From the NCBI GenBank assembly GCA_900170005.1, contig LT827128.1, forward strand, positions 2,042,168 through 2,106,167: DNA of 64,000 nucleotides, in the 5' to 3' direction. Below, in pieces: positions 1-64,000 of the stretch. The stretch's first letter is position 1; every line of letters starts with the position of its first letter. Source of the DNA: Gordonibacter massiliensis (ex Traore et al. 2017) (GTDB taxonomy: Bacteria; Actinomycetota; Coriobacteriia; Coriobacteriales; Eggerthellaceae). Below the pieces are notes generated by a model. The model was not told the origin of the DNA and did no database searches. It saw only the letters and a list, made by a program, of their open reading frames with translations. The translations under genes were made by a program, and so were the position numbers.

Positions 1-549
1 CTGTTCGAGTTCATGAAGCTCCTCGTGAAGGACGATCTAGTGTTCCTCGCCGACGTCGAAGACCGCATGGAAGACGTGGAAGAGCAGATCCTCGATCGCT
101 GCGGCAACGTGGCGAACCGCAAAATGCTGGGCTTCCGTCGCAGGCTTCTGCGCATCGACACGTTTTACCAGCAGCTCGTCGACATGGCGGGAACGCTGGG
201 CGACAACGAGAACAAGCTGCTCAGCCACGAAGAGAGCCGTCTGTTCCAGTCGTTGGAGAAAAACGTGGAACGCCTGCTCAAGCGCTCGCAAACGCTCAAA
301 GAATACAGCCTGCAGCTGCGCGAGCTCTACCAGACGCAAATAGACATCCAGCAGAACGAGACCATGCAATGGTTCACGGTCATCACGACGCTCTTCGCCC
401 CGCTCACGCTCATCACCAGCTGGTTCGGCATGAACTTCGCGAACATGCCCGGCCTGGATTGGGAATGGGGCTACCCCGCCATGATCGTGCTCTGCATGGT
501 CATCGTGGCAGTGGAGCTGGTCATCTTCAAGCGCAAGAAGTGGCTGTAA
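1..549 (+). CDS. CorA-type divalent metal channel, C-terminal part (5' end outside window)
   Basis: The last 182 residues of a CorA-family Mg2+ (possibly Co2+/Zn2+) channel of the cytoplasmic membrane. The frame is open from base 1, so the start lies upstream of the window. The visible part is a long charged helical region of about 125 residues (the cytoplasmic funnel and stalk helix), then two membrane segments. The first ends in the family signature GMN (WFGMNFANMPG), which forms the pore entrance; the second is followed by a short basic tail, KRKKWL. CorA proteins are pentamers; the exact metal cannot be told from this fragment. The family call is firm because the GMN motif sits where expected. 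Confidence 0.93.
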   Translation: MFEFMKLLVKDDLVFLADVEDRMEDVEEQILDRCGNVANRKMLGFRRRLLRIDTFYQQLVDMAGTLGDNENKLLSHEESRLFQSLEKNVERLLKRSQTLKEYSLQLRELYQTQIDIQQNETMQWFTVITTLFAPLTLITSWFGMNFANMPGLDWEWGYPAMIVLCMVIVAVELVIFKRKKWL

Positions 550-654
550 GGGCGCGCCGAACGAGCGGTTCGACAGCGAAAGAAAACGCCCGCTTTCTTT
601 CGCTACGGCACGCTAACGAAAGAAAATCGCCGATTTCTTTCGTTACGATACGAA

Positions 655-696
655 CGTGTCCCGCTAACGAAAGAAATCTTTCGTTAGCGGGACACG
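655..696. repeat. Perfect 20-bp palindrome downstream of corA
   Basis: Arms 655-674 and 677-696 are perfect reverse complements separated by AA. A second, slightly imperfect inverted repeat made of the same word (AACGAAAGAAA / TTTCTTTCGTT) lies just before it at about 620-645. The first lacks a clean T run, so it may end corA transcription, protect the RNA 3' end, or be a dispersed REP-like sequence. Confidence 0.7.
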
Positions 697-722
697 AGGG
701 CTCTGCTCCCGGTCGCCCGGAT

Positions 723-887
723 TTGCACAAAAATCACCGACGTCCCCCTCCCAGAATGCGAGAGCAGGCCACACGACCCGCAGTCCAACGCCTAAAGCAA
801 GAGTTTTCCCAGGTCGCAAATCGTGCTCACGGCAGGAAAGCATGGCTTGAGGGTACCCCCAGGGGGGCATCGGTGATTTTTGTGCAA
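723..887. repeat. 165-bp element with terminal inverted repeats
   Basis: The ends 723-740 and 870-887 are perfect 18-bp inverted repeats beginning TTGCACAAAAATCACCGA. The symmetry extends inward with a few mismatches through a run of C (CGTCCCCCT, mirrored by AGGGGGGCA). No protein is encoded inside. A similar single arm occurs at 37248-37276. Size, ends and lack of coding suggest a MITE-like or structured-RNA element; no target duplication is clear. Confidence 0.55.
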
Positions 888-1026
888 CGCGCACGTTCTC
901 CGCTGTTAAATCGCCATTGACGCGTCTCTGCGGAGCGCCCGACGGCGATCTGACGCTCCGCGGAGACAAACGGGCATGGGCAATTTTGGTTTAATGGCCG
1001 AGCACTCCCGGCGGCTCCGTCGCGTG

Positions 1027-1683
1027 CTACAGCAGCGGCGGCTGCTCCACCTGGGGAGGTTCGGCGGCTTTGGCGGCCTCGTTCGCAGCCTGTTCGGCCT
1101 TGCTCGCAGCCTGCTCGGCGTCGCTCGCACGCAGGAGCTCGCCCAGCGTGGCGAAGTCGTTCTCCAAGGCCTCGCGCTTCGAGCCGTCGTAGATGGCGGC
1201 GGCCGGGTGGAAGATGGGGAACACCTTGAACTTGCCGGCGCGTTGCAGCGTGCCGTGCAGGCGCGTGATGCCGATCTCGGTCTTCAGGATGAACTTCGTG
1301 GAGAAGTTGCCCAGCGTAACGATAAACTCGGGGTCGATGGTGCGCGTCTGCTCGCGCAGATACGGCGTGCAGAGCTCGATCTCCTCCGGACGCGGGTCGC
1401 GGTTTCCGGGCGGGCGGCACTTCAGCACGTTCGCGATGAACACGTCCTCGCGTGCGAGGCCCGCGATGGACAGCAGCTCGTTCAGGTACTGGCCCGCCTT
1501 GCCCACGAACGGCTCGCCCTGCAGCTCCTCGTTCTTGCCCGGGGCCTCGCCCACGATGAGCACGCGCGCGGAGGGGTTGCCCACCCCGAACACCGTCTGC
1601 GTGCGCCCGTCGGCCAACGTGCACTTGCGACAGCCTTCAACCTGCGCGCGGATGTCTTCCAACGGAATGTGCGGCTTGGGCAT
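1027..1683 (-). CDS. Family 4/5-type uracil-DNA glycosylase with iron-sulfur cluster
   Basis: Removes uracil from DNA, the first step of base excision repair of deaminated cytosine. The 218-residue protein has the features of the thermophile-type [4Fe-4S] glycosylases: paired Cys18 and Cys21 near the N-terminus, GEAPGKNEE followed by GEPFVGKAG around residues 45-65 (uracil pocket), and a second cysteine region in CRPPGNRDPRPEEIELC. The core ends near residue 175; the remaining about 40 residues are an alanine/glutamate-rich tail typical of this lineage and probably flexible. The ATG is preceded by an AGGGGGAGG-like ribosome site. It stands alone, with repeats on both sides. Confidence 0.93.
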   Translation of the reverse strand: MPKPHIPLEDIRAQVEGCRKCTLADGRTQTVFGVGNPSARVLIVGEAPGKNEELQGEPFVGKAGQYLNELLSIAGLAREDVFIANVLKCRPPGNRDPRPEEIELCTPYLREQTRTIDPEFIVTLGNFSTKFILKTEIGITRLHGTLQRAGKFKVFPIFHPAAAIYDGSKREALENDFATLGELLRASDAEQAASKAEQAANEAAKAAEPPQVEQPPLL

Positions 1684-1749
1684 GTGCCTCCCCCTTCAAC
1701 GATCGATCAACCTTCCCGACGCCGAAACGCCTCTCGGCACCGGGCTTTT

Positions 1750-1856
1750 CGTAGGGCGCTCTCCAGAGAGCCCGCTCCGGCGCAAGCCGGAAAAGCAACC
1801 GAGGGCCGTGTTCTCGCGCTTCGCACGAGCGGGCGCTCTGGAGAGCGCCCCTACGG
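1750..1856. repeat. Dispersed palindromic repeat, GGGCGCTCTCC family, copy A
   Basis: A 107-bp unit whose ends are inverted: CGTAGGGCGCTCTCC at the left and GGAGAGCGCCCCTACG at the right. Between them lie smaller hairpins (TCCGGCGCAAGCCGGA and a TCGCGCTTCGCACGAGCG block). A nearly identical unit is at 57472-57578, with shorter relatives at 14927, 15761 and 45496. It sits between the glycosylase and alanine racemase genes and encodes nothing obvious. Confidence 0.75.
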
Positions 1857-1912
1857 AGCTCCCGGCGAAAGGAACCACCCCGATCAAGAAAGCTGCCCCA
1901 AGGCGGGCCTCC

Positions 1913-3301
1913 CTACACGTACACCCGCGGCATTCTCTGCGCGAAGCCGATGGCCAGCTCGTAGTGGATCGTGCCCAACGTGTTCGCCATATCGTCGAGC
2001 GTGACCACCGAGTCGCCCTGACGGCCCACGAGGATCACCTCGTCGCCGATCTGCGGATCGATGCGGCGGCGCGTTCCGTAGATGCGCATGTCCACCTCGA
2101 ACATGCACTGGTCCATGCAGATGTTGCCCACCTGGCGGAATCGCTGGCCGGCCACGATGAAGTCCGTGCGCCCCGACAACCCGCGACGCAGGCCGTCGGC
2201 ATAGCCCACGGGGATGGTGCATATCTTCACGCTGCCGGGGCTGCGGTAGTTCATGCCGTAGCTCACGCCCTCGCTCATGGGCACGAGTCGCGTGTCGGTC
2301 ACGCGCGCATGCACGCTCAGAGCGGGCCTCAGGTCTATCATCGTGCGCGTTTCCGGGCACGGATGCAGGCCGTAGAGCGCGATGCCGGGGCGCACCATGT
2401 CGAAGTGCACGTCGGGGTAGCGGATGGTGGCGGCCGAGTTCGCCGCGTGGATGATGCCGGGATCGACGCCGGCTACCCGCATGGATTGGATAGCCTCCAA
2501 AAAGCGCTTCGTCTGGATGTGGAAGTCGAGCGTCTCGGCCGCGTCGGCGGTGGCGAAGTGGGTGAACGTGCCCACGAGGTCGAGCGCGCGATGGAAGCTC
2601 ACCTGCGACAGGAACTCCACCACCTCGTCGTGGCGCACGCCGATGCGGTTCATGCCCGTGTTCACGGCCAGGTGGTACGGAGCGCGGATACCGTAGGCGT
2701 CGGCCGCCTCGGCGTAGCGGATGGCGAAGTCGGGCGTGTAGACGCTCGGCATGACCTTGTAGGCCAGCAGCAGGGGAATGGCCTCGTCGGGAGGCTGCGA
2801 AAGCACGAGGATGGGGGCGTTCACCAGCGCCTCGCGCAGCTCGATGGCCTCGTTCACCGTGGCCACGCCCAGATAGTCGGCGCCGGAGTTCAGCGCCGTC
2901 TTCGCGCAGCGCACGGCCCCATGTCCGTAGCCGTCGGCCTTCACCACGGCCATGACGCGCACGCCGTGCCCCACGTGTTGCTTGAGCGCGGTCATGTTGT
3001 GGCGCACGGCGTTCAGATCGATCTCGGTCCACGCCCAGCGACGGTCGACGGCCGGAATGAGGCGCAGCTTGTCGGGATCGAAGTTCGCCGCGCCCGCGTC
3101 GGGCCGCGCGTGGTCGCGCGCGTACTGGAAAGCTCCCTGCGCGCCGCTGCCGTACGAGGCTGGCACACCTGCCAGCGCGGCTCCGCCCGCTGTGGTGTAG
3201 CCGCCCACCGGCGTGTGCCCCACGCTGGCGCTGGCCGGCTCGAAGCCCGGCTTGCGGTTCGCGAATCCGGTGAATCCGTTCGGTAGGTCTTGTGCCGTCA
3301 T
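1913..3301 (-). CDS. alr: Alanine racemase with long N-terminal extension
   Basis: PLP enzyme interconverting L- and D-alanine, supplying D-alanine for peptidoglycan. The PLP lysine is K121 in AVVKADGYGHG, and the second catalytic residue, the tyrosine, is Y348 in EGVSYGMNYRS. The barrel begins around residue 90 (WTEIDLNAVRHN); the usual enzyme is about 370 residues, so this 462-residue protein has an N-terminal extension of roughly 85 residues rich in Gly, Ala and Pro, of unknown use. A GAGGAC sequence before the ATG could be its ribosome site; a later start closer to residue 85 cannot be excluded and would remove the extension. Confidence 0.93.
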   Translation of the reverse strand: MTAQDLPNGFTGFANRKPGFEPASASVGHTPVGGYTTAGGAALAGVPASYGSGAQGAFQYARDHARPDAGAANFDPDKLRLIPAVDRRWAWTEIDLNAVRHNMTALKQHVGHGVRVMAVVKADGYGHGAVRCAKTALNSGADYLGVATVNEAIELREALVNAPILVLSQPPDEAIPLLLAYKVMPSVYTPDFAIRYAEAADAYGIRAPYHLAVNTGMNRIGVRHDEVVEFLSQVSFHRALDLVGTFTHFATADAAETLDFHIQTKRFLEAIQSMRVAGVDPGIIHAANSAATIRYPDVHFDMVRPGIALYGLHPCPETRTMIDLRPALSVHARVTDTRLVPMSEGVSYGMNYRSPGSVKICTIPVGYADGLRRGLSGRTDFIVAGQRFRQVGNICMDQCMFEVDMRIYGTRRRIDPQIGDEVILVGRQGDSVVTLDDMANTLGTIHYELAIGFAQRMPRVYV

Positions 3302-3422
3302 GCTGAAGTCGTCCTCGCTCGTCGCCCGTTCTTTTCGCGCACCAGTATAGCACTGACGGGTTCCGTCGGCCCGTCCGCCAACGGAACCTGCAGGGCTTCC
3401 GCGACGATGATTTCGACAACCG

Positions 3423-5036
3423 TCATCCCTCCAGATCGTGCAACATGTCCAGCAGCTCCTGGCGCTTGTGGATGTCGAGTTTCGTGTAGATGTGTTTCGC
3501 GTGGGTGCGCACGGTGTTCTCGCTGATCACCAGCCGCTCGGCTATGCTCGCCATGCTGTTGCCGCGCGCGATGAGCTCCATGACCTCGGTCTCGCGCGTT
3601 GACAGGCCGTAGGCCTCCTGCAAATCGCGGCACTGCTTGGACGTGCGGTCGCGGATGGTGCCGGCGTCGTCCGAGGCGGAAGGTCGGTTGCGGCGCTTCT
3701 TCGGCACCGGCTTGACGGACGGGGCAGCGTTCGCGCCCCCGCCCTCGCCCGCAGCGTCGGGCGATCCCTTGGGCATCCGCACGGCGTAGTGTTCGATGCG
3801 CGGCGCGCGCGTCGAGTCGAGGGGCAGGAACTCGATGGGATCCGCCGTGACGGTGCCTTTGGACGCCACCGCCTTGAACAGGGTGCCCGTGGAGGCCAGC
3901 AGCGTGATGCCCAGCACGTAGCTCGACACCATGGCCACGAAGAACAGCCAGTCGAACCCGTCCACCGAGACGAAGTCGCTCACCCACCCCAGCAAAAAAC
4001 CCACGGCCTGCATGAGGTACACCACGGCGCCGAAGAACGCGTAGATGAACACCGGGTTGATGCCTCGGTCGCGCGACACCTGCGCGCACTGCATCATCAT
4101 GAGCATGAGAACGAGCGAGAACACCATGTACGTGAACGCCGCGAACAGGTTCAAATAGCCCGCGCCCAGAAACGGCAGCAGCAAGAAGCCGGTGATGACC
4201 AGCGGATACACCACGCGAAACACCGACGTGAGCCCTAGGCGGAAGCTCATGCGCCTCCATAGCAGCAGCAGCACCGCCGCCGACACGAACGAACCCAGCA
4301 TGGACGCGCTGTTCACCACGAGGCTGATCTCCTGGTGCAAAAGCGCGATGCCGCGGATGACGCCGCTGGCGAACGCGAGCGACCCCACGCAGAGAGCGCT
4401 GCGCCAGTAATCGGCCACCACCTGGCGGTACACCTGCGGGTGGTCTCGCGGCACATCCTCGAACATGGGTTGGTCCATGCGCATCTCGCGCACCGAAAGC
4501 GCGATGCACAGACCGCACAACGGCACGAACACGAGCGGTACGAGAAACGCCGTGAGCGCGATGGGCACCAGATACAGCGCGAAGTAGATGAACGGGGCGA
4601 TGGCCGTGCCCACCACGAGCCGCACGTTGCCTTGGGCCGGCGGCAGCGACGCGAAGTAGCGCTGCCACAGCATGAACATGCCCGCGCACCCAATACCCAG
4701 CAGCACGCCGCCCGCGGCCACAAGCGCAAGCGCCGCCTCGAAGACGTACATGGCCCCGATAAGGCACGCCGATCCGGCAAACACGAGCAGCGCGCTCAGG
4801 CTCACCATCATGCGCCGAGCGGCGCGGGGAAAGCGGTACGACCCCACGGTGCTCGCCACGAACGCGCCCCAAAACGCGAGCGACTGCGCGAGGAAGAACG
4901 TGAGCGTGACCTCCGCCGTCTGGAACTCCATCGGCAGAAACGGGAACACGCCGCCCCAGATGGACGTGGCGTTCACCGTGAGGAAGCACGCGTACCCCCA
5001 ACTGGACACGTGCGTATGCGCCGCGCTGCCGCTCAC
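3423..5036 (-). CDS. Multi-pass membrane regulator with C-terminal LuxR DNA-binding domain (first of three)
   Basis: A 537-residue protein whose first about 400 residues form roughly twelve hydrophobic segments, laid out like a transporter, and whose last about 65 residues are a LuxR-type helix-turn-helix (LSTRETEVMELIARG, then ISENTVRTHAKHIYTKL). A charged linker of about 60 residues joins them. It is transcribed away from the molybdopterin oxidoreductase cluster starting at 5264, with 227 bases between, so it probably senses something in or across the membrane and controls that cluster. Proteins of this shape are abundant in Eggerthellaceae. Ligand and mechanism are unknown. Two relatives with the same arrangement are at 22175 and 48168. 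Confidence 0.88.
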   Translation of the reverse strand: MSGSAAHTHVSSWGYACFLTVNATSIWGGVFPFLPMEFQTAEVTLTFFLAQSLAFWGAFVASTVGSYRFPRAARRMMVSLSALLVFAGSACLIGAMYVFEAALALVAAGGVLLGIGCAGMFMLWQRYFASLPPAQGNVRLVVGTAIAPFIYFALYLVPIALTAFLVPLVFVPLCGLCIALSVREMRMDQPMFEDVPRDHPQVYRQVVADYWRSALCVGSLAFASGVIRGIALLHQEISLVVNSASMLGSFVSAAVLLLLWRRMSFRLGLTSVFRVVYPLVITGFLLLPFLGAGYLNLFAAFTYMVFSLVLMLMMMQCAQVSRDRGINPVFIYAFFGAVVYLMQAVGFLLGWVSDFVSVDGFDWLFFVAMVSSYVLGITLLASTGTLFKAVASKGTVTADPIEFLPLDSTRAPRIEHYAVRMPKGSPDAAGEGGGANAAPSVKPVPKKRRNRPSASDDAGTIRDRTSKQCRDLQEAYGLSTRETEVMELIARGNSMASIAERLVISENTVRTHAKHIYTKLDIHKRQELLDMLHDLEG

Positions 5037-5084
5037 GTGGTTTCGGCCCTCCCCGCCTCGCCCTCCCGATAGTTCAGCGCACCC

Positions 5085-5090
5085 ATTATA
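5085..5090 (-). promoter_or_regulatory. Probable -10 box of the LuxR-type gene
   Basis: On the minus strand this reads TATAAT, a perfect -10 hexamer, about 50 bases upstream of the regulator's start at 5036. No equally clear -35 was found. Confidence 0.5.
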
Positions 5091-5182
5091 GTATGAAGCG
5101 GCTCGGAAGATGAGCGCACGCCGCTAGGCGGCAGGGGCCGACTATGTGGTATCACCCTTATCTGAACTGGTAAAACGCTTAA

Positions 5183-5201
5183 ATCACATGCAAAGTGTGA
5201 T
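5183..5201 (+). promoter_or_regulatory. CRP/FNR-like palindrome upstream of the reductase cluster
   Basis: ATCACA, seven bases, TGTGAT: a perfect dyad of the spacing used by CRP/FNR-family dimers, 63 bases before the ATG of the catalytic subunit. It is followed by an imperfect inverted repeat, CACCGTACC (5202-5210) and GGTACCGTG (5220-5228), which could form a leader hairpin or a second operator, for example for the divergent LuxR-type protein. Which protein binds is inference. Confidence 0.5.
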
Positions 5202-5263
5202 CACCGTACCCTCGGTTTTGGTACCGTGTGCCGTGGAGGAGTTACCAAGAGAAGGAGGGAACC

Positions 5264-7684
5264 ATGGCATTGAACGAAGCAGCGACGCTGTCGCGCCGCA
5301 CGTTCGTGAAGGGCTCGCTCGCCGGGCTCGCGCTGGCCGGCGCCGCCGGAGGCGCGCTGTACGGCTGCTCGCCGAAGAGCGAGGGCGACGCCAAGAAGGA
5401 CGGGGGCGCCGCAGCGGCCAACGACGAGATTGTCTGGAGCCAGTGCGTGGTCAACTGCGGCGGCTCGTGCGTGCTGCGCTGGCACGTGCAGGACGGCAAG
5501 ATCGTCTACGCCGAGACCGACAACGTGGGCGACGCCGAGGGCCTGCAGGCGCGCGCCTGCCTGCGCGGCCGCACCATCCGCCGCTGGATCAACTCGCCCG
5601 ACCGCCTCATGCACCCCATGAAGCGTGCGGGCAAGCGCGGCGAGAACAAGTTCGAGCAGATCAGCTGGGACGAGGCGTACCAGGGCATCGCCGACGCCCT
5701 CAAGGACACCATCGACAAGTACGGCAACGAGGCCGTGTACATGAACTACGGCAGCGGCGTGGCCACCGCCACGAGCCGCCTGTTCCCGCGCCTGGCCAAC
5801 CTCATGGGCGGCTACCTGAAGAGCTACGCCGACTACTCCACGAACATGATGCAGTCGGGCATGCCCTACACCTACGGCGACAAGTGCAACCCCTACGACA
5901 GCGTGTACGCCTCGTCCATGTCCGAGGCCGAGAACTCCGACCTCGTCATCATGTTCGGCAACAGCCCGGCCGACACGCGCATGGGCGGCGCCAACATCGT
6001 GTACGACTTCGAGAAGGTGCGCGAAGCCGGCGCGAAGATCGTCAACATCGACTATCGCCTGAACGAGACGAGCTCGGGCCACCCCGACGAGTGGCTGCCC
6101 ATCCGCACGGGCACCGACGCGGCCCTCGTGAACGCCATCGCGCATGAGCTGATCGCGAACGACAAGGTGAACAAGGAGTTCTTGGACAAGTACTGCGTGG
6201 GCTACGACGACGACACCATGCCCGAGTCCGCCAAGGGCCAGAACAAGTCCTACAAAGACTACATCATGGGCACCGGCTACGACATGGTGGAGAAGACCCC
6301 CGAGTGGGCTGCCCCCATCACGCAGATCCCGGCAGACCGCATCCGCCAGCTCGCCGCCGACATCGCCGCGTCCAAGGCGCTGTTCGTGGTGCAGGGCTGG
6401 GGCCCGCAGCGCCACAATAACGGCGAGAACACGTCGCGCGCCATCTGCATGCTGCCCATCCTCACCGGCATGATCGGCAAGCCCGGCACGAACACGGGCA
6501 TGCGCGAGGCCGAGCCGGGCGGTATCCTGGGCAGCCTGCCCAAGGGCGACAACCCGGTGAAGACCGCCATCAACTGCTACCAGTGGCTCAACGCCGCCGA
6601 CCACGGCGAGCAGATGACCGCCGCCAAGGACGGCGTGCGCGGCGCCGACAAGCTGTCCACCGGCATCAAGTTCCTGTGGAACTACGGCGGCAACTGCATC
6701 ACGAACCAGCACTCCGACATCAACCTCGTGCACGACCTGCTGCAGGACGAGAGCAAGCTCGAGCACATCGTGGTCATCGACACGGTCATGACCGATTCGG
6801 CCAAGTACGCCGACTTCCTGCTGCCCGACGCCATGCGCGCCGAGCAGATGCACATGGCCGCCAACGGCTACGCCGAGTACTACAACGGCGTCGTGGTGGG
6901 CGGACCAGCTCAGGACGCCCCGGGCGAGGCCATGAAAGAGTACGACATCATGTCCGGCATCGCCGACAAGCTGGGCCTGAAGGACGCCTTCACCGAGGGC
7001 AAGTCGCAGGAGGAGTGGATCGAGGAGATCTACAAGAAGTCCGCCGAGAAAGACGGCAACATGCCCAGCTGGGACGAGATCAAGGCCCAGGGCCACTACA
7101 AGCGCGAGCTCGACCCGGTCATCGGCCTGGCCGACTTCATCGCCGACCCCGCGAAGACCCCGCTCGAGACGCCCTCGGGCAAGATCGAGATCTACGCCGA
7201 GCGCCTGGCCGAGGCGGCGGGCAAGCTGGAGCTGGCCGAAGGCGACGTCGTCACCCCCATCCCCGTGTTCGACCCGGGCTACCTGGGCTACGGCAGCACG
7301 ACCGAGGAGCATCCGCTGTACTGCTCCGGCTTCCACTACAAGGCCCGCACGCACTCCTCCTACGGCGGAGTCGACGAACTCAAGCAGGCGTGCCGCCAGC
7401 AGATGTGGATCAACCCGATGGACGCGGAGAGCCGCGGCATCGCCAACGGCGATATGTGCTCCGTGACGAGCCCCGTGGGCGAACTGCGCATCGAGGCCAA
7501 GGTCACGCCGCGCATCATCCCCGGCACCGTGGGCATTCCGCAAGGCGCGTGGCACGATGCCGACATGGCCGGCGACCGCGTCGACAAGGGCGGCTGCATC
7601 AACACCATCACACCCTACCATCCCTCGCCGCTCGCGAAGGGCAACGGCGTGCATTCGCTCATCGTCCAAGTAGCGAAAGCGTAA
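5264..7684 (+). CDS. Secreted molybdopterin oxidoreductase, catalytic subunit (DMSO reductase family)
   Basis: An 806-residue enzyme of the DMSO reductase family, probably reducing an organic or inorganic acceptor outside the membrane. Residues 1-35 are a Tat signal with R11 R12 in LSRRTFVKG, a hydrophobic run and a Cys (ALYGC). A [4Fe-4S] site follows: CVVNCGGSC then ARACLRGR about 27 residues later. The C-terminal part (TTEEHPLYC, IPQGAWHDAD) is the dinucleotide-binding domain. ATG at 5264 is preceded by AGAAGGAGGG; an in-frame ATG at 5228 would break the Tat signal layout. It leads a cluster with two iron-sulfur subunits and an anchor. The substrate cannot be told from sequence. Needs mogA/moeA products for cofactor. 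Confidence 0.9.
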   Translation: MALNEAATLSRRTFVKGSLAGLALAGAAGGALYGCSPKSEGDAKKDGGAAAANDEIVWSQCVVNCGGSCVLRWHVQDGKIVYAETDNVGDAEGLQARACLRGRTIRRWINSPDRLMHPMKRAGKRGENKFEQISWDEAYQGIADALKDTIDKYGNEAVYMNYGSGVATATSRLFPRLANLMGGYLKSYADYSTNMMQSGMPYTYGDKCNPYDSVYASSMSEAENSDLVIMFGNSPADTRMGGANIVYDFEKVREAGAKIVNIDYRLNETSSGHPDEWLPIRTGTDAALVNAIAHELIANDKVNKEFLDKYCVGYDDDTMPESAKGQNKSYKDYIMGTGYDMVEKTPEWAAPITQIPADRIRQLAADIAASKALFVVQGWGPQRHNNGENTSRAICMLPILTGMIGKPGTNTGMREAEPGGILGSLPKGDNPVKTAINCYQWLNAADHGEQMTAAKDGVRGADKLSTGIKFLWNYGGNCITNQHSDINLVHDLLQDESKLEHIVVIDTVMTDSAKYADFLLPDAMRAEQMHMAANGYAEYYNGVVVGGPAQDAPGEAMKEYDIMSGIADKLGLKDAFTEGKSQEEWIEEIYKKSAEKDGNMPSWDEIKAQGHYKRELDPVIGLADFIADPAKTPLETPSGKIEIYAERLAEAAGKLELAEGDVVTPIPVFDPGYLGYGSTTEEHPLYCSGFHYKARTHSSYGGVDELKQACRQQMWINPMDAESRGIANGDMCSVTSPVGELRIEAKVTPRIIPGTVGIPQGAWHDADMAGDRVDKGGCINTITPYHPSPLAKGNGVHSLIVQVAKA

Positions 7685-7699
7685 AGGAGGAACGCAACC

Positions 7700-8338
7700 A
7701 TGACCCAGTACGGTTTCTATTTCGACAGCGCGCGCTGCACGGGCTGCAAGACCTGCGAGATGGCGTGCAAGGACTACAAGGACCTGCCTTCGACCATCGC
7801 GTTCCGCAAGGTGTACGACTACGAGGGCGGCTCGTGGACCGACGCGGGCGACGGCGCCTACACCTCCGACACGTTCGCCTACCACGTGTCGCTGGCCTGC
7901 AACCACTGCGCCATGCCGGCGTGCATGGCCAAGTGCCCGTCGGGCGCCATCGAGAAGGACGGCAAGACCGGCCTCGTGCATATCGACCAAGAGAAGTGCA
8001 CGGGTGCGGGCGTGTGCGTGACCACGTGCCCCTACAACGTGCCCACCTTGGATGCGGAGACGAAAAAGGGCGTGAAGTGCGACGGCTGCGCCGACCGCGT
8101 GGCCGCGGGCGAGAAGCCCATCTGCGTGGAGTCGTGCCCGGTGCGCGCCCTCGAGTGGGGCGACATCGAGGAGCTGCGCGCGGCTCACAAGGGCACCGTG
8201 GCCGGCATCGCCCCCATGCCCTCGCCGGACGAGACCACGCCGTCCATCGCCATCAACCCCTGCCCCGCCGCCAAGGATCCCGGCGACACCACGGGCATGA
8301 TCGTGAACGAGAAGGAAGTCACGAACGTTCCGGCGTAA
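7700..8338 (+). CDS. Four-cluster ferredoxin subunit (DmsB-like), first copy, with altered cluster motif
   Basis: A 212-residue electron-transfer subunit that should carry electrons between the membrane anchor and the molybdopterin subunit, 15 bases downstream of it with an AAAGGAGG ribosome site. Cysteine groups: C13-C16-C19-C23; C67-C70-C75-C79; C100, C106, C110; C127-C130 with C142 and C146. In the third group the expected second cysteine is alanine (A103, KCTGAGVCVTTCP; codon GCG). The paralogue at 8511 keeps the full motif at this point. NarH has Trp here and holds a [3Fe-4S] cluster, so the same may apply. Otherwise the protein is full length and typical. Confidence 0.9.
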   Translation: MTQYGFYFDSARCTGCKTCEMACKDYKDLPSTIAFRKVYDYEGGSWTDAGDGAYTSDTFAYHVSLACNHCAMPACMAKCPSGAIEKDGKTGLVHIDQEKCTGAGVCVTTCPYNVPTLDAETKKGVKCDGCADRVAAGEKPICVESCPVRALEWGDIEELRAAHKGTVAGIAPMPSPDETTPSIAINPCPAAKDPGDTTGMIVNEKEVTNVPA

Positions 8339-8351
8339 CAGCTGACCATCC

Positions 8352-8441
8352 GCGGATACCCGGCGCGCGCAATCGAGCACCGGGTATCCGCACCCCATCT
8401 CTGAAGCGGCCGCGCCCCTCCCTCCCCGGCGCGGCCGCTTC
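8352..8441. terminator. Two strong hairpins between the iron-sulfur genes
   Basis: First hairpin: perfect 12-bp arms 8352-8363 and 8380-8391 (GCGGATACCCGG). Second: perfect 14-bp arms 8403-8416 and 8428-8441. Neither has a long T run. A TATACT sequence directly follows at about 8445-8450 and could be a -10 box for the second iron-sulfur gene. The pair may end or dampen the first transcript and restart a second. Confidence 0.55.
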
Positions 8442-8510
8442 CGGTATACTGGAGCGGGATGCCCGTGCTCGAAGCGCGCGGGCACGGGGTAGGTTGGCAG
8501 AGAGCTGCTC

Positions 8511-9134
8511 ATGGCGTTCGGATTCTTCTTCGACAACGCGCGCTGCACCGGGTGCAAGACCTGCGAGATGGCGTGCAAGGACTACCGCGACCTCGGCCCC
8601 GAGGCCACGTTCCGGCGCGTCATCGACTACGAGGGCGGCACCTGGAACGCGCCGTCCGGCACGGAAACCGCCGTGCCCGAAAACGTGTTCGCCTACCACC
8701 TGTCCCTCGCCTGCAACCATTGCGGCGACCCCGCTTGCACGCACGTGTGCCCCACCGGGGCCATGCACAAAGACGACCAGGGCCTCGTGTGGCCCGACGA
8801 GCGCAAATGCATCGGCTGCGGCTACTGCACCATGGCCTGCCCCTACCACGCCCCCTTCATCGACCAGCGCCTGAAGAAGAGCTCGAAATGCGACGGCTGC
8901 CGCGCGCGCCTGGCCGAAGGGCTGGCCCCCGTGTGCGTGGAAGCGTGCCCCGTGCGCGCGCTCGACTACGGCGACCCCGCCGAGCTGGTCGTGCGGCATC
9001 CCGGCGCCGTGCGCTCCATCCTGCCGCTTCCGGCGGAGGACGCCACGTGGCCCAACCTGTTCATCCTCCCGTCCCCCGCCGCTGCATTGGCGGCCAAAGC
9101 GGGCGGACACATCGCGAACCGCGAGGAGATCTAA
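8511..9134 (+). CDS. Four-cluster ferredoxin subunit (DmsB-like), second copy
   Basis: A 207-residue paralogue of the preceding iron-sulfur subunit; the first 20 residues are almost the same (NARCTGCKTCEMACKDY). All four cysteine groups are complete, including KCIGCGYCTMACPYH where the first copy has lost a cysteine. It is one base from the membrane anchor gene at 9136, so it is the better candidate for direct contact with the anchor. The start at 8511 has only a modest ribosome site (GAGAG); a longer start at 8459 is in another frame. Having two such subunits with one catalytic gene is unusual. Confidence 0.9.
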   Translation: MAFGFFFDNARCTGCKTCEMACKDYRDLGPEATFRRVIDYEGGTWNAPSGTETAVPENVFAYHLSLACNHCGDPACTHVCPTGAMHKDDQGLVWPDERKCIGCGYCTMACPYHAPFIDQRLKKSSKCDGCRARLAEGLAPVCVEACPVRALDYGDPAELVVRHPGAVRSILPLPAEDATWPNLFILPSPAAALAAKAGGHIANREEI

Positions 9135-9135
9135 C

Positions 9136-9990
9136 ATGACCAGCGGCTTCGACGAGCTCTCCCTCGCGGTGTTCACCACGCTCGCCCCGGCGGGCACCGT
9201 CGCGTTCGTCGTGCTGGCGCTGGCCCGCCTGCTCTCGCGCGACCACGACGCCGCCGTGCGCATCGACCGCCTGATCGCGCTTCCGTTCTCCGTGGCGCTC
9301 GTGGGCTTCATCGCATCGGCGACGCACCTGGGAACGCCGGCGAACGCGCTGCACGTGTTCTCGGGCGTGGGGCGCTCTCCCCTGTCGAACGAGGTGCTGT
9401 CGGCCGTGGCCTTCCTGCTTTTGGTGGGGTCGTACTGGATGATGGCCTTCAAGCAGCGCTTTCCCGACGCCGTGGCGAAGCCGTGGCTCGTGCTGTCCTG
9501 CGTGGCCGGCGTGGCGCTCGTGACCTGCACGTCGCTCGCCTACGCCGTGGACACCGTGCCCACCTGGAACACCTGGTACGCGCCGGCCAACCTCTGGTTC
9601 TCCGCGCTGCTCGCAGGGCCCGTGCTGGGGTTGCTGTTCCTGCATATGGCACGCGTGCCGCTGCGCGGGGGAGGCGCCGCCCTGGTGGCGGTGAGCGTCG
9701 CCGCGCTCGCAGCCGGTACGGTCGTGCTCGCCCTGCACCAGCAGAGTTTGGGCGGCGTGGCGAACAACGAGCTGGTGGCCAACGTCCTCGCCCCCAACTA
9801 CGGAGGAGCCATCGCGTTCCACGCGCTTGCCGGCGCCATCGGCTGCGCATGCGCCGCGCTCTCGCTGCGACGCCGCGCAAGCGGCCAGACCGCCGTGATC
9901 CTGAGCGGCGCGGCCGCGCTCTTGCTGCTGGTGGCCGTGTTCGTCACCCGCGTCGAGTTCTACCAGCTCCACATGACGGTGGGGTTCTAA
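9136..9990 (+). CDS. Membrane anchor subunit (DmsC-like)
   Basis: A 284-residue hydrophobic protein with about eight membrane segments, matching the DmsC family (usually 280-290 residues). It would anchor the reductase to the cytoplasmic membrane and oxidise menaquinol, passing electrons to the iron-sulfur subunit. The ATG follows the upstream stop by one base with CGAGGAG as ribosome site, so translation is probably coupled. Features include the early AGTVAFVVLALARLL helix, ATHLGTPANALHVF, and a C-terminal VEFYQLHMTVGF. No haem-ligand pattern could be assigned. It ends the cluster. Confidence 0.88.
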   Translation: MTSGFDELSLAVFTTLAPAGTVAFVVLALARLLSRDHDAAVRIDRLIALPFSVALVGFIASATHLGTPANALHVFSGVGRSPLSNEVLSAVAFLLLVGSYWMMAFKQRFPDAVAKPWLVLSCVAGVALVTCTSLAYAVDTVPTWNTWYAPANLWFSALLAGPVLGLLFLHMARVPLRGGGAALVAVSVAALAAGTVVLALHQQSLGGVANNELVANVLAPNYGGAIAFHALAGAIGCACAALSLRRRASGQTAVILSGAAALLLLVAVFVTRVEFYQLHMTVGF

Positions 9991-10114
9991 AGCGCTACAA
10001 TCTTCAGGTTCGCGTTCGCCGCCACGTGAAGGGGGGCGCATCCGCAAAGTTCCTCGAAGCCGCGAGAAAGCCACTCAGACAATCGAGCCAGCCTTTCGAA
10101 GCCCTGCAAGCGCC

Positions 10115-10786
10115 TTACCCGGAAGGTTCTTTTCCCTCATGGTAAAGGTCGAGCGCAGTTCGTATCGAGCGATGGCCGTAGGAGAAGTACGGATCGAGCT
10201 CGCGTTGCATCATGAACGACTGGGTTCGCGTGTAGTGGTAGAGCACGCGCCCGAAAATACCCATCGTGTGATACTCCGCCAGAAACTTGATCGCCACTTC
10301 GGGTACTGCGCGCTCGCCCTGCATCTTGCGGATATCGTCTTCTATCGCAGGAAGGTAGAGCGTCGTGATGTAATCGAAAAGCTGAAAGTACGTGGCACCC
10401 ATGAACACGCGCCGATAATATTCGCGATTAGCTTGGAAATAACAGCCCCAATACTTGAAATACGCCGTCTGATACGAAAAATCGGATTCGCTGGCAACCT
10501 CGACGTAGAAGGGAAGGTCGGGGAACGGATCGTAGAGGCTCTGCTTCGGATAAACGAGGGTTGCCGAGGAGAATTCGGGTAGCAAGACGATGCGAGCCAT
10601 AGCTTGGCGAAATATCCATTGGACAAGGATATCCGTCGTCTCGAAATAATAGTAGAACGTCTTCCGATCGATGCCCACGCGCTGGGCGATGTCCACAACC
10701 GTGACGCGATGCGGCACCGCACCCTCGGTCACCAACGCGGCGAACGCCTTCGCTATCGCTGATCGCATGTCAATTTGGCGAACCAC
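10115..10786 (-). CDS. TetR-family transcriptional regulator
   Basis: A 223-residue regulator with the N-terminal helix-turn-helix of the family (VTVVDIAQRVGIDRKTFYYYF) and a variable all-helical C-terminal sensing domain. GTG at 10786 has GGGAG five bases upstream and is my choice; a TTG at 10801 or ATG at 10768 are alternatives. It is divergent from the FAD oxidoreductase at 11220, about 430 bases away, and most likely represses that operon. Its base composition is visibly less GC-rich than its neighbours. The ligand is unknown. Confidence 0.85.
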   Translation of the reverse strand: MVRQIDMRSAIAKAFAALVTEGAVPHRVTVVDIAQRVGIDRKTFYYYFETTDILVQWIFRQAMARIVLLPEFSSATLVYPKQSLYDPFPDLPFYVEVASESDFSYQTAYFKYWGCYFQANREYYRRVFMGATYFQLFDYITTLYLPAIEDDIRKMQGERAVPEVAIKFLAEYHTMGIFGRVLYHYTRTQSFMMQRELDPYFSYGHRSIRTALDLYHEGKEPSG

Positions 10787-11219
10787 CGTTGCTCCCGTCA
10801 ACGTGGACCGAACGCTTTGCCAAGCGCAAGTTTTATCATACGAATGAATACCAAAGACAGCCTGCGCATCCGAACGAAACGCACGCCATGCTCGCCGCCC
10901 CGTCGATCTTCCTCCATGCTACCATCCGAAAAACAGCCGAGCGGCACCGGTCATCGAACCGCCCCATTCCCGTTGAACTGGGGAAAAGTGGACGATGGCC
11001 GCTTGACAAACGAAACGCCCTCGCCCATCTGCGGAAAAGAGGCCCAAAAAAAGACAAAGGCTCCATCGCGTGGAAAAGACCGACCCGTTCGCCCCATTCC
11101 ATCGAAAGTGTCCGTAACGCCGAACGCGGAAACCGTGGTAAAAAGGCGTCACATCATGATGCGCACGACTCAAGGAATTCCATACCGGCAACCCGATCCT
11201 TCAATCCAAGGAGGGAACT
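10787..11219. other. Divergent control region between TetR gene and oxidoreductase operon
   Basis: About 430 bases with no convincing gene and a lower GC content than the surroundings. Near the right end is a 10-bp perfect palindrome CATCATGATG (11152-11161) inside a looser dyad, about 60 bases before the start at 11220, a reasonable place for an operator. A good ribosome site (CAAGGAGGGAA) ends the region. Open frames through it on both strands look like chance. Confidence 0.5.
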
Positions 11220-12833
11220 ATGTCAGGAACCTATGATTTCGTGGTCATCGGCGGAGGCCACAACGGCCTTCTTTCCACCGCGTACCTCGCCAAAGCAGGA
11301 TTCAGCGTTTGCTGCCTCGAAGCGAACGAGGAGTTCGGCGGCGGAACCCGCTCGGGTGAGGTGTGCGCCCCCGGCTACATCAGCGACTTGGGGGGCATGA
11401 TCCACAGCATGATCGCCCGCACCCCCATCGTCCGAGACGACGAGCTGGGGCTCATTTCCAAATACGGCCTCGAGTACGTCAACACCGACGCCCTTTTCTG
11501 CTCGATCTTCCCCGACAACACCGCGCTCATCATCGATCCGGACATCGACAAAGCGTGCGAGAACATCGCGAAGTTCTCGGAAAAGGACGCCGTCACCTAC
11601 CGCAGGTTCCACGACTACATGGAGAAGATGATGGCCGTGGCGCACGTGGGCGCCCAGTCTCCGCCGCCTCCATGGGGAGCCATGCACAGCGCCATGTACA
11701 TGAGCCCCGAAGGCCGCGAATTCCAACGCGTCCTGAATCTGAGCGCCCAACAGCTGGTGGAGGAGTGGTTCGAAAGCGAAGAGGTGCGCACGACCTTCAC
11801 CCGCTGGTGCACCGAGATGATGATCGACCCGCGCGAAGTGGGCACGGCCACGCTGCTCTACTTCACCGTCAACGTCCACAACCCCGATCTGTACGTGGTC
11901 AACGGCAAGGTGAACCCCGATCATCCGGGTGCGCCGTTCCCCAAGGGCGGCAGCAAAAACTTCATCGACGCCCTTATGCACTGCTGCCAAGACGATGGCG
12001 CAGAGCTGTTCGCCAACACGCCCGTCGCCGACATCGTCGTCGAGAACGGCGAAGCCCGCACCGTTATTGCGGCGAACGGAGAAACCTTTACCGCGAACAA
12101 CGCCGTGATCAGTTGCATCAACGTCAAGCAGATCTACGAGATGATCGCCGACGATGTGCCCGCCGACGAGCTGGAGGCCATCCGCAATCTCAAGCACGCC
12201 GATTTCGGGGCCCTTAACCAGTCGTTCGCCCTCAAGAAGATCCCCGAGTTCAAAGCCGGCCCTGAAGTATTGAAGGCGTTCTGCATCGAGGCGGCACCGC
12301 GCGAGAAGGAGTATCTGCAAACCTTCAGCAACTACACGTTGGGCGAGTTCAGCCCCAAGCTGCCGCTGATCACCATCCCGTCGCTGCTCGACGAGACACG
12401 CTGCCCGGCCGGTCACAGCGTGGTCAACATCTACCAGTACGCTCCCTACAACCTGTGGGGCGATCCGCAGAACTGGATCACGCACAAAGAGGAGCTCGAG
12501 CGCCAGGTGTGGGAGTTCTTCAAGGACATGACCACCAACATCACCGACGACGACGTCATCGGCCATTGGAGCCTCACCCCGCTCGAGTACGAGCAGTGGG
12601 ACCATGCCATGGTTCACGGCGATATCGGGCAGATCGGCTTGCAGCCTAGCCAGATGTACGACATGCGGCCGCTGGCCGGCAAAGGCCATGAGTATTGCGG
12701 TGCCATCGAGAACCTGTACTTCTTAGGATGCTGCTCGCATCCCGGCGCAGGCATCGCGGCCTCGGCGCGTGCCGGCATCCAGAAGGTTTTGGAAGACTAC
12801 GACGTCGACTTCCGCAAAGTGGTGAAGAAGTAG
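11220..12833 (+). CDS. FAD-dependent oxidoreductase of the phytoene desaturase/CrtO-like family
   Basis: A 537-residue flavoprotein with an N-terminal dinucleotide fold (FVVIGGGHNGLLSTAYLAK, acidic residue in CLEANEEFGGG) and a C-terminal FAD motif (YFLGCCSHPGAGIAASARAG). This group includes desaturases, isomerases and ketolases acting on hydrophobic or polyunsaturated substrates. There is no signal peptide, so it is cytoplasmic or membrane-associated. It starts an apparent operon with a small protein and a DASS transporter, under a divergent TetR regulator. No carotenoid pathway genes are nearby, so carotenoid synthesis is not implied; the substrate may be what the transporter brings in. Confidence 0.85.
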   Translation: MSGTYDFVVIGGGHNGLLSTAYLAKAGFSVCCLEANEEFGGGTRSGEVCAPGYISDLGGMIHSMIARTPIVRDDELGLISKYGLEYVNTDALFCSIFPDNTALIIDPDIDKACENIAKFSEKDAVTYRRFHDYMEKMMAVAHVGAQSPPPPWGAMHSAMYMSPEGREFQRVLNLSAQQLVEEWFESEEVRTTFTRWCTEMMIDPREVGTATLLYFTVNVHNPDLYVVNGKVNPDHPGAPFPKGGSKNFIDALMHCCQDDGAELFANTPVADIVVENGEARTVIAANGETFTANNAVISCINVKQIYEMIADDVPADELEAIRNLKHADFGALNQSFALKKIPEFKAGPEVLKAFCIEAAPREKEYLQTFSNYTLGEFSPKLPLITIPSLLDETRCPAGHSVVNIYQYAPYNLWGDPQNWITHKEELERQVWEFFKDMTTNITDDDVIGHWSLTPLEYEQWDHAMVHGDIGQIGLQPSQMYDMRPLAGKGHEYCGAIENLYFLGCCSHPGAGIAASARAGIQKVLEDYDVDFRKVVKK

Positions 12834-12844
12834 CACGCCTTTCG

Positions 12845-12871
12845 TGCCGGGCGGCGCAGAGCCGCCCGGCA
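12845..12871. terminator. GC-rich hairpin after the oxidoreductase gene
   Basis: Perfect 11-bp arms TGCCGGGCGGC (12845-12855) and GCCGCCCGGCA (12861-12871) around GCAGA. There is no T run, so it may be a processing or attenuation site inside the operon rather than a full terminator. Confidence 0.45.
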
Positions 12872-12917
12872 TCGGCAGCTCGCCGTCCCGTACATCTCTC
12901 CGACGAAAGGCGGAACC

Positions 12918-13202
12918 ATGTCTCCAAAACCGAAAAAGAAGTCCCTGATAGCCCGAACCGAAGACGGAAGCCCGGTGGTGGAGGTGTTCGGCATGGAAAC
13001 CGAGGGGGACAAGCTGATCATGGACTGCAAGGCGCTCGACAGCATGCGCATGGACGTGGTGGTCTCCATCGAAGACGTCGCGCGCGGTCTTGCGGTAGTG
13101 AACAAAAAGGCGGTGTTCGCGTTCGCGAAGCAGCTGCCGGGCGCCCTCAGAAAGCAGAAGAAACTAGCGAAGCAGCAAGCGCAGGAAGCAGGGAGCTCGT
13201 AG
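12918..13202 (+). CDS. Small basic protein of unknown function
   Basis: A 94-residue protein I do not recognise. It begins with a lysine-rich stretch (MSPKPKKKS), has a central part of probable beta strands (PVVEVFGMETEGDKLIMDCK), and ends in a lysine/glutamine-rich helix. CGAAAGGCGG before the ATG is a fair ribosome site. It lies between the FAD oxidoreductase and the DASS transporter, in the same direction, with 84 and 50 bases of spacing, so it is likely co-transcribed. No membrane segment or metal motif is visible. Confidence 0.7.
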   Translation: MSPKPKKKSLIARTEDGSPVVEVFGMETEGDKLIMDCKALDSMRMDVVVSIEDVARGLAVVNKKAVFAFAKQLPGALRKQKKLAKQQAQEAGSS

Positions 13203-13252
13203 GGGGAGGGCTCCGCGCTCGCCGGCTTCTCAACCAAGGAGGAGGTGCGTAC

Positions 13253-14644
13253 ATGCTAGATGTCAAACCGAAGAACCTTATCATCCTCGTCGTCACCATC
13301 GCAGTCGGATTCGCGGTCGCCAACCTGCCGGCGCCGGCCGGGCTCGAGCGCCCCGCAATGGTGTACCTGGGAATATTCGCTGGCCTGCTCATCCTGCTGG
13401 TCACCAACGCCCTGCCCACGTGGGCATCGTGCCTGGGCGCGCTGTCCGTGATGGCGATATGCCAGGTGGCGCCCATCGCCGACGTGTTCGACGCGTTCTC
13501 GGGTAGTATCTTCTGGCTCATGGTGGCGGTGTTCGCCTTTGCAACCGCCATCGGCAACAGCGGCCTCATGGACCGCTTGGCCTTGAAGATGCTCACCATA
13601 TTCCCCAAGAACTACCGGGGGCAGGTGCTCTCGCTCATGGCCGCCGGCTTCATCATGAGCCCGCTCATTCCCAGCAGCAACGCGAAGGTCAACCTGCTCA
13701 TTCCCATGGCCACGGCCATGACCGAGCAGGTGGGTTACAAGCCGCACAGCAAAGCGGCGCTCGGCCTGTTCACGGCGACGTTCCTGCCGTCGTACATGGG
13801 CTCGTACGCGTTTTTGACCGGCACGGTGAACGTCGCGTTCTTCCTCGGCGTCCTCAAGCTGCAATTCACGTGGATCGGCTGGCTCTCGGTCACCTTCGTC
13901 TGGCTGATCGTGCTGCTGATTGGCACGTACGTGTTCTGCATGACCTATTGCAAGCCCAAAGAGAAGCTCGACCTTCCGGGCGACTACTTCGAAGGCAAGT
14001 ACCACGAGCTCGGAAGCATGAAGCCCCAGGAGAAGCTGACCGCTATCGTCGTGATCGCCGCGCTCGTGCTGTGGATCACCCAGCCCTTGCACGGCATCGA
14101 CGCCGGCATGGTGTGCATGGTCGCCACGATCGTTCTCGTGGCCTTCAACGTGCTAACCGGATCCGACTTCAACACGCGCATGCCTTGGGGCCTGCTCATT
14201 TTCATTGGAGCGCTCATCTCGGTGGGTAACCTCATGCAGCCGCTCGGCATCAACGACTGGCTGGCCGGCCTGCTCGCCCCCGTCCTCACTCCCATCGCCA
14301 GCAACGTCTGGGTGTTCGTGCCCGCCTTGCTGCTCATCACCTGGGCGCTGCGCGCCGTCATACCCGCGCAGGGCGTCGTGCTCATCGTGCTGGCAGCGGT
14401 GTTCGCCTCGGTGCTGCCGGCTGCGGGCATCTCGTTGTTCGTGCTGGGGTTCGTCGAGCATCCTGCAGGCAACATATGGTTCAACAAATTCCAGAACCCG
14501 TTCATCATGGGAACGCTTGGCGTGGCCGGCAACAAGTACGTGACCATCAAGGAGTTCAAGAAATCCGCGTACGCCTTCATGGTCATCACGCTGGTCGGAT
14601 GCATGGCAAGCATACCGCTGTGGAGCGCCATGGGTCTGTGCTAA
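13253..14644 (+). CDS. DASS/SLC13-type anion transporter
   Basis: A 463-residue inner-membrane carrier with about eleven to twelve hydrophobic segments, of the divalent anion/Na+ symporter superfamily, which moves di- and tricarboxylates or related anions. Typical features are the repeated hairpin-like halves: SPLIPSSNAKVNLLIPMATA in the first half and WGLLIFIGALISVGNLMQ with VIPAQGVVLIVLAAVF in the second. The ATG at 13253 is chosen because AAGGAGGAGG lies 7 bases upstream; the frame is open further upstream but that part overlaps the small gene. It closes the operon begun at 11220. Substrate unknown. Confidence 0.87.
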   Translation: MLDVKPKNLIILVVTIAVGFAVANLPAPAGLERPAMVYLGIFAGLLILLVTNALPTWASCLGALSVMAICQVAPIADVFDAFSGSIFWLMVAVFAFATAIGNSGLMDRLALKMLTIFPKNYRGQVLSLMAAGFIMSPLIPSSNAKVNLLIPMATAMTEQVGYKPHSKAALGLFTATFLPSYMGSYAFLTGTVNVAFFLGVLKLQFTWIGWLSVTFVWLIVLLIGTYVFCMTYCKPKEKLDLPGDYFEGKYHELGSMKPQEKLTAIVVIAALVLWITQPLHGIDAGMVCMVATIVLVAFNVLTGSDFNTRMPWGLLIFIGALISVGNLMQPLGINDWLAGLLAPVLTPIASNVWVFVPALLLITWALRAVIPAQGVVLIVLAAVFASVLPAAGISLFVLGFVEHPAGNIWFNKFQNPFIMGTLGVAGNKYVTIKEFKKSAYAFMVITLVGCMASIPLWSAMGLC

Positions 14645-14672
14645 GCGCCCCCCTTCGAACTCGGCCGCATTG

Positions 14673-14707
14673 AAAAAGGTTCCGCCAAAGAAGGCGGAAC
14701 CTTTTTT
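14673..14707 (+). terminator. Intrinsic terminator of the DASS operon
   Basis: Stem AAAAAGGTTCCGCC (14673-14686), loop AAAGAA, stem GGCGGAACC with a run of six T. The A run on the left makes it potentially active in both directions. Confidence 0.85.
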
Positions 14708-14804
14708 GGATAGACGCCTCCTTGATGACGGGGCGTCGCACACGGCAAGGTGTTCGAAATATCCTTCGACAACCTTGTTGTACTGAAAATCGTGCGTGAT
14801 TCCG

Positions 14805-14858
14805 TTTTTACGTCCTTGTTTTTGTAAAAAACTTCATTTTTACGTCCTTGTTTTTGTA
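14805..14858. repeat. Two 22-bp direct repeats, T-rich
   Basis: TTTTTACGTCCTTGTTTTTG plus TA occurs at 14805-14826 and again at 14837-14858, ten bases apart. The stretch is strikingly AT-rich against its surroundings and lies 3' of the DASS terminator. No function is apparent. Confidence 0.65.
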
Positions 14859-14926
14859 TTCTCTCGCGCGGGAGCGAAGCGACCCGCGCTTCGCGCGCAA
14901 GCGCGAGACGAAGCGTGCAGATCGGC

Positions 14927-15110
14927 CGTAGGGGCGCTCTCCAGAGCGCCCGTTCGCGCGCCAGCGCGAAAACTGCCGCCCAGGTTGACGGGCGGGAGCG
15001 GAGCGACCAGCCGATGCGGCCGGAGGCCGCATAATGGCCGCCCAGGTCGACCCGCGCTTCGCTCGCAAGCGCGAAAACTGCCGCCCAGGTTGGCGTAGTA
15101 AGTCAGCGAG
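14927..15110. repeat. Palindromic repeat cluster, includes GGGCGCTCTCC family copy B
   Basis: Begins with CGTAGGGGCGCTCTCCAGAG (copy B of the family seen at 1750 and 57472). It continues with two copies of a block containing GCGCGAAAACTGCCGCCCAG (about 14966 and 15070), each preceded by a small TCGC/GCGA hairpin. With the hairpin at 15113 this fills the 615-base gap between the DASS and mogA genes; no gene is apparent. Confidence 0.6.
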
Positions 15111-15112
15111 GC

Positions 15113-15207
15113 CCGCCCTCGCACCCGAGATCGTGGGGATCGCGCGGGCGACGCGTACTTCGGTACGCGAGCCCGCAGGATCGCCGCGAGATCGGGTGCG
15201 AGGGCGG
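15113..15207. repeat. 95-base nested hairpin with a CTTCGG tip
   Basis: Outer arms of 16 bp (15113-15128 and 15192-15207) are perfect complements. Inside, GATC-N2-GCGGGC pairs with GCCCGC-N-GGATC, and the tip is GCGTAC-TTCG-GTACGC, an unusually stable UUCG-type loop. It lies between two converging genes (DASS transporter, mogA). It may be a strong bidirectional transcription end, a structured RNA, or a dispersed repeat. Confidence 0.6.
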
Positions 15208-15259
15208 ACCGCAGCGTCGGCTTCGTTCCGGCGGCCGGCAGGCCGCCGGAACCCGAACC

Positions 15260-15742
15260 TCAGTGCCCCCCGCCGGCCATCATCTTGGCGGCGTGGGGCA
15301 GCGCCTTTACGATGCCGTCCCAGTTCTCGCGAGCAGCCTTCTCGCTGCCGGGCAGGTTGATGACGATGTGACGGCCGCGCTGCATGCACAGGGCACGCGA
15401 CAGCATGGCGAAGGGCGTGATGGCAAGCGAGTGGGCACGCATGGCCTCGGCTATGCCGGGCACGTTGCGCTCGCACACGTCCTGCGTGGCCTCGGGCGTC
15501 ACGTCGCGCAGCGACAGGCCGCTGCCGCCGCAGGTGAGCACGATGTCGGCTTCCAGCGTGTCGCAGGCATGCACGATCGCGGCTGCGATGTCGGCACGCT
15601 CGTCCTTCACCACCACGTGGCTCGCGCACGTCCACCCGTTCTCGGCGATGAGCGCCTCGAGCGCCGCGCCCGCCGTGTCCTCCTTCATGCTGCGCGTGTC
15701 GGAGCACGTGATGATGGCGAAGGTCAAAGCTTGTTCGGACAT
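15260..15742 (-). CDS. mogA: Molybdenum cofactor biosynthesis protein, MogA/MoaB family
   Basis: A 160-residue cytoplasmic protein that adenylates molybdopterin before metal insertion by MoeA. Diagnostic motifs are TCSDTRS near the N-terminus, LTCGGSGLSLRDVTPEA (molybdopterin-binding loop) at about residues 68-85, and NLPGSEKAARENW near the C-terminus. The ATG at 15742 has AAAGGAGA as ribosome site; longer readings run into a palindromic repeat and are not likely. moeA lies upstream on the same strand, so the two may be co-transcribed across the repeat at 15761. The products would supply the reductase at 5264. Confidence 0.9.
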   Translation of the reverse strand: MSEQALTFAIITCSDTRSMKEDTAGAALEALIAENGWTCASHVVVKDERADIAAAIVHACDTLEADIVLTCGGSGLSLRDVTPEATQDVCERNVPGIAEAMRAHSLAITPFAMLSRALCMQRGRHIVINLPGSEKAARENWDGIVKALPHAAKMMAGGGH

Positions 15743-15760
15743 GAACGGTCTCCTTTGTTC

Positions 15761-15807
15761 GTTCTCGCGCCATGCGCGAGCGGGCGCTCTGGAGAGCGCC
15801 CCTACGG
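15761..15807. repeat. GGGCGCTCTCC-family palindromic repeat, copy C
   Basis: A short copy ending GGGCGCTCTGGAGAGCGCCC followed by CTACGG, preceded by TCGCGCCATGCGCGA. It sits between moeA and mogA. Confidence 0.7.
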
Positions 15808-15916
15808 TCATCCTGCATGTGGCATGTGCACGCCGCCCCGCAGTGCGGCCTGCGGGCGGCGTGCCACAGCCCTTCGCAGCGTCGAGCCGTTCCGCCGTTC
15901 GGCAGAACGGCGGAAC

Positions 15917-17173
15917 CTACAGGCTCACTTCCTCGGAAACATCCAGCAGCACGCACTCGATGAGCGAACCGGCCGTACGGGACTCCAGCCCTTCGGGCAT
16001 GATGGCCATGCAGTTGCTGCGCTGGATGACGCCGAACAATCCCGAGCTCTGGTTCTTCGCCGGCGCCACCACGTACTCGCCCGCATCGTCCTTGTACAGC
16101 GTGGAGCGCAAAAAGATGCGGCGCGGGTCGTTCTTCTTCACGTCGCGCGACAGCTTCGCCGTGACGCGGGGACGCTCGAAGTGGCGATAACCCTGCATCT
16201 TGCGCAGCGCGGGTCGGATGATCATCTCGAAGCCCACGTAAGCCGCAGCGGGATTGCCGGGCAAGCCGAACACGGGCTTGCCGCGCACGACGCCGAACGT
16301 CTGGGCCTTGCCGGGACGCATGTTCACCGTGGTCATGAGCAGCTCGCCCAGCTCGTTCACCACCGGCTTGATGAAGTCGAAGTCGCCGTTGGAGGCGCCG
16401 CCGCTCGTCACCACGAAGTCGTACTCGTCCACGGCGGCGGACACGGCGGCCGCCAGGGCCTCCTGCGTATCCTCCACGATGGGCAGGATGGCGGGCGCGG
16501 CGCCGGCGGCCTGCGCGCACGCGGCCAGCGCGTAGCTGTTCGAGTTGCGGATCTTGCCGGGCGTGGGAACCTCGGTGGGGTCCACCAGCTCGCTGCCGAT
16601 GGAGATGACGGCCACGCGGGGACGGCGATGCGTGGGCACCTCCACCACGCCGCAGCCCGCCAGGAATCCGACGCCGGCCGAGCCGATGACCTCGCCGGCC
16701 TCCACCACGACCTCGCCGGCCTTGGCTTCCTCACCCGCTTCGCGCACGTTGTTGCGCTCCTTCACGGGAGCGGTGAACGCCACGCGGCTGCCGGGCTTGC
16801 CGTCGCCCGTCACCACGTCCACGATCTCGTACTTCACCACGGCGTCGGCGTCGTCGGGCAGCGGTGCGCCGGTCATGATGCGCACGCACTGGCCGGCTTC
16901 GATGGAGCCCTCGTACACGTCGCCTGCCGCCACCTCGGCGATAACGTCCATCTCAACCGGCGCTTCGGAGCTCGCGCCGGCCAGTTCGGCAGCGCGCACC
17001 GCGAACCCGTCCATAGCCGAGTGCGCGAACGGCGCTATGTCGATGTCGCTTTTCAGCGGGCACGCCGCCACGCGGCCCACGGCCTCCAGCACCGGCACCG
17101 TCTCCACGGGCAGCGGCTCCACGTTCGCGAGCACGAGCTCGCGCGCCTCTTCGAGCGAGATCATTTCCTTCAT
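15917..17173 (-). CDS. moeA: Molybdopterin molybdenumtransferase MoeA
   Basis: A 418-residue enzyme that inserts molybdate into adenylated molybdopterin. It has the full MoeA layout: an N-terminal domain with IAPFAHSAMDGFAVRA (residues about 40-55), domain II around TGAPLPDDADAVVKYE, the MogA-like domain with TSGGASNGDFDFIK, and GLPGNPAAAYVGFEM, then a C-terminal beta domain. ATG at 17173 is preceded by GGAAGGGGAA; an in-frame start at 17227 lacks a ribosome site. On the minus strand a perfect TATAAT (plus 17266-17271) lies about 95 bases upstream. It probably forms a unit with mogA. Confidence 0.93.
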   Translation of the reverse strand: MKEMISLEEARELVLANVEPLPVETVPVLEAVGRVAACPLKSDIDIAPFAHSAMDGFAVRAAELAGASSEAPVEMDVIAEVAAGDVYEGSIEAGQCVRIMTGAPLPDDADAVVKYEIVDVVTGDGKPGSRVAFTAPVKERNNVREAGEEAKAGEVVVEAGEVIGSAGVGFLAGCGVVEVPTHRRPRVAVISIGSELVDPTEVPTPGKIRNSNSYALAACAQAAGAAPAILPIVEDTQEALAAAVSAAVDEYDFVVTSGGASNGDFDFIKPVVNELGELLMTTVNMRPGKAQTFGVVRGKPVFGLPGNPAAAYVGFEMIIRPALRKMQGYRHFERPRVTAKLSRDVKKNDPRRIFLRSTLYKDDAGEYVVAPAKNQSSGLFGVIQRSNCMAIMPEGLESRTAGSLIECVLLDVSEEVSL

Positions 17174-17265
17174 CGATTCCCCTTCCGTGAAAGGCGCGCC
17201 GCGCATCCTGCTTGCCGTTTTCGGCAACGAAAGCGCGCGACGCGCCTGATATACCCATGTCGTTC

Positions 17266-17271
17266 ATTATA
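17266..17271 (-). promoter_or_regulatory. Probable -10 box of moeA
   Basis: Reads TATAAT on the minus strand, about 95 bases before the moeA start, in a short divergent region shared with the gene at 17419. Confidence 0.45.
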
Positions 17272-17374
17272 GCGCTGAAAGTATAGAGAGGATGCCTGAG
17301 TTGGGCAGAACCGAAAGCGAGCCGCATGCGAACGGACGCTTCCCCGCAAAAGCGGTTGATCTCGCTCCGTGCCC

Positions 17375-17380
17375 TATAAT
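17375..17380 (+). promoter_or_regulatory. Probable -10 box of the gamma carbonic anhydrase-like gene
   Basis: TATAAT, about 40 bases before the ATG at 17419; TTGATC lies upstream but the 13-base spacing is short for a -35. Confidence 0.45.
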
Positions 17381-17418
17381 GGGAAAGCGAAACGCACGCT
17401 CGGCCGAAAGGAACGCGC

Positions 17419-17970
17419 ATGACCGCAGAACCCTCCCGCTATCGCAATGTGAAGGCCCACCCCACCGCGCGCCTGTCCCCCGCCGCGGGCATCGTGGGCG
17501 ACGTGACCATCGGCCGCGACTCCTGCGTGCTGGCAGGAGCCCAGATTCGCGCCGACGACGCGCCCGTGGTCATCGGCAACGAGGTAAACGTCCAAGAGAA
17601 CGCCGTCGTGCACGTGGACGCGAACCGACCTGTCGTCATCCACGACCACTGCACGGTGGGCCACGGCGCTATCGTGCACGGCTGCGAGATCGGGCCGAAC
17701 ACGCTCGTAGGCATGGGCGCCATCGTCATGAACGGGGCGAAGGTGGGCGCCAACTGCGTGATCGCAGCCGGAGCGCTCGTGTCGGAGGGCAAGGAGTTCT
17801 CCGATGGAAGCCTTATCATGGGCATGCCGGCACGCGTGAAACGCGCGCTGTCCGACGAGGAGATAGCACGCCTGTGCGGGCACGCCGCCGACGAGTACGT
17901 GCGCGTGAGCGCCGACATGCTGCGCGAGGGTTTGCTGGCGCACCCTGAAAAGGACGAAAGGGAAGCCTAG
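17419..17970 (+). CDS. Gamma carbonic anhydrase-like left-handed beta-helix protein
   Basis: A 183-residue hexapeptide-repeat protein of the gamma carbonic anhydrase/YrdA/PaaY family. Repeats with a hydrophobic residue every six positions run from about residue 20 to 140. Three histidines at the expected metal positions are present: H65 (AVVHVD), H82 and H87 (GHGAIVHGCEIG), so zinc or iron binding is likely. Whether it hydrates CO2, acts on an acyl-CoA, or has another role is not decided by sequence; the distant similarity to acyltransferases is due to the fold. AAAGGAACGC before the ATG is the ribosome site. Monocistronic by appearance. Confidence 0.88.
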   Translation: MTAEPSRYRNVKAHPTARLSPAAGIVGDVTIGRDSCVLAGAQIRADDAPVVIGNEVNVQENAVVHVDANRPVVIHDHCTVGHGAIVHGCEIGPNTLVGMGAIVMNGAKVGANCVIAAGALVSEGKEFSDGSLIMGMPARVKRALSDEEIARLCGHAADEYVRVSADMLREGLLAHPEKDEREA

Positions 17971-17975
17971 ACGCG

Positions 17976-18003
17976 GCGCGGCCCCACCGAAGCGGGGCCG
18001 CGC
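17976..18003. terminator. GC-rich hairpin between converging genes
   Basis: Arms GCGCGGCCCC (17976-17985) and GGGGCCGCGC (17994-18003) around ACCGAAGC. It lies 5 bases after the carbonic anhydrase stop and 22 bases past the enolase stop, so may end both; no T run. Confidence 0.6.
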
Positions 18004-18025
18004 GTGTCAACCGGCAAGCGTGCGC

Positions 18026-19336
<1,311 letters not shown>

Positions 19337-19496
19337 TCATTCCGCTCCGCCGGACCGTTCCGCCGAAGTCGCACATCACTGGCAATCATAGCACGTCGGA
19401 GGCCCGAGCCCCCATTCTGCGAGCGTTTCCCACAACCCCGGCGACGAACGGTAACGAGCGAGGACGCGAGCCGCTGAAGCCGGCGGCGCGACGAAG

Positions 19497-19976
19497 TTAG
19501 AACCTGAACTCCCCGGTCCAATCGAAGCTGCCGGATGTTTCCACGCTCTCGGGCCAGTGTGCGCACCAAGCGGGAAGCTGCGGGCTCTCGACGCGGTCGA
19601 TGCTGGGAGTGTAGGGCTTGAGGTCGAGGACGGGCGTTCCGTCTTGGGCGTCGAGGTAGGGCGTCTCGATAACACCGGCACCCACGTCCACAGAAGCCAG
19701 TTCGACGACCGTGAGGGCCAATGGATTGGGACGCAGCGGCGAGCGCGTGGCGAAGACGCCCAGGTCGTGATCGAGGCGCGCATAGGGCCGCCCGGCGTCC
19801 GTGAGCACGCGCAGCTCGGGGTCGTCCACCTTGTGAGCCCACCAGGTAACGACGGCGTGGCTGAAACCCTCCAACCCCCGCAGGCCATCTCGGTATGCCG
19901 GGTCGATGCGCACCTGCGCGGGTCCCTCTCCTCCCCCGCTCACGACGCCGATGGGATGCGCGGAAAACGTTTCCAT
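19497..19976 (-). CDS. TrmO/TsaA-like tRNA methyltransferase
   Basis: A 159-residue protein of the TsaA/YaeB (TrmO) family, whose characterised members use S-adenosylmethionine to methylate N6-threonylcarbamoyladenosine at tRNA position 37. The signature blocks are present: IGVVSGGGEGPAQVRID at the N-terminus, VFATRSPLRPNPLALTVVEL in the centre, and DGTPVLDLKPYTPSID near residue 125. The C-terminal extra domain of the E. coli enzyme is absent, as in many homologues. ATG at 19976 has AAAGGA nine bases upstream; longer readings would include a repeat-like intergenic region. Confidence 0.85.
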   Translation of the reverse strand: METFSAHPIGVVSGGGEGPAQVRIDPAYRDGLRGLEGFSHAVVTWWAHKVDDPELRVLTDAGRPYARLDHDLGVFATRSPLRPNPLALTVVELASVDVGAGVIETPYLDAQDGTPVLDLKPYTPSIDRVESPQLPAWCAHWPESVETSGSFDWTGEFRF

Positions 19977-20091
19977 AGCTGGTGTTCCTTTCGCGTATTG
20001 CAGCCGCCCTTGCGGCGGCACTTGACAGGAGCATACAGGCTGACACCGTGAGAGGGTCAACACCGGCGCCGTAATGAAAAGACCACTTCTG

Positions 20092-20252
20092 GAGCAGAAT
20101 CGGGCCGAGGGCACCGGATTTTCGGGCTCAAGACGTCTAACGGGACGGATTGCGATCCGCCTCGATGCAAGCCGGAATTCGCGATCTGGGGAAATGCCTC
20201 GACGCTCCGTTCCAGTTCCGACGCAACCGGTGCCCTCGGCCCAATTCTGCTC
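20092..20252. repeat. 161-bp element with 26-bp terminal inverted repeats
   Basis: The left end (20092-20117, GAGCAGAATCGGGCCGAG...) and right end (20227-20252) are reverse complements with one mismatch in 26; weaker symmetry extends outside both ends. The interior has no recognisable gene. It fills most of the 343-base space between the TrmO-like gene and the MerR gene. It could be a MITE-like element or the stem of a long structured RNA. Confidence 0.6.
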
Positions 20253-20319
20253 AGAAACGACCATCGATTTTGCACGAAGATTTCGTAGGGGGCCACGGCC
20301 CGAAATTCAACCGAGATGA

Positions 20320-21276
20320 TCAACTGACCCGTTCCGCCACCGGGATCAGGAACTCCGTGAGGTAGTCTTGCGGGTCGTCCGCGTTCCACGGGCCGCGATG
20401 GGCCACCTCGCGCGTGGGGCCGACCATGCGCAGCGACGGATGACGTTCCAACCAGCGCGCGAACGAGGCGTACACGGGCGCGATGTTCTCATAAGGGCCG
20501 TACACCTTGATGCTGGCGGCAAGCGGCAGCGCGACGCTGCGGAAGAAGCGAAGCGGCCCGTCGCCTTCGCCCTGCGCGTCAGTGGCGACGGCAACCTCCA
20601 CCACGACAGGGGGAAAGCCCGCAACGTCGGCGACGTCCGCACCGTCCGAGCCACCGTCCACGTCGCCCGCGCCATCCGCGCTATCCGTACCATTCACGCC
20701 GTCTGCCATTCTCGCTGGTTCGACGACCGTCCCGTCGCCGGCCACGCTGCCCGAGCCCTCATCGCAGAACTCGCAGTACTCCGTGTAAGGTTCGGATGGC
20801 GTTATCCCCCGCTCTTTCATGAGCGCGCCCAGCCTCTCCCAAGCCAAGCACTCGTCATCGTAGGCCGGCAGCTCCATGCGCAACGCCACCACATCGTAAG
20901 ACGGAACCGACGCGAGCGACACCTCGCAACTGAGCGCCGCCCCGCCCGCTTCCACCTCCCGCTGGAAACGACGCAGGTCTGCCAGCCGACGCTGCTCGCG
21001 CTCAATGACGCCCTCAAGCTCACGCCCGCGTTCGTCCAGAGCGCGGCAGAGCTCGTCGTCGTCCGCGTGGGCCAGCCGCCCGATGTCCCGTATCGGAAAC
21101 CCCACGTCGCGCAAGGCGGTGATGCGGTTCGCCTCCGCCAACTGCGCCACGGTGTAGCGGCGGTACCCCGTCTCCGGATCCTGCTCGGCGGGCTTGAGCA
21201 GCCCCACCTGGTCGTAGTGGCGCAGCATGCGCACCGATATGCGCGAGAGCCGGGAGAACTCGCCTATCTGCAGCAC
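20320..21276 (-). CDS. MerR-family regulator with GyrI-like effector domain
   Basis: A 318-residue regulator: N-terminal MerR winged helix (LQIGEFSRLSRISVRMLRHY, then GYRRYTVAQLAEANRI), a dimerising coiled coil rich in Glu/Arg (residues about 80-110), and a C-terminal effector-binding domain of the GyrI/BmrR type. A low-complexity insert rich in Gly, Asp and Ala (about residues 195-225) interrupts that domain. The start is GTG at 21276, preceded by AAGGAGG; the ATG 66 bases upstream lacks such a site. It likely activates an efflux or detoxification gene not seen here. Confidence 0.85.
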   Translation of the reverse strand: MLQIGEFSRLSRISVRMLRHYDQVGLLKPAEQDPETGYRRYTVAQLAEANRITALRDVGFPIRDIGRLAHADDDELCRALDERGRELEGVIEREQRRLADLRRFQREVEAGGAALSCEVSLASVPSYDVVALRMELPAYDDECLAWERLGALMKERGITPSEPYTEYCEFCDEGSGSVAGDGTVVEPARMADGVNGTDSADGAGDVDGGSDGADVADVAGFPPVVVEVAVATDAQGEGDGPLRFFRSVALPLAASIKVYGPYENIAPVYASFARWLERHPSLRMVGPTREVAHRGPWNADDPQDYLTEFLIPVAERVS

Positions 21277-21561
21277 CGGAAAACCTCCTTGGAATCCAAT
21301 CGCCATCGCAGCATAGCACGAAGGGGCCGGGCGACGCCTCACGTTTCAGCGAGCACTCGGAGCCGGACTCTCGAAGCCATCGGCAACCGAAACCGAAGGG
21401 GCCCGCACCCGCTCTTCGCTGAAGACACCGCAACCGAAAGCATCGCGGTGTCCAGGTTGCGCGCGCATTCGAAGCCTGTGAGGCAAACTTGTTTTCGTCA
21501 AGCACGCATTGACAACCCCTGCATTTGATGAACAATAATAGTATATTTCCCTACCATTACT

Positions 21562-21720
21562 GTCCATCATGCCCTTGACGTTCTCGCTGCGGAAATCGAC
21601 CCCGCCGGCAAAGTCCAAGTCTTCGTTATACCGTGGCGAACCGAAGCAGAGGCGCAAGCAAGTTCCGCCCTGGAACGTCAAGTTCTCCAAAAGACGTTCG
21701 GCGTCCAGGGCGAGCAGGAT
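21562..21720 (-). pseudogene. AbiEii toxin N-terminal remnant, inverted
   Basis: Minus-strand translation from 21720 reads ILLALDAERLLENL, then TFQGGTCLRLCFGSPRYNED and LDFAGG, the nucleotidyltransferase motif of the AbiEii/AbiGii toxins (GG-T, then an acidic pair D-L-D). The frame is closed by a stop at 21721-21723 just upstream and loses similarity after about residue 53. No middle or C-terminal part follows. The matching C-terminal part lies on the opposite strand, immediately adjacent and head to head, so the gene has been broken, most simply by inversion of its N-terminal segment. Confidence 0.7.
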
Positions 21721-22053
21721 CTATACCGCGATCTTTGGGATCTTCGCTGGATAGCTCGACAGGCGTCGTTTTCGACAGAATCGCTTCCAAGCCTGTTGGG
21801 AGGGAAGATCGCCGACTATCATCAGGAAGATGGGTTCGGAAAAAACATACGGCGTATTTCGGAAATCCCGATGATCGTGGAATCACCGGAATTCGCGAAC
21901 CAGATGAGACGGTTTTTGCCTGTAGACGTTTTGGAGCGAACCGTGGAACGCGCATTGTTTCGGGAGCACCTTGCTTCGGAAGTGGCCGAGCTGTACCGCG
22001 TGGCGCTGGGAGAGGACGCGAGGGGCAAAGGAGTCTTCCCTTCCGCAACATAA
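21712..22053 (+). pseudogene. AbiEii toxin C-terminal remnant
   Basis: Plus-strand translation reads EQDLYRDLWDLRWIARQ, then a lysine-containing helix (LLGGKIADYH) and IVESPEFANQMRRFLP with VDVLERTVERALF: the usual C-terminal region of AbiEii nucleotidyltransferase toxins, in which R-D-x-x-D-L and the M-x-R-F-L-P segment are recurrent. The frame stays open upstream for some 170 bases but only as the antisense of the inverted N-terminal piece. No ribosome site or start fits. The stretch after it (22054-22170) is AT-rich. It is a relic of a phage-defence toxin; no AbiEi antitoxin is nearby. Confidence 0.65.
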
Positions 22054-22174
22054 CCAGCTTCGAAAGCAAAAAGACATTTCTTTGAATAGTACCTTTTCAA
22101 TAAAGACGCTTTATGAAGTTACGAATTGTTAAACCACGATTTAGCTAACGTGGAGCAACCGGCGCGCCCCGCCC

Positions 22175-23782
22175 TCATGCTTCCAGCGGTTGCTCGGAGC
22201 CGCCGGCGGCCAGGTCCTCGCGCTCGCGGGCCAGGTAGTCTATGAGCTCTTGCTGCGAGTGCACGGCGAGCTTGCGGTAGATGCTGCGCACGTGCGTCTT
22301 CACCGTGTCGGGCGACACGGACAGCGCCTCGCATACGGCACGGCGCGACTTGCCCTGCGCCAGCAGCAGCATGACCTCGCTCTCGCGCTGCGTGACCTCG
22401 CGCTCCGTGGCCACGAACTTCACCACGCCCGCCAAATCGCCTGCGGCCAGGCTGCTCTCGCCGGGGCGCACGGTGCCCCAACCGTACTTGAGGTTGCTGC
22501 CGCTCGACAAGAACAGAGCGGCCGCCAGTGCGAAGCACGCCACGCAGCTGGCGAGCAGCGGGGCGTCGGGCGAAGGCTCGCCGTTCAAAAAGGCCAAGGC
22601 GACGCCGCCTCCCGCCACCACCCCGAAGAACAGCGCGGCGCCTGGGCAGCTGGCGATCCAGGTGGCCGGCAGCCCCATGTTCTTCATCAGGCAGGCTCCC
22701 AAACTCCACAGCACCAGATCGAGGTAGCAGAATCCGGCCGCCAGCACCGCATCGCCCACCACGGTCGCATCGGGCAGCAGCGCGAGCAGCACGAAGCCGA
22801 CGGCCACGAACGGGAACGCCACCTTGTACACCAGCCGGTTGAAGTCGAGCCGCAGGAACACCAGCGTGCCGAACAGCAGCCCCACGGCCGCAAGCTGCGC
22901 CACGGAACGCAGCACGGTGCCTCCAAGCGAAGCCGGCCACGCGGCAACGTCGGCGCCAGCCGCCCCCATGGCCCCAGCCACGTCGCCCGCGCCTGCGCCA
23001 CCGAGCGCGAACACCCCCGCGAACAGCACGCCGGCCGCCACGCCCTGCACGCACGACGTGGCCACGAACTTCGCGGGAAACGGCAGCGGCACGTCGCGCC
23101 CGTGACCGAAGTAGCGCGCCTTCGGGAAACCGCCCACCACCGCGCGCAACAGCGCGGCAGAGGCGAACGGCAGCACGAGCGATGTCGTGAGCAGGGGGGC
23201 GTCGCCCGCACCGGTCGCCTGGCCCGCCAGCGCCAGCGCAACGAGCGCAACGGCGGCGGCCACCGTGGCCATCATGCCCTGGTACAGCGTCTGCTGCGTG
23301 CCGATCCAGCCGAACACGCGATCGACCTCCACGCGAAACAGCGCGCAGCCAACGCCCATGACCAAGCTCGACAACGCATAGAGCGCGCCTCGTGCCGCCG
23401 GGGGCAGCCCGGTGTCGAGTGCCCACACCAGATGCAAGGCGGAGGCCAGCGTCATGAGCGAGGCCAGCGCTACGGTCCACGAGGGCGCGCTGGGTACCTT
23501 CCGCGTTTTCTTGAACCACACGGCTATGACCGTGCTCGCCAGCGCCATGCAAACGAGCGGCCCCATCCACGCCGGCACGAGCACCGCCGAGCCGCCTGGG
23601 CCCGACGCCGCCGCTCCCAGCTCGACGGCCGGCCCCGTGCAACAGGCGATCAGCCAAACCATATAACATGCCATGGCCAGCGCGATGCGCGCGTGCCCGG
23701 CCGCGGCATGGCCGAGCCCCGCGCGCACGCGCTGGCGATCACCCGACTCGTTGAACAGATGACGAACGTGGCTTTCCTTCAT
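22175..23782 (-). CDS. Multi-pass membrane regulator with C-terminal LuxR domain (second of three)
   Basis: A 535-residue protein with about twelve hydrophobic segments and a C-terminal LuxR helix-turn-helix (VTQRESEVMLLLAQGKS, VSPDTVKTHVRSIYRKL) ending in an acidic tail. ATG at 23782 is preceded by GGGAGGGG; longer readings run into the neighbouring flavoprotein gene and are not real. It is divergent from the Tat-exported flavoprotein at 23984, 201 bases away, repeating the arrangement at 3423/5264. It is similar in length and plan to the other two but not closely alike in sequence. Presumed sensor and regulator of the adjacent flavoprotein. Confidence 0.88.
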   Translation of the reverse strand: MKESHVRHLFNESGDRQRVRAGLGHAAAGHARIALAMACYMVWLIACCTGPAVELGAAASGPGGSAVLVPAWMGPLVCMALASTVIAVWFKKTRKVPSAPSWTVALASLMTLASALHLVWALDTGLPPAARGALYALSSLVMGVGCALFRVEVDRVFGWIGTQQTLYQGMMATVAAAVALVALALAGQATGAGDAPLLTTSLVLPFASAALLRAVVGGFPKARYFGHGRDVPLPFPAKFVATSCVQGVAAGVLFAGVFALGGAGAGDVAGAMGAAGADVAAWPASLGGTVLRSVAQLAAVGLLFGTLVFLRLDFNRLVYKVAFPFVAVGFVLLALLPDATVVGDAVLAAGFCYLDLVLWSLGACLMKNMGLPATWIASCPGAALFFGVVAGGGVALAFLNGEPSPDAPLLASCVACFALAAALFLSSGSNLKYGWGTVRPGESSLAAGDLAGVVKFVATEREVTQRESEVMLLLAQGKSRRAVCEALSVSPDTVKTHVRSIYRKLAVHSQQELIDYLAREREDLAAGGSEQPLEA

Positions 23783-23898
23783 GGGCCCTCCCCTTCCCGC
23801 GCATAAGCATACCGCGTCGCGCCTCACCCCGCAGGGTGAAAACGCGCGATTCGGTTTTTTCCCTGTGATGGGCGAAGAGGAGCGCCGGCCGCGCATGC

Positions 23899-23904
23899 TA
23901 GAGT
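23899..23904 (+). promoter_or_regulatory. Possible -10 box (TAGAGT) of the flavoprotein gene
   Basis: TAGAGT is set in CGCGCATGC-TAGAGTGCGGGCA, 80 bases before the ATG at 23984. The third pair has a matching CGCGCGGTCA-TAGAGTGAGGGCA at 50019, which supports a shared promoter or operator. Confidence 0.4.
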
Positions 23905-23983
23905 GCGGGCAACGCCGCGGTGCGGAGGGCACCGGGCACCAGGAGGAACCGAAGGGCTCCTCGCAGGAGGGAAGGGGTATCCC

Positions 23984-25720
23984 ATGGAGAACGAGAAACG
24001 ACTGAGCATGGATCGACGCAGCTTCCTCAAGGGGGCGCTCGCCACGGGCGCCGTGAGCGCGGCCGCCGTCACGGGCGTGGGTGCGCTCGCCGGCTGCGCG
24101 GCGCAACCGAAGGAGGGCAAGGCGGGCACGTCGGCCTCCAGCAGCAAAGGCGCCGGCGCCTACGACTTCGAGACCGCGCCCGATCCCATCGCCGAGAGCG
24201 ACATCAAGGAAACGGTGGACGCCGACGTGGTCGTCGTCGGCGCGGGCTTCTCGGGCCTGTGCTGCGCACTCGCGGCGGCCGAGGAGGGCGCGAAGGTCAT
24301 CATGCTGGAGCGCATGGACCACGTGGTGGGGCGTGGCGGGTCCATCTACGCCATGAACTCGAAGCTCGCGAAGGAGAAGGGCTACGAGTGCTCCGTGGAG
24401 GAGGTGGCGCAGCGCTACAAGCGCATGATGGGCTACCACTCCTACCGCGTGGACGGCCGCAAGTGGATGCTGCACTTCAACCGCTCGGGCGAGGCCATGG
24501 ACTGGCTCATCGACCGCATGACCACGGCCAGCTCCGTGGGCGGCGACGACCTCACGCCCGTCATGGAGCATTGGTACGAGGACCCCGAGAACATCAACGG
24601 CGAGTTCCCCGGCACGCACGAGTTCCTCGACGGCCCGAACGGCAAGGGCCCCGATGACAACCCGCAGCAGGACGTGTGCGCGAACATGGCGCTGTACTGC
24701 GAGAAGGCCGGCGTGGACCTGCGCTACGAGACCGAGGCGCAGCAGCTCGTGAAAGACGGCGACAAGGTCGTGGGCGTCGTGGCGAAGGGCAAGGACGGCT
24801 ACGTGCGCTTCAACGGCAAGAGCGGCGTGGTCATCGCCACGGGCGACTTCGGCCAGGACAAGGACATGCTGGAGAAGTACATTCCCTGGGCCGCGCACCA
24901 GACCGAGTTCGGCGGCATCTGGAACGGCTCGGGCCACAAGATGGCGTACTGGGCCGGTGCCGCGGTGGACAAGAGCGAGACGCCCGCGCCCATGATCTTC
25001 TGCTTCCAGTGGCGCTCCATCACGCGCCAGGTGCGCGCGTTCCAGGGCCTCATGGTGAACGAGGACGGACGACGCTACGACAACGAGGACAACGTCATCT
25101 CGCACGGCGGCCTGGCCCTCATGCACCAGAAGGGCAACCACGCGTTCGCCATCTGGGACGACGACTACGCCAACGAGCCGCAGTGGCAGAACCACCGCTA
25201 CGTGGACGGCCCGAAGGTGTTCGACACGCCCGACGACGTGCGCGCCTACTGGCAGACGGTCGTCGACGGCCCCGGCACCATCAACATGAACGGCTCGGGC
25301 GACATCCCGGTGAAGATGATCAAGGCCGACACCGTGGAAGAGCTGGTCGAGAAGCTGGGCCTGCCGAAGGACGAGGCGCTCAAGACCATCGCCGCTTACA
25401 ACGGCTACTGCGAGACGGGCGTGGACGAGGAGTTCGGCAAGCGCAAGGAGCTGCTGCTGCCCATCAAGAAGGGACCGTTCTACGGCATCGAGTGCACTCC
25501 CTGGTTCCTCTCCACCACCGGCGGCATCCGTTGCAACGAGCACCTGCAGGTCATGAACGCCGACGACGAGGTCATCGAGGGCCTGTACTGCCTGGGCTCC
25601 ACGGTGGGCGACATGTACAACAACTGCTACTCCACGCACTTCCCCGGCCACAACCTGGGCGGCACGTGCCTCACGTTCGGCTACGTGACCGGCCGTTACC
25701 TGGCCGGCGCCGAGAAGTAG
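23984..25720 (+). CDS. Tat-exported FAD-dependent reductase (fumarate reductase flavoprotein type)
   Basis: A 578-residue flavoprotein of the fumarate reductase/urocanate reductase group. Residues 1-45 are a Tat signal with R11 R12 (SMDRRSFLKG) and a Cys (LAGC) that could be lipidated. FAD motif VVVVGAGFSGLCCALAA begins near residue 80, and the C-terminal FAD contact is HNLGGTCLTFGYVTGRYLAG. It should act outside the membrane as a terminal reductase for an unsaturated organic acceptor. The ATG is chosen because GCAGGAGGGAAGGGG precedes it. No haem or FMN-binding domain is joined, so the electron donor is unknown. The divergent membrane LuxR protein probably regulates it. Confidence 0.88.
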   Translation: MENEKRLSMDRRSFLKGALATGAVSAAAVTGVGALAGCAAQPKEGKAGTSASSSKGAGAYDFETAPDPIAESDIKETVDADVVVVGAGFSGLCCALAAAEEGAKVIMLERMDHVVGRGGSIYAMNSKLAKEKGYECSVEEVAQRYKRMMGYHSYRVDGRKWMLHFNRSGEAMDWLIDRMTTASSVGGDDLTPVMEHWYEDPENINGEFPGTHEFLDGPNGKGPDDNPQQDVCANMALYCEKAGVDLRYETEAQQLVKDGDKVVGVVAKGKDGYVRFNGKSGVVIATGDFGQDKDMLEKYIPWAAHQTEFGGIWNGSGHKMAYWAGAAVDKSETPAPMIFCFQWRSITRQVRAFQGLMVNEDGRRYDNEDNVISHGGLALMHQKGNHAFAIWDDDYANEPQWQNHRYVDGPKVFDTPDDVRAYWQTVVDGPGTINMNGSGDIPVKMIKADTVEELVEKLGLPKDEALKTIAAYNGYCETGVDEEFGKRKELLLPIKKGPFYGIECTPWFLSTTGGIRCNEHLQVMNADDEVIEGLYCLGSTVGDMYNNCYSTHFPGHNLGGTCLTFGYVTGRYLAGAEK

Positions 25721-25731
25721 CGCATCGATCC

Positions 25732-25758
25732 GCGGCCGCCCGCCCGGCGGGCGGCCGC
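25732..25758. terminator. Very GC-rich hairpin after the flavoprotein
   Basis: Arms GCGGCCGCCCGCC (25732-25744) and GGCGGGCGGCCGC (25746-25758) are perfectly complementary, 12 bases past the stop. A few inner pairs must open to form the loop. No T run. Confidence 0.55.
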
Positions 25759-25917
25759 CTTACGGCGCCCATCCCGCGGCGCCCTTCGGCCCGGACGCTC
25801 ACTCCCTCCCTGCGTCCGGGCTTTTCGCGTACAGGCGCGCTGGCTTAGGCTGCGGCTCCCCTTGCGTGGAGAAATGCCCCTACGGATCTGCCGCGAGCAG
25901 CGAGATTCCTTTTGCTG

Positions 25918-26772
25918 CTACAGGAACCAACCGATCGAAACGCACGCCGCGAGCCCAGCCACCAGCACGGCGACGCTGCCGCCGGTGAGTCGGCGGTCGC
26001 GCAAAGAAGTGCGGCCCGCCTCGGCGCCGTAGCAGCGGGCGTCCATGGCGGCGGCCAGCGCGTCGGCGCGACGGAACAGCCCTACGAACAGCGGGATGAG
26101 CACGGTCTGCCACGCGCGCAGGCGCTGCCACAGGCTGCCCTCGGCGAACGCCGCGCCGCGCGCCTGCTGAGCGTCGTGCACGCGCCCGAATTCCTCGGCC
26201 GTCACGGGAATGAAGCGCAGCGCCAGCGAGAACACCATGGCGATGTCGTCCACCGGCACGCGCAGGCGGCGCAGCGGGCGCAGGAAGTCGGCGAGTGCGT
26301 CGGTGAGCGCCGTGGACGTGGTGGTGTACGTGACCACGAGGCTGGCCACCACCAACAACACGATGCGCGCGGCGAAGAAGCATCCGCGCGCGAAGCCGGC
26401 GGGAACGAAACCGAACGACCCGGCAAGGGCGACGGGCGGCAGCGAGGCGAACGCACCCGGAAACGAGTCGCCCAGAACGGTGGGCACCGCGCCTGGAGCG
26501 GCCTGCGACACATCGAGCGCAAAGCCGTTGAACAGCACCGCGAACCCCGCGATAACGTACACGGGAACGAGAAGCGCGAAGAACCGGCGGACGGGAACTC
26601 CCGACGATGCCGCCACTGCGACGAATACGAGGGCGCACAGCACGAGCCCCGTCCACGTGCCCACAAGGAACAGCGTGACCGAGTACGCGGCGAGCAACAC
26701 GATCTTCACGCGCGCGTCGCACGCGTGAACGGGCGATGATCCGGGGATATAGGAACTGACGTCGATTCGCAT
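25918..26772 (-). CDS. EcfT transmembrane subunit of an energy-coupling factor transporter
   Basis: A 284-residue membrane protein of the CbiQ/EcfT family, which couples substrate-binding S components to ATPase (EcfA) subunits in vitamin and metal uptake. About five membrane segments lie in the first 130 residues; the coupling helices with the short A-R-G type motifs are QQARGAAF and MDARCYG. No EcfA or S-component gene is beside it: the neighbours are the flavoprotein gene and a small helical protein. It may be a shared T component serving several S components encoded elsewhere. Start at 26772 has no strong ribosome site. Confidence 0.85.
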   Translation of the reverse strand: MRIDVSSYIPGSSPVHACDARVKIVLLAAYSVTLFLVGTWTGLVLCALVFVAVAASSGVPVRRFFALLVPVYVIAGFAVLFNGFALDVSQAAPGAVPTVLGDSFPGAFASLPPVALAGSFGFVPAGFARGCFFAARIVLLVVASLVVTYTTTSTALTDALADFLRPLRRLRVPVDDIAMVFSLALRFIPVTAEEFGRVHDAQQARGAAFAEGSLWQRLRAWQTVLIPLFVGLFRRADALAAAMDARCYGAEAGRTSLRDRRLTGGSVAVLVAGLAACVSIGWFL

Positions 26773-26789
26773 GCTGGCAGTATAACGGA

Positions 26790-26818
26790 AAAGCCCGCAG
26801 CGCGATGCTGCGGGCTTT
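26790..26818 (-). terminator. Intrinsic terminator after the small helical protein gene
   Basis: Arms AAAGCCCGCAGC (26790-26801) and GCTGCGGGCTTT (26807-26818), loop of five; on the minus strand the stem ends in four T. It ends the gene at 26871 and separates it from ecfT. Confidence 0.8.
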
Positions 26819-26870
26819 CGAACAGGGTGACAAGGCGAGCAGCCGGAAACTCAGCTCCGACCGCCGGGGA

Positions 26871-27236
26871 CTACCTGCCTTCCCTGATGTTCTCGGCACC
26901 TTGCTTGATGTTGTCCTTCGCGTCCACCGCCGCTTCCTTGATGGCCTCGCCAGCCTTGCCGAGCGACTCCTTCACGGAGTCCATGAAGCCCTCGGACTTC
27001 TGGTCCTTGCGGTCCTCGTGCTGCTGGGCGCGCATGGCGGCATCGGTGCTGCCCGTCTGCTGGGCCACCTGGTGCTCGCGGTCGGCGGCGGCATCCTCGG
27101 CGCGGCGCTCGTTCACGCCGGCCTTCGCCTCGTGGAACGCGTCCTTCACGTTGTTCTTCACGTCGTGGGCCATGTCCTTGGCGCCGTTCTTCATATCGAC
27201 GGACGCGTCGCCCGTCTTGTAAGCCTGATCGACCAT
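26871..27236 (-). CDS. Small hydrophilic helical protein, LEA/CsbD-like
   Basis: A 121-residue, strongly charged protein with no hydrophobic segment. It is almost all predicted helix, with recurring short units such as AKDMAHDVKNNVKDAF and GEAIKEAAVDAKDNIK that resemble the 11-residue repeats of LEA proteins and CsbD-like stress proteins. ATG at 27236 is preceded by AAAGGAGC. It is the third of three small same-strand genes downstream of the ribosomal operon. By analogy it could protect membranes or proteins under stress, but that is inference from composition only. Confidence 0.75.
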   Translation of the reverse strand: MVDQAYKTGDASVDMKNGAKDMAHDVKNNVKDAFHEAKAGVNERRAEDAAADREHQVAQQTGSTDAAMRAQQHEDRKDQKSEGFMDSVKESLGKAGEAIKEAAVDAKDNIKQGAENIREGR

Positions 27237-27396
27237 GCCTGCTCCTTTCAAAGGGGGTTTGCGGATTCGCTCTCATTCTAGAGGCGCGGCTCAGCCTGCC
27301 GGCTTCCGCGCGAAAACAGGGCCTCAACGGTTCGGCCACGAGAACCGATGCGCCGTCTGATGTGGCCAAACGGTCCTTGCAGTTCGAAAGGGCCCC

Positions 27397-27648
27397 TTAA
27401 AGGCGCTCTGACGATTCGGTGGCTATCCGCTCCGTGTCGCCTTCCGCCTTCTCGAAGTCGAACGCGGTGGCGGCGGCCTCCACGGACTCTTTTTCGCAAC
27501 CGTCTCCGTCGACGGCTTCGACGTACTCCTCGGCCTCGCGCTTCACGTCGCGCTCGATGCGCTCGAGGTCGTCCGCCGCCTCGCGGTTCAGCTCGGCCGC
27601 CTCGTCCGCGTCGATGCGGACGTCTTCCTTCGTCGTGGTTTCAGCCAT
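27397..27648 (-). CDS. Small acidic protein of unknown function
   Basis: An 83-residue, glutamate/aspartate-rich protein (DEAAELNREAADDLERIERD) with no membrane segment and no family I recognise. The ATG is preceded by AAAGGAGCC at a good distance. It lies in the middle of a group of three small charged genes on the same strand (26871, 27397, 27779), each with its own ribosome site and gaps of 130-160 bases. Predicted largely helical or disordered. A shared stress-related role with its neighbours is possible, not shown. Confidence 0.7.
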   Translation of the reverse strand: MAETTTKEDVRIDADEAAELNREAADDLERIERDVKREAEEYVEAVDGDGCEKESVEAAATAFDFEKAEGDTERIATESSERL

Positions 27649-27778
27649 GGTCCGGCTCCTTTCGTTTGTACTTCCACCTGCTGGGAAGGGCTTGCTATCG
27701 AATCTATTGTAGCCGCCGACTCTCCCCAGGCCGGTTTCCGCACGCTGACGGTCGCGCAACAGTTGGCTCGGGCCTATC

Positions 27779-28117
27779 TCATCCTTTGTTGCCGCGCGCG
27801 TCGCCGAACAGGTTGACCATCGTCTCGCGCACGTGCTCGATGAGCACGGGCACCTCGCGGTACACTTCTCCGGCCGCCTCCTGGGAATGGCGCGCCACCT
27901 CGCCAGCCATCCCCTGCACGTGGTCGCCCACGTCGCCGAACGCGTCCTGCGCGTGGCGCTGCAGCTCGCCAGCCATATCCTTGGCATGGCCTCCCATCTC
28001 ACCGAACGCCTCCATCGAATGTTGCTGCACGTCGCCGGCCATGTCCTTCATGTGCCACGCCACGTTCATCTTGTCGTCAGACACGGGCTTCCCGTCTGCG
28101 GATTCACGATCTTCCAT
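27779..28117 (-). CDS. Small protein with three ~22-residue helical repeats
   Basis: A 112-residue protein. Between about residues 23 and 90 it carries three tandem degenerate units of about 22 residues: DMAGDVQQHSMEAFGEMGGH, DMAGELQRHAQDAFGDVGDH and GMAGEVARHSQEAAGEV. Each has a conserved MAG, a His at the same place and an acidic pair, suggesting amphipathic helices with regularly spaced histidines. The C-terminus (VPVLIEHVRETMVNLFGDAR) is a further helix. ATG at 28117 has AAAGAGG upstream. I do not recognise a family. It neighbours two other small charged proteins. Confidence 0.75.
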   Translation of the reverse strand: MEDRESADGKPVSDDKMNVAWHMKDMAGDVQQHSMEAFGEMGGHAKDMAGELQRHAQDAFGDVGDHVQGMAGEVARHSQEAAGEVYREVPVLIEHVRETMVNLFGDARGNKG

Positions 28118-28271
28118 ACGAGCCTCTTTCCTTGCTGCGGATTGCGGTGAGCGGGCAGAGAGCACCCTGTTTCACCCTATGGTAGACCAGCATGCGCAGG
28201 GGATGTGCAACTGGGAGAAAACGCGTTCTTGACGCGTTGATGGCAGGTCGCGCAACCGAGGGGGAACGCGA

Positions 28272-28295
28272 AACGGGGACCCGAAGGTCCCCGTT
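28272..28295 (-). terminator. Hairpin ending the ribosomal operon
   Basis: Arms AACGGGGACC (28272-28281) and GGTCCCCGTT (28286-28295) around CGAA (TTCG on the transcribed strand, a stable tetraloop), 34 bases past the rplQ stop. Only a short T run follows. Confidence 0.65.
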
Positions 28296-28328
28296 CGATG
28301 CAGTGCGTTTATGCGGTCCAGAGAAGGG

Positions 28329-28964
28329 CTATTCGGTCTTTTCCTTCTCCGCAGCCTCGGCCTCGGCAGCTTCCGCGTTCTCGGCGGCGGCTTCCTCGGC
28401 CTTGTCGGCGGCCTCGACGGCAGCCTCCTCGGCTTTGGCCTCGACGGCTTCGGCCTTGGCTTCCTCGGCGGGAGCCTCAACGGCCTCGGGAGCCTTCTCC
28501 TCGGCCTGGGCCTCGGGCCCCTCGGTCTTCTCGACCTTCTTCGGAGCGGCCTTCTTCGCAGCCTTCTTGGCCGCGGGCTTGGCCTCTTCCTTCTTCGCCT
28601 TCACGGGCTCGGTCACCATCTCCATGATAACCATGGGGGCGTCGTCGCCCTTGCGGGGACCCAGCTTCATGATGCGGGTGTAGCCGCCCTGGCGATCCTG
28701 GAACATGCCCTGCGCGACCTTCTCGAACACCTCGCGCACGAGCTCCTTGTCGCCCAGCGCCGCGATGGCGAGACGGCGGGAATGCAGGTCGCCGCGCTTC
28801 GCCCACGTGATGATCTTGTCAACGTCGGGACGGATCTCCTTGGCGCGCGACTCGACGGTCTTGATGCGGTCGTTCGCCAGCAGCGCGCACACCAGGCTCT
28901 TCTTCATGGCCTTGGTGTGGCTGGTGTCGGTGCCCAGCTTGCGCCCCTTCTTGTAGTGTCTCAT
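28329..28964 (-). CDS. rplQ: Ribosomal protein L17 with long acidic/alanine-rich tail
   Basis: Large-subunit protein near the exit tunnel. The first about 120 residues are a standard L17 (MRHYKKGRKLGTDTSHTKAM at the start, LANDRIKTVESRAKEIRP, GGYTRIMKLGPRKGDDAPM). The total is 211 residues because of a tail of about 90 residues made almost only of Ala, Glu, Lys and Val (for example KAEEAAVEAADKAEEAAAEN). Such tails occur in actinobacterial L17 but this is long. It is the last gene of the operon, 13 bases after rpoA. Confidence 0.97.
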   Translation of the reverse strand: MRHYKKGRKLGTDTSHTKAMKKSLVCALLANDRIKTVESRAKEIRPDVDKIITWAKRGDLHSRRLAIAALGDKELVREVFEKVAQGMFQDRQGGYTRIMKLGPRKGDDAPMVIMEMVTEPVKAKKEEAKPAAKKAAKKAAPKKVEKTEGPEAQAEEKAPEAVEAPAEEAKAEAVEAKAEEAAVEAADKAEEAAAENAEAAEAEAAEKEKTE

Positions 28965-28977
28965 GATCTCGTATCTC

Positions 28978-29928
28978 CTAAAGCTTCAAATTGAGGTCCA
29001 TGGAAATGAGCTTGTCCTTCACTTCCTCGATGGACTTCGCACCAAAGTTCCTAATGTTCAGCAAGTCGTTTTCGGAGAACTCGACGAGCTGGCGGACGGA
29101 ATGGATGCCGGCGCGCTTCAGGCAGTTGTAGGAACGGACGGAAAGGTCCAGGTCCTCGATCTGCTTGTCCAGCTCGGCATTGGACTCCTGCCCCTCGGGA
29201 GCGAAGATGGAAGGAACCTCGCCTTCCTCCTCGTCCACGATGTCGGACAGGCCCAAAAACGCCCCCATGTACTGGTTGATGATGTTGGCGGCTCGGCACA
29301 CGGCTCCGGAAGGCGCGATGGAACCGTCGGTCTCAACCTCCAGCACGAGCTTGTCGTAGTCGGTGCGCTGACCCACACGGGTGTCGGTGACGTTGAGCGT
29401 GCACCGGCGGACCGGCGAGAACAACGAGTCAACGTGGATGACGCCGATGGGATCCTCGGTGCGCTTGTTGCGCTCCGCGGACACGTAGCCGCGGCCCACC
29501 CCGATACGGATCGTCATGTCCAGCTGGCCGCCGTCGGCAACCGTGGCGATGACGTGCTCCGGGTTCACCAGCGTGAACTCGGTGGGGATGTCCAGGTCGG
29601 CGCCCGTCACCGTGCAGGGGCCCTCGGCGGACACGTGGGCCGTGGCCTCTTCGATATCCTCGTTGAGCGCGGAGAACACGAGGCCCTTCACGTTCAGCAC
29701 GATATCGGTGATGTCCTCGATGACGCCCTCGGCCGTGGTGAACTCATGTTGCACGCCCTCGATCTGGATGGCGGTTGCTTTCGCACCGTCAAGCGACGAG
29801 AGCAGCACGCGGCGCATGCAGTTGCCCAGCGTGTAGCCGTAGCCACGCTCGAGCGGTTCCACGACGAAACGCGCGACAGTGTCGTTGACTTCTTCCGTTG
29901 TTACCGTAGGCCTCATGAACTCTGTCAT
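28978..29928 (-). CDS. rpoA: RNA polymerase alpha subunit
   Basis: A 316-residue alpha subunit that nucleates RNA polymerase assembly. The N-terminal domain has VEPLERGYGYTLGNCMRRVL and ARPVRRCTL-like contacts (SPVRRCTLNVTDTRVGQRTD); the C-terminal domain, which touches UP elements and activators, contains LDLSVRSYNCLKRAGI and LLNIRNFGAKSIEEVKDKL. The linker between is acidic (EEEGEVPSIFAPEGQE). Length and order are normal. Upstream is rpsD, downstream rplQ, the standard order. Confidence 0.98.
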   Translation of the reverse strand: MTEFMRPTVTTEEVNDTVARFVVEPLERGYGYTLGNCMRRVLLSSLDGAKATAIQIEGVQHEFTTAEGVIEDITDIVLNVKGLVFSALNEDIEEATAHVSAEGPCTVTGADLDIPTEFTLVNPEHVIATVADGGQLDMTIRIGVGRGYVSAERNKRTEDPIGVIHVDSLFSPVRRCTLNVTDTRVGQRTDYDKLVLEVETDGSIAPSGAVCRAANIINQYMGAFLGLSDIVDEEEGEVPSIFAPEGQESNAELDKQIEDLDLSVRSYNCLKRAGIHSVRQLVEFSENDLLNIRNFGAKSIEEVKDKLISMDLNLKL

Positions 29929-29957
29929 GTTGTGTAAGCCTCCTTACTATGCCGCGA

Positions 29958-30584
29958 TTATTTCGAGTAAAGTTCGACGATGAGCTGTTCGCGAATGTCC
30001 AAATCGATTTGATCGCGTTGCGGAAGAGCAAGCACGCTGCCCTGCAGTTTCTCGATATCGACCTCGAGCCACGCCGGCACCTGCACGCGCTCGTTGGAGA
30101 TGAGCGCGCTCTTGATGACCAGCAGGTCCTTGGCCTTGGGGGCCACGGCAACCAGGTCGCCCGCCTTCACGCGGAACGACGGGATGTCCACGCGGCGGCC
30201 GTTCACGGTGATGTGGCCGTGACGCACCTGCTGACGAGCCTCGGCGCGAGACTTCGCGAAACCGAGACGGTACACGACGTTGTCCAGACGGCTCTCGAGG
30301 ATGCGCAGCAGGTTCTCGCCCGTGACGCCCTGCTGGCGGCCGGCGATCTCATAGTAGTGATGGAACTGCTTCTCGAGGATGCCGTAGATGCGCTTGGTCT
30401 TCTGCTTCTCGCGCAGCTGCAGACGGTATTCGCTTTCTTTCACGCGCTTCTTGCCGGCTTCGCCCGGCGCGTAGTTGCGGCGCTCGATTGCGCACTTGTC
30501 CGTGTAGCAGCGATCGCCCTTCAGGAAGAGCTTCGCACCTTCACGACGGCACAAACGGCAGTCCGCTCCAGTATAACGAGCCAT
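29958..30584 (-). CDS. rpsD: Ribosomal protein S4
   Basis: Small-subunit assembly protein that binds 16S rRNA and, in many bacteria, represses its own operon. The 208-residue sequence begins [20 protein letters not shown] and keeps four cysteines (C9, C12, C26 and C31, the last two in CYTDKC), so it is the zinc-binding form. The S4 RNA-binding domain is [20 protein letters not shown]. Start has AAAGGA upstream. It lies between rpsK and rpoA. Confidence 0.98.
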
Positions 30585-30603
30585 AATACTTCGATCCTTT
30601 CAG

Positions 30604-31002
30604 TTACACGCGACGACGCTTGCGCGGACGGCAACCGTTGTGCGGAATGGGTGTGCAATCCTGAATGCTGGAAACTTCCAGACCGGCGGCCTGCAGCGAG
30701 CGGATGGCCGTCTCGCGACCCGAACCCGGGCCCTTGACGAACACCGCCACCTTGCGGAGGCCATGCTCCATAGCCGTTTTCGCGGCGGCCTCGGCGGCCA
30801 TCTGCGCGGCGAACGGCGTGGACTTGCGGGAGCCCTTGAAGCCAACCGTGCCGGCGGACTGCCAGGAGATCACATTGCCCTGGGGATCGGTGATGCTCAC
30901 AATGGTGTTGTTGAACGTAGACTTGATGTGCGCGGCGCCCACGGCGATGTTCTTACGCTCGGAACGCTTGATGCGCGTGCGCACGTTTTTCTTTGCTGCC
31001 AC
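30604..31002 (-). CDS. rpsK: Ribosomal protein S11
   Basis: A 132-residue platform protein of the 30S subunit. Typical blocks are [60 protein letters not shown] and the C-terminal [18 protein letters not shown]. Eleven bases separate it from rpsM. Nothing unusual. Confidence 0.98.
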
Positions 31003-31012
31003 TTAAGCTACC

Positions 31013-31381
31013 TCACTTCTTCTTTCCGCCGATTTGCTTACGAGGACCCTTGCGGGTACGCGCGTTCGTGTGCGTGCGCTGTCCGCGAACGGGCAGGCCG
31101 CGACGATGGCGCAGGCCACGATAGCAACCGATCTCCATGAGGCGCTTCACGTTCTGGGAAACCTCGCGGTGCAGGTCGCCCTCCACCTTGATGTTCTCCT
31201 GGATGTAATCGCGCAGCTTCGTCAGATCGTCCTCCGTGAGGTCCTTGACGCGGACGTCGGGATCGACGCCGGTGTCGGCGAGGATCTTTTTGGAGGTGGT
31301 CAGACCGATGCCGTAGATGTAGGTCAAGCCGATTTCAACGCGCTTGTCGCGAGGAAGGTCGACACCAACAAGACGAGCCAT
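31013..31381 (-). CDS. rpsM: Ribosomal protein S13
   Basis: A 122-residue protein of the 30S head that contacts the P-site tRNA and the large subunit. Blocks: [32 protein letters not shown], and the C-terminal [20 protein letters not shown] with a lysine-rich end. It follows rpmJ by 18 bases. Confidence 0.98.
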
Positions 31382-31399
31382 AGATGATTCTCCTCTTTC

Positions 31400-31513
31400 C
31401 TAGCCCTGACGCTGCTTGTGGCGCGGGTTCTCGCAGATGACGAGCACCTTGCCGTGGCGTCGGATGATCTTGCATTTGTCGCACATTTTCTTGACCGAAG
31501 GACGTACCTTCAT
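31400..31513 (-). CDS. rpmJ: Ribosomal protein L36
   Basis: A 37-residue ribosomal protein ([19 protein letters not shown] and so on). The four zinc ligands C11, C14, C27 and H32 of the zinc-binding form are present ([15 protein letters not shown]). GAAAGGAAATG precedes the ATG. It sits between infA and rpsM in the conserved order. Confidence 0.97.
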
Positions 31514-31696
31514 AATCATTTCCTTTCGGTTTATGTGTTGCTCAGGTCTATACATACGCCCAGCCGCAGGCGGTTGTTTTCTTGCTTGTCGTTCGTGCTT
31601 GATCGTGCTTGTGCGGAGCCGTTCGCGCAACGCGTTTCGCGCTGCTGACACACAAAATGCGCACACCTGGTTCACAGGTTGCGCAAAATCGCATGC

Positions 31697-31915
31697 TTAC
31701 TTGAAGCGGTAGGTGATGCGCCCGCGGTTCAGGTCGTAGACGGACAGCTCCACCGTCACCTTGTCCCCCGGGAGGATCTTGATATAGTGCATGCGCATCT
31801 TGCCGGAAATATGGGCCAATATCTTGTGGCCGTTTTCGAGCTCCACCCTAAACATAGCGTTCGGCAACGCTTCGAGGACGGTCCCCTCGAGCTCGATAAC
31901 ATCTTCTTTGGTCAA
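31697..31915 (-). CDS. infA: Translation initiation factor IF-1, TTG start
   Basis: A 72-residue OB-fold factor that occupies the ribosomal A site during initiation. Core: [53 protein letters not shown]. The start codon is TTG (followed by ACC AAA GAA): it is preceded by GAAGGAGC at the right distance, no ATG is available, and the 72-residue length equals the family norm. It is the first gene of the run infA-rpmJ-rpsM-rpsK-rpsD-rpoA-rplQ, with a gap of about 180 bases to rpmJ in which I see no gene. Confidence 0.95.
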
Positions 31916-32153
31916 AAGTGCTCCTTCAAGCAAATCGTCACTAAACAGCAACCATAGATGATACCAAAAGATGGGAGCAGAGGGCAAGAAAAATAAACGG
32001 GCGCACAACACCAACAAACCCGCTGGTTCGAAGTCACCTGCTTGCCAGGCGTGCGGTTCGATGCCGCGCGGTCCTCGCCGAAGAAGCGGGACCGCCAGGT
32101 ATTCGCGCGAAGCGCAGCCGCCTTGTCGGCTTGGGTCGTGCAGCGTCCGAAAC

Positions 32154-32227
32154 TGGCTGGGCCACCAGGATTCGAACCTGGATAGCTGGTACCAAAAACC
32201 AGAGTCCTGCCGTTGGACGATGGCCCA
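32154..32227 (-). tRNA. tRNA-Gln (anticodon TTG)
   Basis: Minus strand. The acceptor stem pairs TGGGCCA with TGGCCCA, followed by G and an encoded CCA. The anticodon arm is CTGGT-TTTTGGT-ACCAG, giving anticodon TTG. The T arm is CCAGGTTCGAATCCTGG. 74 bases including CCA. It lies 65 bases downstream of tRNA-Lys in the same direction. Confidence 0.95.
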
Positions 32228-32292
32228 ATTTCGGACGGAGGCGCTTGCAGCGCGGCGCGCCCGGATGGGCGCCGTGCGCACGGACATTGAAA

Positions 32293-32368
32293 TGGTGGGC
32301 CGTGAGGGAGTCGAACCCGCGACCTTGGGATTAAAAGTCCCCTGCTCTACCAGCTGAGCTAACGGCCC
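32293..32368 (-). tRNA. tRNA-Lys (anticodon TTT)
   Basis: Minus strand. The acceptor stem pairs GGGCCGT with ACGGCCC, then A and an encoded CCA. The D arm is GCTCAGCTGGTAGAGC, anticodon loop CTTTTAA (anticodon TTT), T arm GCGGGTTCGACTCCCTC. 76 bases with CCA. It is upstream of tRNA-Gln, and the two are probably transcribed together. Confidence 0.95.
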
Positions 32369-32544
32369 ACGTCCGCAATGCGCAAGTACTCATTTTAGCC
32401 GGGGCGGCGAGGGCGGTCAATGAAAATGTTGGCAACATGCGCGGCAACATGCACGCTCCTTGGAATGCCGCGGTCGAGCCGCGCGGGCATGAGGCAGTAT
32501 AAAGGTCGTCGAGCGCGCCTCTTCGCGGCCGCCTTGTAGAAGAT

Positions 32545-32657
32545 ATGACCGATGAAAATCGGTAGAGCCTCCTTTATGTAGGTCGTGGGTTAGGCGACAA
32601 TCGTTTTCGTCAAAGAAAGCGCAGTCGATTACCACATACAAAGAGAAGGAGGCTCCG
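32545..32657 (+). ncRNA. Structured leader of the IS110 transposase, candidate bridge RNA
   Basis: The 113 bases before the transposase ATG fold on inspection. A 5' hairpin ACCGAT-GAAA-ATCGGT (32548-32563) is followed by GAGCCTCCTT (32565-32574), which is the exact complement of AAGGAGGCTC (32646-32655), the transposase ribosome site. Between them lie smaller pairings (GTGG with CCAC, GCGAC with GTCG) and large loops. IS110-family elements are known to make a bridge RNA from a non-coding end, with a 5' stem-loop and two guide loops; the layout fits, but the true ends and guides are not determined. Confidence 0.45.
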
Positions 32658-33740
32658 ATGAGGTATTCTACCATTGTCGGCATCGACACGCATGCAAGGA
32701 AGAACTCCGTCTGCGCGCTGGATACCAAGACAGGCGAGATCACCCAGGCCACCCTTTCCGCCGATCCGGACCAGCTCGTCTCTTGGATTGAAAAGGGCGG
32801 CTTCGCCAAACCCGTGCATTGCGTCTACGAGTCGGGGCCCACCGGCTTCGGCCTCGCCCGCGCGCTCGTCGAGGCGGGCGTCCCCTGCACGGTGGCCGCC
32901 GCCTCCAAGCTCCCCCGAAGGACCGACAAGCAGAAAAACGACAAGCGCGACGCCCAGTGGCTCGCCCGCATGGCGGCGGCGGGCTCGGTAAGGGCGGTCT
33001 ACATCCCCACGCCCGAGCAGGAGTCCCTGTGCCACCTCTCGAGGCTGCGAGACGAGGCGGCGCGCGACCTCAAGCGGGCGCGGCAACGGGTCGCCTCGTT
33101 CCTGCTGCTCACCCGCACCTCCTACACGCTCACCAAGAAGCGCTGGACCAAGAGGTTCTACGAGTGGTCGGCCGCCTACGAGTTCCCCTGCGAGGGGGAC
33201 ACGTTCGCATTCCGCTCGAAGGTCAACGCCGCCCTGCGCTGCGCGCCGCGCTTGCGCGCGCTCGAGGACGCGATGCACCGGGCGGCGGCCGACTCGCCCG
33301 CCGTGTCCAAGGCCATGGAGCGGCTTTTGTGCATCCACGGCATCGGCAAGGTCACCGCGTTCGCGCTCGTGTGCGAGGTCTACGACTTCCACCGATTCTC
33401 GAAAGGCTCGGCCTTCGCCTCGTTCGTCGGCCTCGTCCCCTCCGAGAGCTCCAGCGGGGCCAAAGAGGCGCGGGGCCCTATCGCGAAAACCGGCAACTCG
33501 CACCTGCGGCGCCTGCTCATGGAGGCGGCCGGATGCTACTCCAACCGCGTGAAGGCGGTGAAGCTGGAGGACGGGCGCATCCCCGAAGCCGTGCGCGCCA
33601 AGGTGGAGAAGTGCGCCTCCCGCCTCAAGAAGAGAAGGGAGCGTCTGAGGGAGCGGAAGGTCCCGGCCAACAAGGCCAAGGTGGCCGTCGCGCGGGAGCT
33701 GTGCGAGTGGATCTACTACATAATGGTGGTGCCCGCCTAA
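32548..33740 (+). mobile_element. IS110-family insertion sequence (minimal extent)
   Basis: Minimal span covering the structured leader and the transposase. IS110 elements lack clear terminal inverted repeats and often make no target duplication, so I cannot fix the ends: the left end lies at or before about 32540 and the right end somewhere in 33741-34017. The neighbours (tRNA-Lys and a UspA gene) seem intact, so the element sits between genes. Confidence 0.7.
32658..33740 (+). CDS. IS110-family transposase
   Basis: A 360-residue recombinase with the two-domain plan of the family. The N-terminal RuvC-like domain carries D10 (GIDTHA), E58 (YESGPTG), D95 and D98 (KNDKRDAQW), the complete DEDD set. 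A helical region follows, then the C-terminal transposase domain with LLCIHGIGKVTAFAL and the serine loop PSESSSGAKEARG with KTGNSHLRRLLMEA. The full length and intact motifs say it is probably active. Its ribosome site AAGGAGGCTCCG can pair with an upstream complement, suggesting translational control. Confidence 0.95.
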   Translation: MRYSTIVGIDTHARKNSVCALDTKTGEITQATLSADPDQLVSWIEKGGFAKPVHCVYESGPTGFGLARALVEAGVPCTVAAASKLPRRTDKQKNDKRDAQWLARMAAAGSVRAVYIPTPEQESLCHLSRLRDEAARDLKRARQRVASFLLLTRTSYTLTKKRWTKRFYEWSAAYEFPCEGDTFAFRSKVNAALRCAPRLRALEDAMHRAAADSPAVSKAMERLLCIHGIGKVTAFALVCEVYDFHRFSKGSAFASFVGLVPSESSSGAKEARGPIAKTGNSHLRRLLMEAAGCYSNRVKAVKLEDGRIPEAVRAKVEKCASRLKKRRERLRERKVPANKAKVAVARELCEWIYYIMVVPA

Positions 33741-34017
33741 GACAGCGCCGTTCCCATAGAGCCTTTTGCATCCTGTTCGTTTGTCGATGGCGCCTCGGAC
33801 GACCCGCGATTGCCCTATGCACAGCCCCCCTCAAGGGCCGCGTGCGATCGTAGAATCGGCTCGCATGATCCGATCAACAAGCGGAAACCGTCCAGCCGAA
33901 GGCATCTAAATGCGGCAACCAAGCCCCGTCCTCGGGGCGGCGACACGCGGATATGAGACTGTTCACAGTGCTTGACGCAGGAAAACGCGTCTGACATCCG
34001 GCAAGATGCAAAGCGGC
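33741..34017. other. Non-coding right flank of the IS110 element
   Basis: No gene seen. It contains small hairpins (CCCCGTCCTCGGGG at about 33928; GCATCTAAATGC at about 33901). In the IS1111 subgroup the guide RNA is encoded on this side, so the right end and perhaps part of an RNA may lie here. It is followed by a strong terminator at 34018, implying a transcript reaches it. Confidence 0.45.
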
Positions 34018-34058
34018 GGCCCCCGGCCCGTCCGGCCAGACGGGCCGGGGGCCTTTTT
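34018..34058 (+). terminator. Strong intrinsic terminator
   Basis: Perfect 15-bp stem (34018-34032 with 34039-34053), loop CGGCCA, then five T. On the plus strand, nearly 280 bases after the transposase stop. It would end transposase read-through or an RNA from the right flank. Confidence 0.85.
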
Positions 34059-34093
34059 GCCATGATCTCGTTGTTGACAAGACATCGGTCATA

Positions 34094-34196
34094 TGAGGGC
34101 AAGGGCTCTGCCCTTGCCCTCAACCTGCGAAAACAATTCCTGTCGGGCGGCAAGGGCAGAGCCCTTGCCCTACAAGACAAGCGAAAGCGGCGCTTT
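34094..34196. repeat. GGGCAAGGGCTCTGCCC-family repeat, paired copy
   Basis: Two inverted copies of GGCAAGGGCTCTGCCCTTGC-like palindromes around about 34096-34116 and 34153-34173, the second followed by ACAAGACAAGCGAAAGCGGC and TTTTGACGCAG. The same palindrome plus tail occurs at 36131-36188, so this is a dispersed repeat. No gene in the gap up to 34351. Confidence 0.65.
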
Positions 34197-34351
34197 TGAC
34201 GCAGTTCCTTTTCGGTTGATATGGAGCCGTAACGCCCCTGTCACGCAGGTCGTACTACAATCGTAGAGTATGCGTAAGTTCCCCGCCGGCTCCTCCGAAC
34301 GGCCCAGCGCAGCCGCTCGCAAGCCCGCCTTCCCGAAAGGCCGTGATAGCC

Positions 34352-34810
34352 ATGTGGTGCTCGAAAGTGCTCGTCGCCTACGACGGATCCGCCCCCTCTG
34401 CGAAAGCCCTCGACCTCGCGCAGTCCATCGGTGCCCAAGACGAGCGTATCGAGCTCGTGTTCGCCCACGTCATGAAGCTGTTCGCCCTAGGAACGGGAGC
34501 CGAGGGCCCGCTCATCGAAGAGGCGAACCGCGTGCACGCCGGCCTGCAGCAGCTGGCCGAGCGCGTGCCGAACAAGGCGCATGCGCACCTTCTGAAAGGC
34601 ACCTCCCCTGCCGACCTGCTGCTGAAGTGTGCCGAAGACGAAGGGTGCGACCTCATCGTCATGGGCAGCCGCGGCAAGGGCGGCGTGAAGGGGTATCTGG
34701 GCAGCGTGAGCTACGTTGTGGTGCAGGGCTCGCCGGTGGCTGTGCTCATCGCCAAGGACGCGCCTGAAGCGGGAAGCGCGGACGCGACGACCGAGCGGGA
34801 GGCCCGCTAG
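34352..34810 (+). CDS. Universal stress protein, UspA family
   Basis: A 152-residue cytoplasmic protein of the Usp fold: KVLVAYDGSAPSAKALDLA at the start (the Asp contacts adenine), and GSRGKGGVKGYLGSVS (G-x2-G-x9-G-S), the ATP-binding loop, near residue 110. ATG at 34352 is chosen, with AAAGG ten bases upstream; a GTG nine bases earlier is too close to that site. It is one base from the MFS gene, so the two are co-translated; Usp domains often accompany transporters. Confidence 0.88.
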   Translation: MWCSKVLVAYDGSAPSAKALDLAQSIGAQDERIELVFAHVMKLFALGTGAEGPLIEEANRVHAGLQQLAERVPNKAHAHLLKGTSPADLLLKCAEDEGCDLIVMGSRGKGGVKGYLGSVSYVVVQGSPVAVLIAKDAPEAGSADATTEREAR

Positions 34811-34811
34811 C

Positions 34812-36083
34812 ATGTCCGCCGCAGCGCAACGGGCGAAGCTCTGGACGAAGGACTTCACGCTCGGCACGGCCGTGAACTTCCTGCTCATGGTGAACTACTA
34901 CGGCCTCATGGTCGTGGTGGCCGACTACGCCATGAAAACCTACGACGCCCCCGCCGCCACGGCCGGGCTGGCCGCGAGCATCTTCATCATCGGCGCGCTC
35001 GCGGCACGCCTCGTGAGCGGACGCATCATGGACAAGGTGGGGCGCAAGCGGTTGCTCGTGATCGGCGCGATCGGCGAGGTGGTGTTCTCGGCGCTCTACC
35101 TGGCCGGGCTGGGCTTCGCCCCGCTGTTTCTCATCCGCCTGCTGCACGGCTTCGCCTACGGCATGTGCTCCACCACCATCGGCACCATCGTAACGGCGCT
35201 CGTGCCCGACAGCCGCAAGGGCGAGGGCGTGGGCTACTACATGCTCTCCGTCACGCTGGGCGCCGCCATCGGGCCGTTTCTGGGCATGTTTCTCACGCAG
35301 ACCACCGGTTTCTTCGTGCTGTTCGCCACCACGGCGGCCGTTGCGGCTCTGTCCCTGCTGGCTGCTGCCCAGCTGAAAGTCCCCGAAGCCGCCCAGGAAA
35401 GCGACGCCCAGATCAACGAAGCAGCCGGCGAGATCGCACGCGAAGAACGCGACGAACGCGCAGGCGGCTTCCGCGTACCGCGCTTCAACATGGCGAACTA
35501 CCTCGAATCCAGCGTACTGCCCATCAGCGGCGTGTGCGCGCTTCTGTTCTTCTGCTATTCCAGCCTGCTCGCATTCCTCACCCCGTTCGCTGCGGAAAGC
35601 GGGCTTGAGGCGCCGGCCAGCTTCTTCTTCGTGGTGTACGCCGTGGCCACGTTCGTCACGCGGCCCTTCACGGGCAAGCTGTTCGACCGCAAGGGCGACC
35701 GCGTGGTCATGGTGCCGGCCTTCATCGCGTTCATCGTGGGGATGGGGCTTCTGGCCACCGTCCATCGACCTGCGGCCATGCTCGTGGCGGCGGCGCTTTT
35801 GGGCTTCGGCGTGGGCACGGTGCAGGCGAGCGGACTGGCGCTGGCCGTACGCATCGCCCCCGATGACCGGCTGAGCCTGGCGAACTCCACGTTCTACATC
35901 CTGCTGGACGTGGGCGTGGGCGTGGGACCGCTCCTTCTGGGGCTGGTGCAGCCCCTGTTCGGATACCGCGGGCTGTTCGAGGCCATGTCCACCGTGGCTA
36001 TTGCGGCGCTGGCAGTCTACCTGGTAGTTAGCCGCCGCAAGGGTCGCATGCGGCAAACGCTGCGCGCCCAGGACGAATCGTAG
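34812..36083 (+). CDS. MFS transporter
   Basis: A 423-residue major facilitator with 12 predicted membrane segments. The loop 2-3 signature is GRIMDKVGRKRLLVIGAIG and its C-half counterpart GKLFDRKGDRVVMVPAFI. The central loop, about residues 195-220, is charged. It follows the UspA gene with one base between stop and ATG. The family covers drug, sugar and metabolite carriers; no substrate can be assigned. A proline/Gly-rich motif (GAAIGPFLGMFL) in segment 5 resembles motif C of drug antiporters. Confidence 0.87.
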   Translation: MSAAAQRAKLWTKDFTLGTAVNFLLMVNYYGLMVVVADYAMKTYDAPAATAGLAASIFIIGALAARLVSGRIMDKVGRKRLLVIGAIGEVVFSALYLAGLGFAPLFLIRLLHGFAYGMCSTTIGTIVTALVPDSRKGEGVGYYMLSVTLGAAIGPFLGMFLTQTTGFFVLFATTAAVAALSLLAAAQLKVPEAAQESDAQINEAAGEIAREERDERAGGFRVPRFNMANYLESSVLPISGVCALLFFCYSSLLAFLTPFAAESGLEAPASFFFVVYAVATFVTRPFTGKLFDRKGDRVVMVPAFIAFIVGMGLLATVHRPAAMLVAAALLGFGVGTVQASGLALAVRIAPDDRLSLANSTFYILLDVGVGVGPLLLGLVQPLFGYRGLFEAMSTVAIAALAVYLVVSRRKGRMRQTLRAQDES

Positions 36084-36130
36084 ACGGCTGTACCAACAGC
36101 CGTCAAACGCGCGCCCTCCGCAACCGTCCC

Positions 36131-36188
36131 GTAGGGCAAGGGCTCTGCCCTTGCCCTAAGACAAGCAAAGCGGCACGTTTGATGCAGC
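36131..36188. repeat. GGGCAAGGGCTCTGCCC-family repeat, single copy
   Basis: GTAGGGCAAGGGCTCTGCCC followed by TTGCCCTAAGACAAGCAAAG and CGGCACGTTTGATGCAG: the same palindrome and tail as at 34094-34196. The gap to 36359 also holds a short GCCGGGGCAAGCCCCGCCCC palindrome (about 36299). Confidence 0.65.
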
Positions 36189-36359
36189 CCCAGCGCGCGA
36201 ACCCCCCTGCAAAACGGGCATGCGACGAGCGCAGCGGAGAGTTTTGGAATCCTCGGTGCGCTCGCCGCATGGTTTCGATCGTGGCGAACCTCCGCGCCGG
36301 CCGGGGCAAGCCCCGCCCCTACGAGTCGGCGGAAAACCCTGTTGCCAGCCCAGCGCGGG

Positions 36360-36962
36360 CTATTCGGCGGGAACGAACGTGTCTTTGTCCGGAGCGAAGG
36401 ACTGCATGGCCTCGATGGTGCGGGCGAACAGCTCGTCCAGTTCCCAACCCAGCATCTCGGCACCCGAGCGGATAACGTCGCGGCTGACGCCGGCGGCGAA
36501 GCGCTTGTCCTTGAACTTCTTCTTGAGCGACTTCACCTCGAAGTCCATGACGCTCTTGCTGGGGCGCATGACGATGGCGGCACCGATGAGGCCCGTGAGC
36601 TCCTCGGTGGCGAACAGGATCTTCTCCATCTGCAGCTCGGGCTTGGGCAACTCGGGGTTGAAGTCCGACGTGTGGCTCTGGATGGCGCGGACGAGCTCGG
36701 GCGAGCCTCCGGCGGCCTCGATATCCTTCGCCGCGTAGATGGTGTGCAGTTCGGGCTCGTCGTCGTGCTCTTCCCAGTCCAGGTCGTGCAGCAGGCCCAC
36801 GATGCCCCAGAACTCCTCGTTCTCGGGGTCGTACTCGCGCGCGAAGTAGCGCATGGTCTGCTCCACCGTTTCGGCGTGCTCGATGTGGAACGGGTCTTTG
36901 TTGTGCTCCTGCAGCAGCGCGAACGCGTCCTCGCGCGCGATGCCGGCTTCCAGTTTCGCCAT
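36360..36962 (-). CDS. HD-domain hydrolase
   Basis: A 200-residue protein with the HD phosphohydrolase signature: H29 (HIEHAETVEQ), H59-D60 (GLLHDLDWEE) and a later histidine (IQSHTSDF), the set that binds one or two metals. The family hydrolyses nucleotides or phosphate esters. About 40 residues after the core (KSLKKKFKDKRFAAGVSRDV) are typical of the subgroup often described only as HDIG-type proteins. Monocistronic. Substrate unknown. Confidence 0.85.
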   Translation of the reverse strand: MAKLEAGIAREDAFALLQEHNKDPFHIEHAETVEQTMRYFAREYDPENEEFWGIVGLLHDLDWEEHDDEPELHTIYAAKDIEAAGGSPELVRAIQSHTSDFNPELPKPELQMEKILFATEELTGLIGAAIVMRPSKSVMDFEVKSLKKKFKDKRFAAGVSRDVIRSGAEMLGWELDELFARTIEAMQSFAPDKDTFVPAE

Positions 36963-37209
36963 AGAATCTCCTATCCTCGACGGTCTTTCCCTATGCTATC
37001 GCAAAACCACGGGACAAGCGAGGAGCCTGACCCGGCAATCAGCAGCCACCTTCGGGGCTGCCCATCTCCTGCGGCGGTTCCCGTTGGCGCCATGCGGACC
37101 CTTCGACTCCGACGGCTTCGCCGCCTCCGCTCAGGATGGCAATCGGAACCGGTTCTGACCCGAGAACGCAACATAGCGGTCATTTCCGTGCGTTTCACTT
37201 TTCACATTA

Positions 37210-37242
37210 TGATCTGGTGTTATGTTCGATAACACCAGATCA
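37210..37242. repeat. Perfect 14-bp hairpin
   Basis: TGATCTGGTGTTAT (37210-37223), loop GTTCG, ATAACACCAGATCA (37229-37242). It lies between two minus-strand genes, about 85 bases beyond the permease stop and 250 before the HD gene start. No T run; a terminator, operator or repeat are all possible. Confidence 0.6.
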
Positions 37243-37247
37243 GAAGC

Positions 37248-37276
37248 TTGCACAAAAAAGCGCGTCGTCCCCCTCG
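37248..37276. repeat. Single arm resembling the 723-887 element
   Basis: TTGCACAAAAAAGCGCGTCG followed by TCCCCCT matches the terminal repeat at 723 in its first 11 bases and in CGTCCCCCT. No partner arm was found nearby. Confidence 0.5.
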
Positions 37277-37324
37277 CACTCCCATTCTGCTGCTTTTGAC
37301 CAGCTTTGGCCCGACTCCATCCGC

Positions 37325-38206
37325 CTAGAACACTATCCCCAGCGCATTCGCGATGAAGCCCCACGTCACACCCGTCGCGTATAGCGCTACCACCACCAGC
37401 ACGTTCTGTCCCGGATGGCGGTTCGCGCGGAAGAGCACGAGCAGGCCCACGCCGGCCGACACGAGCAAGCCGGCGAGCATGGCGCCCGATCCCAGGATGC
37501 CGTCCACGTACAGCTGGGCGATGACGACACTGGCCGCGCAGTTCGGCACGAGTCCGACCAGCGCCGAACCCAACACCGAAAGCGCGGGGTTTGCGGTGAG
37601 GAACTCGCCGAGCGCCTCCTCGCCCACCACGGCCAGCACGGCGTTCAGCACGAGCGTGATGACGAACACGAACACCGTGACCTGCAACGTGTGCTTGACG
37701 GCGCTCTTCAGGATGCCGCCCTCGCCGTCGTGGCAATGGCAGTGGTCGTGCTCGCACAGGTCGTGGATGTGCAGCGGCGAGTCGATGCGCCGCGCGACGC
37801 GCAGGGCGGCGTCCACGACGAAGCCCATGACCATGCCGATGATGATCTTGGCCCCGAGGATCTTCAGGATGACGTCGAGCGGCACTTGCTCGGCGATGAA
37901 GATGGGCAGCATCTCGTCCGACGTGGACAGGAACACCGCGAACAACGTGCCCAGCGTGATGACGCGCCCGGCCCAAAGCGTCGCCGCAGCCGCAGAGAAC
38001 CCGCACTGCGGCACCACGCCCACGAGGGCGCCGATGAACGGCCCGGCCGCGCCCGCGCGCTGGATGGCCGCCTCGGCCTTGTCGCCCGTCTTGTGTTCAA
38101 GCCACTCCATGACCAGATACGTGACGAACAGAAACGGGATAAGGTAGAGCGTGTCTTTGGTGGCGTCCACCAGAACGTCCACCGCTATGTCGAAGAATGC
38201 TTCCAT
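37325..38206 (-). CDS. ArsP_2/putative metal exporter permease with His/Cys-rich loop
   Basis: A 293-residue membrane protein with about ten segments in two similar halves, of the family annotated as putative manganese transporter or arsenic efflux (PF11449). Each half has a proline-cysteine motif: VPQCGFSAAAATLW and VPNCAASVVIAQLY. The loop between the halves is metal-ligand rich (HIHDLCEHDHCHCHD), which suggests binding of a soft or transition metal. Start is ATG at 38206. It lies alone. The metal itself is not known. Confidence 0.83.
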   Translation of the reverse strand: MEAFFDIAVDVLVDATKDTLYLIPFLFVTYLVMEWLEHKTGDKAEAAIQRAGAAGPFIGALVGVVPQCGFSAAAATLWAGRVITLGTLFAVFLSTSDEMLPIFIAEQVPLDVILKILGAKIIIGMVMGFVVDAALRVARRIDSPLHIHDLCEHDHCHCHDGEGGILKSAVKHTLQVTVFVFVITLVLNAVLAVVGEEALGEFLTANPALSVLGSALVGLVPNCAASVVIAQLYVDGILGSGAMLAGLLVSAGVGLLVLFRANRHPGQNVLVVVALYATGVTWGFIANALGIVF

Positions 38207-38312
38207 GGGTTGGTATTGTAGTCCAACGCATCGCCCGTAGTCACCGCGTCGTTAAACGGTCACCTTTTCCCAACGTCTGCCCTGCGGCCGGCCCACCGCT
38301 CTACCGTTTTCT

Positions 38313-38325
38313 ACCTACGGTAGGT
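38313..38325 (+). promoter_or_regulatory. Palindromic site upstream of the XRE regulator
   Basis: ACCTACGGTAGGT is a perfect palindrome around one central G, 54 bases before the ATG at 38379; a CTACCG 10 bases to its left adds a second partial dyad. Position fits an autoregulatory operator. Confidence 0.45.
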
Positions 38326-38378
38326 GGAAGATCCTTGCCCGATTACGTATGATCGTTCCGAACGAAAGGAGCACGTGC

Positions 38379-38861
38379 ATGGACGCACGAACGACGGGCC
38401 GGTTCATCGCGGCCAAACGCAAAGAACGCGGCGTAACGCAGGAGCAGCTGGCCGCCGAGCTGGGCGTGTCGGGCAAAGCGGTGTCGAAGTGGGAGACGGG
38501 CCGCTGCCTTCCCGACTGCTCGCTCATGGAACCTTTGTGCGACGCCTTGGACATCACGTTCAACGAACTGCTGAGCGGAAGGCCCATCGAGCAGGAGCAA
38601 GAGAGGCGCGCCTCCGACGACGCCCTGCGCCGCGCTCTGGCGACCGTGGAGCAAGTGCAGCACGAGAAACGGCTGCTCATAGGCATACTCGTCATCGTGC
38701 TGGGCATCGCGCTCATCTCCATCGGCAGGACCCTCGTCGAGCCCACCATCAGCGACGTCATGGACTTCTTCGGCGGCTTCATGGAGGGGATATCCATCGT
38801 CATGGTGATGGTGGGCGTGTTCGTGACGATACGGGAGCTGGCCCATCCGCCAACCCTCTAG
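38379..38861 (+). CDS. XRE-family regulator with C-terminal membrane segments
   Basis: A 160-residue protein: residues 1-65 are a Cro/CI-type helix-turn-helix (RKERGVTQEQLAAELGVSGK, AVSKWETGRCLPD), followed by a glutamate-rich linker (ERRASDDALRRALATVEQ) and two hydrophobic segments at about 100-120 and 130-155. A regulator tethered to the membrane is implied. ATG at 38379 has AAAGGAGC upstream. The palindrome at 38313 may be its own operator. It is followed by a gene for a small membrane protein at 38982. Confidence 0.83.
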   Translation: MDARTTGRFIAAKRKERGVTQEQLAAELGVSGKAVSKWETGRCLPDCSLMEPLCDALDITFNELLSGRPIEQEQERRASDDALRRALATVEQVQHEKRLLIGILVIVLGIALISIGRTLVEPTISDVMDFFGGFMEGISIVMVMVGVFVTIRELAHPPTL

Positions 38862-38981
38862 CGCGCGAGGGGTCCATTCGACAGAGGCACCCCGATCGAG
38901 CAATCAAGCCGAAACGTGCCGTTCCGGGTTTTCGGTTATACTGGCCGAGTATCAATATCCTCAAATGCATACGGAGGCGGC

Positions 38982-39410
38982 ATGACGAATCAGCAAGCCG
39001 GATGGTATCCGGATCCGGCGGGAAACCCCACGAAGCTTCGGTACTGGAACGGCATGCAGTGGACCGACGACTTCACCGACGTGCCACCGCAGGCCAGCCA
39101 GGCAACCGGCTACAGCAATCCGGGATACACGCAGCCCGCAGGCGGCCAGGCCTACTATCCCCCGGCGCAGGTCATGGACAACGGAAACGACGCCACCTTG
39201 AGGCTGATCGCGTTCATCTTCTGCATCGTGTCCACCGTGACGACGTGCTGGCTGATCATCCCGCTCGCCTGGATGATACCCATGACGGTTCACTGCTGGG
39301 GCATCTACAAGGGAACCAAGCCCAACACCACGGGTTTCGGCGTGTGCACGCTCCTGTTCGTGACCATCGTGGGCGGTATCCTGTTGCTCATCTCGAAGAA
39401 AGACGCATAA
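38982..39410 (+). CDS. DUF2510-domain small membrane protein
   Basis: A 142-residue protein. Residues 5-30 are a DUF2510 domain (AGWYPDPAGNPTKLRYWNGM, QWTDDF), a WW-like actinobacterial module. A Pro/Gln/Tyr-rich linker follows, then two membrane segments (residues about 70-105 and 115-138) joined by WGIYKGTKPNT, ending SKKDA. CGGAGG precedes the ATG. Function of the family is unknown; such proteins are frequent near cell-envelope genes. Confidence 0.83.
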   Translation: MTNQQAGWYPDPAGNPTKLRYWNGMQWTDDFTDVPPQASQATGYSNPGYTQPAGGQAYYPPAQVMDNGNDATLRLIAFIFCIVSTVTTCWLIIPLAWMIPMTVHCWGIYKGTKPNTTGFGVCTLLFVTIVGGILLLISKKDA

Positions 39411-39487
39411 AGCGCAAAGGCGTTGCGCCAGCTCGCGCGCCCGCGCCTTCGTGTTCGCGCTGGCGCGTATAGCAAGCGGAACGCCCT

Positions 39488-41634
<2,147 letters not shown>

Positions 41635-41638
<4 letters not shown>

Positions 41639-43644
41639 GAAGGGGCTCCTTCCATGACGATGCGACCCTCCACCGAGGGCGAGACGTTGACGTCCCTGTG
41701 GCGCTCGAAGTAGGCGCCCAGGGCGTCCGCGTAGGTCATGCCCGTCTCGTCGACGAGCTTCACGTCCTCGGCCAGCGGCGCGGTGTCGGGGCTGTACAGG
41801 TTCAGCATGGAGTAGCCGTCGCCCGCGCCGTCGGCGTATCCGGCCGATCCGCACAGGTAGGCGTTCACGGCGACGGTGTACCGGCCGTCCTCCTCCACGG
41901 CAGAGCCGTCGGCAAGGCGGACGGAGACGACCTCGGCGCGGGCGGGCACGTCGTCCTTCTCGGCGGAAGCGTCCACGCGCACCTCCATCTGCAAGCCGCT
42001 CACCTGCAAAAACCTTCCCATAGGGAAGCCTTTGTAGTACAGGGCCGACACGCTGTTGCGCAACGTGTCCAGCAGCGTGCGCCCGGACATCTCCACCACC
42101 ACGATCTCGTTGGCGATGGGCGCGACGCGCGCGACGTCGTCGGAGTGCACGTCGCCTTTGTACAGGCTTTCTCGGATGCCGCCGCTGTTCACGAGGGCGA
42201 TGGGAGCGCCGCTGGCCTCGGCCACGGCATCGGCCACCAGGTTGCCGAGCGCCGTCTCCCGGCGACGCACGTCGTAATCGCTCAGGAGCACGTCCTCGGC
42301 CACCGACCCCACCAGCACGTGCGTTTCGCCCGCGCTCTGAGGACCTTCCTCGCAGAAGCGGTTGAGCTCGGCCAGAGCCTCCTCCGCCGTGGCGGAACCC
42401 TTCATGACGTCGAGCATCCGCGCGCCCATCTGCGCAGCCACGTCGGCGTCGAAGCGGTCGAAGTACAGGTACCCGTCGCCGAGCGCCTGGCCGACGCCCG
42501 TGCCCCCGACAGCCGCGCTCTCGAAGTTGTTGAGGTAGGATCCGGCCGTGCGGGTGTCGCGCATGAGCGCGCGCTGGCCCTCGGGGGTCGACAGCAGCTC
42601 GAGCACGCGCAGGCTGGCGTCGAGCCGCGCCTCGTTGCCCGGCTCCTCGAGCTCCTTGTTGAGGGCCATATAGGACAGGGGGTACGTGGCCACCCAGCCG
42701 CGTTCGCCCGCCTCGTCCCCCGGATACGGCAGAAGATCGAAGTCGTAGCCCTGCGACGCCGCCTCGATCTCGTTCAACAGCTCGAGCGTGCCGAAAGCCG
42801 CTGCGAACTCGCCCGCGGCCATCCGTGCCACCAGGTCGTCCTGGCGCACGACGTTGCGCGTCCCGTCGATGCGCGACACGTCCAGCAGCCCTTCGTCCGC
42901 CAGCGCGGAGAACAACCCCAGCGTCGGCAGCCATTCGCCGCCGAAGCCGGCCTCCCCTTCTTGGAACGAGAGGAACCACGACTCGCCCTCCACCGTGCCG
43001 AGGAAGCCGGGCACGGCGGCGCCGGCCAGCAGGTGCCCGAGGTTGGACGCGTCGGACTGGTCGATGCCAATCACCGCGCCACCCTCTGCCGTACCCAAGC
43101 CCAGCTCTTGCGCAGCACGCAGCGCGTTCAGCAGCTCCTGGACGGTCTGAGGGCGGTCGACGACGCCCGCCTGCTCGAGCAGCGTCGCGTTCACCACGAC
43201 GCCGCGGTAGTTGCTGGGCAGGGGGAGGAACAGCGCGCGCCCGTCGGATTTGATCGACGACATGATGGACGCCTGGTAGCGCGTGGAGAAGTCGTAGGCG
43301 CTCAGGTCGGCCGCATGCTCGGCCACGATGCCCGATGGCTGGTTCGCGAACAGGATGTCGTTGCCCTGGCCGTTGAGCAATTGCCGCTCAGTGGTGCTGG
43401 TGAACTCGGTGCGGGTGGAGGCTTGGAAGTCGATCTCGATGTCGTCGTAGGTGGACTCGACAAGCTCCCTCACGTTGTCCAAGCCTCCCGCGTATAGAAG
43501 CGACACGACGGTTTTGCCGTCGCTTTCAGGTGCGACGTTGTCGGAGGCGGAGGTGCAGCCGCCCATCGCGGCGACAAGCGTCAGGGTTACGGCCGCAATG
43601 GCCGCGGCGAGCCGGCGTCGGAAGCGAGGGCACGTTGCCTTCAT
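41635..43644 (-). CDS. Lipoprotein fusing a solute-binding domain to a 5'-nucleotidase C-terminal domain
   Basis: A 669-residue surface protein. Residues 1-30 are a lipoprotein signal (LVAAMGGC, Cys30). Residues about 40-435 resemble an ABC-type extracellular solute-binding protein (YAGGLDNVRELVESTYDDIE, YPLSYMALNKELEEPGNEAR). Residues about 450-660 match the 5'-nucleotidase C-terminal substrate domain (RRRETALGNLVADAVAEASG, NSGGIRESLYKGDV, ADGAGDGYSML). The catalytic metallophosphatase domain that normally precedes this domain is absent. The gene is coupled to the hybrid kinase, so it may capture a nucleotide or nucleoside and present it to the sensor. Domain calls rest on motifs, not on a search. 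Confidence 0.8.
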
Positions 43645-43751
43645 CGATACGATCCTTCCATACGTGCATGCGGGAAACTCGCTTCATTGTAGCGCACGAA
43701 AAACGATCAGCCGTTGCAAAAGCCGGGGTCAAAGGCAGGGCAATGACAAGA

Positions 43752-43780
43752 GGGGACGGCCAAGCGGCCGTCCCCTTTTT
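43752..43780. terminator. Hairpin with T run between groEL and the lipoprotein gene
   Basis: Arms GGGGACGGCC (43752-43761) and GGCCGTCCCC (43766-43775), then five T on the plus strand. The genes on both sides are on the minus strand, so the T run faces the wrong way for groEL; the stem may still stop it. Confidence 0.55.
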
Positions 43781-43812
43781 CCGAGTTAGTGTTGCGATGC
43801 GAGCCCGCGGGC

Positions 43813-45465
<1,653 letters not shown>

Positions 45466-45495
45466 TCAACTGTGCGTCTGGTACCTTCGTTGGTT

Positions 45496-45539
45496 TTCCG
45501 GCTTCGCCGGAACGGGCGATCTGGAGATCGCCCCTACGG
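45496..45539. repeat. GGGCGCTCTCC-family palindromic repeat, copy D
   Basis: TCCGGCTTCGCCGGA followed by ACGGGCGATCTGGAGATCGC and CCCTACGG. A related but diverged copy (ATCTCC in place of GCTCTCC), inserted in the groES-groEL gap. Confidence 0.65.
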
Positions 45540-45578
45540 TTCGACCTGCGAGATTCGCCGGTCTACCCGAGCAAATGC

Positions 45579-45866
45579 TTACGCGAACACCGCGTACAGG
45601 TCGTCGGCGCGCAGGATCATGACGTCCTCGCCGTCCACCGTGACCTCGGTTCCGCCGTACTTGCCGTAGAGAACCTTGTCGCCTTCCTTGACCGGCATGG
45701 GAAGGAGCTTGCCGTCCTTGTCCATCTTGCCCTCGCCCACGGCCAACACGATGCCCGTCTGGGGCTTTTCCTTCGCTTCGGTGGCGAGATACAGACCGGA
45801 TGCCGTCGTCTCCTCAGCCTCATCCTGCTTGACGATGACGCGATCACCCAATGGTTTCAAGTTCAT
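45579..45866 (-). CDS. groS: Co-chaperonin GroES
   Basis: A 95-residue Cpn10: LGDRVIVKQDEAEETTASGL, the mobile loop around EETTASGLYLA, and VLYGKYGGTEVTVDGEDVMI. Ribosome site AAGGAAGG before the ATG. Preceded by a CIRCE-like operator, so probably repressed by HrcA under normal conditions. Confidence 0.98.
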   Translation of the reverse strand: MNLKPLGDRVIVKQDEAEETTASGLYLATEAKEKPQTGIVLAVGEGKMDKDGKLLPMPVKEGDKVLYGKYGGTEVTVDGEDVMILRADDLYAVFA

Positions 45867-45945
45867 AACGTTGCCTTCCTTTCGTCCGTCTCATGTCCGA
45901 AACTGGTTGAACACGTTTATTTAACCACTCAATTGTGGTGACTGC

Positions 45946-45971
45946 TAGCACTCATAGGGTAACGAGTGCTA
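45946..45971 (-). promoter_or_regulatory. CIRCE-type operator of groES-groEL
   Basis: TAGCACTC (45946-45953) and GAGTGCTA (45964-45971) are the halves of the HrcA operator. The spacer, as I count it, is 10 bases, where 9 is usual. It lies about 80 bases upstream of groES. A short dyad, ACCAC-TCAATT-GTGGT (45924-45939), lies between. Confidence 0.85.
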
Positions 45972-46091
45972 AACATTGCGTTATCATAGCAGCCTCGTGA
46001 GCGAATGCAAGCGAAATTGAGAAAACCTCAGTGCCTTCGACTAAGGTTTTGCATAATCGCCACAATTCGTTCGATTGGTTGTTCCCTAGTT

Positions 46092-46111
46092 TTGTGCTTC
46101 TGCACAAAATC
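46092..46111. repeat. Short hairpin containing TTTTGTGC
   Basis: TTTTGTGC (46092-46099), TTCT, GCACAAAA (46104-46111). Between groES and the response regulator stop; its TTGTGC word recurs in the 723-887 element. It may end the two-component operon transcript. Confidence 0.45.
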
Positions 46112-46126
46112 AAACGCGCCGCACGG

Positions 46127-46879
46127 CTACTGCATGCCCGGCTTCACCAGGCCGCCCTCGTAGGCGAGCACCACGAGCTGGGCGCGGTCGTGCGCGTCCA
46201 GCTTCGCCATGATGCGCGCGAGGTGGGTTTTCACCGTGGCCGGCGAGATGAACAGCTCGCCGCCTATCTCGTCGTTCGTCATGCCGCGCGCCACCAGCAC
46301 GAGTATCTCGCGCTCGCGCTCGGTAAGCGCGGAGAAGGCGCCGCGCGCGCCGAAACCCGCCGAAGCCGCGGCGGGCCGCGTGCGCACGAACGTTTCCACG
46401 AGCCGCCTCATCACCGAAGGCTGGATGAGGGCGTCGCCATCGGCCACCACCCGCACGGCGGAGGCGATGTCGTCGGGCTCGGCGTCTTTGAGCAGGAAGC
46501 CGCCCGCCCCGGCCGCGAGCGCATCGTAGACGTACTCGTCGACGTCGAACGTGGTGAGGATGAGCACGCGCACGTCGGCGAGCGCGGGGTCGCTCGTGAT
46601 GGCGCGCGTGGCCTCGATGCCGTTCATGCGGGGCATGCGGATGTCCATGAGCACCACGTCGGGCACGAGGCGGCGGGCAAGCTCCACGGCCTCTTCGCCG
46701 TCGCGCGCCTCGCCCACGATGGAAAGCCCGTCGTACGAGGACAGGATGAGCCGGAACCCGCTGCGCACCAGATCCTGATCGTCGGCCACCAACAGCCGCA
46801 GGGGGCGCTCGCCCCGAGGACGGGCGGCTTGTCCGCCGCTCGACGATTCCCGTGCCTCGAACCTCTGCCGATCGATCAT
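46127..46879 (-). CDS. NarL/FixJ-type response regulator
   Basis: A 250-residue regulator. After a 25-residue leader, the receiver domain has LLVADDQDLVRSGF and phospho-acceptor D79 (VVLMDIRMPRMNG), then a LuxR helix-turn-helix (LTEREREILVLVARGMTNDE, ISPATVKTHLARIMAKLDAH). Ribosome site AAGGAGGC. Its ATG overlaps the kinase stop (ATGA), so the pair is translationally coupled and forms a cognate system. Target genes are not evident; the divergent regulator at 48168 or neighbouring flavoproteins are possible. Confidence 0.93.
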   Translation of the reverse strand: MIDRQRFEARESSSGGQAARPRGERPLRLLVADDQDLVRSGFRLILSSYDGLSIVGEARDGEEAVELARRLVPDVVLMDIRMPRMNGIEATRAITSDPALADVRVLILTTFDVDEYVYDALAAGAGGFLLKDAEPDDIASAVRVVADGDALIQPSVMRRLVETFVRTRPAAASAGFGARGAFSALTEREREILVLVARGMTNDEIGGELFISPATVKTHLARIMAKLDAHDRAQLVVLAYEGGLVKPGMQ

Positions 46880-48111
46880 GAAGCCTCCTTCTCCGCGGTC
46901 AAGGGGATGCGCGCCTCCACGCGGAAACCTCCGCCCACGCGCGGACCGGCCGAGAACGTGCCGCCCAGCAGGCCCACGCGCTCGGCCATGCCCGCGATGC
47001 CGTGCCCGCGCCCGTCGCTCGCCGACGCCGCGCCGCAGCCGTCGTCTTCCACGGTCAGGTGCGCGCCCGCAGGCCCAGTGGACAGGCGGACGACGGCCGT
47101 GCGCGCCCGCGCATGGCGCACGATGTTGGTGGCGGCTTCGCGCGCGATGCCGTACAGGGCCACGTCCACGAACGCGGGCACGTCGGCGCGGTCGTAGGCC
47201 GCCGCATCCAGCGTCACGCCCACCCCCGCGCGCTCGAGGTAGGCCGCAAGGTCGTCCAGGCGCTCGGTGCCCGTCGTGGGCTCCGTCTCGGCCGCGTCGT
47301 CGCCGTGGCGCAGCACGCCTATCATGCCGCGTATCTCCTCGAGCGCGTCCTTCGCCGTCGTGCGCGCCGTGGCGATGGCCTGCTTCGCCGCCTCGGGGTC
47401 GCGGTCGACCAGGCGCTCGGCCGCAGCGGCCTGGATGCTCACGGCGGAAAGCGAGTGCGCCGTGATGTCGTGCACCTCGCGCGCGATGCGCACGCGCTCC
47501 TCTTCCACCCGCCGCGCCGCCTCCTCCTCGCGCGAGCGCTCGGCCTCCAGCGCGCGCCGCTCGGTCTCCGCCACGTAGGCCCGATGGGTGCGGTACGCGT
47601 AGCCCGCGAACGCCGCTGCCACCAAGAGCGCGATGTTCTGGAAGCGCGTGAAGAAGGCGAGGCTCGCCGTGCGCGAAGGCGCGTCGGCGAACAGCGCGCC
47701 CGCCACGGCCAGCGCGGCGGCGGCGATCGCCTCGGCGCGGCCGCGCTCGCTGGCGATGGTGTAGAGCGCCACCACGGGCCCCACCACGGTGAGCGAGAAG
47801 CCGGGAAACGCGTTCTGCAACCCCAGAAACGTCACGAGCACGAACAGGAACACGGGCCAGGGGAACCGCCGACGCACCACGAGCGGCAGCGTGGTCAGCG
47901 CCAGCGCCACGAACACCGAGGCGGTGGGGACCACGTTCACCACGCCCAGGTACTGGCGCAGCGCCATATCGGGTATGACGATGGACGAGGCCGTGAGCAT
48001 GAGCTGGCCGCAGCCGAACAGGAACGCCGCCAAGGCCACGGCGACGTCGATCGCCCAGTCTTTGGGCTTCATCGGACGGTTGTTCACGAGAAAGTTTTCC
48101 ATGCCTGCCAT
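46876..48111 (-). CDS. Sensor histidine kinase, HisKA_3 type
   Basis: A 411-residue kinase with five to six membrane segments in residues 18-175 and almost no extracellular domain, suggesting an intramembrane sensor. A coiled region rich in Arg/Glu leads to the phospho-acceptor H214 (REVHDITAHSLSAVSIQ), and the ATPase domain has REAATNIVRHARAR, EDDGCG and GHGIAGMAERVGLLGGTF. It matches the kinases that pair with NarL-type regulators, as here. ATG at 48111 or 48102 are both possible; neither has a clear ribosome site. Confidence 0.92.
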   Translation of the reverse strand: MAGMENFLVNNRPMKPKDWAIDVAVALAAFLFGCGQLMLTASSIVIPDMALRQYLGVVNVVPTASVFVALALTTLPLVVRRRFPWPVFLFVLVTFLGLQNAFPGFSLTVVGPVVALYTIASERGRAEAIAAAALAVAGALFADAPSRTASLAFFTRFQNIALLVAAAFAGYAYRTHRAYVAETERRALEAERSREEEAARRVEEERVRIAREVHDITAHSLSAVSIQAAAAERLVDRDPEAAKQAIATARTTAKDALEEIRGMIGVLRHGDDAAETEPTTGTERLDDLAAYLERAGVGVTLDAAAYDRADVPAFVDVALYGIAREAATNIVRHARARTAVVRLSTGPAGAHLTVEDDGCGAASASDGRGHGIAGMAERVGLLGGTFSAGPRVGGGFRVEARIPLTAEKEAS

Positions 48112-48167
48112 GGTACGCGACGCGCCGGGCGCGCGCCATACATCAGCAGCGGTATTTTGCAGAGGCC

Positions 48168-49907
48168 CTACCGGGCGCCTCGCCCGTCCTCCACGAGGTC
48201 GATGAGCTGCTGGCGGGTGTGTATCTCCAGTTTGGCGTAGATGTTGCGCACGTGGCTGCGCACGGTATTCTCACTCACGTACAGCACGCCGGCGATATGC
48301 GCGTTCGTGCGGCCGCGCGCCAGATAGCGCATGATCTCCGTCTCGCGCTCGGTCAGGCCGCCCTCGGTGGCCACGGCAGCGCATCGCGCGTCGAACGCCG
48401 CGTCCCCTTCCGCCTGCGCGGCGCTTGCAGCCGTCGCGAAAGCCGCCGCCGCACCGCCTTCGAAACCCTCGCCCACCGCGTCGGGCGCCCCGCCGTCCGA
48501 GCCGCCGCCTCCGGGCGCCTCGCTGCCCGTCGCGGCAGCGCCCACCCCTCTGCGGCGTCGGCGGCGCCGGTCGCGCGACACCAGCACGGCCGCCAGCGAC
48601 AGCGCGTAGATAACCGCCATGATGACCACCAGGTAGCGCATGATGTGCTCGCTCTCGCCGAACAGGCCGCCCGGCAGCGAGCCGATGGCGTAGCCGCCCA
48701 AAAGCGCCGCGGCCAGGCAGATGCGCGCGAGGCACGCAGCCGCGCCCATGAGCACGTAGGGCGACAGCCTGCGTACGTGCGCGGTCTCGGCCACCACGTA
48801 GGTGATGAGCAGCGCGATGAAGTAGTAGCCGCCCAAAAGCACGGTGCTGAAGAACAGGTTGAACTGCTCCCCCAGAAACGGCAGGAACACCAGAAGCGAG
48901 GCGATGACGGGCATGAGCACGCGAAACGCCGTGGACACCCGGGGGATGCGCTGGACCACGAACACCACGATGCAGAACGCCAGGATGCCCACGAGCATGC
49001 CGGCCGCCGACACGGTGCCCGAGCCCGCGAACTCGACGGACCCGGCCAGCATGAAGCTGTTGAGCAGCCCGATGACGGCCTCCATGACGCAGAACGCCAC
49101 CAGCGAGTCGCCCAGCTCGAGGAACGCGTCGCGATACGTCCCGCGCGGGCGAGGACGCGAGCGCCGCGAAGGGCCTCGTGCGGTTGGAGCATCCCCAACC
49201 CCCGGCACCGCCGCGCACGCGCCCGCGGCGCCGTCGGCGCGCACGTCCGTCCAGCACGACCCCTCTGCGCGCAGCGCACCCCGCACGTAGCGGGCGCACA
49301 GCGCCATGACGGCCAGCATCACGCAGCTCGCAACCATGCGCGCACCGCCGCCCAAGCCCGAGAGCACCCACGACGTCACCATGTTCACCAGCATGCTGAG
49401 CGCGATCTGCGTGACGATGGCGCGCGGCTCCTGGCAGGCCAGCACCTCCACCCACACGAGCGACAGCATGACCGACGCCACCCCGAACAGCACGCCCGGC
49501 ACGATGAGCGCCATATCGGACGGCATCCACGAGAACGCGCCGAACAGCGCGCACAGGTTCGCCGCCAACAGCAGCACCGTGGGCGCCACGTAGGGCATGG
49601 ACAGCGGCCCCAGCCGCCCGCGCAGCACCAGCGCGATCACGGCCACGGAGCATACGACGACGGAACAGGCCACCACCACGTTGAAGAACAGGTCGGGCAC
49701 GAACAGAAACGGGGCCTCCACCGAGGCGAACGCCGAGAGGTAGGAGTTGGCGTTCACGCCGCGGAACAGCCCGTAGCCCGCCACGACGGCAAGCGAGAAC
49801 AGCCGCGGGTCGACGGCGCGCGAGGAAGCGGCCGATGCTGCGTGCTCCGGCCCCTCGGCGCTCGACGCGCGCCTCGCGGCGCGCTTTCCCCTCCCCGCTT
49901 TCATCAT
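48168..49907 (-). CDS. Multi-pass membrane regulator with C-terminal LuxR domain (third of three)
   Basis: A 579-residue protein with about twelve hydrophobic segments in two halves, joined by a charged loop (residues about 205-250), a long low-complexity linker rich in Gly and Ala (about 455-505), and a LuxR helix-turn-helix (LTERETEIMRYLARG, VSENTVRSHVRNIYAKL). It is divergent from the Tat-exported flavoprotein at 50125 with 217 bases between, the same plan as at 3423 and 22175. Downstream on the same strand is the two-component pair. Likely the regulator of the flavoprotein. Confidence 0.87.
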   Translation of the reverse strand: MMKAGRGKRAARRASSAEGPEHAASAASSRAVDPRLFSLAVVAGYGLFRGVNANSYLSAFASVEAPFLFVPDLFFNVVVACSVVVCSVAVIALVLRGRLGPLSMPYVAPTVLLLAANLCALFGAFSWMPSDMALIVPGVLFGVASVMLSLVWVEVLACQEPRAIVTQIALSMLVNMVTSWVLSGLGGGARMVASCVMLAVMALCARYVRGALRAEGSCWTDVRADGAAGACAAVPGVGDAPTARGPSRRSRPRPRGTYRDAFLELGDSLVAFCVMEAVIGLLNSFMLAGSVEFAGSGTVSAAGMLVGILAFCIVVFVVQRIPRVSTAFRVLMPVIASLLVFLPFLGEQFNLFFSTVLLGGYYFIALLITYVVAETAHVRRLSPYVLMGAAACLARICLAAALLGGYAIGSLPGGLFGESEHIMRYLVVIMAVIYALSLAAVLVSRDRRRRRRRGVGAAATGSEAPGGGGSDGGAPDAVGEGFEGGAAAAFATAASAAQAEGDAAFDARCAAVATEGGLTERETEIMRYLARGRTNAHIAGVLYVSENTVRSHVRNIYAKLEIHTRQQLIDLVEDGRGAR

Positions 49908-50018
49908 GGGCCCATGATACCGGAAACGCCGGTGCGAGGGCGAGGCGAAACCGCAGGATAACGGGCGGGGATGCCAATATAGTCCGAAACGGACGGTGAC
50001 GGATGAGGCGCGCGGTCA

Positions 50019-50024
50019 TAGAGT
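50019..50024 (+). promoter_or_regulatory. Possible -10 box (TAGAGT) of the second flavoprotein
   Basis: TAGAGT within CGCGCGGTCA-TAGAGTGAGGGCA, 101 bases before the start at 50125; compare 23899. Confidence 0.4.
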
Positions 50025-50124
50025 GAGGGCATCGTCGCGAGGGCGACGAAAAGGGGTCCCGCACCGCGCGCGGCACGCAACCGGCGCGAGGCGGGCGAAG
50101 CAGAGGGAAACAGGGAGGACAACT

Positions 50125-51624
50125 ATGGAAACCAGCATGAACCGCCGCAATTTCCTGAAAGCCGCCGTGGCGTCGGGCGCCGTGCTCGTGGCCGGCGGGG
50201 CGCTGGCCGGCTGCGCGCCTAGCGGGGGCGGCAAGGCGGGCAGCGCGAGCGAAGGCGACTCCGTGGTGGGAACGTCGCCGGTGAGCTTCACCGAGGAAAC
50301 CGACGTGCTCATCCTGGGCACGGGCATCGCCGGCATGTCGGCGGCCATGGACCCGGTGGAGGCCGGCCACAAGGTCATGCTCGCCGACAAGCTCGACCGC
50401 GTAGGCGGCGAGAGCTTCATCGCCTGCGGCGTCATGAACGTCTCAGGCTCCAAGATGCAGAAGGACGCCGGCATTCCGGGCGACCCCGAAGAGAAGTGGA
50501 AGGCCTATCTGCCGGTGCTCGAGAAAAAGGGCGAGACCGACGACATGGACTACAAGCACAACGTGTACGTGTACCAGACGGAGTGGGCCGACCGCGTGGC
50601 CGCCGACTACGGCGGAAAGTTCCAGCCCCTGGCCGACTACAAGGACACGGGCGCTCCCACGTCTATGCTGCTGCCCGAACACGGCATCGGCGACATGACC
50701 ACCGTGCTCACGCCGCTGCAGAAGGGCCTGGAGGAGAAGGGCGCCACGTACAAGCTGAATCTGCGCGCCACGAACTTCATCGTCGACAAAGACGGCACCC
50801 CCATCGGCGTGCGCTTCCACGACGAGAAGAACGACAAGAACGTGGACGTGAAGGCCAGCAAGATCATCGTGGCCACGGGCGGCTTCTCCTGCAACCAGGA
50901 GATGGTGTCCACCTTCGTGCCCAGCCAGGCGCGCCTGGGGCCGCTCACCGTGTACTCCATGGGCGAGGGCCATCAGATGTGCAAGGCGCTGGGCGGCTCG
51001 TATATGCACATGGACATGGAAGCCAACCTGATGAGCGATTTGGCGCAGGTCACGGTATGGGGCTACTTCGGTCCGAACGTGCAGGTCACGCCTCAGGGCA
51101 AGCGCTTCATCAAGGAAGACCAGAGCCACGACTCCCCCACCGCGTGCTACGAGGGCGGGTTCGGGTACTGGTGGACCATCTTCGACAACCAGCTCATCAC
51201 GGGCAGCCAGGCGTGGAACGTCGAGCTGAACATGAAGAACAACGCCGACCGCCTCGTGGGCCCGTGCGACACGCTCGACGACCTGGCCGCCGCCATGGAC
51301 GTGCCGGCCGACGCGCTCAAGGCCACGTTCGAGAGCTACGACGCGCAGGTGGCCGCCGGCGAGGACAAGGAGTTCGGCAAGAAGCTGTTCCTGCAGTCGC
51401 TGTCCGCGCCGTACTACGCCATGAAGCACTTCCCCTACCGCTACAAGACGCACGGCGGCATGAAGATCACTACCGACAGCCAGCTCACGGACAAGGACGG
51501 CACCCCCATCCCCAACGTGTACTGCTGCGGCTCCACCGTGGCCGACAGCGGCAGCGACCTCAGCCCCAACGCCGCCAGCGGCCTCATCTCCGGCAAAGCC
51601 GTGGTGGAAGCGCTGAAGGCGTAA
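50125..51624 (+). CDS. Tat-exported FAD-dependent reductase, second copy
   Basis: A 499-residue flavoprotein of the fumarate reductase flavoprotein type. Tat signal with R7 R8 (MNRRNFLKAAV) and ALAGC; FAD fold DVLILGTGIAGMSAAMDPVE near residue 52; C-terminal contact NVYCCGSTVADSGSDLSPNA. GGGAGGAC precedes the ATG. It is likely an extracytoplasmic terminal reductase of unknown substrate. The convergent gene at 51877 is a paralogue with the same landmarks. The LuxR-type membrane protein at 48168 is divergent from it and probably controls it. Confidence 0.88.
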   Translation: METSMNRRNFLKAAVASGAVLVAGGALAGCAPSGGGKAGSASEGDSVVGTSPVSFTEETDVLILGTGIAGMSAAMDPVEAGHKVMLADKLDRVGGESFIACGVMNVSGSKMQKDAGIPGDPEEKWKAYLPVLEKKGETDDMDYKHNVYVYQTEWADRVAADYGGKFQPLADYKDTGAPTSMLLPEHGIGDMTTVLTPLQKGLEEKGATYKLNLRATNFIVDKDGTPIGVRFHDEKNDKNVDVKASKIIVATGGFSCNQEMVSTFVPSQARLGPLTVYSMGEGHQMCKALGGSYMHMDMEANLMSDLAQVTVWGYFGPNVQVTPQGKRFIKEDQSHDSPTACYEGGFGYWWTIFDNQLITGSQAWNVELNMKNNADRLVGPCDTLDDLAAAMDVPADALKATFESYDAQVAAGEDKEFGKKLFLQSLSAPYYAMKHFPYRYKTHGGMKITTDSQLTDKDGTPIPNVYCCGSTVADSGSDLSPNAASGLISGKAVVEALKA

Positions 51625-51740
51625 CGCGAGCAGCCCCTCCATCCCCCCTCCTCAACGGGGCCCTGGCGTTTCTGCCGGGGCCCCGTCCATCTTCCAGCCG
51701 ACCGAGCGGGACTTCCCTGTATCGCCTCCGTCAACGGCAA

Positions 51741-51859
51741 GGTCGCGACTGCGGCGGAGAGGCCCGATGCGAGTTCCGCACGAGCCGAACAGCCCAACGG
51801 GCTGTTCGCGCGAGCTCAGGACTGCCCGAGCAGCGGGCCTCTCCGCCGCAGTCGCGACC
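51741..51859. repeat. Nested cruciform between convergent flavoprotein genes
   Basis: Outer arms of 26 bp (51741-51766 and 51834-51859, starting GGTCGCGACTGCGGCGGAG) are perfect complements; inside is a perfect 10-bp hairpin CGAACAGCCC-AAC-GGGCTGTTCG (51786-51808). It lies between the two stops, so it probably ends transcription in both directions. Its size suggests a dispersed element as well. Confidence 0.7.
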
Positions 51860-51876
51860 GCCCCGCAGGTCGAAAG

Positions 51877-53388
51877 CTATTTCTCCGCATCCCGATCGTC
51901 GAGGGCCTTCGCCACGGCGCGGCCCACGATGAGGCCGAACGCCCCGTTCGTGGCCAGCCCCTCCCCGCTGCCGGCGGCCACCGAGCCGCAGGCGTACACG
52001 TTGGCGATGGCGGAACCGGCCGCGTTCAGCAGCCGCCCCTCGGCGTCGGTGCGCACGCCGCCGCGCGTCTTGTAGCGCACGGAGAACTGCTTGAGCGCGT
52101 AGTACGGCGGCTCGATCTTCTGCAGGAACGCCGTGCGCCCGAAGTCGGCGTCCTTGCCGGCGTCCACCAGGGCCCCGTAGCCGTCGAACGTGGCCTTGAG
52201 GGCGTCGGCGGGCAAGCCCAGGCCGCCGGCTAGAGCCTCGACATCGTCGAACGGCCCTACCATGCGCTTGGCGTTCTTCGTGGTCACCTGCGCTATGCTG
52301 CGCGCCTGGGCGCCGCTGGACAGCCCCTTGCCGAACACCGTCCACCAGTATCCCCGATCGTCGGCCACGCAGGCGTCGGCGGCGGCGTTCATATCGTCCT
52401 CGCGCGCGAATCGGCGGCCGAGCGCGTCCACGATGAGCACGGGGCCGAACAGCCCCCACGCCGCCGCCTGGGGAAGGTCGCTTGTAAGGGGCGCGGGCTT
52501 GTTCATGTCGGCCAGCTGGCCGCCCAGGTGCGCGCACAGCAGCTGGCCCTCGCCCATAGAGGCCGTGGTGTAGCAGCCGATGCGCTCCTGCGACGGCACG
52601 TTGGCGTGCACGAGCGGCTGGCTGCTGGCGAACCCGCCGGTGGCCACCACCACGATGCGGGCGCCCACGTCGGTGACGGCGTTCGACTTCGCATCGCGGA
52701 AGCGCACGCCGCACACCGCGCCGGACTCGTCGACCACGAAGGCGGAGGCGACCAACCCCGTGGAGAACGAGGCGCCTTTCGCGGAGAGCCCGTCGCGCAG
52801 CGGCGTCATGACGCTCTCCATGTCGCCCAAACCGCGCTTCGGCAGCAGCACGCCTTCGGACGCGCCCGCCTTCACGTAGTCGGACGGGTCCTCGAACTGC
52901 GCGCCGTAGTCGTCCACGAGATGGTCCACCCATTCCGGCGCGGTCGTGAACAGCCTTTTGGCGAAGTCGAGATCGACGATGCCCGCATCCGCGTACGCCT
53001 GCTTGCGCGCGTCCCACGCCTGCTCGGTCGTGGTGGCGATGCCGGCCCGCTTCTGCAGCGCGCTGCCCGACACGTGCATGACGCCGGTGGCGGAGTAGCT
53101 CTCGCCGCCCAACAGCTCCAGCTTGTCCACGATCATGACCGAACGATGCGCCTCGAGCGGGGCCATGGCCGCGGAAAGCCCCGCAATGCCGCTGCCCACC
53201 ACGAGCACGTCCGCCTCGGAGGAGAAGCTAACCTCCGGATCGTCGGCCACGCGCGGACCCTCGTCCGTCGAGGGCGCCGGCGCCAACGGCGACGCCAGGC
53301 CGCCGCTCGACGAGCAGGCCGTCATGGCGCCACCGGCCGCGACGACGGCCCCTGCACCGATAAGCTTGAAGAATGCCCGACGCTCCAT
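51877..53388 (-). CDS. Tat-exported FAD-dependent reductase, third copy
   Basis: A 503-residue paralogue of the gene at 50125, on the opposite strand. Tat signal with R3 R4 (MERRAFFKLIGAG) and a Cys (MTACSSSGG); FAD fold DVLVVGSGIAGLSAAMAPLE; C-terminal NVYACGSVAAGSGEGLATNG. The signal region is short and the start at 53388 is chosen for AAAGGAGC ten bases upstream. No LuxR-type protein is next to it, unlike its relatives. A minus-strand TATACT lies about 50 bases upstream of the start. Substrate unknown. Confidence 0.86.
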   Translation of the reverse strand: MERRAFFKLIGAGAVVAAGGAMTACSSSGGLASPLAPAPSTDEGPRVADDPEVSFSSEADVLVVGSGIAGLSAAMAPLEAHRSVMIVDKLELLGGESYSATGVMHVSGSALQKRAGIATTTEQAWDARKQAYADAGIVDLDFAKRLFTTAPEWVDHLVDDYGAQFEDPSDYVKAGASEGVLLPKRGLGDMESVMTPLRDGLSAKGASFSTGLVASAFVVDESGAVCGVRFRDAKSNAVTDVGARIVVVATGGFASSQPLVHANVPSQERIGCYTTASMGEGQLLCAHLGGQLADMNKPAPLTSDLPQAAAWGLFGPVLIVDALGRRFAREDDMNAAADACVADDRGYWWTVFGKGLSSGAQARSIAQVTTKNAKRMVGPFDDVEALAGGLGLPADALKATFDGYGALVDAGKDADFGRTAFLQKIEPPYYALKQFSVRYKTRGGVRTDAEGRLLNAAGSAIANVYACGSVAAGSGEGLATNGAFGLIVGRAVAKALDDRDAEK

Positions 53389-53566
53389 GTGGCGGCCGCT
53401 CCTTTGCGCGCTTGCGTGTTGTTTGCCCGATGCGCCGAGTATAGTAACCGCAAAGTCCCGCACCGCAGGGCGGCGCAGGTACGTCACGCAATCTTCGCAT
53501 AGTCGCAAGGGCGGCTTGGCCGGCGGCCGACCCATCGACGGTGGCCCGTCCGCCTTCACCGGTTGA

Positions 53567-53600
53567 CCCGCAGGGGCGGGCTGCTGTCCGCCCCTGCGGG
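53567..53600. repeat. CCCGCAGGGGCGG palindromic repeat, first copy
   Basis: Perfect 13-bp arms CCCGCAGGGGCGG (53567-53579) and CCGCCCCTGCGGG (53588-53600), preceded by GGTTGA. Between the flavoprotein and nadE. A truncated copy is at 54513. Confidence 0.65.
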
Positions 53601-53616
53601 CGACGGGGCAACTCCC

Positions 53617-54435
53617 TTACGCGTAGAACGCGGCGTCGGGAAACGGAGGCTCCAGCGCGCGCTTGAAGGCGGTGGCGCGCACGGTGGCCAGCACGCGCTC
53701 GACCGTGGCGGCGTCGAAGCCGTCGGCTACGAGCGCCTGGGCGTCGAGCCCGCGTTCGATATGCGCGCGCAGCAACGCGTCCAGCGTGGGATAGTCGACG
53801 CCCATGCTCTTCTCGTCCTCTTGATCGGGCGAGAGCTCGGCGCTCGGCGGCTTCGTGAACACGCGCTCGGGCACGGGGGGCACGGCACCGGCCGACGCGG
53901 CCTGCTCGTTGCGCCAGCGCGCCAGATCGTACACGTCGGTCTTGTACAGCCCGCCGATAGGGGCGAAAGCGCCGGCCGTGTCGCCGTAGAGGGTGGAATA
54001 GCCCATCATGGCCTCGCTCTTGTTGCCGGTGTTCACCAGCATCCAACCGTGCGCGTTCGACAACGCCATGAGGCACACCATGCGGCAGCGCGCCTGGGTG
54101 TTCTCGGCCGCCAGCCCCGCCAGCTCGCCGCCGCATGCGCGCGCGAGCACGCGTTCGAACGCCTCGTACGGCTCGCAGATGGACACGACGCTCGTCTCGA
54201 TGCCCAGATGGTCCGCCAGCTCGCGCGCGTCGTCGAAGGAGTGGTCGCTCGAGTACGGTCCGGGCAGCAGCACGCCGTGCACGTGGTCGGCGCCGAACGC
54301 GTCCACGCTCATCACGGCCACGATACTGGAGTCCATACCGCCCGAAAGGCCGATGACCACATCGGCGAACCCGGCGTTTCCCGCATAGTCCCGCAGCGCC
54401 TCAACGCAGAGGCGGTACCGCTCGCTTGTTTGCAT
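53617..54435 (-). CDS. nadE: NAD synthetase, ammonia-dependent
   Basis: A 272-residue enzyme that amidates nicotinic acid adenine dinucleotide to NAD, the last step of NAD synthesis. It has the ATP pyrophosphatase loop IGLSGGMDSS at about residue 30, VNTGNKSEAMMGYSTLYGD and GAFAPIGGLYKTDVY. No glutaminase domain, so ammonia is the nitrogen source. ATG at 54435 has AAAGGC upstream; the longer reading starts at a TTG. Near hypB and hypA but with a repeat between. Confidence 0.93.
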   Translation of the reverse strand: MQTSERYRLCVEALRDYAGNAGFADVVIGLSGGMDSSIVAVMSVDAFGADHVHGVLLPGPYSSDHSFDDARELADHLGIETSVVSICEPYEAFERVLARACGGELAGLAAENTQARCRMVCLMALSNAHGWMLVNTGNKSEAMMGYSTLYGDTAGAFAPIGGLYKTDVYDLARWRNEQAASAGAVPPVPERVFTKPPSAELSPDQEDEKSMGVDYPTLDALLRAHIERGLDAQALVADGFDAATVERVLATVRATAFKRALEPPFPDAAFYA

Positions 54436-54512
54436 CTGCCAGCCTTTCGCTCGCGCCAACCGTTGCGCCCAGTATGAGCGCCTATTGTTTCGCCCTGATG
54501 AACGCGCCGCGC

Positions 54513-54538
54513 GGTTGACCCGTAGGGGCGGGCTGCTG
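54513..54538. repeat. CCCGCAGGGGCGG-type repeat, second, truncated copy
   Basis: GGTTGACCCGTAGGGGCGGG followed by CTGCTG, as in the copy at 53561-53586, but lacking the right arm. It abuts the hypB stop codon at 54541. Confidence 0.6.
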
Positions 54539-54540
54539 CC

Positions 54541-55191
54541 CTACAGGGCCCGGATTCGGTCGGCCAGCCACTCGGCCCACGCCTCCACGCCGTCGCCCTT
54601 CGTGGCGGCTATGGGGAATATGGGAGCCTGGGGGTTCAGCTGGTGCACGGACGCCTCGAACGCCTCGCGATCGAAGTTGAACACGGGCATGGTGTCCACC
54701 TTGTTCAGCACCACGGCCTCTGCCACCTGGAACACGCCGGGGTACTTGAGCGGCTTGTCGTCGCCTTCGGGCACGGACAATATCATGACTTTGGCGTTCT
54801 CGCCCAAGTCGAAATCCGTGGGGCACACGAGGTTGCCCACGTTCTCCACGATGATGAGGTCGAGGCGCGCGAGGTCGAGCACGTCCACGGCGCGCTTGAG
54901 CATGGCGCTTTCCAGGTGGCACGCGCCGCCGGTGTTGATCTGCACGGCGGGAATGCCCTGGGCCTTGATGCGCTCGGCATCCACGTTGCTGGCGATGTCG
55001 CCTTCGATGACGGCGATGTTGAACTCGTCGCGCAGCGCGTCGATGGTGGCCAGGATGGTGGACGTCTTGCCCGACCCGGGGCTGGCCAAAAGATCGAGTA
55101 CGAACACGCGGTTCTCCGCGAAGCGCTCGCGCAGCTCGGCGGCCAACTGGTCGTTCTTGTCGAGGATGGGTTGCTTCATGTCTATCTGCAT
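54541..55191 (-). CDS. hypB: Hydrogenase nickel-incorporation GTPase HypB
   Basis: A 216-residue GTPase that delivers nickel to [NiFe]-hydrogenase large subunits. P-loop LLASPGSGKTSTI, then VIEGDIASNVDAERIKAQG, and the G4 motif NKVDTMP. The histidine-rich nickel-storage N-terminus of some HypB proteins is absent. It overlaps hypA by 10 bases, with GGAAGGAT before its ATG. No hydrogenase structural genes lie in the window; the enzyme they mature must be elsewhere. HypB can also serve urease in some bacteria. Confidence 0.93.
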   Translation of the reverse strand: MQIDMKQPILDKNDQLAAELRERFAENRVFVLDLLASPGSGKTSTILATIDALRDEFNIAVIEGDIASNVDAERIKAQGIPAVQINTGGACHLESAMLKRAVDVLDLARLDLIIVENVGNLVCPTDFDLGENAKVMILSVPEGDDKPLKYPGVFQVAEAVVLNKVDTMPVFNFDREAFEASVHQLNPQAPIFPIAATKGDGVEAWAEWLADRIRAL

Positions 55192-55580
55192 GCTGTTGAT
55201 CCTTCCTGTTCGTCTTCCTCCTCGTCGGGAATATCCACCTCGATCGAGTCGATTTGCATCTCGCGGCCGGCGATGAGCTCGGTGGCGAAGCTCTCGCATT
55301 CGGGGCACAGCATATGGAAGCGGTCGTGCTCGTATTCCGCCCCGCACTCCAGGCAACGGCTGCGCGGGCGCACCATGGTGATGTCCAGCTCGGCACCGGC
55401 GCACAACGCGTATTCCCTTTGCTCGGTCAGCGCCTCGAAAGCGAAGCGCAGCGCGTCCTCGATGGCCTCGGTCATCTCGCCCACCGACAGGCTCACCTTG
55501 AGCACTTTGTCGGCTCCGGCCTGCTCTGCGGACGTTTGGACGGCGTCCAGAACGCCTGTCATGATGCCCAGTTCGTGCAT
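55182..55580 (-). CDS. hypA: Hydrogenase nickel chaperone HypA
   Basis: A 132-residue nickel chaperone partnering HypB. It starts MHELG, with the conserved nickel-binding His2, and carries the zinc site as two CxxC pairs (RCLECGAEY, MLCPECES). The end is an acidic tail (DIPDEEEDEQEGS) not found in all homologues. Its start is just inside the terminator region of the tat genes. hypA and hypB overlap, so they are co-translated. Confidence 0.93.
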   Translation of the reverse strand: MHELGIMTGVLDAVQTSAEQAGADKVLKVSLSVGEMTEAIEDALRFAFEALTEQREYALCAGAELDITMVRPRSRCLECGAEYEHDRFHMLCPECESFATELIAGREMQIDSIEVDIPDEEEDEQEGSTACR

Positions 55581-55595
55581 GATGCTCCTTCAACG

Positions 55596-55623
55596 AAAAA
55601 GGGCCCGCCGATGCGGCGGACCC
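55596..55623 (-). terminator. Intrinsic terminator of the tat operon
   Basis: On the minus strand GGGTCCGCCG-CAT-CGGCGGGCCC followed by five T, about 20 bases past the tatC stop. The plus-strand AAAAA at 55596-55600 is the T run. Confidence 0.8.
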
Positions 55624-55641
55624 CGGTGATCGGCTCGGCGG

Positions 55642-56481
55642 CTACTCTTTAGCCTTCTTCGCCTTTTTCTTGGCGAGCTCTTTTGCGAGTTCCCTTTCCT
55701 CGGCCTCTTCGCGCTCAATCTCCTCGTTCTGCTTCTTTATGCGATTGCGCAGCACGATGCGCGAGATGAGCAAGCTACCCTCGTACAGTACCACCAAAGC
55801 GGCGAACATGAGCAGCATGGTGACGGGCGAAGCGTCGGGCGTGACCATGGCCGAGATGACCATGAGCGCCACGTACACGGTACGCCAAGCGCCTCGCAAT
55901 TTCTTGTACGGAACGACGTCAAAGATAACCAGATAGAACACGATCAACGGCAATTCGAAGGCGAAACCAAAACCTATCTCGAACTTGATGATCATGTCGA
56001 TGTAAGACGATGCGCGGGGAACAACCTCGCCCAAGCCCGCCGCCTGCTCGGTCAGCCATTGGAAAGCTGGGCTGAGAATAACCAAATAGCAGAACACCGT
56101 GCCAAATATGAACAACGCGACGGCGGAGAAGAATGTGGGGACGAACCACTTACGCTCCTTCGGCTTTAGCGCCGGCAAGAAAAACGCGAGAATCTGCCAT
56201 AGAATGACAGGCGAACAAGCGACGATGGACGCCCAGATAGATATTTTGAAACGCGTTGCAAACGCCTCGAACGGATCGAGAACGATCGTGCCCGACATCA
56301 AGCCGTCGACGCCTTCGGGCAGATACGGAGCAATGGGCTGGAGCAAGAACTGGCTGATCGTGGGCGTGGCCATGTAGAACACCACCACGGCAATGGCGAG
56401 GCATGCCACGATGCGCACGAGGCGCATGCGCAGCTCGCCCAAGTGATCGAACAGGGGCATACGTGCCGGTCCGATAGGCAT
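55642..56481 (-). CDS. tatC: Twin-arginine translocase subunit TatC
   Basis: A 279-residue six-segment membrane protein that recognises the twin-arginine signal. Blocks: MPLFDHLGELRMRLVRI at the start, FSAVALFIFGTVFCYLVILS and IKFEIGFGFAFELPLIVFYL with the conserved glutamates, and MVISAMVTPDASPVTMLLMF near the end. The C-terminus is a lysine-rich cytoplasmic tail (AKELAKKKAKKAKE). It starts 3 bases after the TatB-like gene. It serves the Tat-type signals of the four secreted reductases here. Confidence 0.95.
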   Translation of the reverse strand: MPIGPARMPLFDHLGELRMRLVRIVACLAIAVVVFYMATPTISQFLLQPIAPYLPEGVDGLMSGTIVLDPFEAFATRFKISIWASIVACSPVILWQILAFFLPALKPKERKWFVPTFFSAVALFIFGTVFCYLVILSPAFQWLTEQAAGLGEVVPRASSYIDMIIKFEIGFGFAFELPLIVFYLVIFDVVPYKKLRGAWRTVYVALMVISAMVTPDASPVTMLLMFAALVVLYEGSLLISRIVLRNRIKKQNEEIEREEAEERELAKELAKKKAKKAKE

Positions 56482-56484
56482 GAG

Positions 56485-57315
56485 CTATTCCCCCTTCTCG
56501 TTCGTCGTCGTGGGCGCGGTCTTGGCCGCCTCTTCAGCAGCCTTCTTCTTGGCGGCACGCGTCGCGGCGGCCTTCTTCGCCGCAGCCGAACGCGCGGCGG
56601 CTTTCTCGGCATCGGTCTTGGCGGCAGACGGCTTGGCAGCGGTGGTTTTGGCCGTTGCCGATTTCGCGGTCGAGGCCTTGGCGACCGTCGACTTCGCAGT
56701 CGTCGTCGCGGCCGGCTTCGCCTCGGACGAGAACGTCGCCGGCTTCGCGGTCGTCGTTTTGGTCGCCGTCGCGGACGTCGCCGGTTTGGCGGCCGAGGCC
56801 TTCTTCGCCACGGGCTTCGTGCCGTACAGCTCGTCGGCGGAGGGCTTCGCCTTCGCCGGAGCCTGCTCGGCCGGCTTCGCGGCGGCATCCTTCGCAGCCG
56901 TCGCGGCGGGCTTCGCCTCTTCGGACTTCGCTGCGCTCGCAACGGCGGCACCGCCAGCCGCAGCGGTTGCGGCGGTCGCGGCCGCCTTGGCCTCCTCGGC
57001 CTTCTTGGCAGCGCGCTCCTTGTCGTAGCGGGCCTTGCGCTCCGAGAAGCTCTCCTGCTTCCCGTCATCCTTCACGGCGTTCTTCGCCGTGTCGCCCACC
57101 TTGGACAGGGCGTCCAGCGGGTTCTTGAACGGCTCGTCGGAGTTCGGGTCGTAGACTTCCGTCTTGATGACCTTGTTCATCTCCTCCTGAGCGCTCCTGA
57201 ACTTCGCGATGGCCTTCCCCAGCGTCTTCGCCATGGCCGGCAGCTTGTCGGGTCCGAAAATGAGGAACCCGAACAGCAAGATGAGAAAAAACTCGAATGG
57301 ACCTATACCAAACAA
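56485..57315 (-). CDS. TatA/TatB-family translocase subunit with long Lys/Ala-rich tail
   Basis: A 276-residue protein. The N-terminal membrane helix and hinge FGIGPFEFFLILLFGFLIFG and PDKLPAMAKTLGKAIAKFRS, with Glu at position 8, match TatB more than TatA. An amphipathic helix (residues about 25-55) follows. The rest, about 180 residues, is highly repetitive in Lys, Ala, Thr and Pro (for example KPATSATATKTTTAK); ordinary TatB proteins are 100-180 residues. It precedes tatC by 3 bases. The tail may be a flexible crowding segment. TatA is not seen in the window. Confidence 0.88.
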   Translation of the reverse strand: MFGIGPFEFFLILLFGFLIFGPDKLPAMAKTLGKAIAKFRSAQEEMNKVIKTEVYDPNSDEPFKNPLDALSKVGDTAKNAVKDDGKQESFSERKARYDKERAAKKAEEAKAAATAATAAAGGAAVASAAKSEEAKPAATAAKDAAAKPAEQAPAKAKPSADELYGTKPVAKKASAAKPATSATATKTTTAKPATFSSEAKPAATTTAKSTVAKASTAKSATAKTTAAKPSAAKTDAEKAAARSAAAKKAAATRAAKKKAAEEAAKTAPTTTNEKGE

Positions 57316-57684
57316 AGCAAACCCCTTTGCGCGGTGTCTCTCAACGTATCAGCCGCGCCCCGCGCGGCAACGATTCATAGTAGCACAAACGCGTTCGGGC
57401 AATACAGCCGCGAGCGCTCTACAGAAAAAACAAGGGATCGAACGGCGCTCCGAGCAGGCGCGCAGACCCTTCGCAGGGGCGCTCTCCAGAGCGCCCGTTC
57501 CGGCGAAGCCGGAAAAGCAACCGATGCTCGCGTTCTCGCGCTTCGCGCGAGCGGGCGCTCTGGAGAGCGCCCCTACGGACAACCGGCGGGCCAAACGCAA
57601 CCCGCCGGGTCGACCGGCAGGCCGAGCGCAACCCGCCGGGTCGACCGACGGGACTTCCTCAAGCCGGCGGACGCGTGCGTCGCC
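57316..57684. other. Intergenic region carrying a palindromic repeat
   Basis: 369 bases upstream of the TatB-like gene with no convincing gene. It contains the repeat at 57472-57578 and, to its right, short direct repeats of CGGCGGGCC/CCCGCCGGGTCGACCG. A promoter for the tat genes should lie here at about 57340-57420. Confidence 0.5.
57472..57578. repeat. GGGCGCTCTCC-family palindromic repeat, copy E
   Basis: About 107 bp: starts CGCAGGGGCGCTCTCCAGAG, then the hairpin TTCCGGCGAAGCCGGAA, the block TCGCGCTTCGCGCGAGCG and ends GGAGAGCGCCCCTACGG. Very similar to copy A at 1750-1856, base for base over most of its length. Confidence 0.75.
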
Positions 57685-57885
57685 CTACGATCCGCCGCCC
57701 ATCACCATGAGGGCCATCGTGGGAATGCCCAGCGCCAGCACGAGGATGACGCAGATGACCACCGTGAACACCCGCTTCGTCTTCGCCGCGCGCTCTCGTT
57801 GCTGCTTCGCCCGGGCCTCGCGCTCCTGAGCGGCCTTGATGCGCTCGCTCTTCTGCTTCGCTGCCGATTTCTGCTGCTTCGCCAT
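57685..57885 (-). CDS. Small single-span membrane protein
   Basis: A 66-residue protein with a basic, charged N-terminus (MAKQQKSAAKQKSERIKAAQ) rich in Lys, Arg, Gln and Glu, followed by one hydrophobic segment (residues about 39-60) and GGGS. Charge placement predicts the N-terminus in the cytoplasm. It follows the amidohydrolase by 4 bases on the same strand and is probably co-translated. I do not recognise a family; small proteins of this form may be accessory to an enzyme or envelope process. Confidence 0.7.
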   Translation of the reverse strand: MAKQQKSAAKQKSERIKAAQEREARAKQQRERAAKTKRVFTVVICVILVLALGIPTMALMVMGGGS

Positions 57886-57889
57886 AACG

Positions 57890-59245
57890 CTACATCCTCA
57901 GTTTTCCTCGGATTTCGATGACGCGGGCGATGTTCTTCGCCACCTCCACGTCCACGTGCCACCTGCTCTTCTCGTACAGCTTCACGCCGTCCACCATGGT
58001 CATGAGCACGTCGGCGCCGCTGCACGTGTTCACCACGGCCGACACGGGGTCGGTGGTGGGCGTTTGGTGCGACCCGGACAGATCGATGGCCACGATGTCG
58101 GCGCGCTTGCCTATGTCGAGCGAGCCGATCTTGTCGTCCAGTTTGAGCGCGCGGGCGCCGCCGATGGTGGCCATCTCCAGCATGGTGGCCGAGTCCAGGA
58201 ACTGGCCCACGTTCACGGCGCGATGCACGAGCATGCCGATGCGCATTTCGGTGAGCAGGTCGGTGGAGTCGGTGGCGGCCGGCGAGTCGGTGCCGATACC
58301 GGTGCGCAGGCCGGCGCGCAGAAACTCCGTGAGCGGGGCCACGCCCATGCCCAGCTGCGCGTTGCAGCGCGGGCAGGTGGCCACGGCCACGTCGTACTCC
58401 TTGAGCTTCTTCACGTCCTCGTCGTCCACGTGCACGCAGTGGATGGCCAACACGTTGTCGGACTCGAACGCGCCCCAGTTCAGCGCGTAGCGCACGGGGG
58501 TCGTACCCGTGGGCAGCCAGGGTGGGATCTCCACATAGCCGCGCTTCTCGTCCATGCGCTGCACCGAGAACGGCGACGACCCGTACTTGATGAAGTTGAA
58601 CTCCTCGCGGTTGCCCGCCATGTGCATGGCCACCGGAAGGTTCTCGCGACGCGCGAGCTCGGACACCTTGCCGAACATGGAAGGGTGGCATACGTACATG
58701 GCCGCCGGCGCCACGCCGATGGTGATGCGGGAGGAGTCGACCTCCTCGCGCCAGTGCATGATGTCGTTCTCGGCCACGCGCATGGCGTAGTCCACGCGCC
58801 GCTTGTCCATGGCGCCCACCTCGCGGTAGATGACCGAGCGCATGCCCAGCTTCTGCGTGGCCGTGCAGGCCGCACCCGTGGAGGTGATGTCGGCGACGCA
58901 GGTGATGCCGCTGGAAAGCGCCTCGAGGCCGCCCAGGATGGCGGAATCGTACCAGTCGCCCACGTCCATCTTGGCGCTCTTCTCCAGTATGGACGTGATC
59001 CACGTGGTGTAGGGCACGTCGTGCACGATGCCGCGCATGACGGAGTTCTCCAGGTGGGTGTGCAGGTCGACCAGGCCGGGCATGAGCGCGGCCAGGCCGT
59101 AGTCGACGATCTCCTCGTCGGGGTAGCGCAGCTTCAGCATGTCGACGGTGCCGATATCGCAGATGCGGCCGTCGCGCACGAGCACGGCGCCGTTCTGGAA
59201 CGGTTCGGAGGTGATGGGAAGAATATATTGTGCGCACAACAGCAT
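57890..59245 (-). CDS. Amidohydrolase-family deaminase (MtaD/SAH deaminase-like)
   Basis: A 451-residue metallohydrolase with the amidohydrolase barrel. Metal ligands: H62 and H64 (DLHTHLENS), later histidines in AMHMAGNREE and AIHCVHVDDED, and an Asp in GTDSPAATDSTDLLTEMR. The arrangement fits cytosine/adenosine-type deaminases such as those acting on methylthioadenosine or S-adenosylhomocysteine; guanine- or atrazine-type relatives are possible. The ATG at 59245 is chosen; the longer reading at 59323 begins with an unlikely Cys/Arg-rich segment. It is followed by a small membrane protein gene. Confidence 0.85.
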   Translation of the reverse strand: MLLCAQYILPITSEPFQNGAVLVRDGRICDIGTVDMLKLRYPDEEIVDYGLAALMPGLVDLHTHLENSVMRGIVHDVPYTTWITSILEKSAKMDVGDWYDSAILGGLEALSSGITCVADITSTGAACTATQKLGMRSVIYREVGAMDKRRVDYAMRVAENDIMHWREEVDSSRITIGVAPAAMYVCHPSMFGKVSELARRENLPVAMHMAGNREEFNFIKYGSSPFSVQRMDEKRGYVEIPPWLPTGTTPVRYALNWGAFESDNVLAIHCVHVDDEDVKKLKEYDVAVATCPRCNAQLGMGVAPLTEFLRAGLRTGIGTDSPAATDSTDLLTEMRIGMLVHRAVNVGQFLDSATMLEMATIGGARALKLDDKIGSLDIGKRADIVAIDLSGSHQTPTTDPVSAVVNTCSGADVLMTMVDGVKLYEKSRWHVDVEVAKNIARVIEIRGKLRM

Positions 59246-59530
59246 GATGGGCCCGCCTATCTCCCGAATAATCGTGTGCTGCGTATCATAGCATTCCCGG
59301 CCCCCTCTCCGGCGAAAGCACACAGGGCAATCGGCGTGAGGGAAGGACGGGCATGCGAGTTCACCGCCGGTTTAGGAGCGCGCGGCGCGCGGGGAAGCGC
59401 GGCGGCCGAGAAGGCGGGCCGGATGCCGCACCCGCACGGGAGGCGAGGCGCAGCAGCGGCCGAGACGGCGGGCCGGGCAGCCGCGTCCACGCGCGAGGCG
59501 AAGGGGGCGCGGCGCCTGCGACGGCCGCGC

Positions 59531-60874
59531 CTAAGCCGGGCAGCCGTCGCCGAAGAGCAGCTCGCGCTCCGCCCCCGTGAGGGCGGCCCGAGCCTGGTCG
59601 CGCAGGTTGTTCATGCCGCTGAGGAACTGGCGGTACATGACGACGGTGAGGTAGCGGCCTTTCGGCGTGAGCGTGAGCTCCTCTTCGTTGTCGGTTGCAA
59701 ACGCCTTGTTCAGGCGCATGAACGCCATCTCCAGGGGAAGGCCCGTCTCCACGCTGCAGCCGAAATCGCGCTCGAAGGCCCGCTTGTCCAGACGCAGCTT
59801 GTACAGGTCGAGCAGGAAGCGGTAGCGCATGAGGTCGCGATCGCTCATCACGGTCTTGCCCATGATGGACATGCGCCCGGCCTCGATAGCGGCGTTGTAG
59901 TCCTTGATGCTGAAATTGTTCACATACAGGCAGCCGTTCAAATGCGTGATGGAGCCGCTGCCGATGGCCGGGTACTCGTCGTAGTTCACCTGGTATTCCT
60001 CGATCTGCGGCTTGGAATTCTCGAAGCCGCACAGCGAGGCGCCCTCCTGCTGGCCTTGGCGGGTGAACGTCCACAGCGTGGTGCGCTCGAACAGCGGGTC
60101 GTCGCCGCCGGCCAGCACGCCGTCGAGTATCTGGTAGTAGCGGTACTCGCGATCGTAGTCCACCTTGCCCAGCGTGGCGGCCATCTTGCGCGCCGTGGCG
60201 GACGACACGTACAGCGGCGAGAACGTGGTCTGGCGGCAGCCGCAGAGCGCGATCTTCTCCAAGTCGGCCAGGAGCACGTCCTCGGACTGCGAGGGGAAGT
60301 TGAAGATCATGTCCACGTTCAGCGAATCGAAGTACGGCTCGGCCTCGGCGATGCGCTCGAGTATCTCCTCGCCGCTGCCGTACTTCTCGTAGCGGTCCAT
60401 CTGCTTGAGCAGGTCGTTGTCGAAGCTCTGCACGCCCACGCTCAGGCGCTGCACCCGGCCGCGCAGCTTGTCGAGCCACGGCTGCGTCAGGTGGTTCGGG
60501 TTGGTTTCGGACGCCACTTCCCGAATGTCGAAGTTGTCGCGGGCCAAATCGAGCGTCTCGCACAATTCGTCGATCATGACGGTGGGCGTGCCGCCGCCCA
60601 CGTAGATGCTCTCGAAGTCGTAGCCCAGGTCTTTCAGCATCATCATCTCTTTGCGCATGTTCGCGAAGTAGGGCTTGGCGACGTTCTCGCGGAACGGGTA
60701 GCGGTTGAAGCTGCAGTACGGGCACAGGCGCTCGCAGAAAGGTACGTGCAGGTAGAGCATGTATTTCTGCCCAGGTTTCGCCAGGGGCATCATCGTCTCG
60801 TCGGTGGGCTTCAGGGTCAGCTCCCGCTTGGTCATGGTGTGTATCAGGCGCGAAAGCATGCGCTCGGAAAGCAT
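59531..60874 (-). CDS. Radical SAM protein of the HemN/coproporphyrinogen oxidase-like group
   Basis: A 447-residue radical SAM enzyme. The [4Fe-4S] site is C47-x3-C51-x2-C54 (VPFCERLCPYCSF); the SAM-binding GGGTP motif is YVGGGTPTVM, followed by SVGVQSFDNDLLKQMDR. The C-terminal HemN domain is present (GSGSITHLNGCLYVNN). It could be oxygen-independent coproporphyrinogen III oxidase or one of its relatives that act on haem; no other haem genes are nearby, so I leave the symbol blank. Start at 60874 has GGAGAC upstream. Confidence 0.88.
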   Translation of the reverse strand: MLSERMLSRLIHTMTKRELTLKPTDETMMPLAKPGQKYMLYLHVPFCERLCPYCSFNRYPFRENVAKPYFANMRKEMMMLKDLGYDFESIYVGGGTPTVMIDELCETLDLARDNFDIREVASETNPNHLTQPWLDKLRGRVQRLSVGVQSFDNDLLKQMDRYEKYGSGEEILERIAEAEPYFDSLNVDMIFNFPSQSEDVLLADLEKIALCGCRQTTFSPLYVSSATARKMAATLGKVDYDREYRYYQILDGVLAGGDDPLFERTTLWTFTRQGQQEGASLCGFENSKPQIEEYQVNYDEYPAIGSGSITHLNGCLYVNNFSIKDYNAAIEAGRMSIMGKTVMSDRDLMRYRFLLDLYKLRLDKRAFERDFGCSVETGLPLEMAFMRLNKAFATDNEEELTLTPKGRYLTVVMYRQFLSGMNNLRDQARAALTGAERELLFGDGCPA

Positions 60875-61458
60875 GGAAGTCTCCTCTACGTTGTATGAAG
60901 AAATGTGTCGACACCATGGTAAGGCTTCTTCGGCGGTTTGCCACGATCTTCTGCCCGCGTTGAAGAAATTTCACCTGGAGCAAAATACCCATCGAGGACG
61001 AGACGGCGCGCACGGGCGACCCTTCCGCAGCTCACCGTAGTTTTCGACCCAAATCATACAAAACAAAGATTCGCATGTCCCCGTTGACAATATAGGAAAA
61101 AAGGGAAGGAATAGGAAAAAAAGGAAAGGGCCTTGCACGAAAGACACGGTATTCTCTCCGACGCAAGCGTCTCATCGATAGCGGCATCATCGAACCAGCT
61201 AGGCGAGGGATTGTGCGTTTCGCCGTCCCCTATCTGGCCGACCACTTGCGAAAGACCAGCGAAATCATACCTGATCTCTAGCGGCGAACACCTCACCGGC
61301 AGCCCTGTGCGAGAGTCGCGCTCGTTCAGCTTGGAAGCGCTCGCGCGCATTTCAGGCCCCTTCGTGCTTCTTGGCCGAAACCGTGGGTCGAAGGCTGCGG
61401 CGTGACGTATACTGGGCTCTCATTCGCACGGCAACCTTTATCTGATGGAGCAGCATCT
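60875..61458. other. Long gene-free region upstream of menG
   Basis: 584 bases between divergent genes. It holds TTGACA (61084-61089), a purine-rich tandem repeat, and open frames on both strands (61054-61350 minus, 61133-61405 plus) that I do not accept because they lack ribosome sites, recognisable features and biased codons. Most likely regulatory. Confidence 0.45.
61092..61129. repeat. Tandem 19-bp purine-rich repeat
   Basis: ATAGGAAAAAAGGGAAGGA followed at once by ATAGGAAAAAAGGAAAGGG: two units, two mismatches. Strongly purine on one strand, and AT-rich against the surroundings. Confidence 0.6.
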
Positions 61459-62202
61459 GTGAGCATCGACACCGCCACCGGCAAGGAAGCGCCCGCCGAG
61501 ATATCCTCCGAGCGGGTCAAGGACATATTCTCGTCCATCGCGAAGAAGTACGAGCGGTTCAACGCCGTGTCGAGCTTCGGCGCGTACAAGGTGTGGCTGG
61601 CCGGCATGATGAAGCAGGCGCCCATCGGGCCCGACGACGACGTGCTGGACATCGCCGGCGGCACGGGCGACGTGACGTTCTCCGTGGCGCGGGCGAAGCA
61701 TCCGGCCCATATCCAGTGCACCGACCTGGTGCCCGAGATGCTCGATGTGGCGCGCATGCACCGCGACGAGGGAGCAGCCGAAGGCGTGCCCGTGGATTTC
61801 GACGTGGTGGACGCGCAGGACATCCCCTACGCCGATGCGAGCTACGATGCCGTCACCATGGCTTACGGCATTCGCAACATGCCCGACCGGCCGCAGGCGC
61901 TCGCCGAGATGTTCCGCGTGCTGAAGCCGGGCGGGGCGCTCGTGTGTTTGGAGTTCTCCACGCCGCCGAACCGCGTGTGGCGGGCGTTGTACACGTTCTA
62001 CCTCAAGCATCTCATACCGTTCTGGGGCGGCCTCATCACCGGCGACCGCGACGGATTCGTGTACTTGGCGCGCTCTATACGCGCGTTTCCCGACCAGCGG
62101 GGGCTGGCTGCTCTTATGGAAGATGCGGGGTTTAGCGATGTGACGTGGAAGAACTACACGGGAGGCATCGCGGCCGTGCACGTGGCGAAAAAGCCCGAAT
62201 AA
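61459..62202 (+). CDS. menG: Demethylmenaquinone methyltransferase (MenG/UbiE type)
   Basis: A 247-residue SAM-dependent methyltransferase that converts demethylmenaquinone to menaquinone, the quinone feeding the reductases. It has VKDIFSSIAKKYERFNAVSS, the SAM loop VLDIAGGTGDVTFSVA, AYGIRNMPDRPQALAEMFRV, and LKPGGALVCLEFSTP, the standard UbiE blocks. The GTG at 61459 is chosen because GGAG lies 8 bases upstream; a GTG at 61402 has no such site. Some relatives act on other quinones, so the exact substrate is inference. Confidence 0.92.
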   Translation: MSIDTATGKEAPAEISSERVKDIFSSIAKKYERFNAVSSFGAYKVWLAGMMKQAPIGPDDDVLDIAGGTGDVTFSVARAKHPAHIQCTDLVPEMLDVARMHRDEGAAEGVPVDFDVVDAQDIPYADASYDAVTMAYGIRNMPDRPQALAEMFRVLKPGGALVCLEFSTPPNRVWRALYTFYLKHLIPFWGGLITGDRDGFVYLARSIRAFPDQRGLAALMEDAGFSDVTWKNYTGGIAAVHVAKKPE

Positions 62203-62325
62203 GGGTTCGTCGCCAGCGAGCGTGCCGACGGCAAGGGCATGCTGCCGCCGCGCGACCCGAGGCGGGAAGCGAAAATAAATCTGACGGTATGACAAGACGC
62301 GCGGCAAATGGCGTAGGATGTGACC

Positions 62326-63672
62326 ATGCCCCCCGACAGCGTACATACCGACGAACCGTGCGAGAGCGCCGTGCCGCCCGCGCGCACCGAAGCCCGCACG
62401 GGCGAACGCGAGCGCCTCTGGTCGCCCTTGTTCGTGGCCATCGTGGCGGCGACCCTGTGCTGTTTCATGGTGGGACAGGGGCTCAATTCGGGAACCTCGG
62501 TTTTCCTCGCGCGCATGGGAAACACCGCCGCCTTCGCCGGCGCGCTCGCCGCCGTGTTCTCCGCCTCAGCCGCCGTGGCGCGCATCGTGTGCGGACCGCT
62601 TGTGGACCGTGCCGGACGCCTGCGCGTGATGGCGGCTGGAGCGGTGCTCTTGCTTGTCGGCACACTGCTTCCGGCCCTCAGCTCGAACGACATCGTTTTC
62701 GTGGTCTGCCGCGTCGTGCAGGGCGTGGGCTTCTCGGCCGCCACCACGGCATCGGCCACCGCAGCCGCCGACGTGCTGCCGCGGTCCCGCCTGGGCGAGG
62801 GCATCGGTTATTACGGGTTGGGACAGGCGCTGGCCATGTCGGTCGGTCCCGCTCTGGCATTGCTGCTGGTGAACACCGATCCCGCAGCCAACCTCTATCT
62901 GGGCCTTGCGGGCATGGCCGCCCTCTGCGTGGTGCTCACCGCATTCTGCCGGTACGAGCGCAACCCCTCGCGCCTGCCAGCCACCGCGGCGTACCGGCGC
63001 CTCTTCGAAGAGCGCGAGCACAGGGCCGCAGACCGCAAGAACCGGAGAAGCGCGAGCGGGGCGGCCGATGCGGAGCCGACGACGGAAGAGCGCGGCCTGC
63101 AACGCGTATTCGAGCCGAGCGCCCTTCCCGGCGCGCTGCCCATGCTCGTGCTGAGCCCCGCGTTCGGGTTCGGCATCTTCTTCGCAGGGCTGTACGGCAC
63201 GACGCTCGGCGTGGGCAACCCCGGCCTGTTCTACACGCTCTCGGCACTCAGCATGATAGCCGTGCGCCTCAAGTCGAAATCGTTCATGGACCGCGTGGCG
63301 CCCATCAAGGTGTTCACCGCCTCCACCGCATGTGGGCTTGCCGGCTTCGCGCTGCTGTTGGCCGCCGGTGCGAGCGAGATCGCGTATTACGCAGCCGGCA
63401 TCCTGTACGGCGCGTGCCTGGGCGTAAGCATGCCGCTTAACCAGTCGGTTGCCGTCAAGAACACGCCGCCCGAGCGCTGGGGCGCCGCGAACGCGTTGTA
63501 TCTGCTGGCGAGCGACATAGGCATCGGCATCGGCTCCGCCGTATGGGGCGTGGTCAACGACGCGGCCGGCTTCCCCGTCACCATCTGTTGCGTGATGGGC
63601 TGCATCCTGGCCTCCTGGGTCGTTGCCTGGTTCTCGTACCCGAAGCCCGCGCGCCCGCACAACCAGCCGTAG
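62326..63672 (+). CDS. MFS transporter
   Basis: A 448-residue major facilitator with 12 segments. After a 30-residue hydrophilic N-terminus come GPLVDRAGRLRVMAAGAVLL (loop 2-3 motif) and RLGEGIGYYGLGQALAMSVG (motif C region in segment 5). The loop between halves is long and charged (about 55 residues, rich in Arg/Glu). The second half has a clear GVGNPGLFYTLSALSMIAVR. Start is ATG at 62326, or GTG two codons earlier. It stands 123 bases after menG; export of a toxic compound or uptake of a nutrient are both possible. Confidence 0.85.
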   Translation: MPPDSVHTDEPCESAVPPARTEARTGERERLWSPLFVAIVAATLCCFMVGQGLNSGTSVFLARMGNTAAFAGALAAVFSASAAVARIVCGPLVDRAGRLRVMAAGAVLLLVGTLLPALSSNDIVFVVCRVVQGVGFSAATTASATAAADVLPRSRLGEGIGYYGLGQALAMSVGPALALLLVNTDPAANLYLGLAGMAALCVVLTAFCRYERNPSRLPATAAYRRLFEEREHRAADRKNRRSASGAADAEPTTEERGLQRVFEPSALPGALPMLVLSPAFGFGIFFAGLYGTTLGVGNPGLFYTLSALSMIAVRLKSKSFMDRVAPIKVFTASTACGLAGFALLLAAGASEIAYYAAGILYGACLGVSMPLNQSVAVKNTPPERWGAANALYLLASDIGIGIGSAVWGVVNDAAGFPVTICCVMGCILASWVVAWFSYPKPARPHNQP

Positions 63673-63723
63673 CGCAGGCGCGCATCCACGGGCAAACCTG
63701 TCCGACTCTGCCTCTCCCCGTTC

Positions 63724-64000
63724 ATTCTCCTTCTTCAAGTCTTTCAGGTCTTTGTACTGGCGCGTGGTCATGCCCGACCAGGCGCGCGTTATCTCGTCGG
63801 TGAGGATGGCGTATTCCTTACCCTTCTTGACGCCCCGATTCTCCCACTCGTCGGTCAGGCCCTTGCGCACCTGAATGGTTTGAAGGCGTTGGTTGACCCA
63901 GTTGCGGTCATACCCCTTTTTCAGGTAGGTTTCCAAAGCGCGATCGAGCGTCAATTCAGGATCGACGATCTCGTCGATGCGCTCGGAGCCCACTTGAGCA
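63724..64000 (-). pseudogene. Bro-N-type phage antirepressor-like protein, 3'-truncated and open at the window edge
   Basis: Reading the minus strand from the window edge: VGSERIDEIVDPELTLDRAL, ETYLKKGYDRNWVNQRLQTI, QVRKGLTDEWENRGVKKG, KEYAILTDEITRAWSGMTTR, QYKDLKDLKKEN. This matches the C-terminal half of the Bro-N (BRO family) proteins, in which the text continues K-E-N-L-R-D-N. Here similarity stops at N, position 63724, and the frame runs on into the antisense of the MFS gene. The C-terminus is therefore lost, probably by deletion or recombination. The N-terminal half lies outside the window, so the status of the whole is uncertain. Confidence 0.65.

Follow-up and report, generated by a model that had tools for sequence, protein, structure and literature searches.

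An altered FS4 site and a predicted lipoprotein catalytic subunit suggest a rearranged electron-delivery route in a DMSO-reductase-type operon of Gordonibacter massiliensis

In the E. coli K-12 record, the group III cysteines of DmsB, the iron-sulfur subunit of DmsABC, are residues 99, 102, 105 and 109. Pro80, Ser81, Cys102 and Tyr104 of this protein have been assigned to the DmsC interface and the menaquinol site. The reference list of PMC8076601, judged by its titles, includes work on an engineered [3Fe-4S] cluster of DmsB that interacts with the menaquinol site, and no paper on DmsB Cys102 mutants was present among the literature matches listed. According to the excerpted text of PMC8840923, the perchlorate and nitrate reductases share the cluster-ligand pattern of EbDH, in which FS4 is a [3Fe-4S] cluster (+70 mV), and the available part of PMC8076601 assigns one [3Fe-4S] cluster each to ActB and QrcC of other NrfD-type complexes. 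An excerpt of PMC10413684 describes an FS3/FS4 core that links protomers of AorA. Strains of Eggerthella and Gordonibacter have 30-60 homologues of the DMSO-reductase type each, as stated in the accessible portion of PMC11574389. With such enzymes, gut bacteria of this family respire compounds of the diet and the host.

We analyzed a stretch of 64,000 nucleotides, hereafter the window, from the genome of Gordonibacter massiliensis (3.95 Mb on one contig). At an E-value of 1e-30 or better, 29 matches to the DmsB family were counted in this genome, a strongly expanded set of molybdoenzyme partners. In the window, the genes A, B1, B2 and C follow each other on the plus strand, and the features discussed below are:

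3423-5036, minus strand: LuxR-type regulator with a long N-terminal region, divergent from the operon (PF00196)
5264-7684, plus strand: A, molybdenum catalytic subunit of the DmsA/YnfE type (TIGR02166, 983.8 bits against a cut-off of 777.7)
5366-5368, plus strand: codon of Cys35 of A, the predicted lipid-modified residue (lipobox after a twin-arginine motif)
7700-8338, plus strand: B1, DmsB-type iron-sulfur subunit of 212 amino acids with an altered FS4 site
7934-7936, plus strand: codon of Cys79, FS4 ligand kept in B1 (assigned by homology)
7997-7999 and 8015-8017, plus strand: codons of Cys100 and Cys106, FS4 ligands kept in B1 (assigned by homology)
8006-8008, plus strand: codon GCG of Ala103, at the position of the fourth FS4 ligand (Cys102 of E. 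coli DmsB, by alignment)
8012-8014, plus strand: codon GTG of Val105, at the position of Tyr104 of E. coli DmsB (by alignment)
8339-8510, plus strand: long intergenic gap between B1 and B2
8511-9134, plus strand: B2, second DmsB-type subunit with a canonical CIGCGYC FS4 site (TIGR02951)
9136-9990, plus strand: C, DmsC-type membrane subunit (PF04976, 3.4e-36)

The operon thus combines a DmsA-type catalytic subunit with a DmsC-type membrane subunit, as expected of a DmsABC system. Against the TIGR02951 cut-off of 214.1 bits, B1 passed narrowly (215.8) and B2 scored slightly below it (209.4). Over 63 operons the median distance between B1 and B2 was 143 bp and that between A and B1 was 19; a consensus scan of the gap in the window gave no match to a promoter or terminator. 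The LuxR-type regulator was kept beside the operon in all 20 tandem-operon loci compared, at 71-89% identity.

The original prediction was that an alanine replaces a cluster cysteine in B1 while the neighboring paralogue keeps it, and both parts were confirmed by the translations. B1 reads ...QEKCTGAGVCVTTCPYNV..., with GCG coding for Ala103, and B2 reads ERKCIGCGYCTMACPY, with Cys at the matching position. B1 is 51% identical to DmsB of E. coli K-12, and in this alignment Ala103 corresponds to Cys102 and Val105 to Tyr104. In phmmer alignments the same column is occupied by Trp in NarH, as had been expected, by His in EbdB, by Ala in PcrB and by Cys in FdnH. B1 therefore has 15 of the 16 DmsB cysteines that ligate four [4Fe-4S] clusters, and it fits the pattern of a [3Fe-4S] FS4 site, in which the second Cys of group III is replaced and the other three FS4 ligands, presumably Cys79, Cys100 and Cys106 by homology, are present.

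The B1 gene was found at 90-100% identity in five Gordonibacter genomes searched, including that of the window. Codon 103 was GCG in two and GTG in two of four Gordonibacter B1 genes, in each case three base changes away from TGC, and pairwise dN/dS of the window B1 against three others was about 0.13-0.32. A sequencing or assembly error was rejected on the three base changes together with the agreeing orthologues, and plain decay of B1 is unlikely as well. Two small indels that compensate each other could also have given rise to the GCG codon in the window. The refuting condition named beforehand, Cys in orthologues of close strains, did not occur within Gordonibacter (Ala or Val), but B1 of Adlercreutzia, a nearby group on the tree, has Cys.

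To place B1 among its relatives, we compared 209 distinct B-type proteins, each with its operon context, taken from the window and from 198 loci that overlap in many cases. The loci comprised 100 regions fetched from the matches listed, 52 named loci and the short loci of the searches; they were picked by similarity to B1 and B2, mostly from Eggerthellaceae and nearby families, and are a non-random sample. The proteins were assigned to A-B1-B2 operons (as B1 or B2), to A-B-C operons with a single B, or to A-B-only operons lacking a C or another B within 1 kb, with ten others. Remoter families are represented among the 21 A-B-only operons, of which 18 score at least 190 bits, and so is locus L101, where a partial second B lies directly downstream. 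A residue other than Cys at position 103 was found in 29/63 B1, 0/66 B2, 0/49 single B and 6/21 A-B-only proteins, as well as in 1/4 proteins at contig edges and in 0/6 of the remaining ones. The replacing residues were Ala (15), Val (7), Asn (5), Ser (3), Phe (2) and one each of Thr, Glu, Gln and Pro. The other 15 ligand cysteines were complete in 208 of the 209 proteins. The division was sharper at position 105, where Tyr was present in 0/63 B1, 66/66 B2, 48/49 single B and 3/21 A-B-only proteins, the last three being from remoter families and the one single B without Tyr being a remote member that has Cys103 (L191). Tyr105 was absent even from the 34 B1 that keep Cys103. Since Cys is kept in 34/63 B1, the change of docking that we propose below does not require loss of the ligand.

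The one protein with further cysteines missing was B1 of locus L175 (3036-3674, plus strand), in which the four FS4 ligands, and no others, are missing and the remaining twelve cysteines are present; electron entry through FS4 is therefore not general in B1. In the same locus A has no lipobox Cys, and this combination may represent a third architecture. Beyond the loci, 296 genomes sampled from the phylum were searched, and 12 of them had matches at 1e-45. Three of the 12, G465, G486 and G506, lie outside the family, in a different one of this phylum, and encode B1-like proteins at 2e-51 or better.

Seven positions (78, 81, 84, 85, 95, 105 and 124) are conserved both in single B and in B2 and no longer so in B1. 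Six of these seven are within six residues of an FS4 ligand, compared with 15 of 68 kept positions (Fisher 0.0015); this was one of eight proximity tests made in all, and with a limit of four residues the count was 3/7 (p 0.138). No enrichment of the B1-lost positions was seen near FS1-FS3 (p 0.2 or more). Regional conservation, calculated from 34 diverse matched operons out of 62, pointed the same way: the FS4 face (77-106) scored 0.53 in B1, 0.71 in B2 and 0.75 in single B. At the N-terminus (1-12) the values were 0.75, 0.54 and 0.69, respectively, and in region 127-165 they were 0.65, 0.58 and 0.59, with nearly equal conservation of B1 and B2 overall (0.56 and 0.55). Region 107-126 (0.46, 0.55 and 0.73) fits no partner model considered here. 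B2 showed no clear loss of the DmsA-facing surface, as a strict test for B2-lost positions passed only positions 1 and 171 and a relaxed one gave positions 1 and 3.

The catalytic subunit differed between operon types as well. The N-terminus of A in the window, SRRTFVKGSLAGLALAGAAGGALYGC, has a twin-arginine motif (SRRTFVKG) followed by a lipobox (LYGC) with Cys35, the arrangement of a Tat lipoprotein signal. Among the 123 operons with a long enough A, a lipobox was found in 74/78 A subunits beside a B1-type subunit (59/62 in tandem and 15/16 in A-B-only operons) and in 1/45 beside a single DmsB (Fisher 1.6e-27). The four misses comprise two sequences without a twin-arginine motif, one with unknown letters at this place, and L175. 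These counts were obtained with a lipobox pattern extended by two letters and a better selection of the twin-arginine motif, both changes made in view of a first pass, in which A subunits with the motif gave 51/61, 15/16 and 1/44 for the tandem, A-B-only and single-B operons. Shuffling the tails with the same letters gave on average 9.7/61, 2.4/15 and 0.9/44. On a quick tree of the A body (96 rows, first 60 residues removed), about 14 independent pairs with unlike B types were found, of which 13.7 on average differed in the lipobox in the same direction and none in reverse (sign test on the 14 pairs, 1.2e-4). The signal of A thus follows the type of B and not the ancestry of A.

The first tree of B proteins was built from 179 of 202 rows after removal of near-copies, 202 of the 209 proteins having passed the score and class limits. 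A strongly supported branch split B1 and the A-B-only proteins from single B and B2. The only exception was B1 of locus L196 (minus strand, from 5004), which is one of a tandem pair inside the single-B clade. Its residues 63-90 match B1 of L135 at 89% identity and no single B at more than 64%, and its flanks are closer to single B, so that a B1-type FS4 loop lies within a body of single-B type. A gene-conversion chimera appears as likely as convergence for this protein, and for this reason it was not counted as a natural replicate. The change between Cys and non-Cys at position 103 took four steps on the careful tree, at least three of them forced by supported branches; the AU test did not reject a single non-Cys clade (p 0.177), and several independent losses of Cys103 are likely, not proven. 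B2 fell into two clades among the single-B lineages (AU p 0.218), and at this value we do not claim two separate origins.

The tree of A subunits, a quick one with long-branch warnings (92 of 123 rows kept), mixed both architectures; its supported branches require the B1 label to change 16 times or more. The ancestry of the catalytic subunit does not follow the division into B1 and single B. An example is the locus of Gordonibacter sp. 28C (L047, 4301-9200), which is identical to the window at 89% in the regulator, 92% in B1, 93% in B2 and 93% in C, and at 68% in A. The A subunit of 28C is 85-87% identical to those of Eggerthella sinensis, Enteroscipio rubneri and Gordonibacter sp. An230, and A of the window is 91-92% identical to those of three other Gordonibacter loci. 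Over 58 operons, distances of B1, B2 and C correlated with each other at 0.85-0.87 and with those of A at 0.64-0.75, species history contributing to these values.

B1-type subunits were also found without DmsC. Eight genomes with A-B-only operons were searched, and in five of them there was no match to DmsC: G038 (96% complete), G141 (93%), G179 (87%), G188 (86%) and G039 (81%). The other three have DmsC, which in G345 (L092) is on a different contig from the A-B operon. Matches to a B2 query at 1e-50 in the five genomes and in G345 were the A-B member itself, with one more B in G038 and G039, which stands beside an A of its own and is without the Tyr. Position 103 of the B1-type subunit is Ala in G038, G039 and G141 and Cys in G188 and G179. 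An NrfD protein is encoded in four of the five genomes, so another anchor is possible there. The next gene in five A-B operons of this type that were tested codes for a chaperone of the NarJ/TorD type (PF02613). In locus L103, A-B1 and B2-C are convergent on opposite strands, and the two halves are thus separable. In locus L160, A-B1 and a DmsC are likewise convergent on opposite strands and do not form one operon.

These comparisons led us to an architecture to which we give a probability of roughly 60%, in which B1 is off DmsC, A-B1 is tethered by a lipid, FS4 of B1 is a [3Fe-4S] cluster and B2-C is a menaquinol module that likely feeds A-B1. B1 would partner A and no longer dock on DmsC, and its FS4, having lost the equivalents of Cys102 and Tyr104 and their neighbors, would be freed from direct contact with menaquinol and would most likely be a [3Fe-4S] cluster with Cys79, Cys100 and Cys106 as its ligands. 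The Tat lipoprotein anchor, and not DmsC, would keep A on the outer side of the membrane. B2, which keeps the canonical FS4 face, would form with C the menaquinol-oxidizing module, and B2-C would most likely hand electrons to A-B1. The residue patterns, their tie to the operon type, the switch in the signal peptide and the kept ligands are observed directly; the change of docking, the cluster type, the lipidation and the electron transfer from B2 to B1 are all features that we infer from sequence. The loss of much of the FS4 face, the loss of Tyr in spite of a kept Cys and the switch in the signal of A point to a change in the partner of B1, of which cluster tuning would be a consequence. The earlier suggestion of a different redox tuning of the two subunits understates this pattern, as the residues of the FS4 face and the signal peptide of A change too. 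It had also been proposed that B1 has a natural [3Fe-4S] or a lost cluster; the prediction of a [3Fe-4S] FS4 has good support from the three kept ligands, the drift of the fourth position and the Ala of PcrB, whereas full loss of the site does not apply here.

Three other readings were considered. The two subunits could serve parallel complexes, with A-B2-C as an ordinary menaquinol enzyme and A-B1 as a dimer of its own, tethered by lipid and supplied by a different donor, with no contact between B1 and B2. Such an arrangement would account for A-B1-type operons in genomes without a match to DmsC and for the fact that most of B2 resembles the DmsB of ordinary single-B operons, and the outer-membrane DmsAB of Shewanella, which takes electrons from a cytochrome in the excerpted account of PMC11302344, offers a parallel. 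It does not explain why B2 is less conserved than single B at its N-terminus (0.54 vs 0.69) or why A has a lipoprotein signal, unlike A of ordinary A-B-C enzymes, and the tighter mutual correlation of B1, B2 and C also speaks against it, although species history alone could explain the latter. We consider parallel complexes rather unlikely. The inheritance of B1, B2 and C as one block together with the relaxed N-terminus of B2 modestly favors a series relay from B2 to B1, or a hand-off, over such complexes.

If, on the other hand, B1 bridged A and C as DmsB does, its [3Fe-4S] FS4 would only raise the potential, as in NarH; and NarH, EbdB and PcrB are indeed parts of working chains with a [3Fe-4S] FS4, as ActB and QrcC are examples with one such cluster. 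Pure tuning is nevertheless improbable, as it leaves without explanation the loss of Tyr105 in the 34 B1 with Cys103 and of other FS4-face residues in most B1, the presence of B1-type subunits in genomes without a DmsC match, the disappearance of the whole FS4 site in L175 and the lack of any B without Cys103 in the 49 A-B-C operons. Relaxed drift of a redundant duplicate that is losing FS4 would be in line with the varied residues at position 103 and with L175. We regard it as the least credible reading, very improbable in view of the ligand cysteines kept in 208/209 proteins, the dN/dS of B1 and a conservation that equals that of B2 overall and exceeds it at the N-terminus and in region 127-165. 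Returning to the lipid-tethered A-B1 fed by B2-C, we tentatively extend it, at somewhat less than even odds, to an Eggerthellaceae reductase of the S/N-oxide type with a wire of eight cluster sites running from menaquinol through DmsC, B2 and B1 to A; here the contact with DmsC would have moved to B2, FS4 of B1 would be internal or dispensable, and A would be exchangeable on a fixed B1-B2-C platform, as between the window and Gordonibacter sp. 28C.

Taken together, the results suggest a rearranged electron-delivery route in a DMSO-reductase-type enzyme of a gut bacterium. The FS4 face, the second DmsB and the lipoprotein signal together provide a rule that sorts these enzymes into two membrane architectures by sequence alone. 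The B1 variants are natural counterparts of the classical engineered-cluster experiments on E. coli DmsB, so that evolved enzymes can be used to ask what role FS4 and the fourth ligand play at the menaquinol site.

Of the described systems, DmsABC of E. coli (and YnfFGH) has the same subunit families and shares the layout of 16 cysteines apart from one; the operon in the window differs in having two iron-sulfur subunits and an A with a Tat lipoprotein signal, and B1 lacks the equivalents of Cys102, Tyr104 and His85 of DmsB. PcrAB, NarGHI and EbdABC, type II enzymes with a [3Fe-4S] FS4, resemble B1 in that the second Cys of group III is replaced (by Ala in PcrB, Trp in NarH and His in EbdB), but they belong to another subfamily, have one iron-sulfur subunit per enzyme and, as given in the excerpt of PMC8840923, heme-bearing partners. 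The combination of a second DmsB, an altered FS4 face and a lipoprotein A was not found in a search of the open literature, within the portions of text that it returned. The filaments of AorABC and HDCR are, in the available part of PMC10413684, a precedent for electrons crossing between two four-cluster ferredoxin subunits, but they are soluble filament enzymes with other catalytic subunits and without DmsC. DmsEFAB of Shewanella is like the proposed A-B1 in that its DmsAB unit is fed by a cytochrome instead of DmsC; it differs in its location at the outer membrane, and the excerpted text of PMC11302344 describes no second DmsB. Thus, with the chained subunits of AorABC and HDCR and the cytochrome-fed DmsAB of Shewanella, each element of the proposed route has a precedent.
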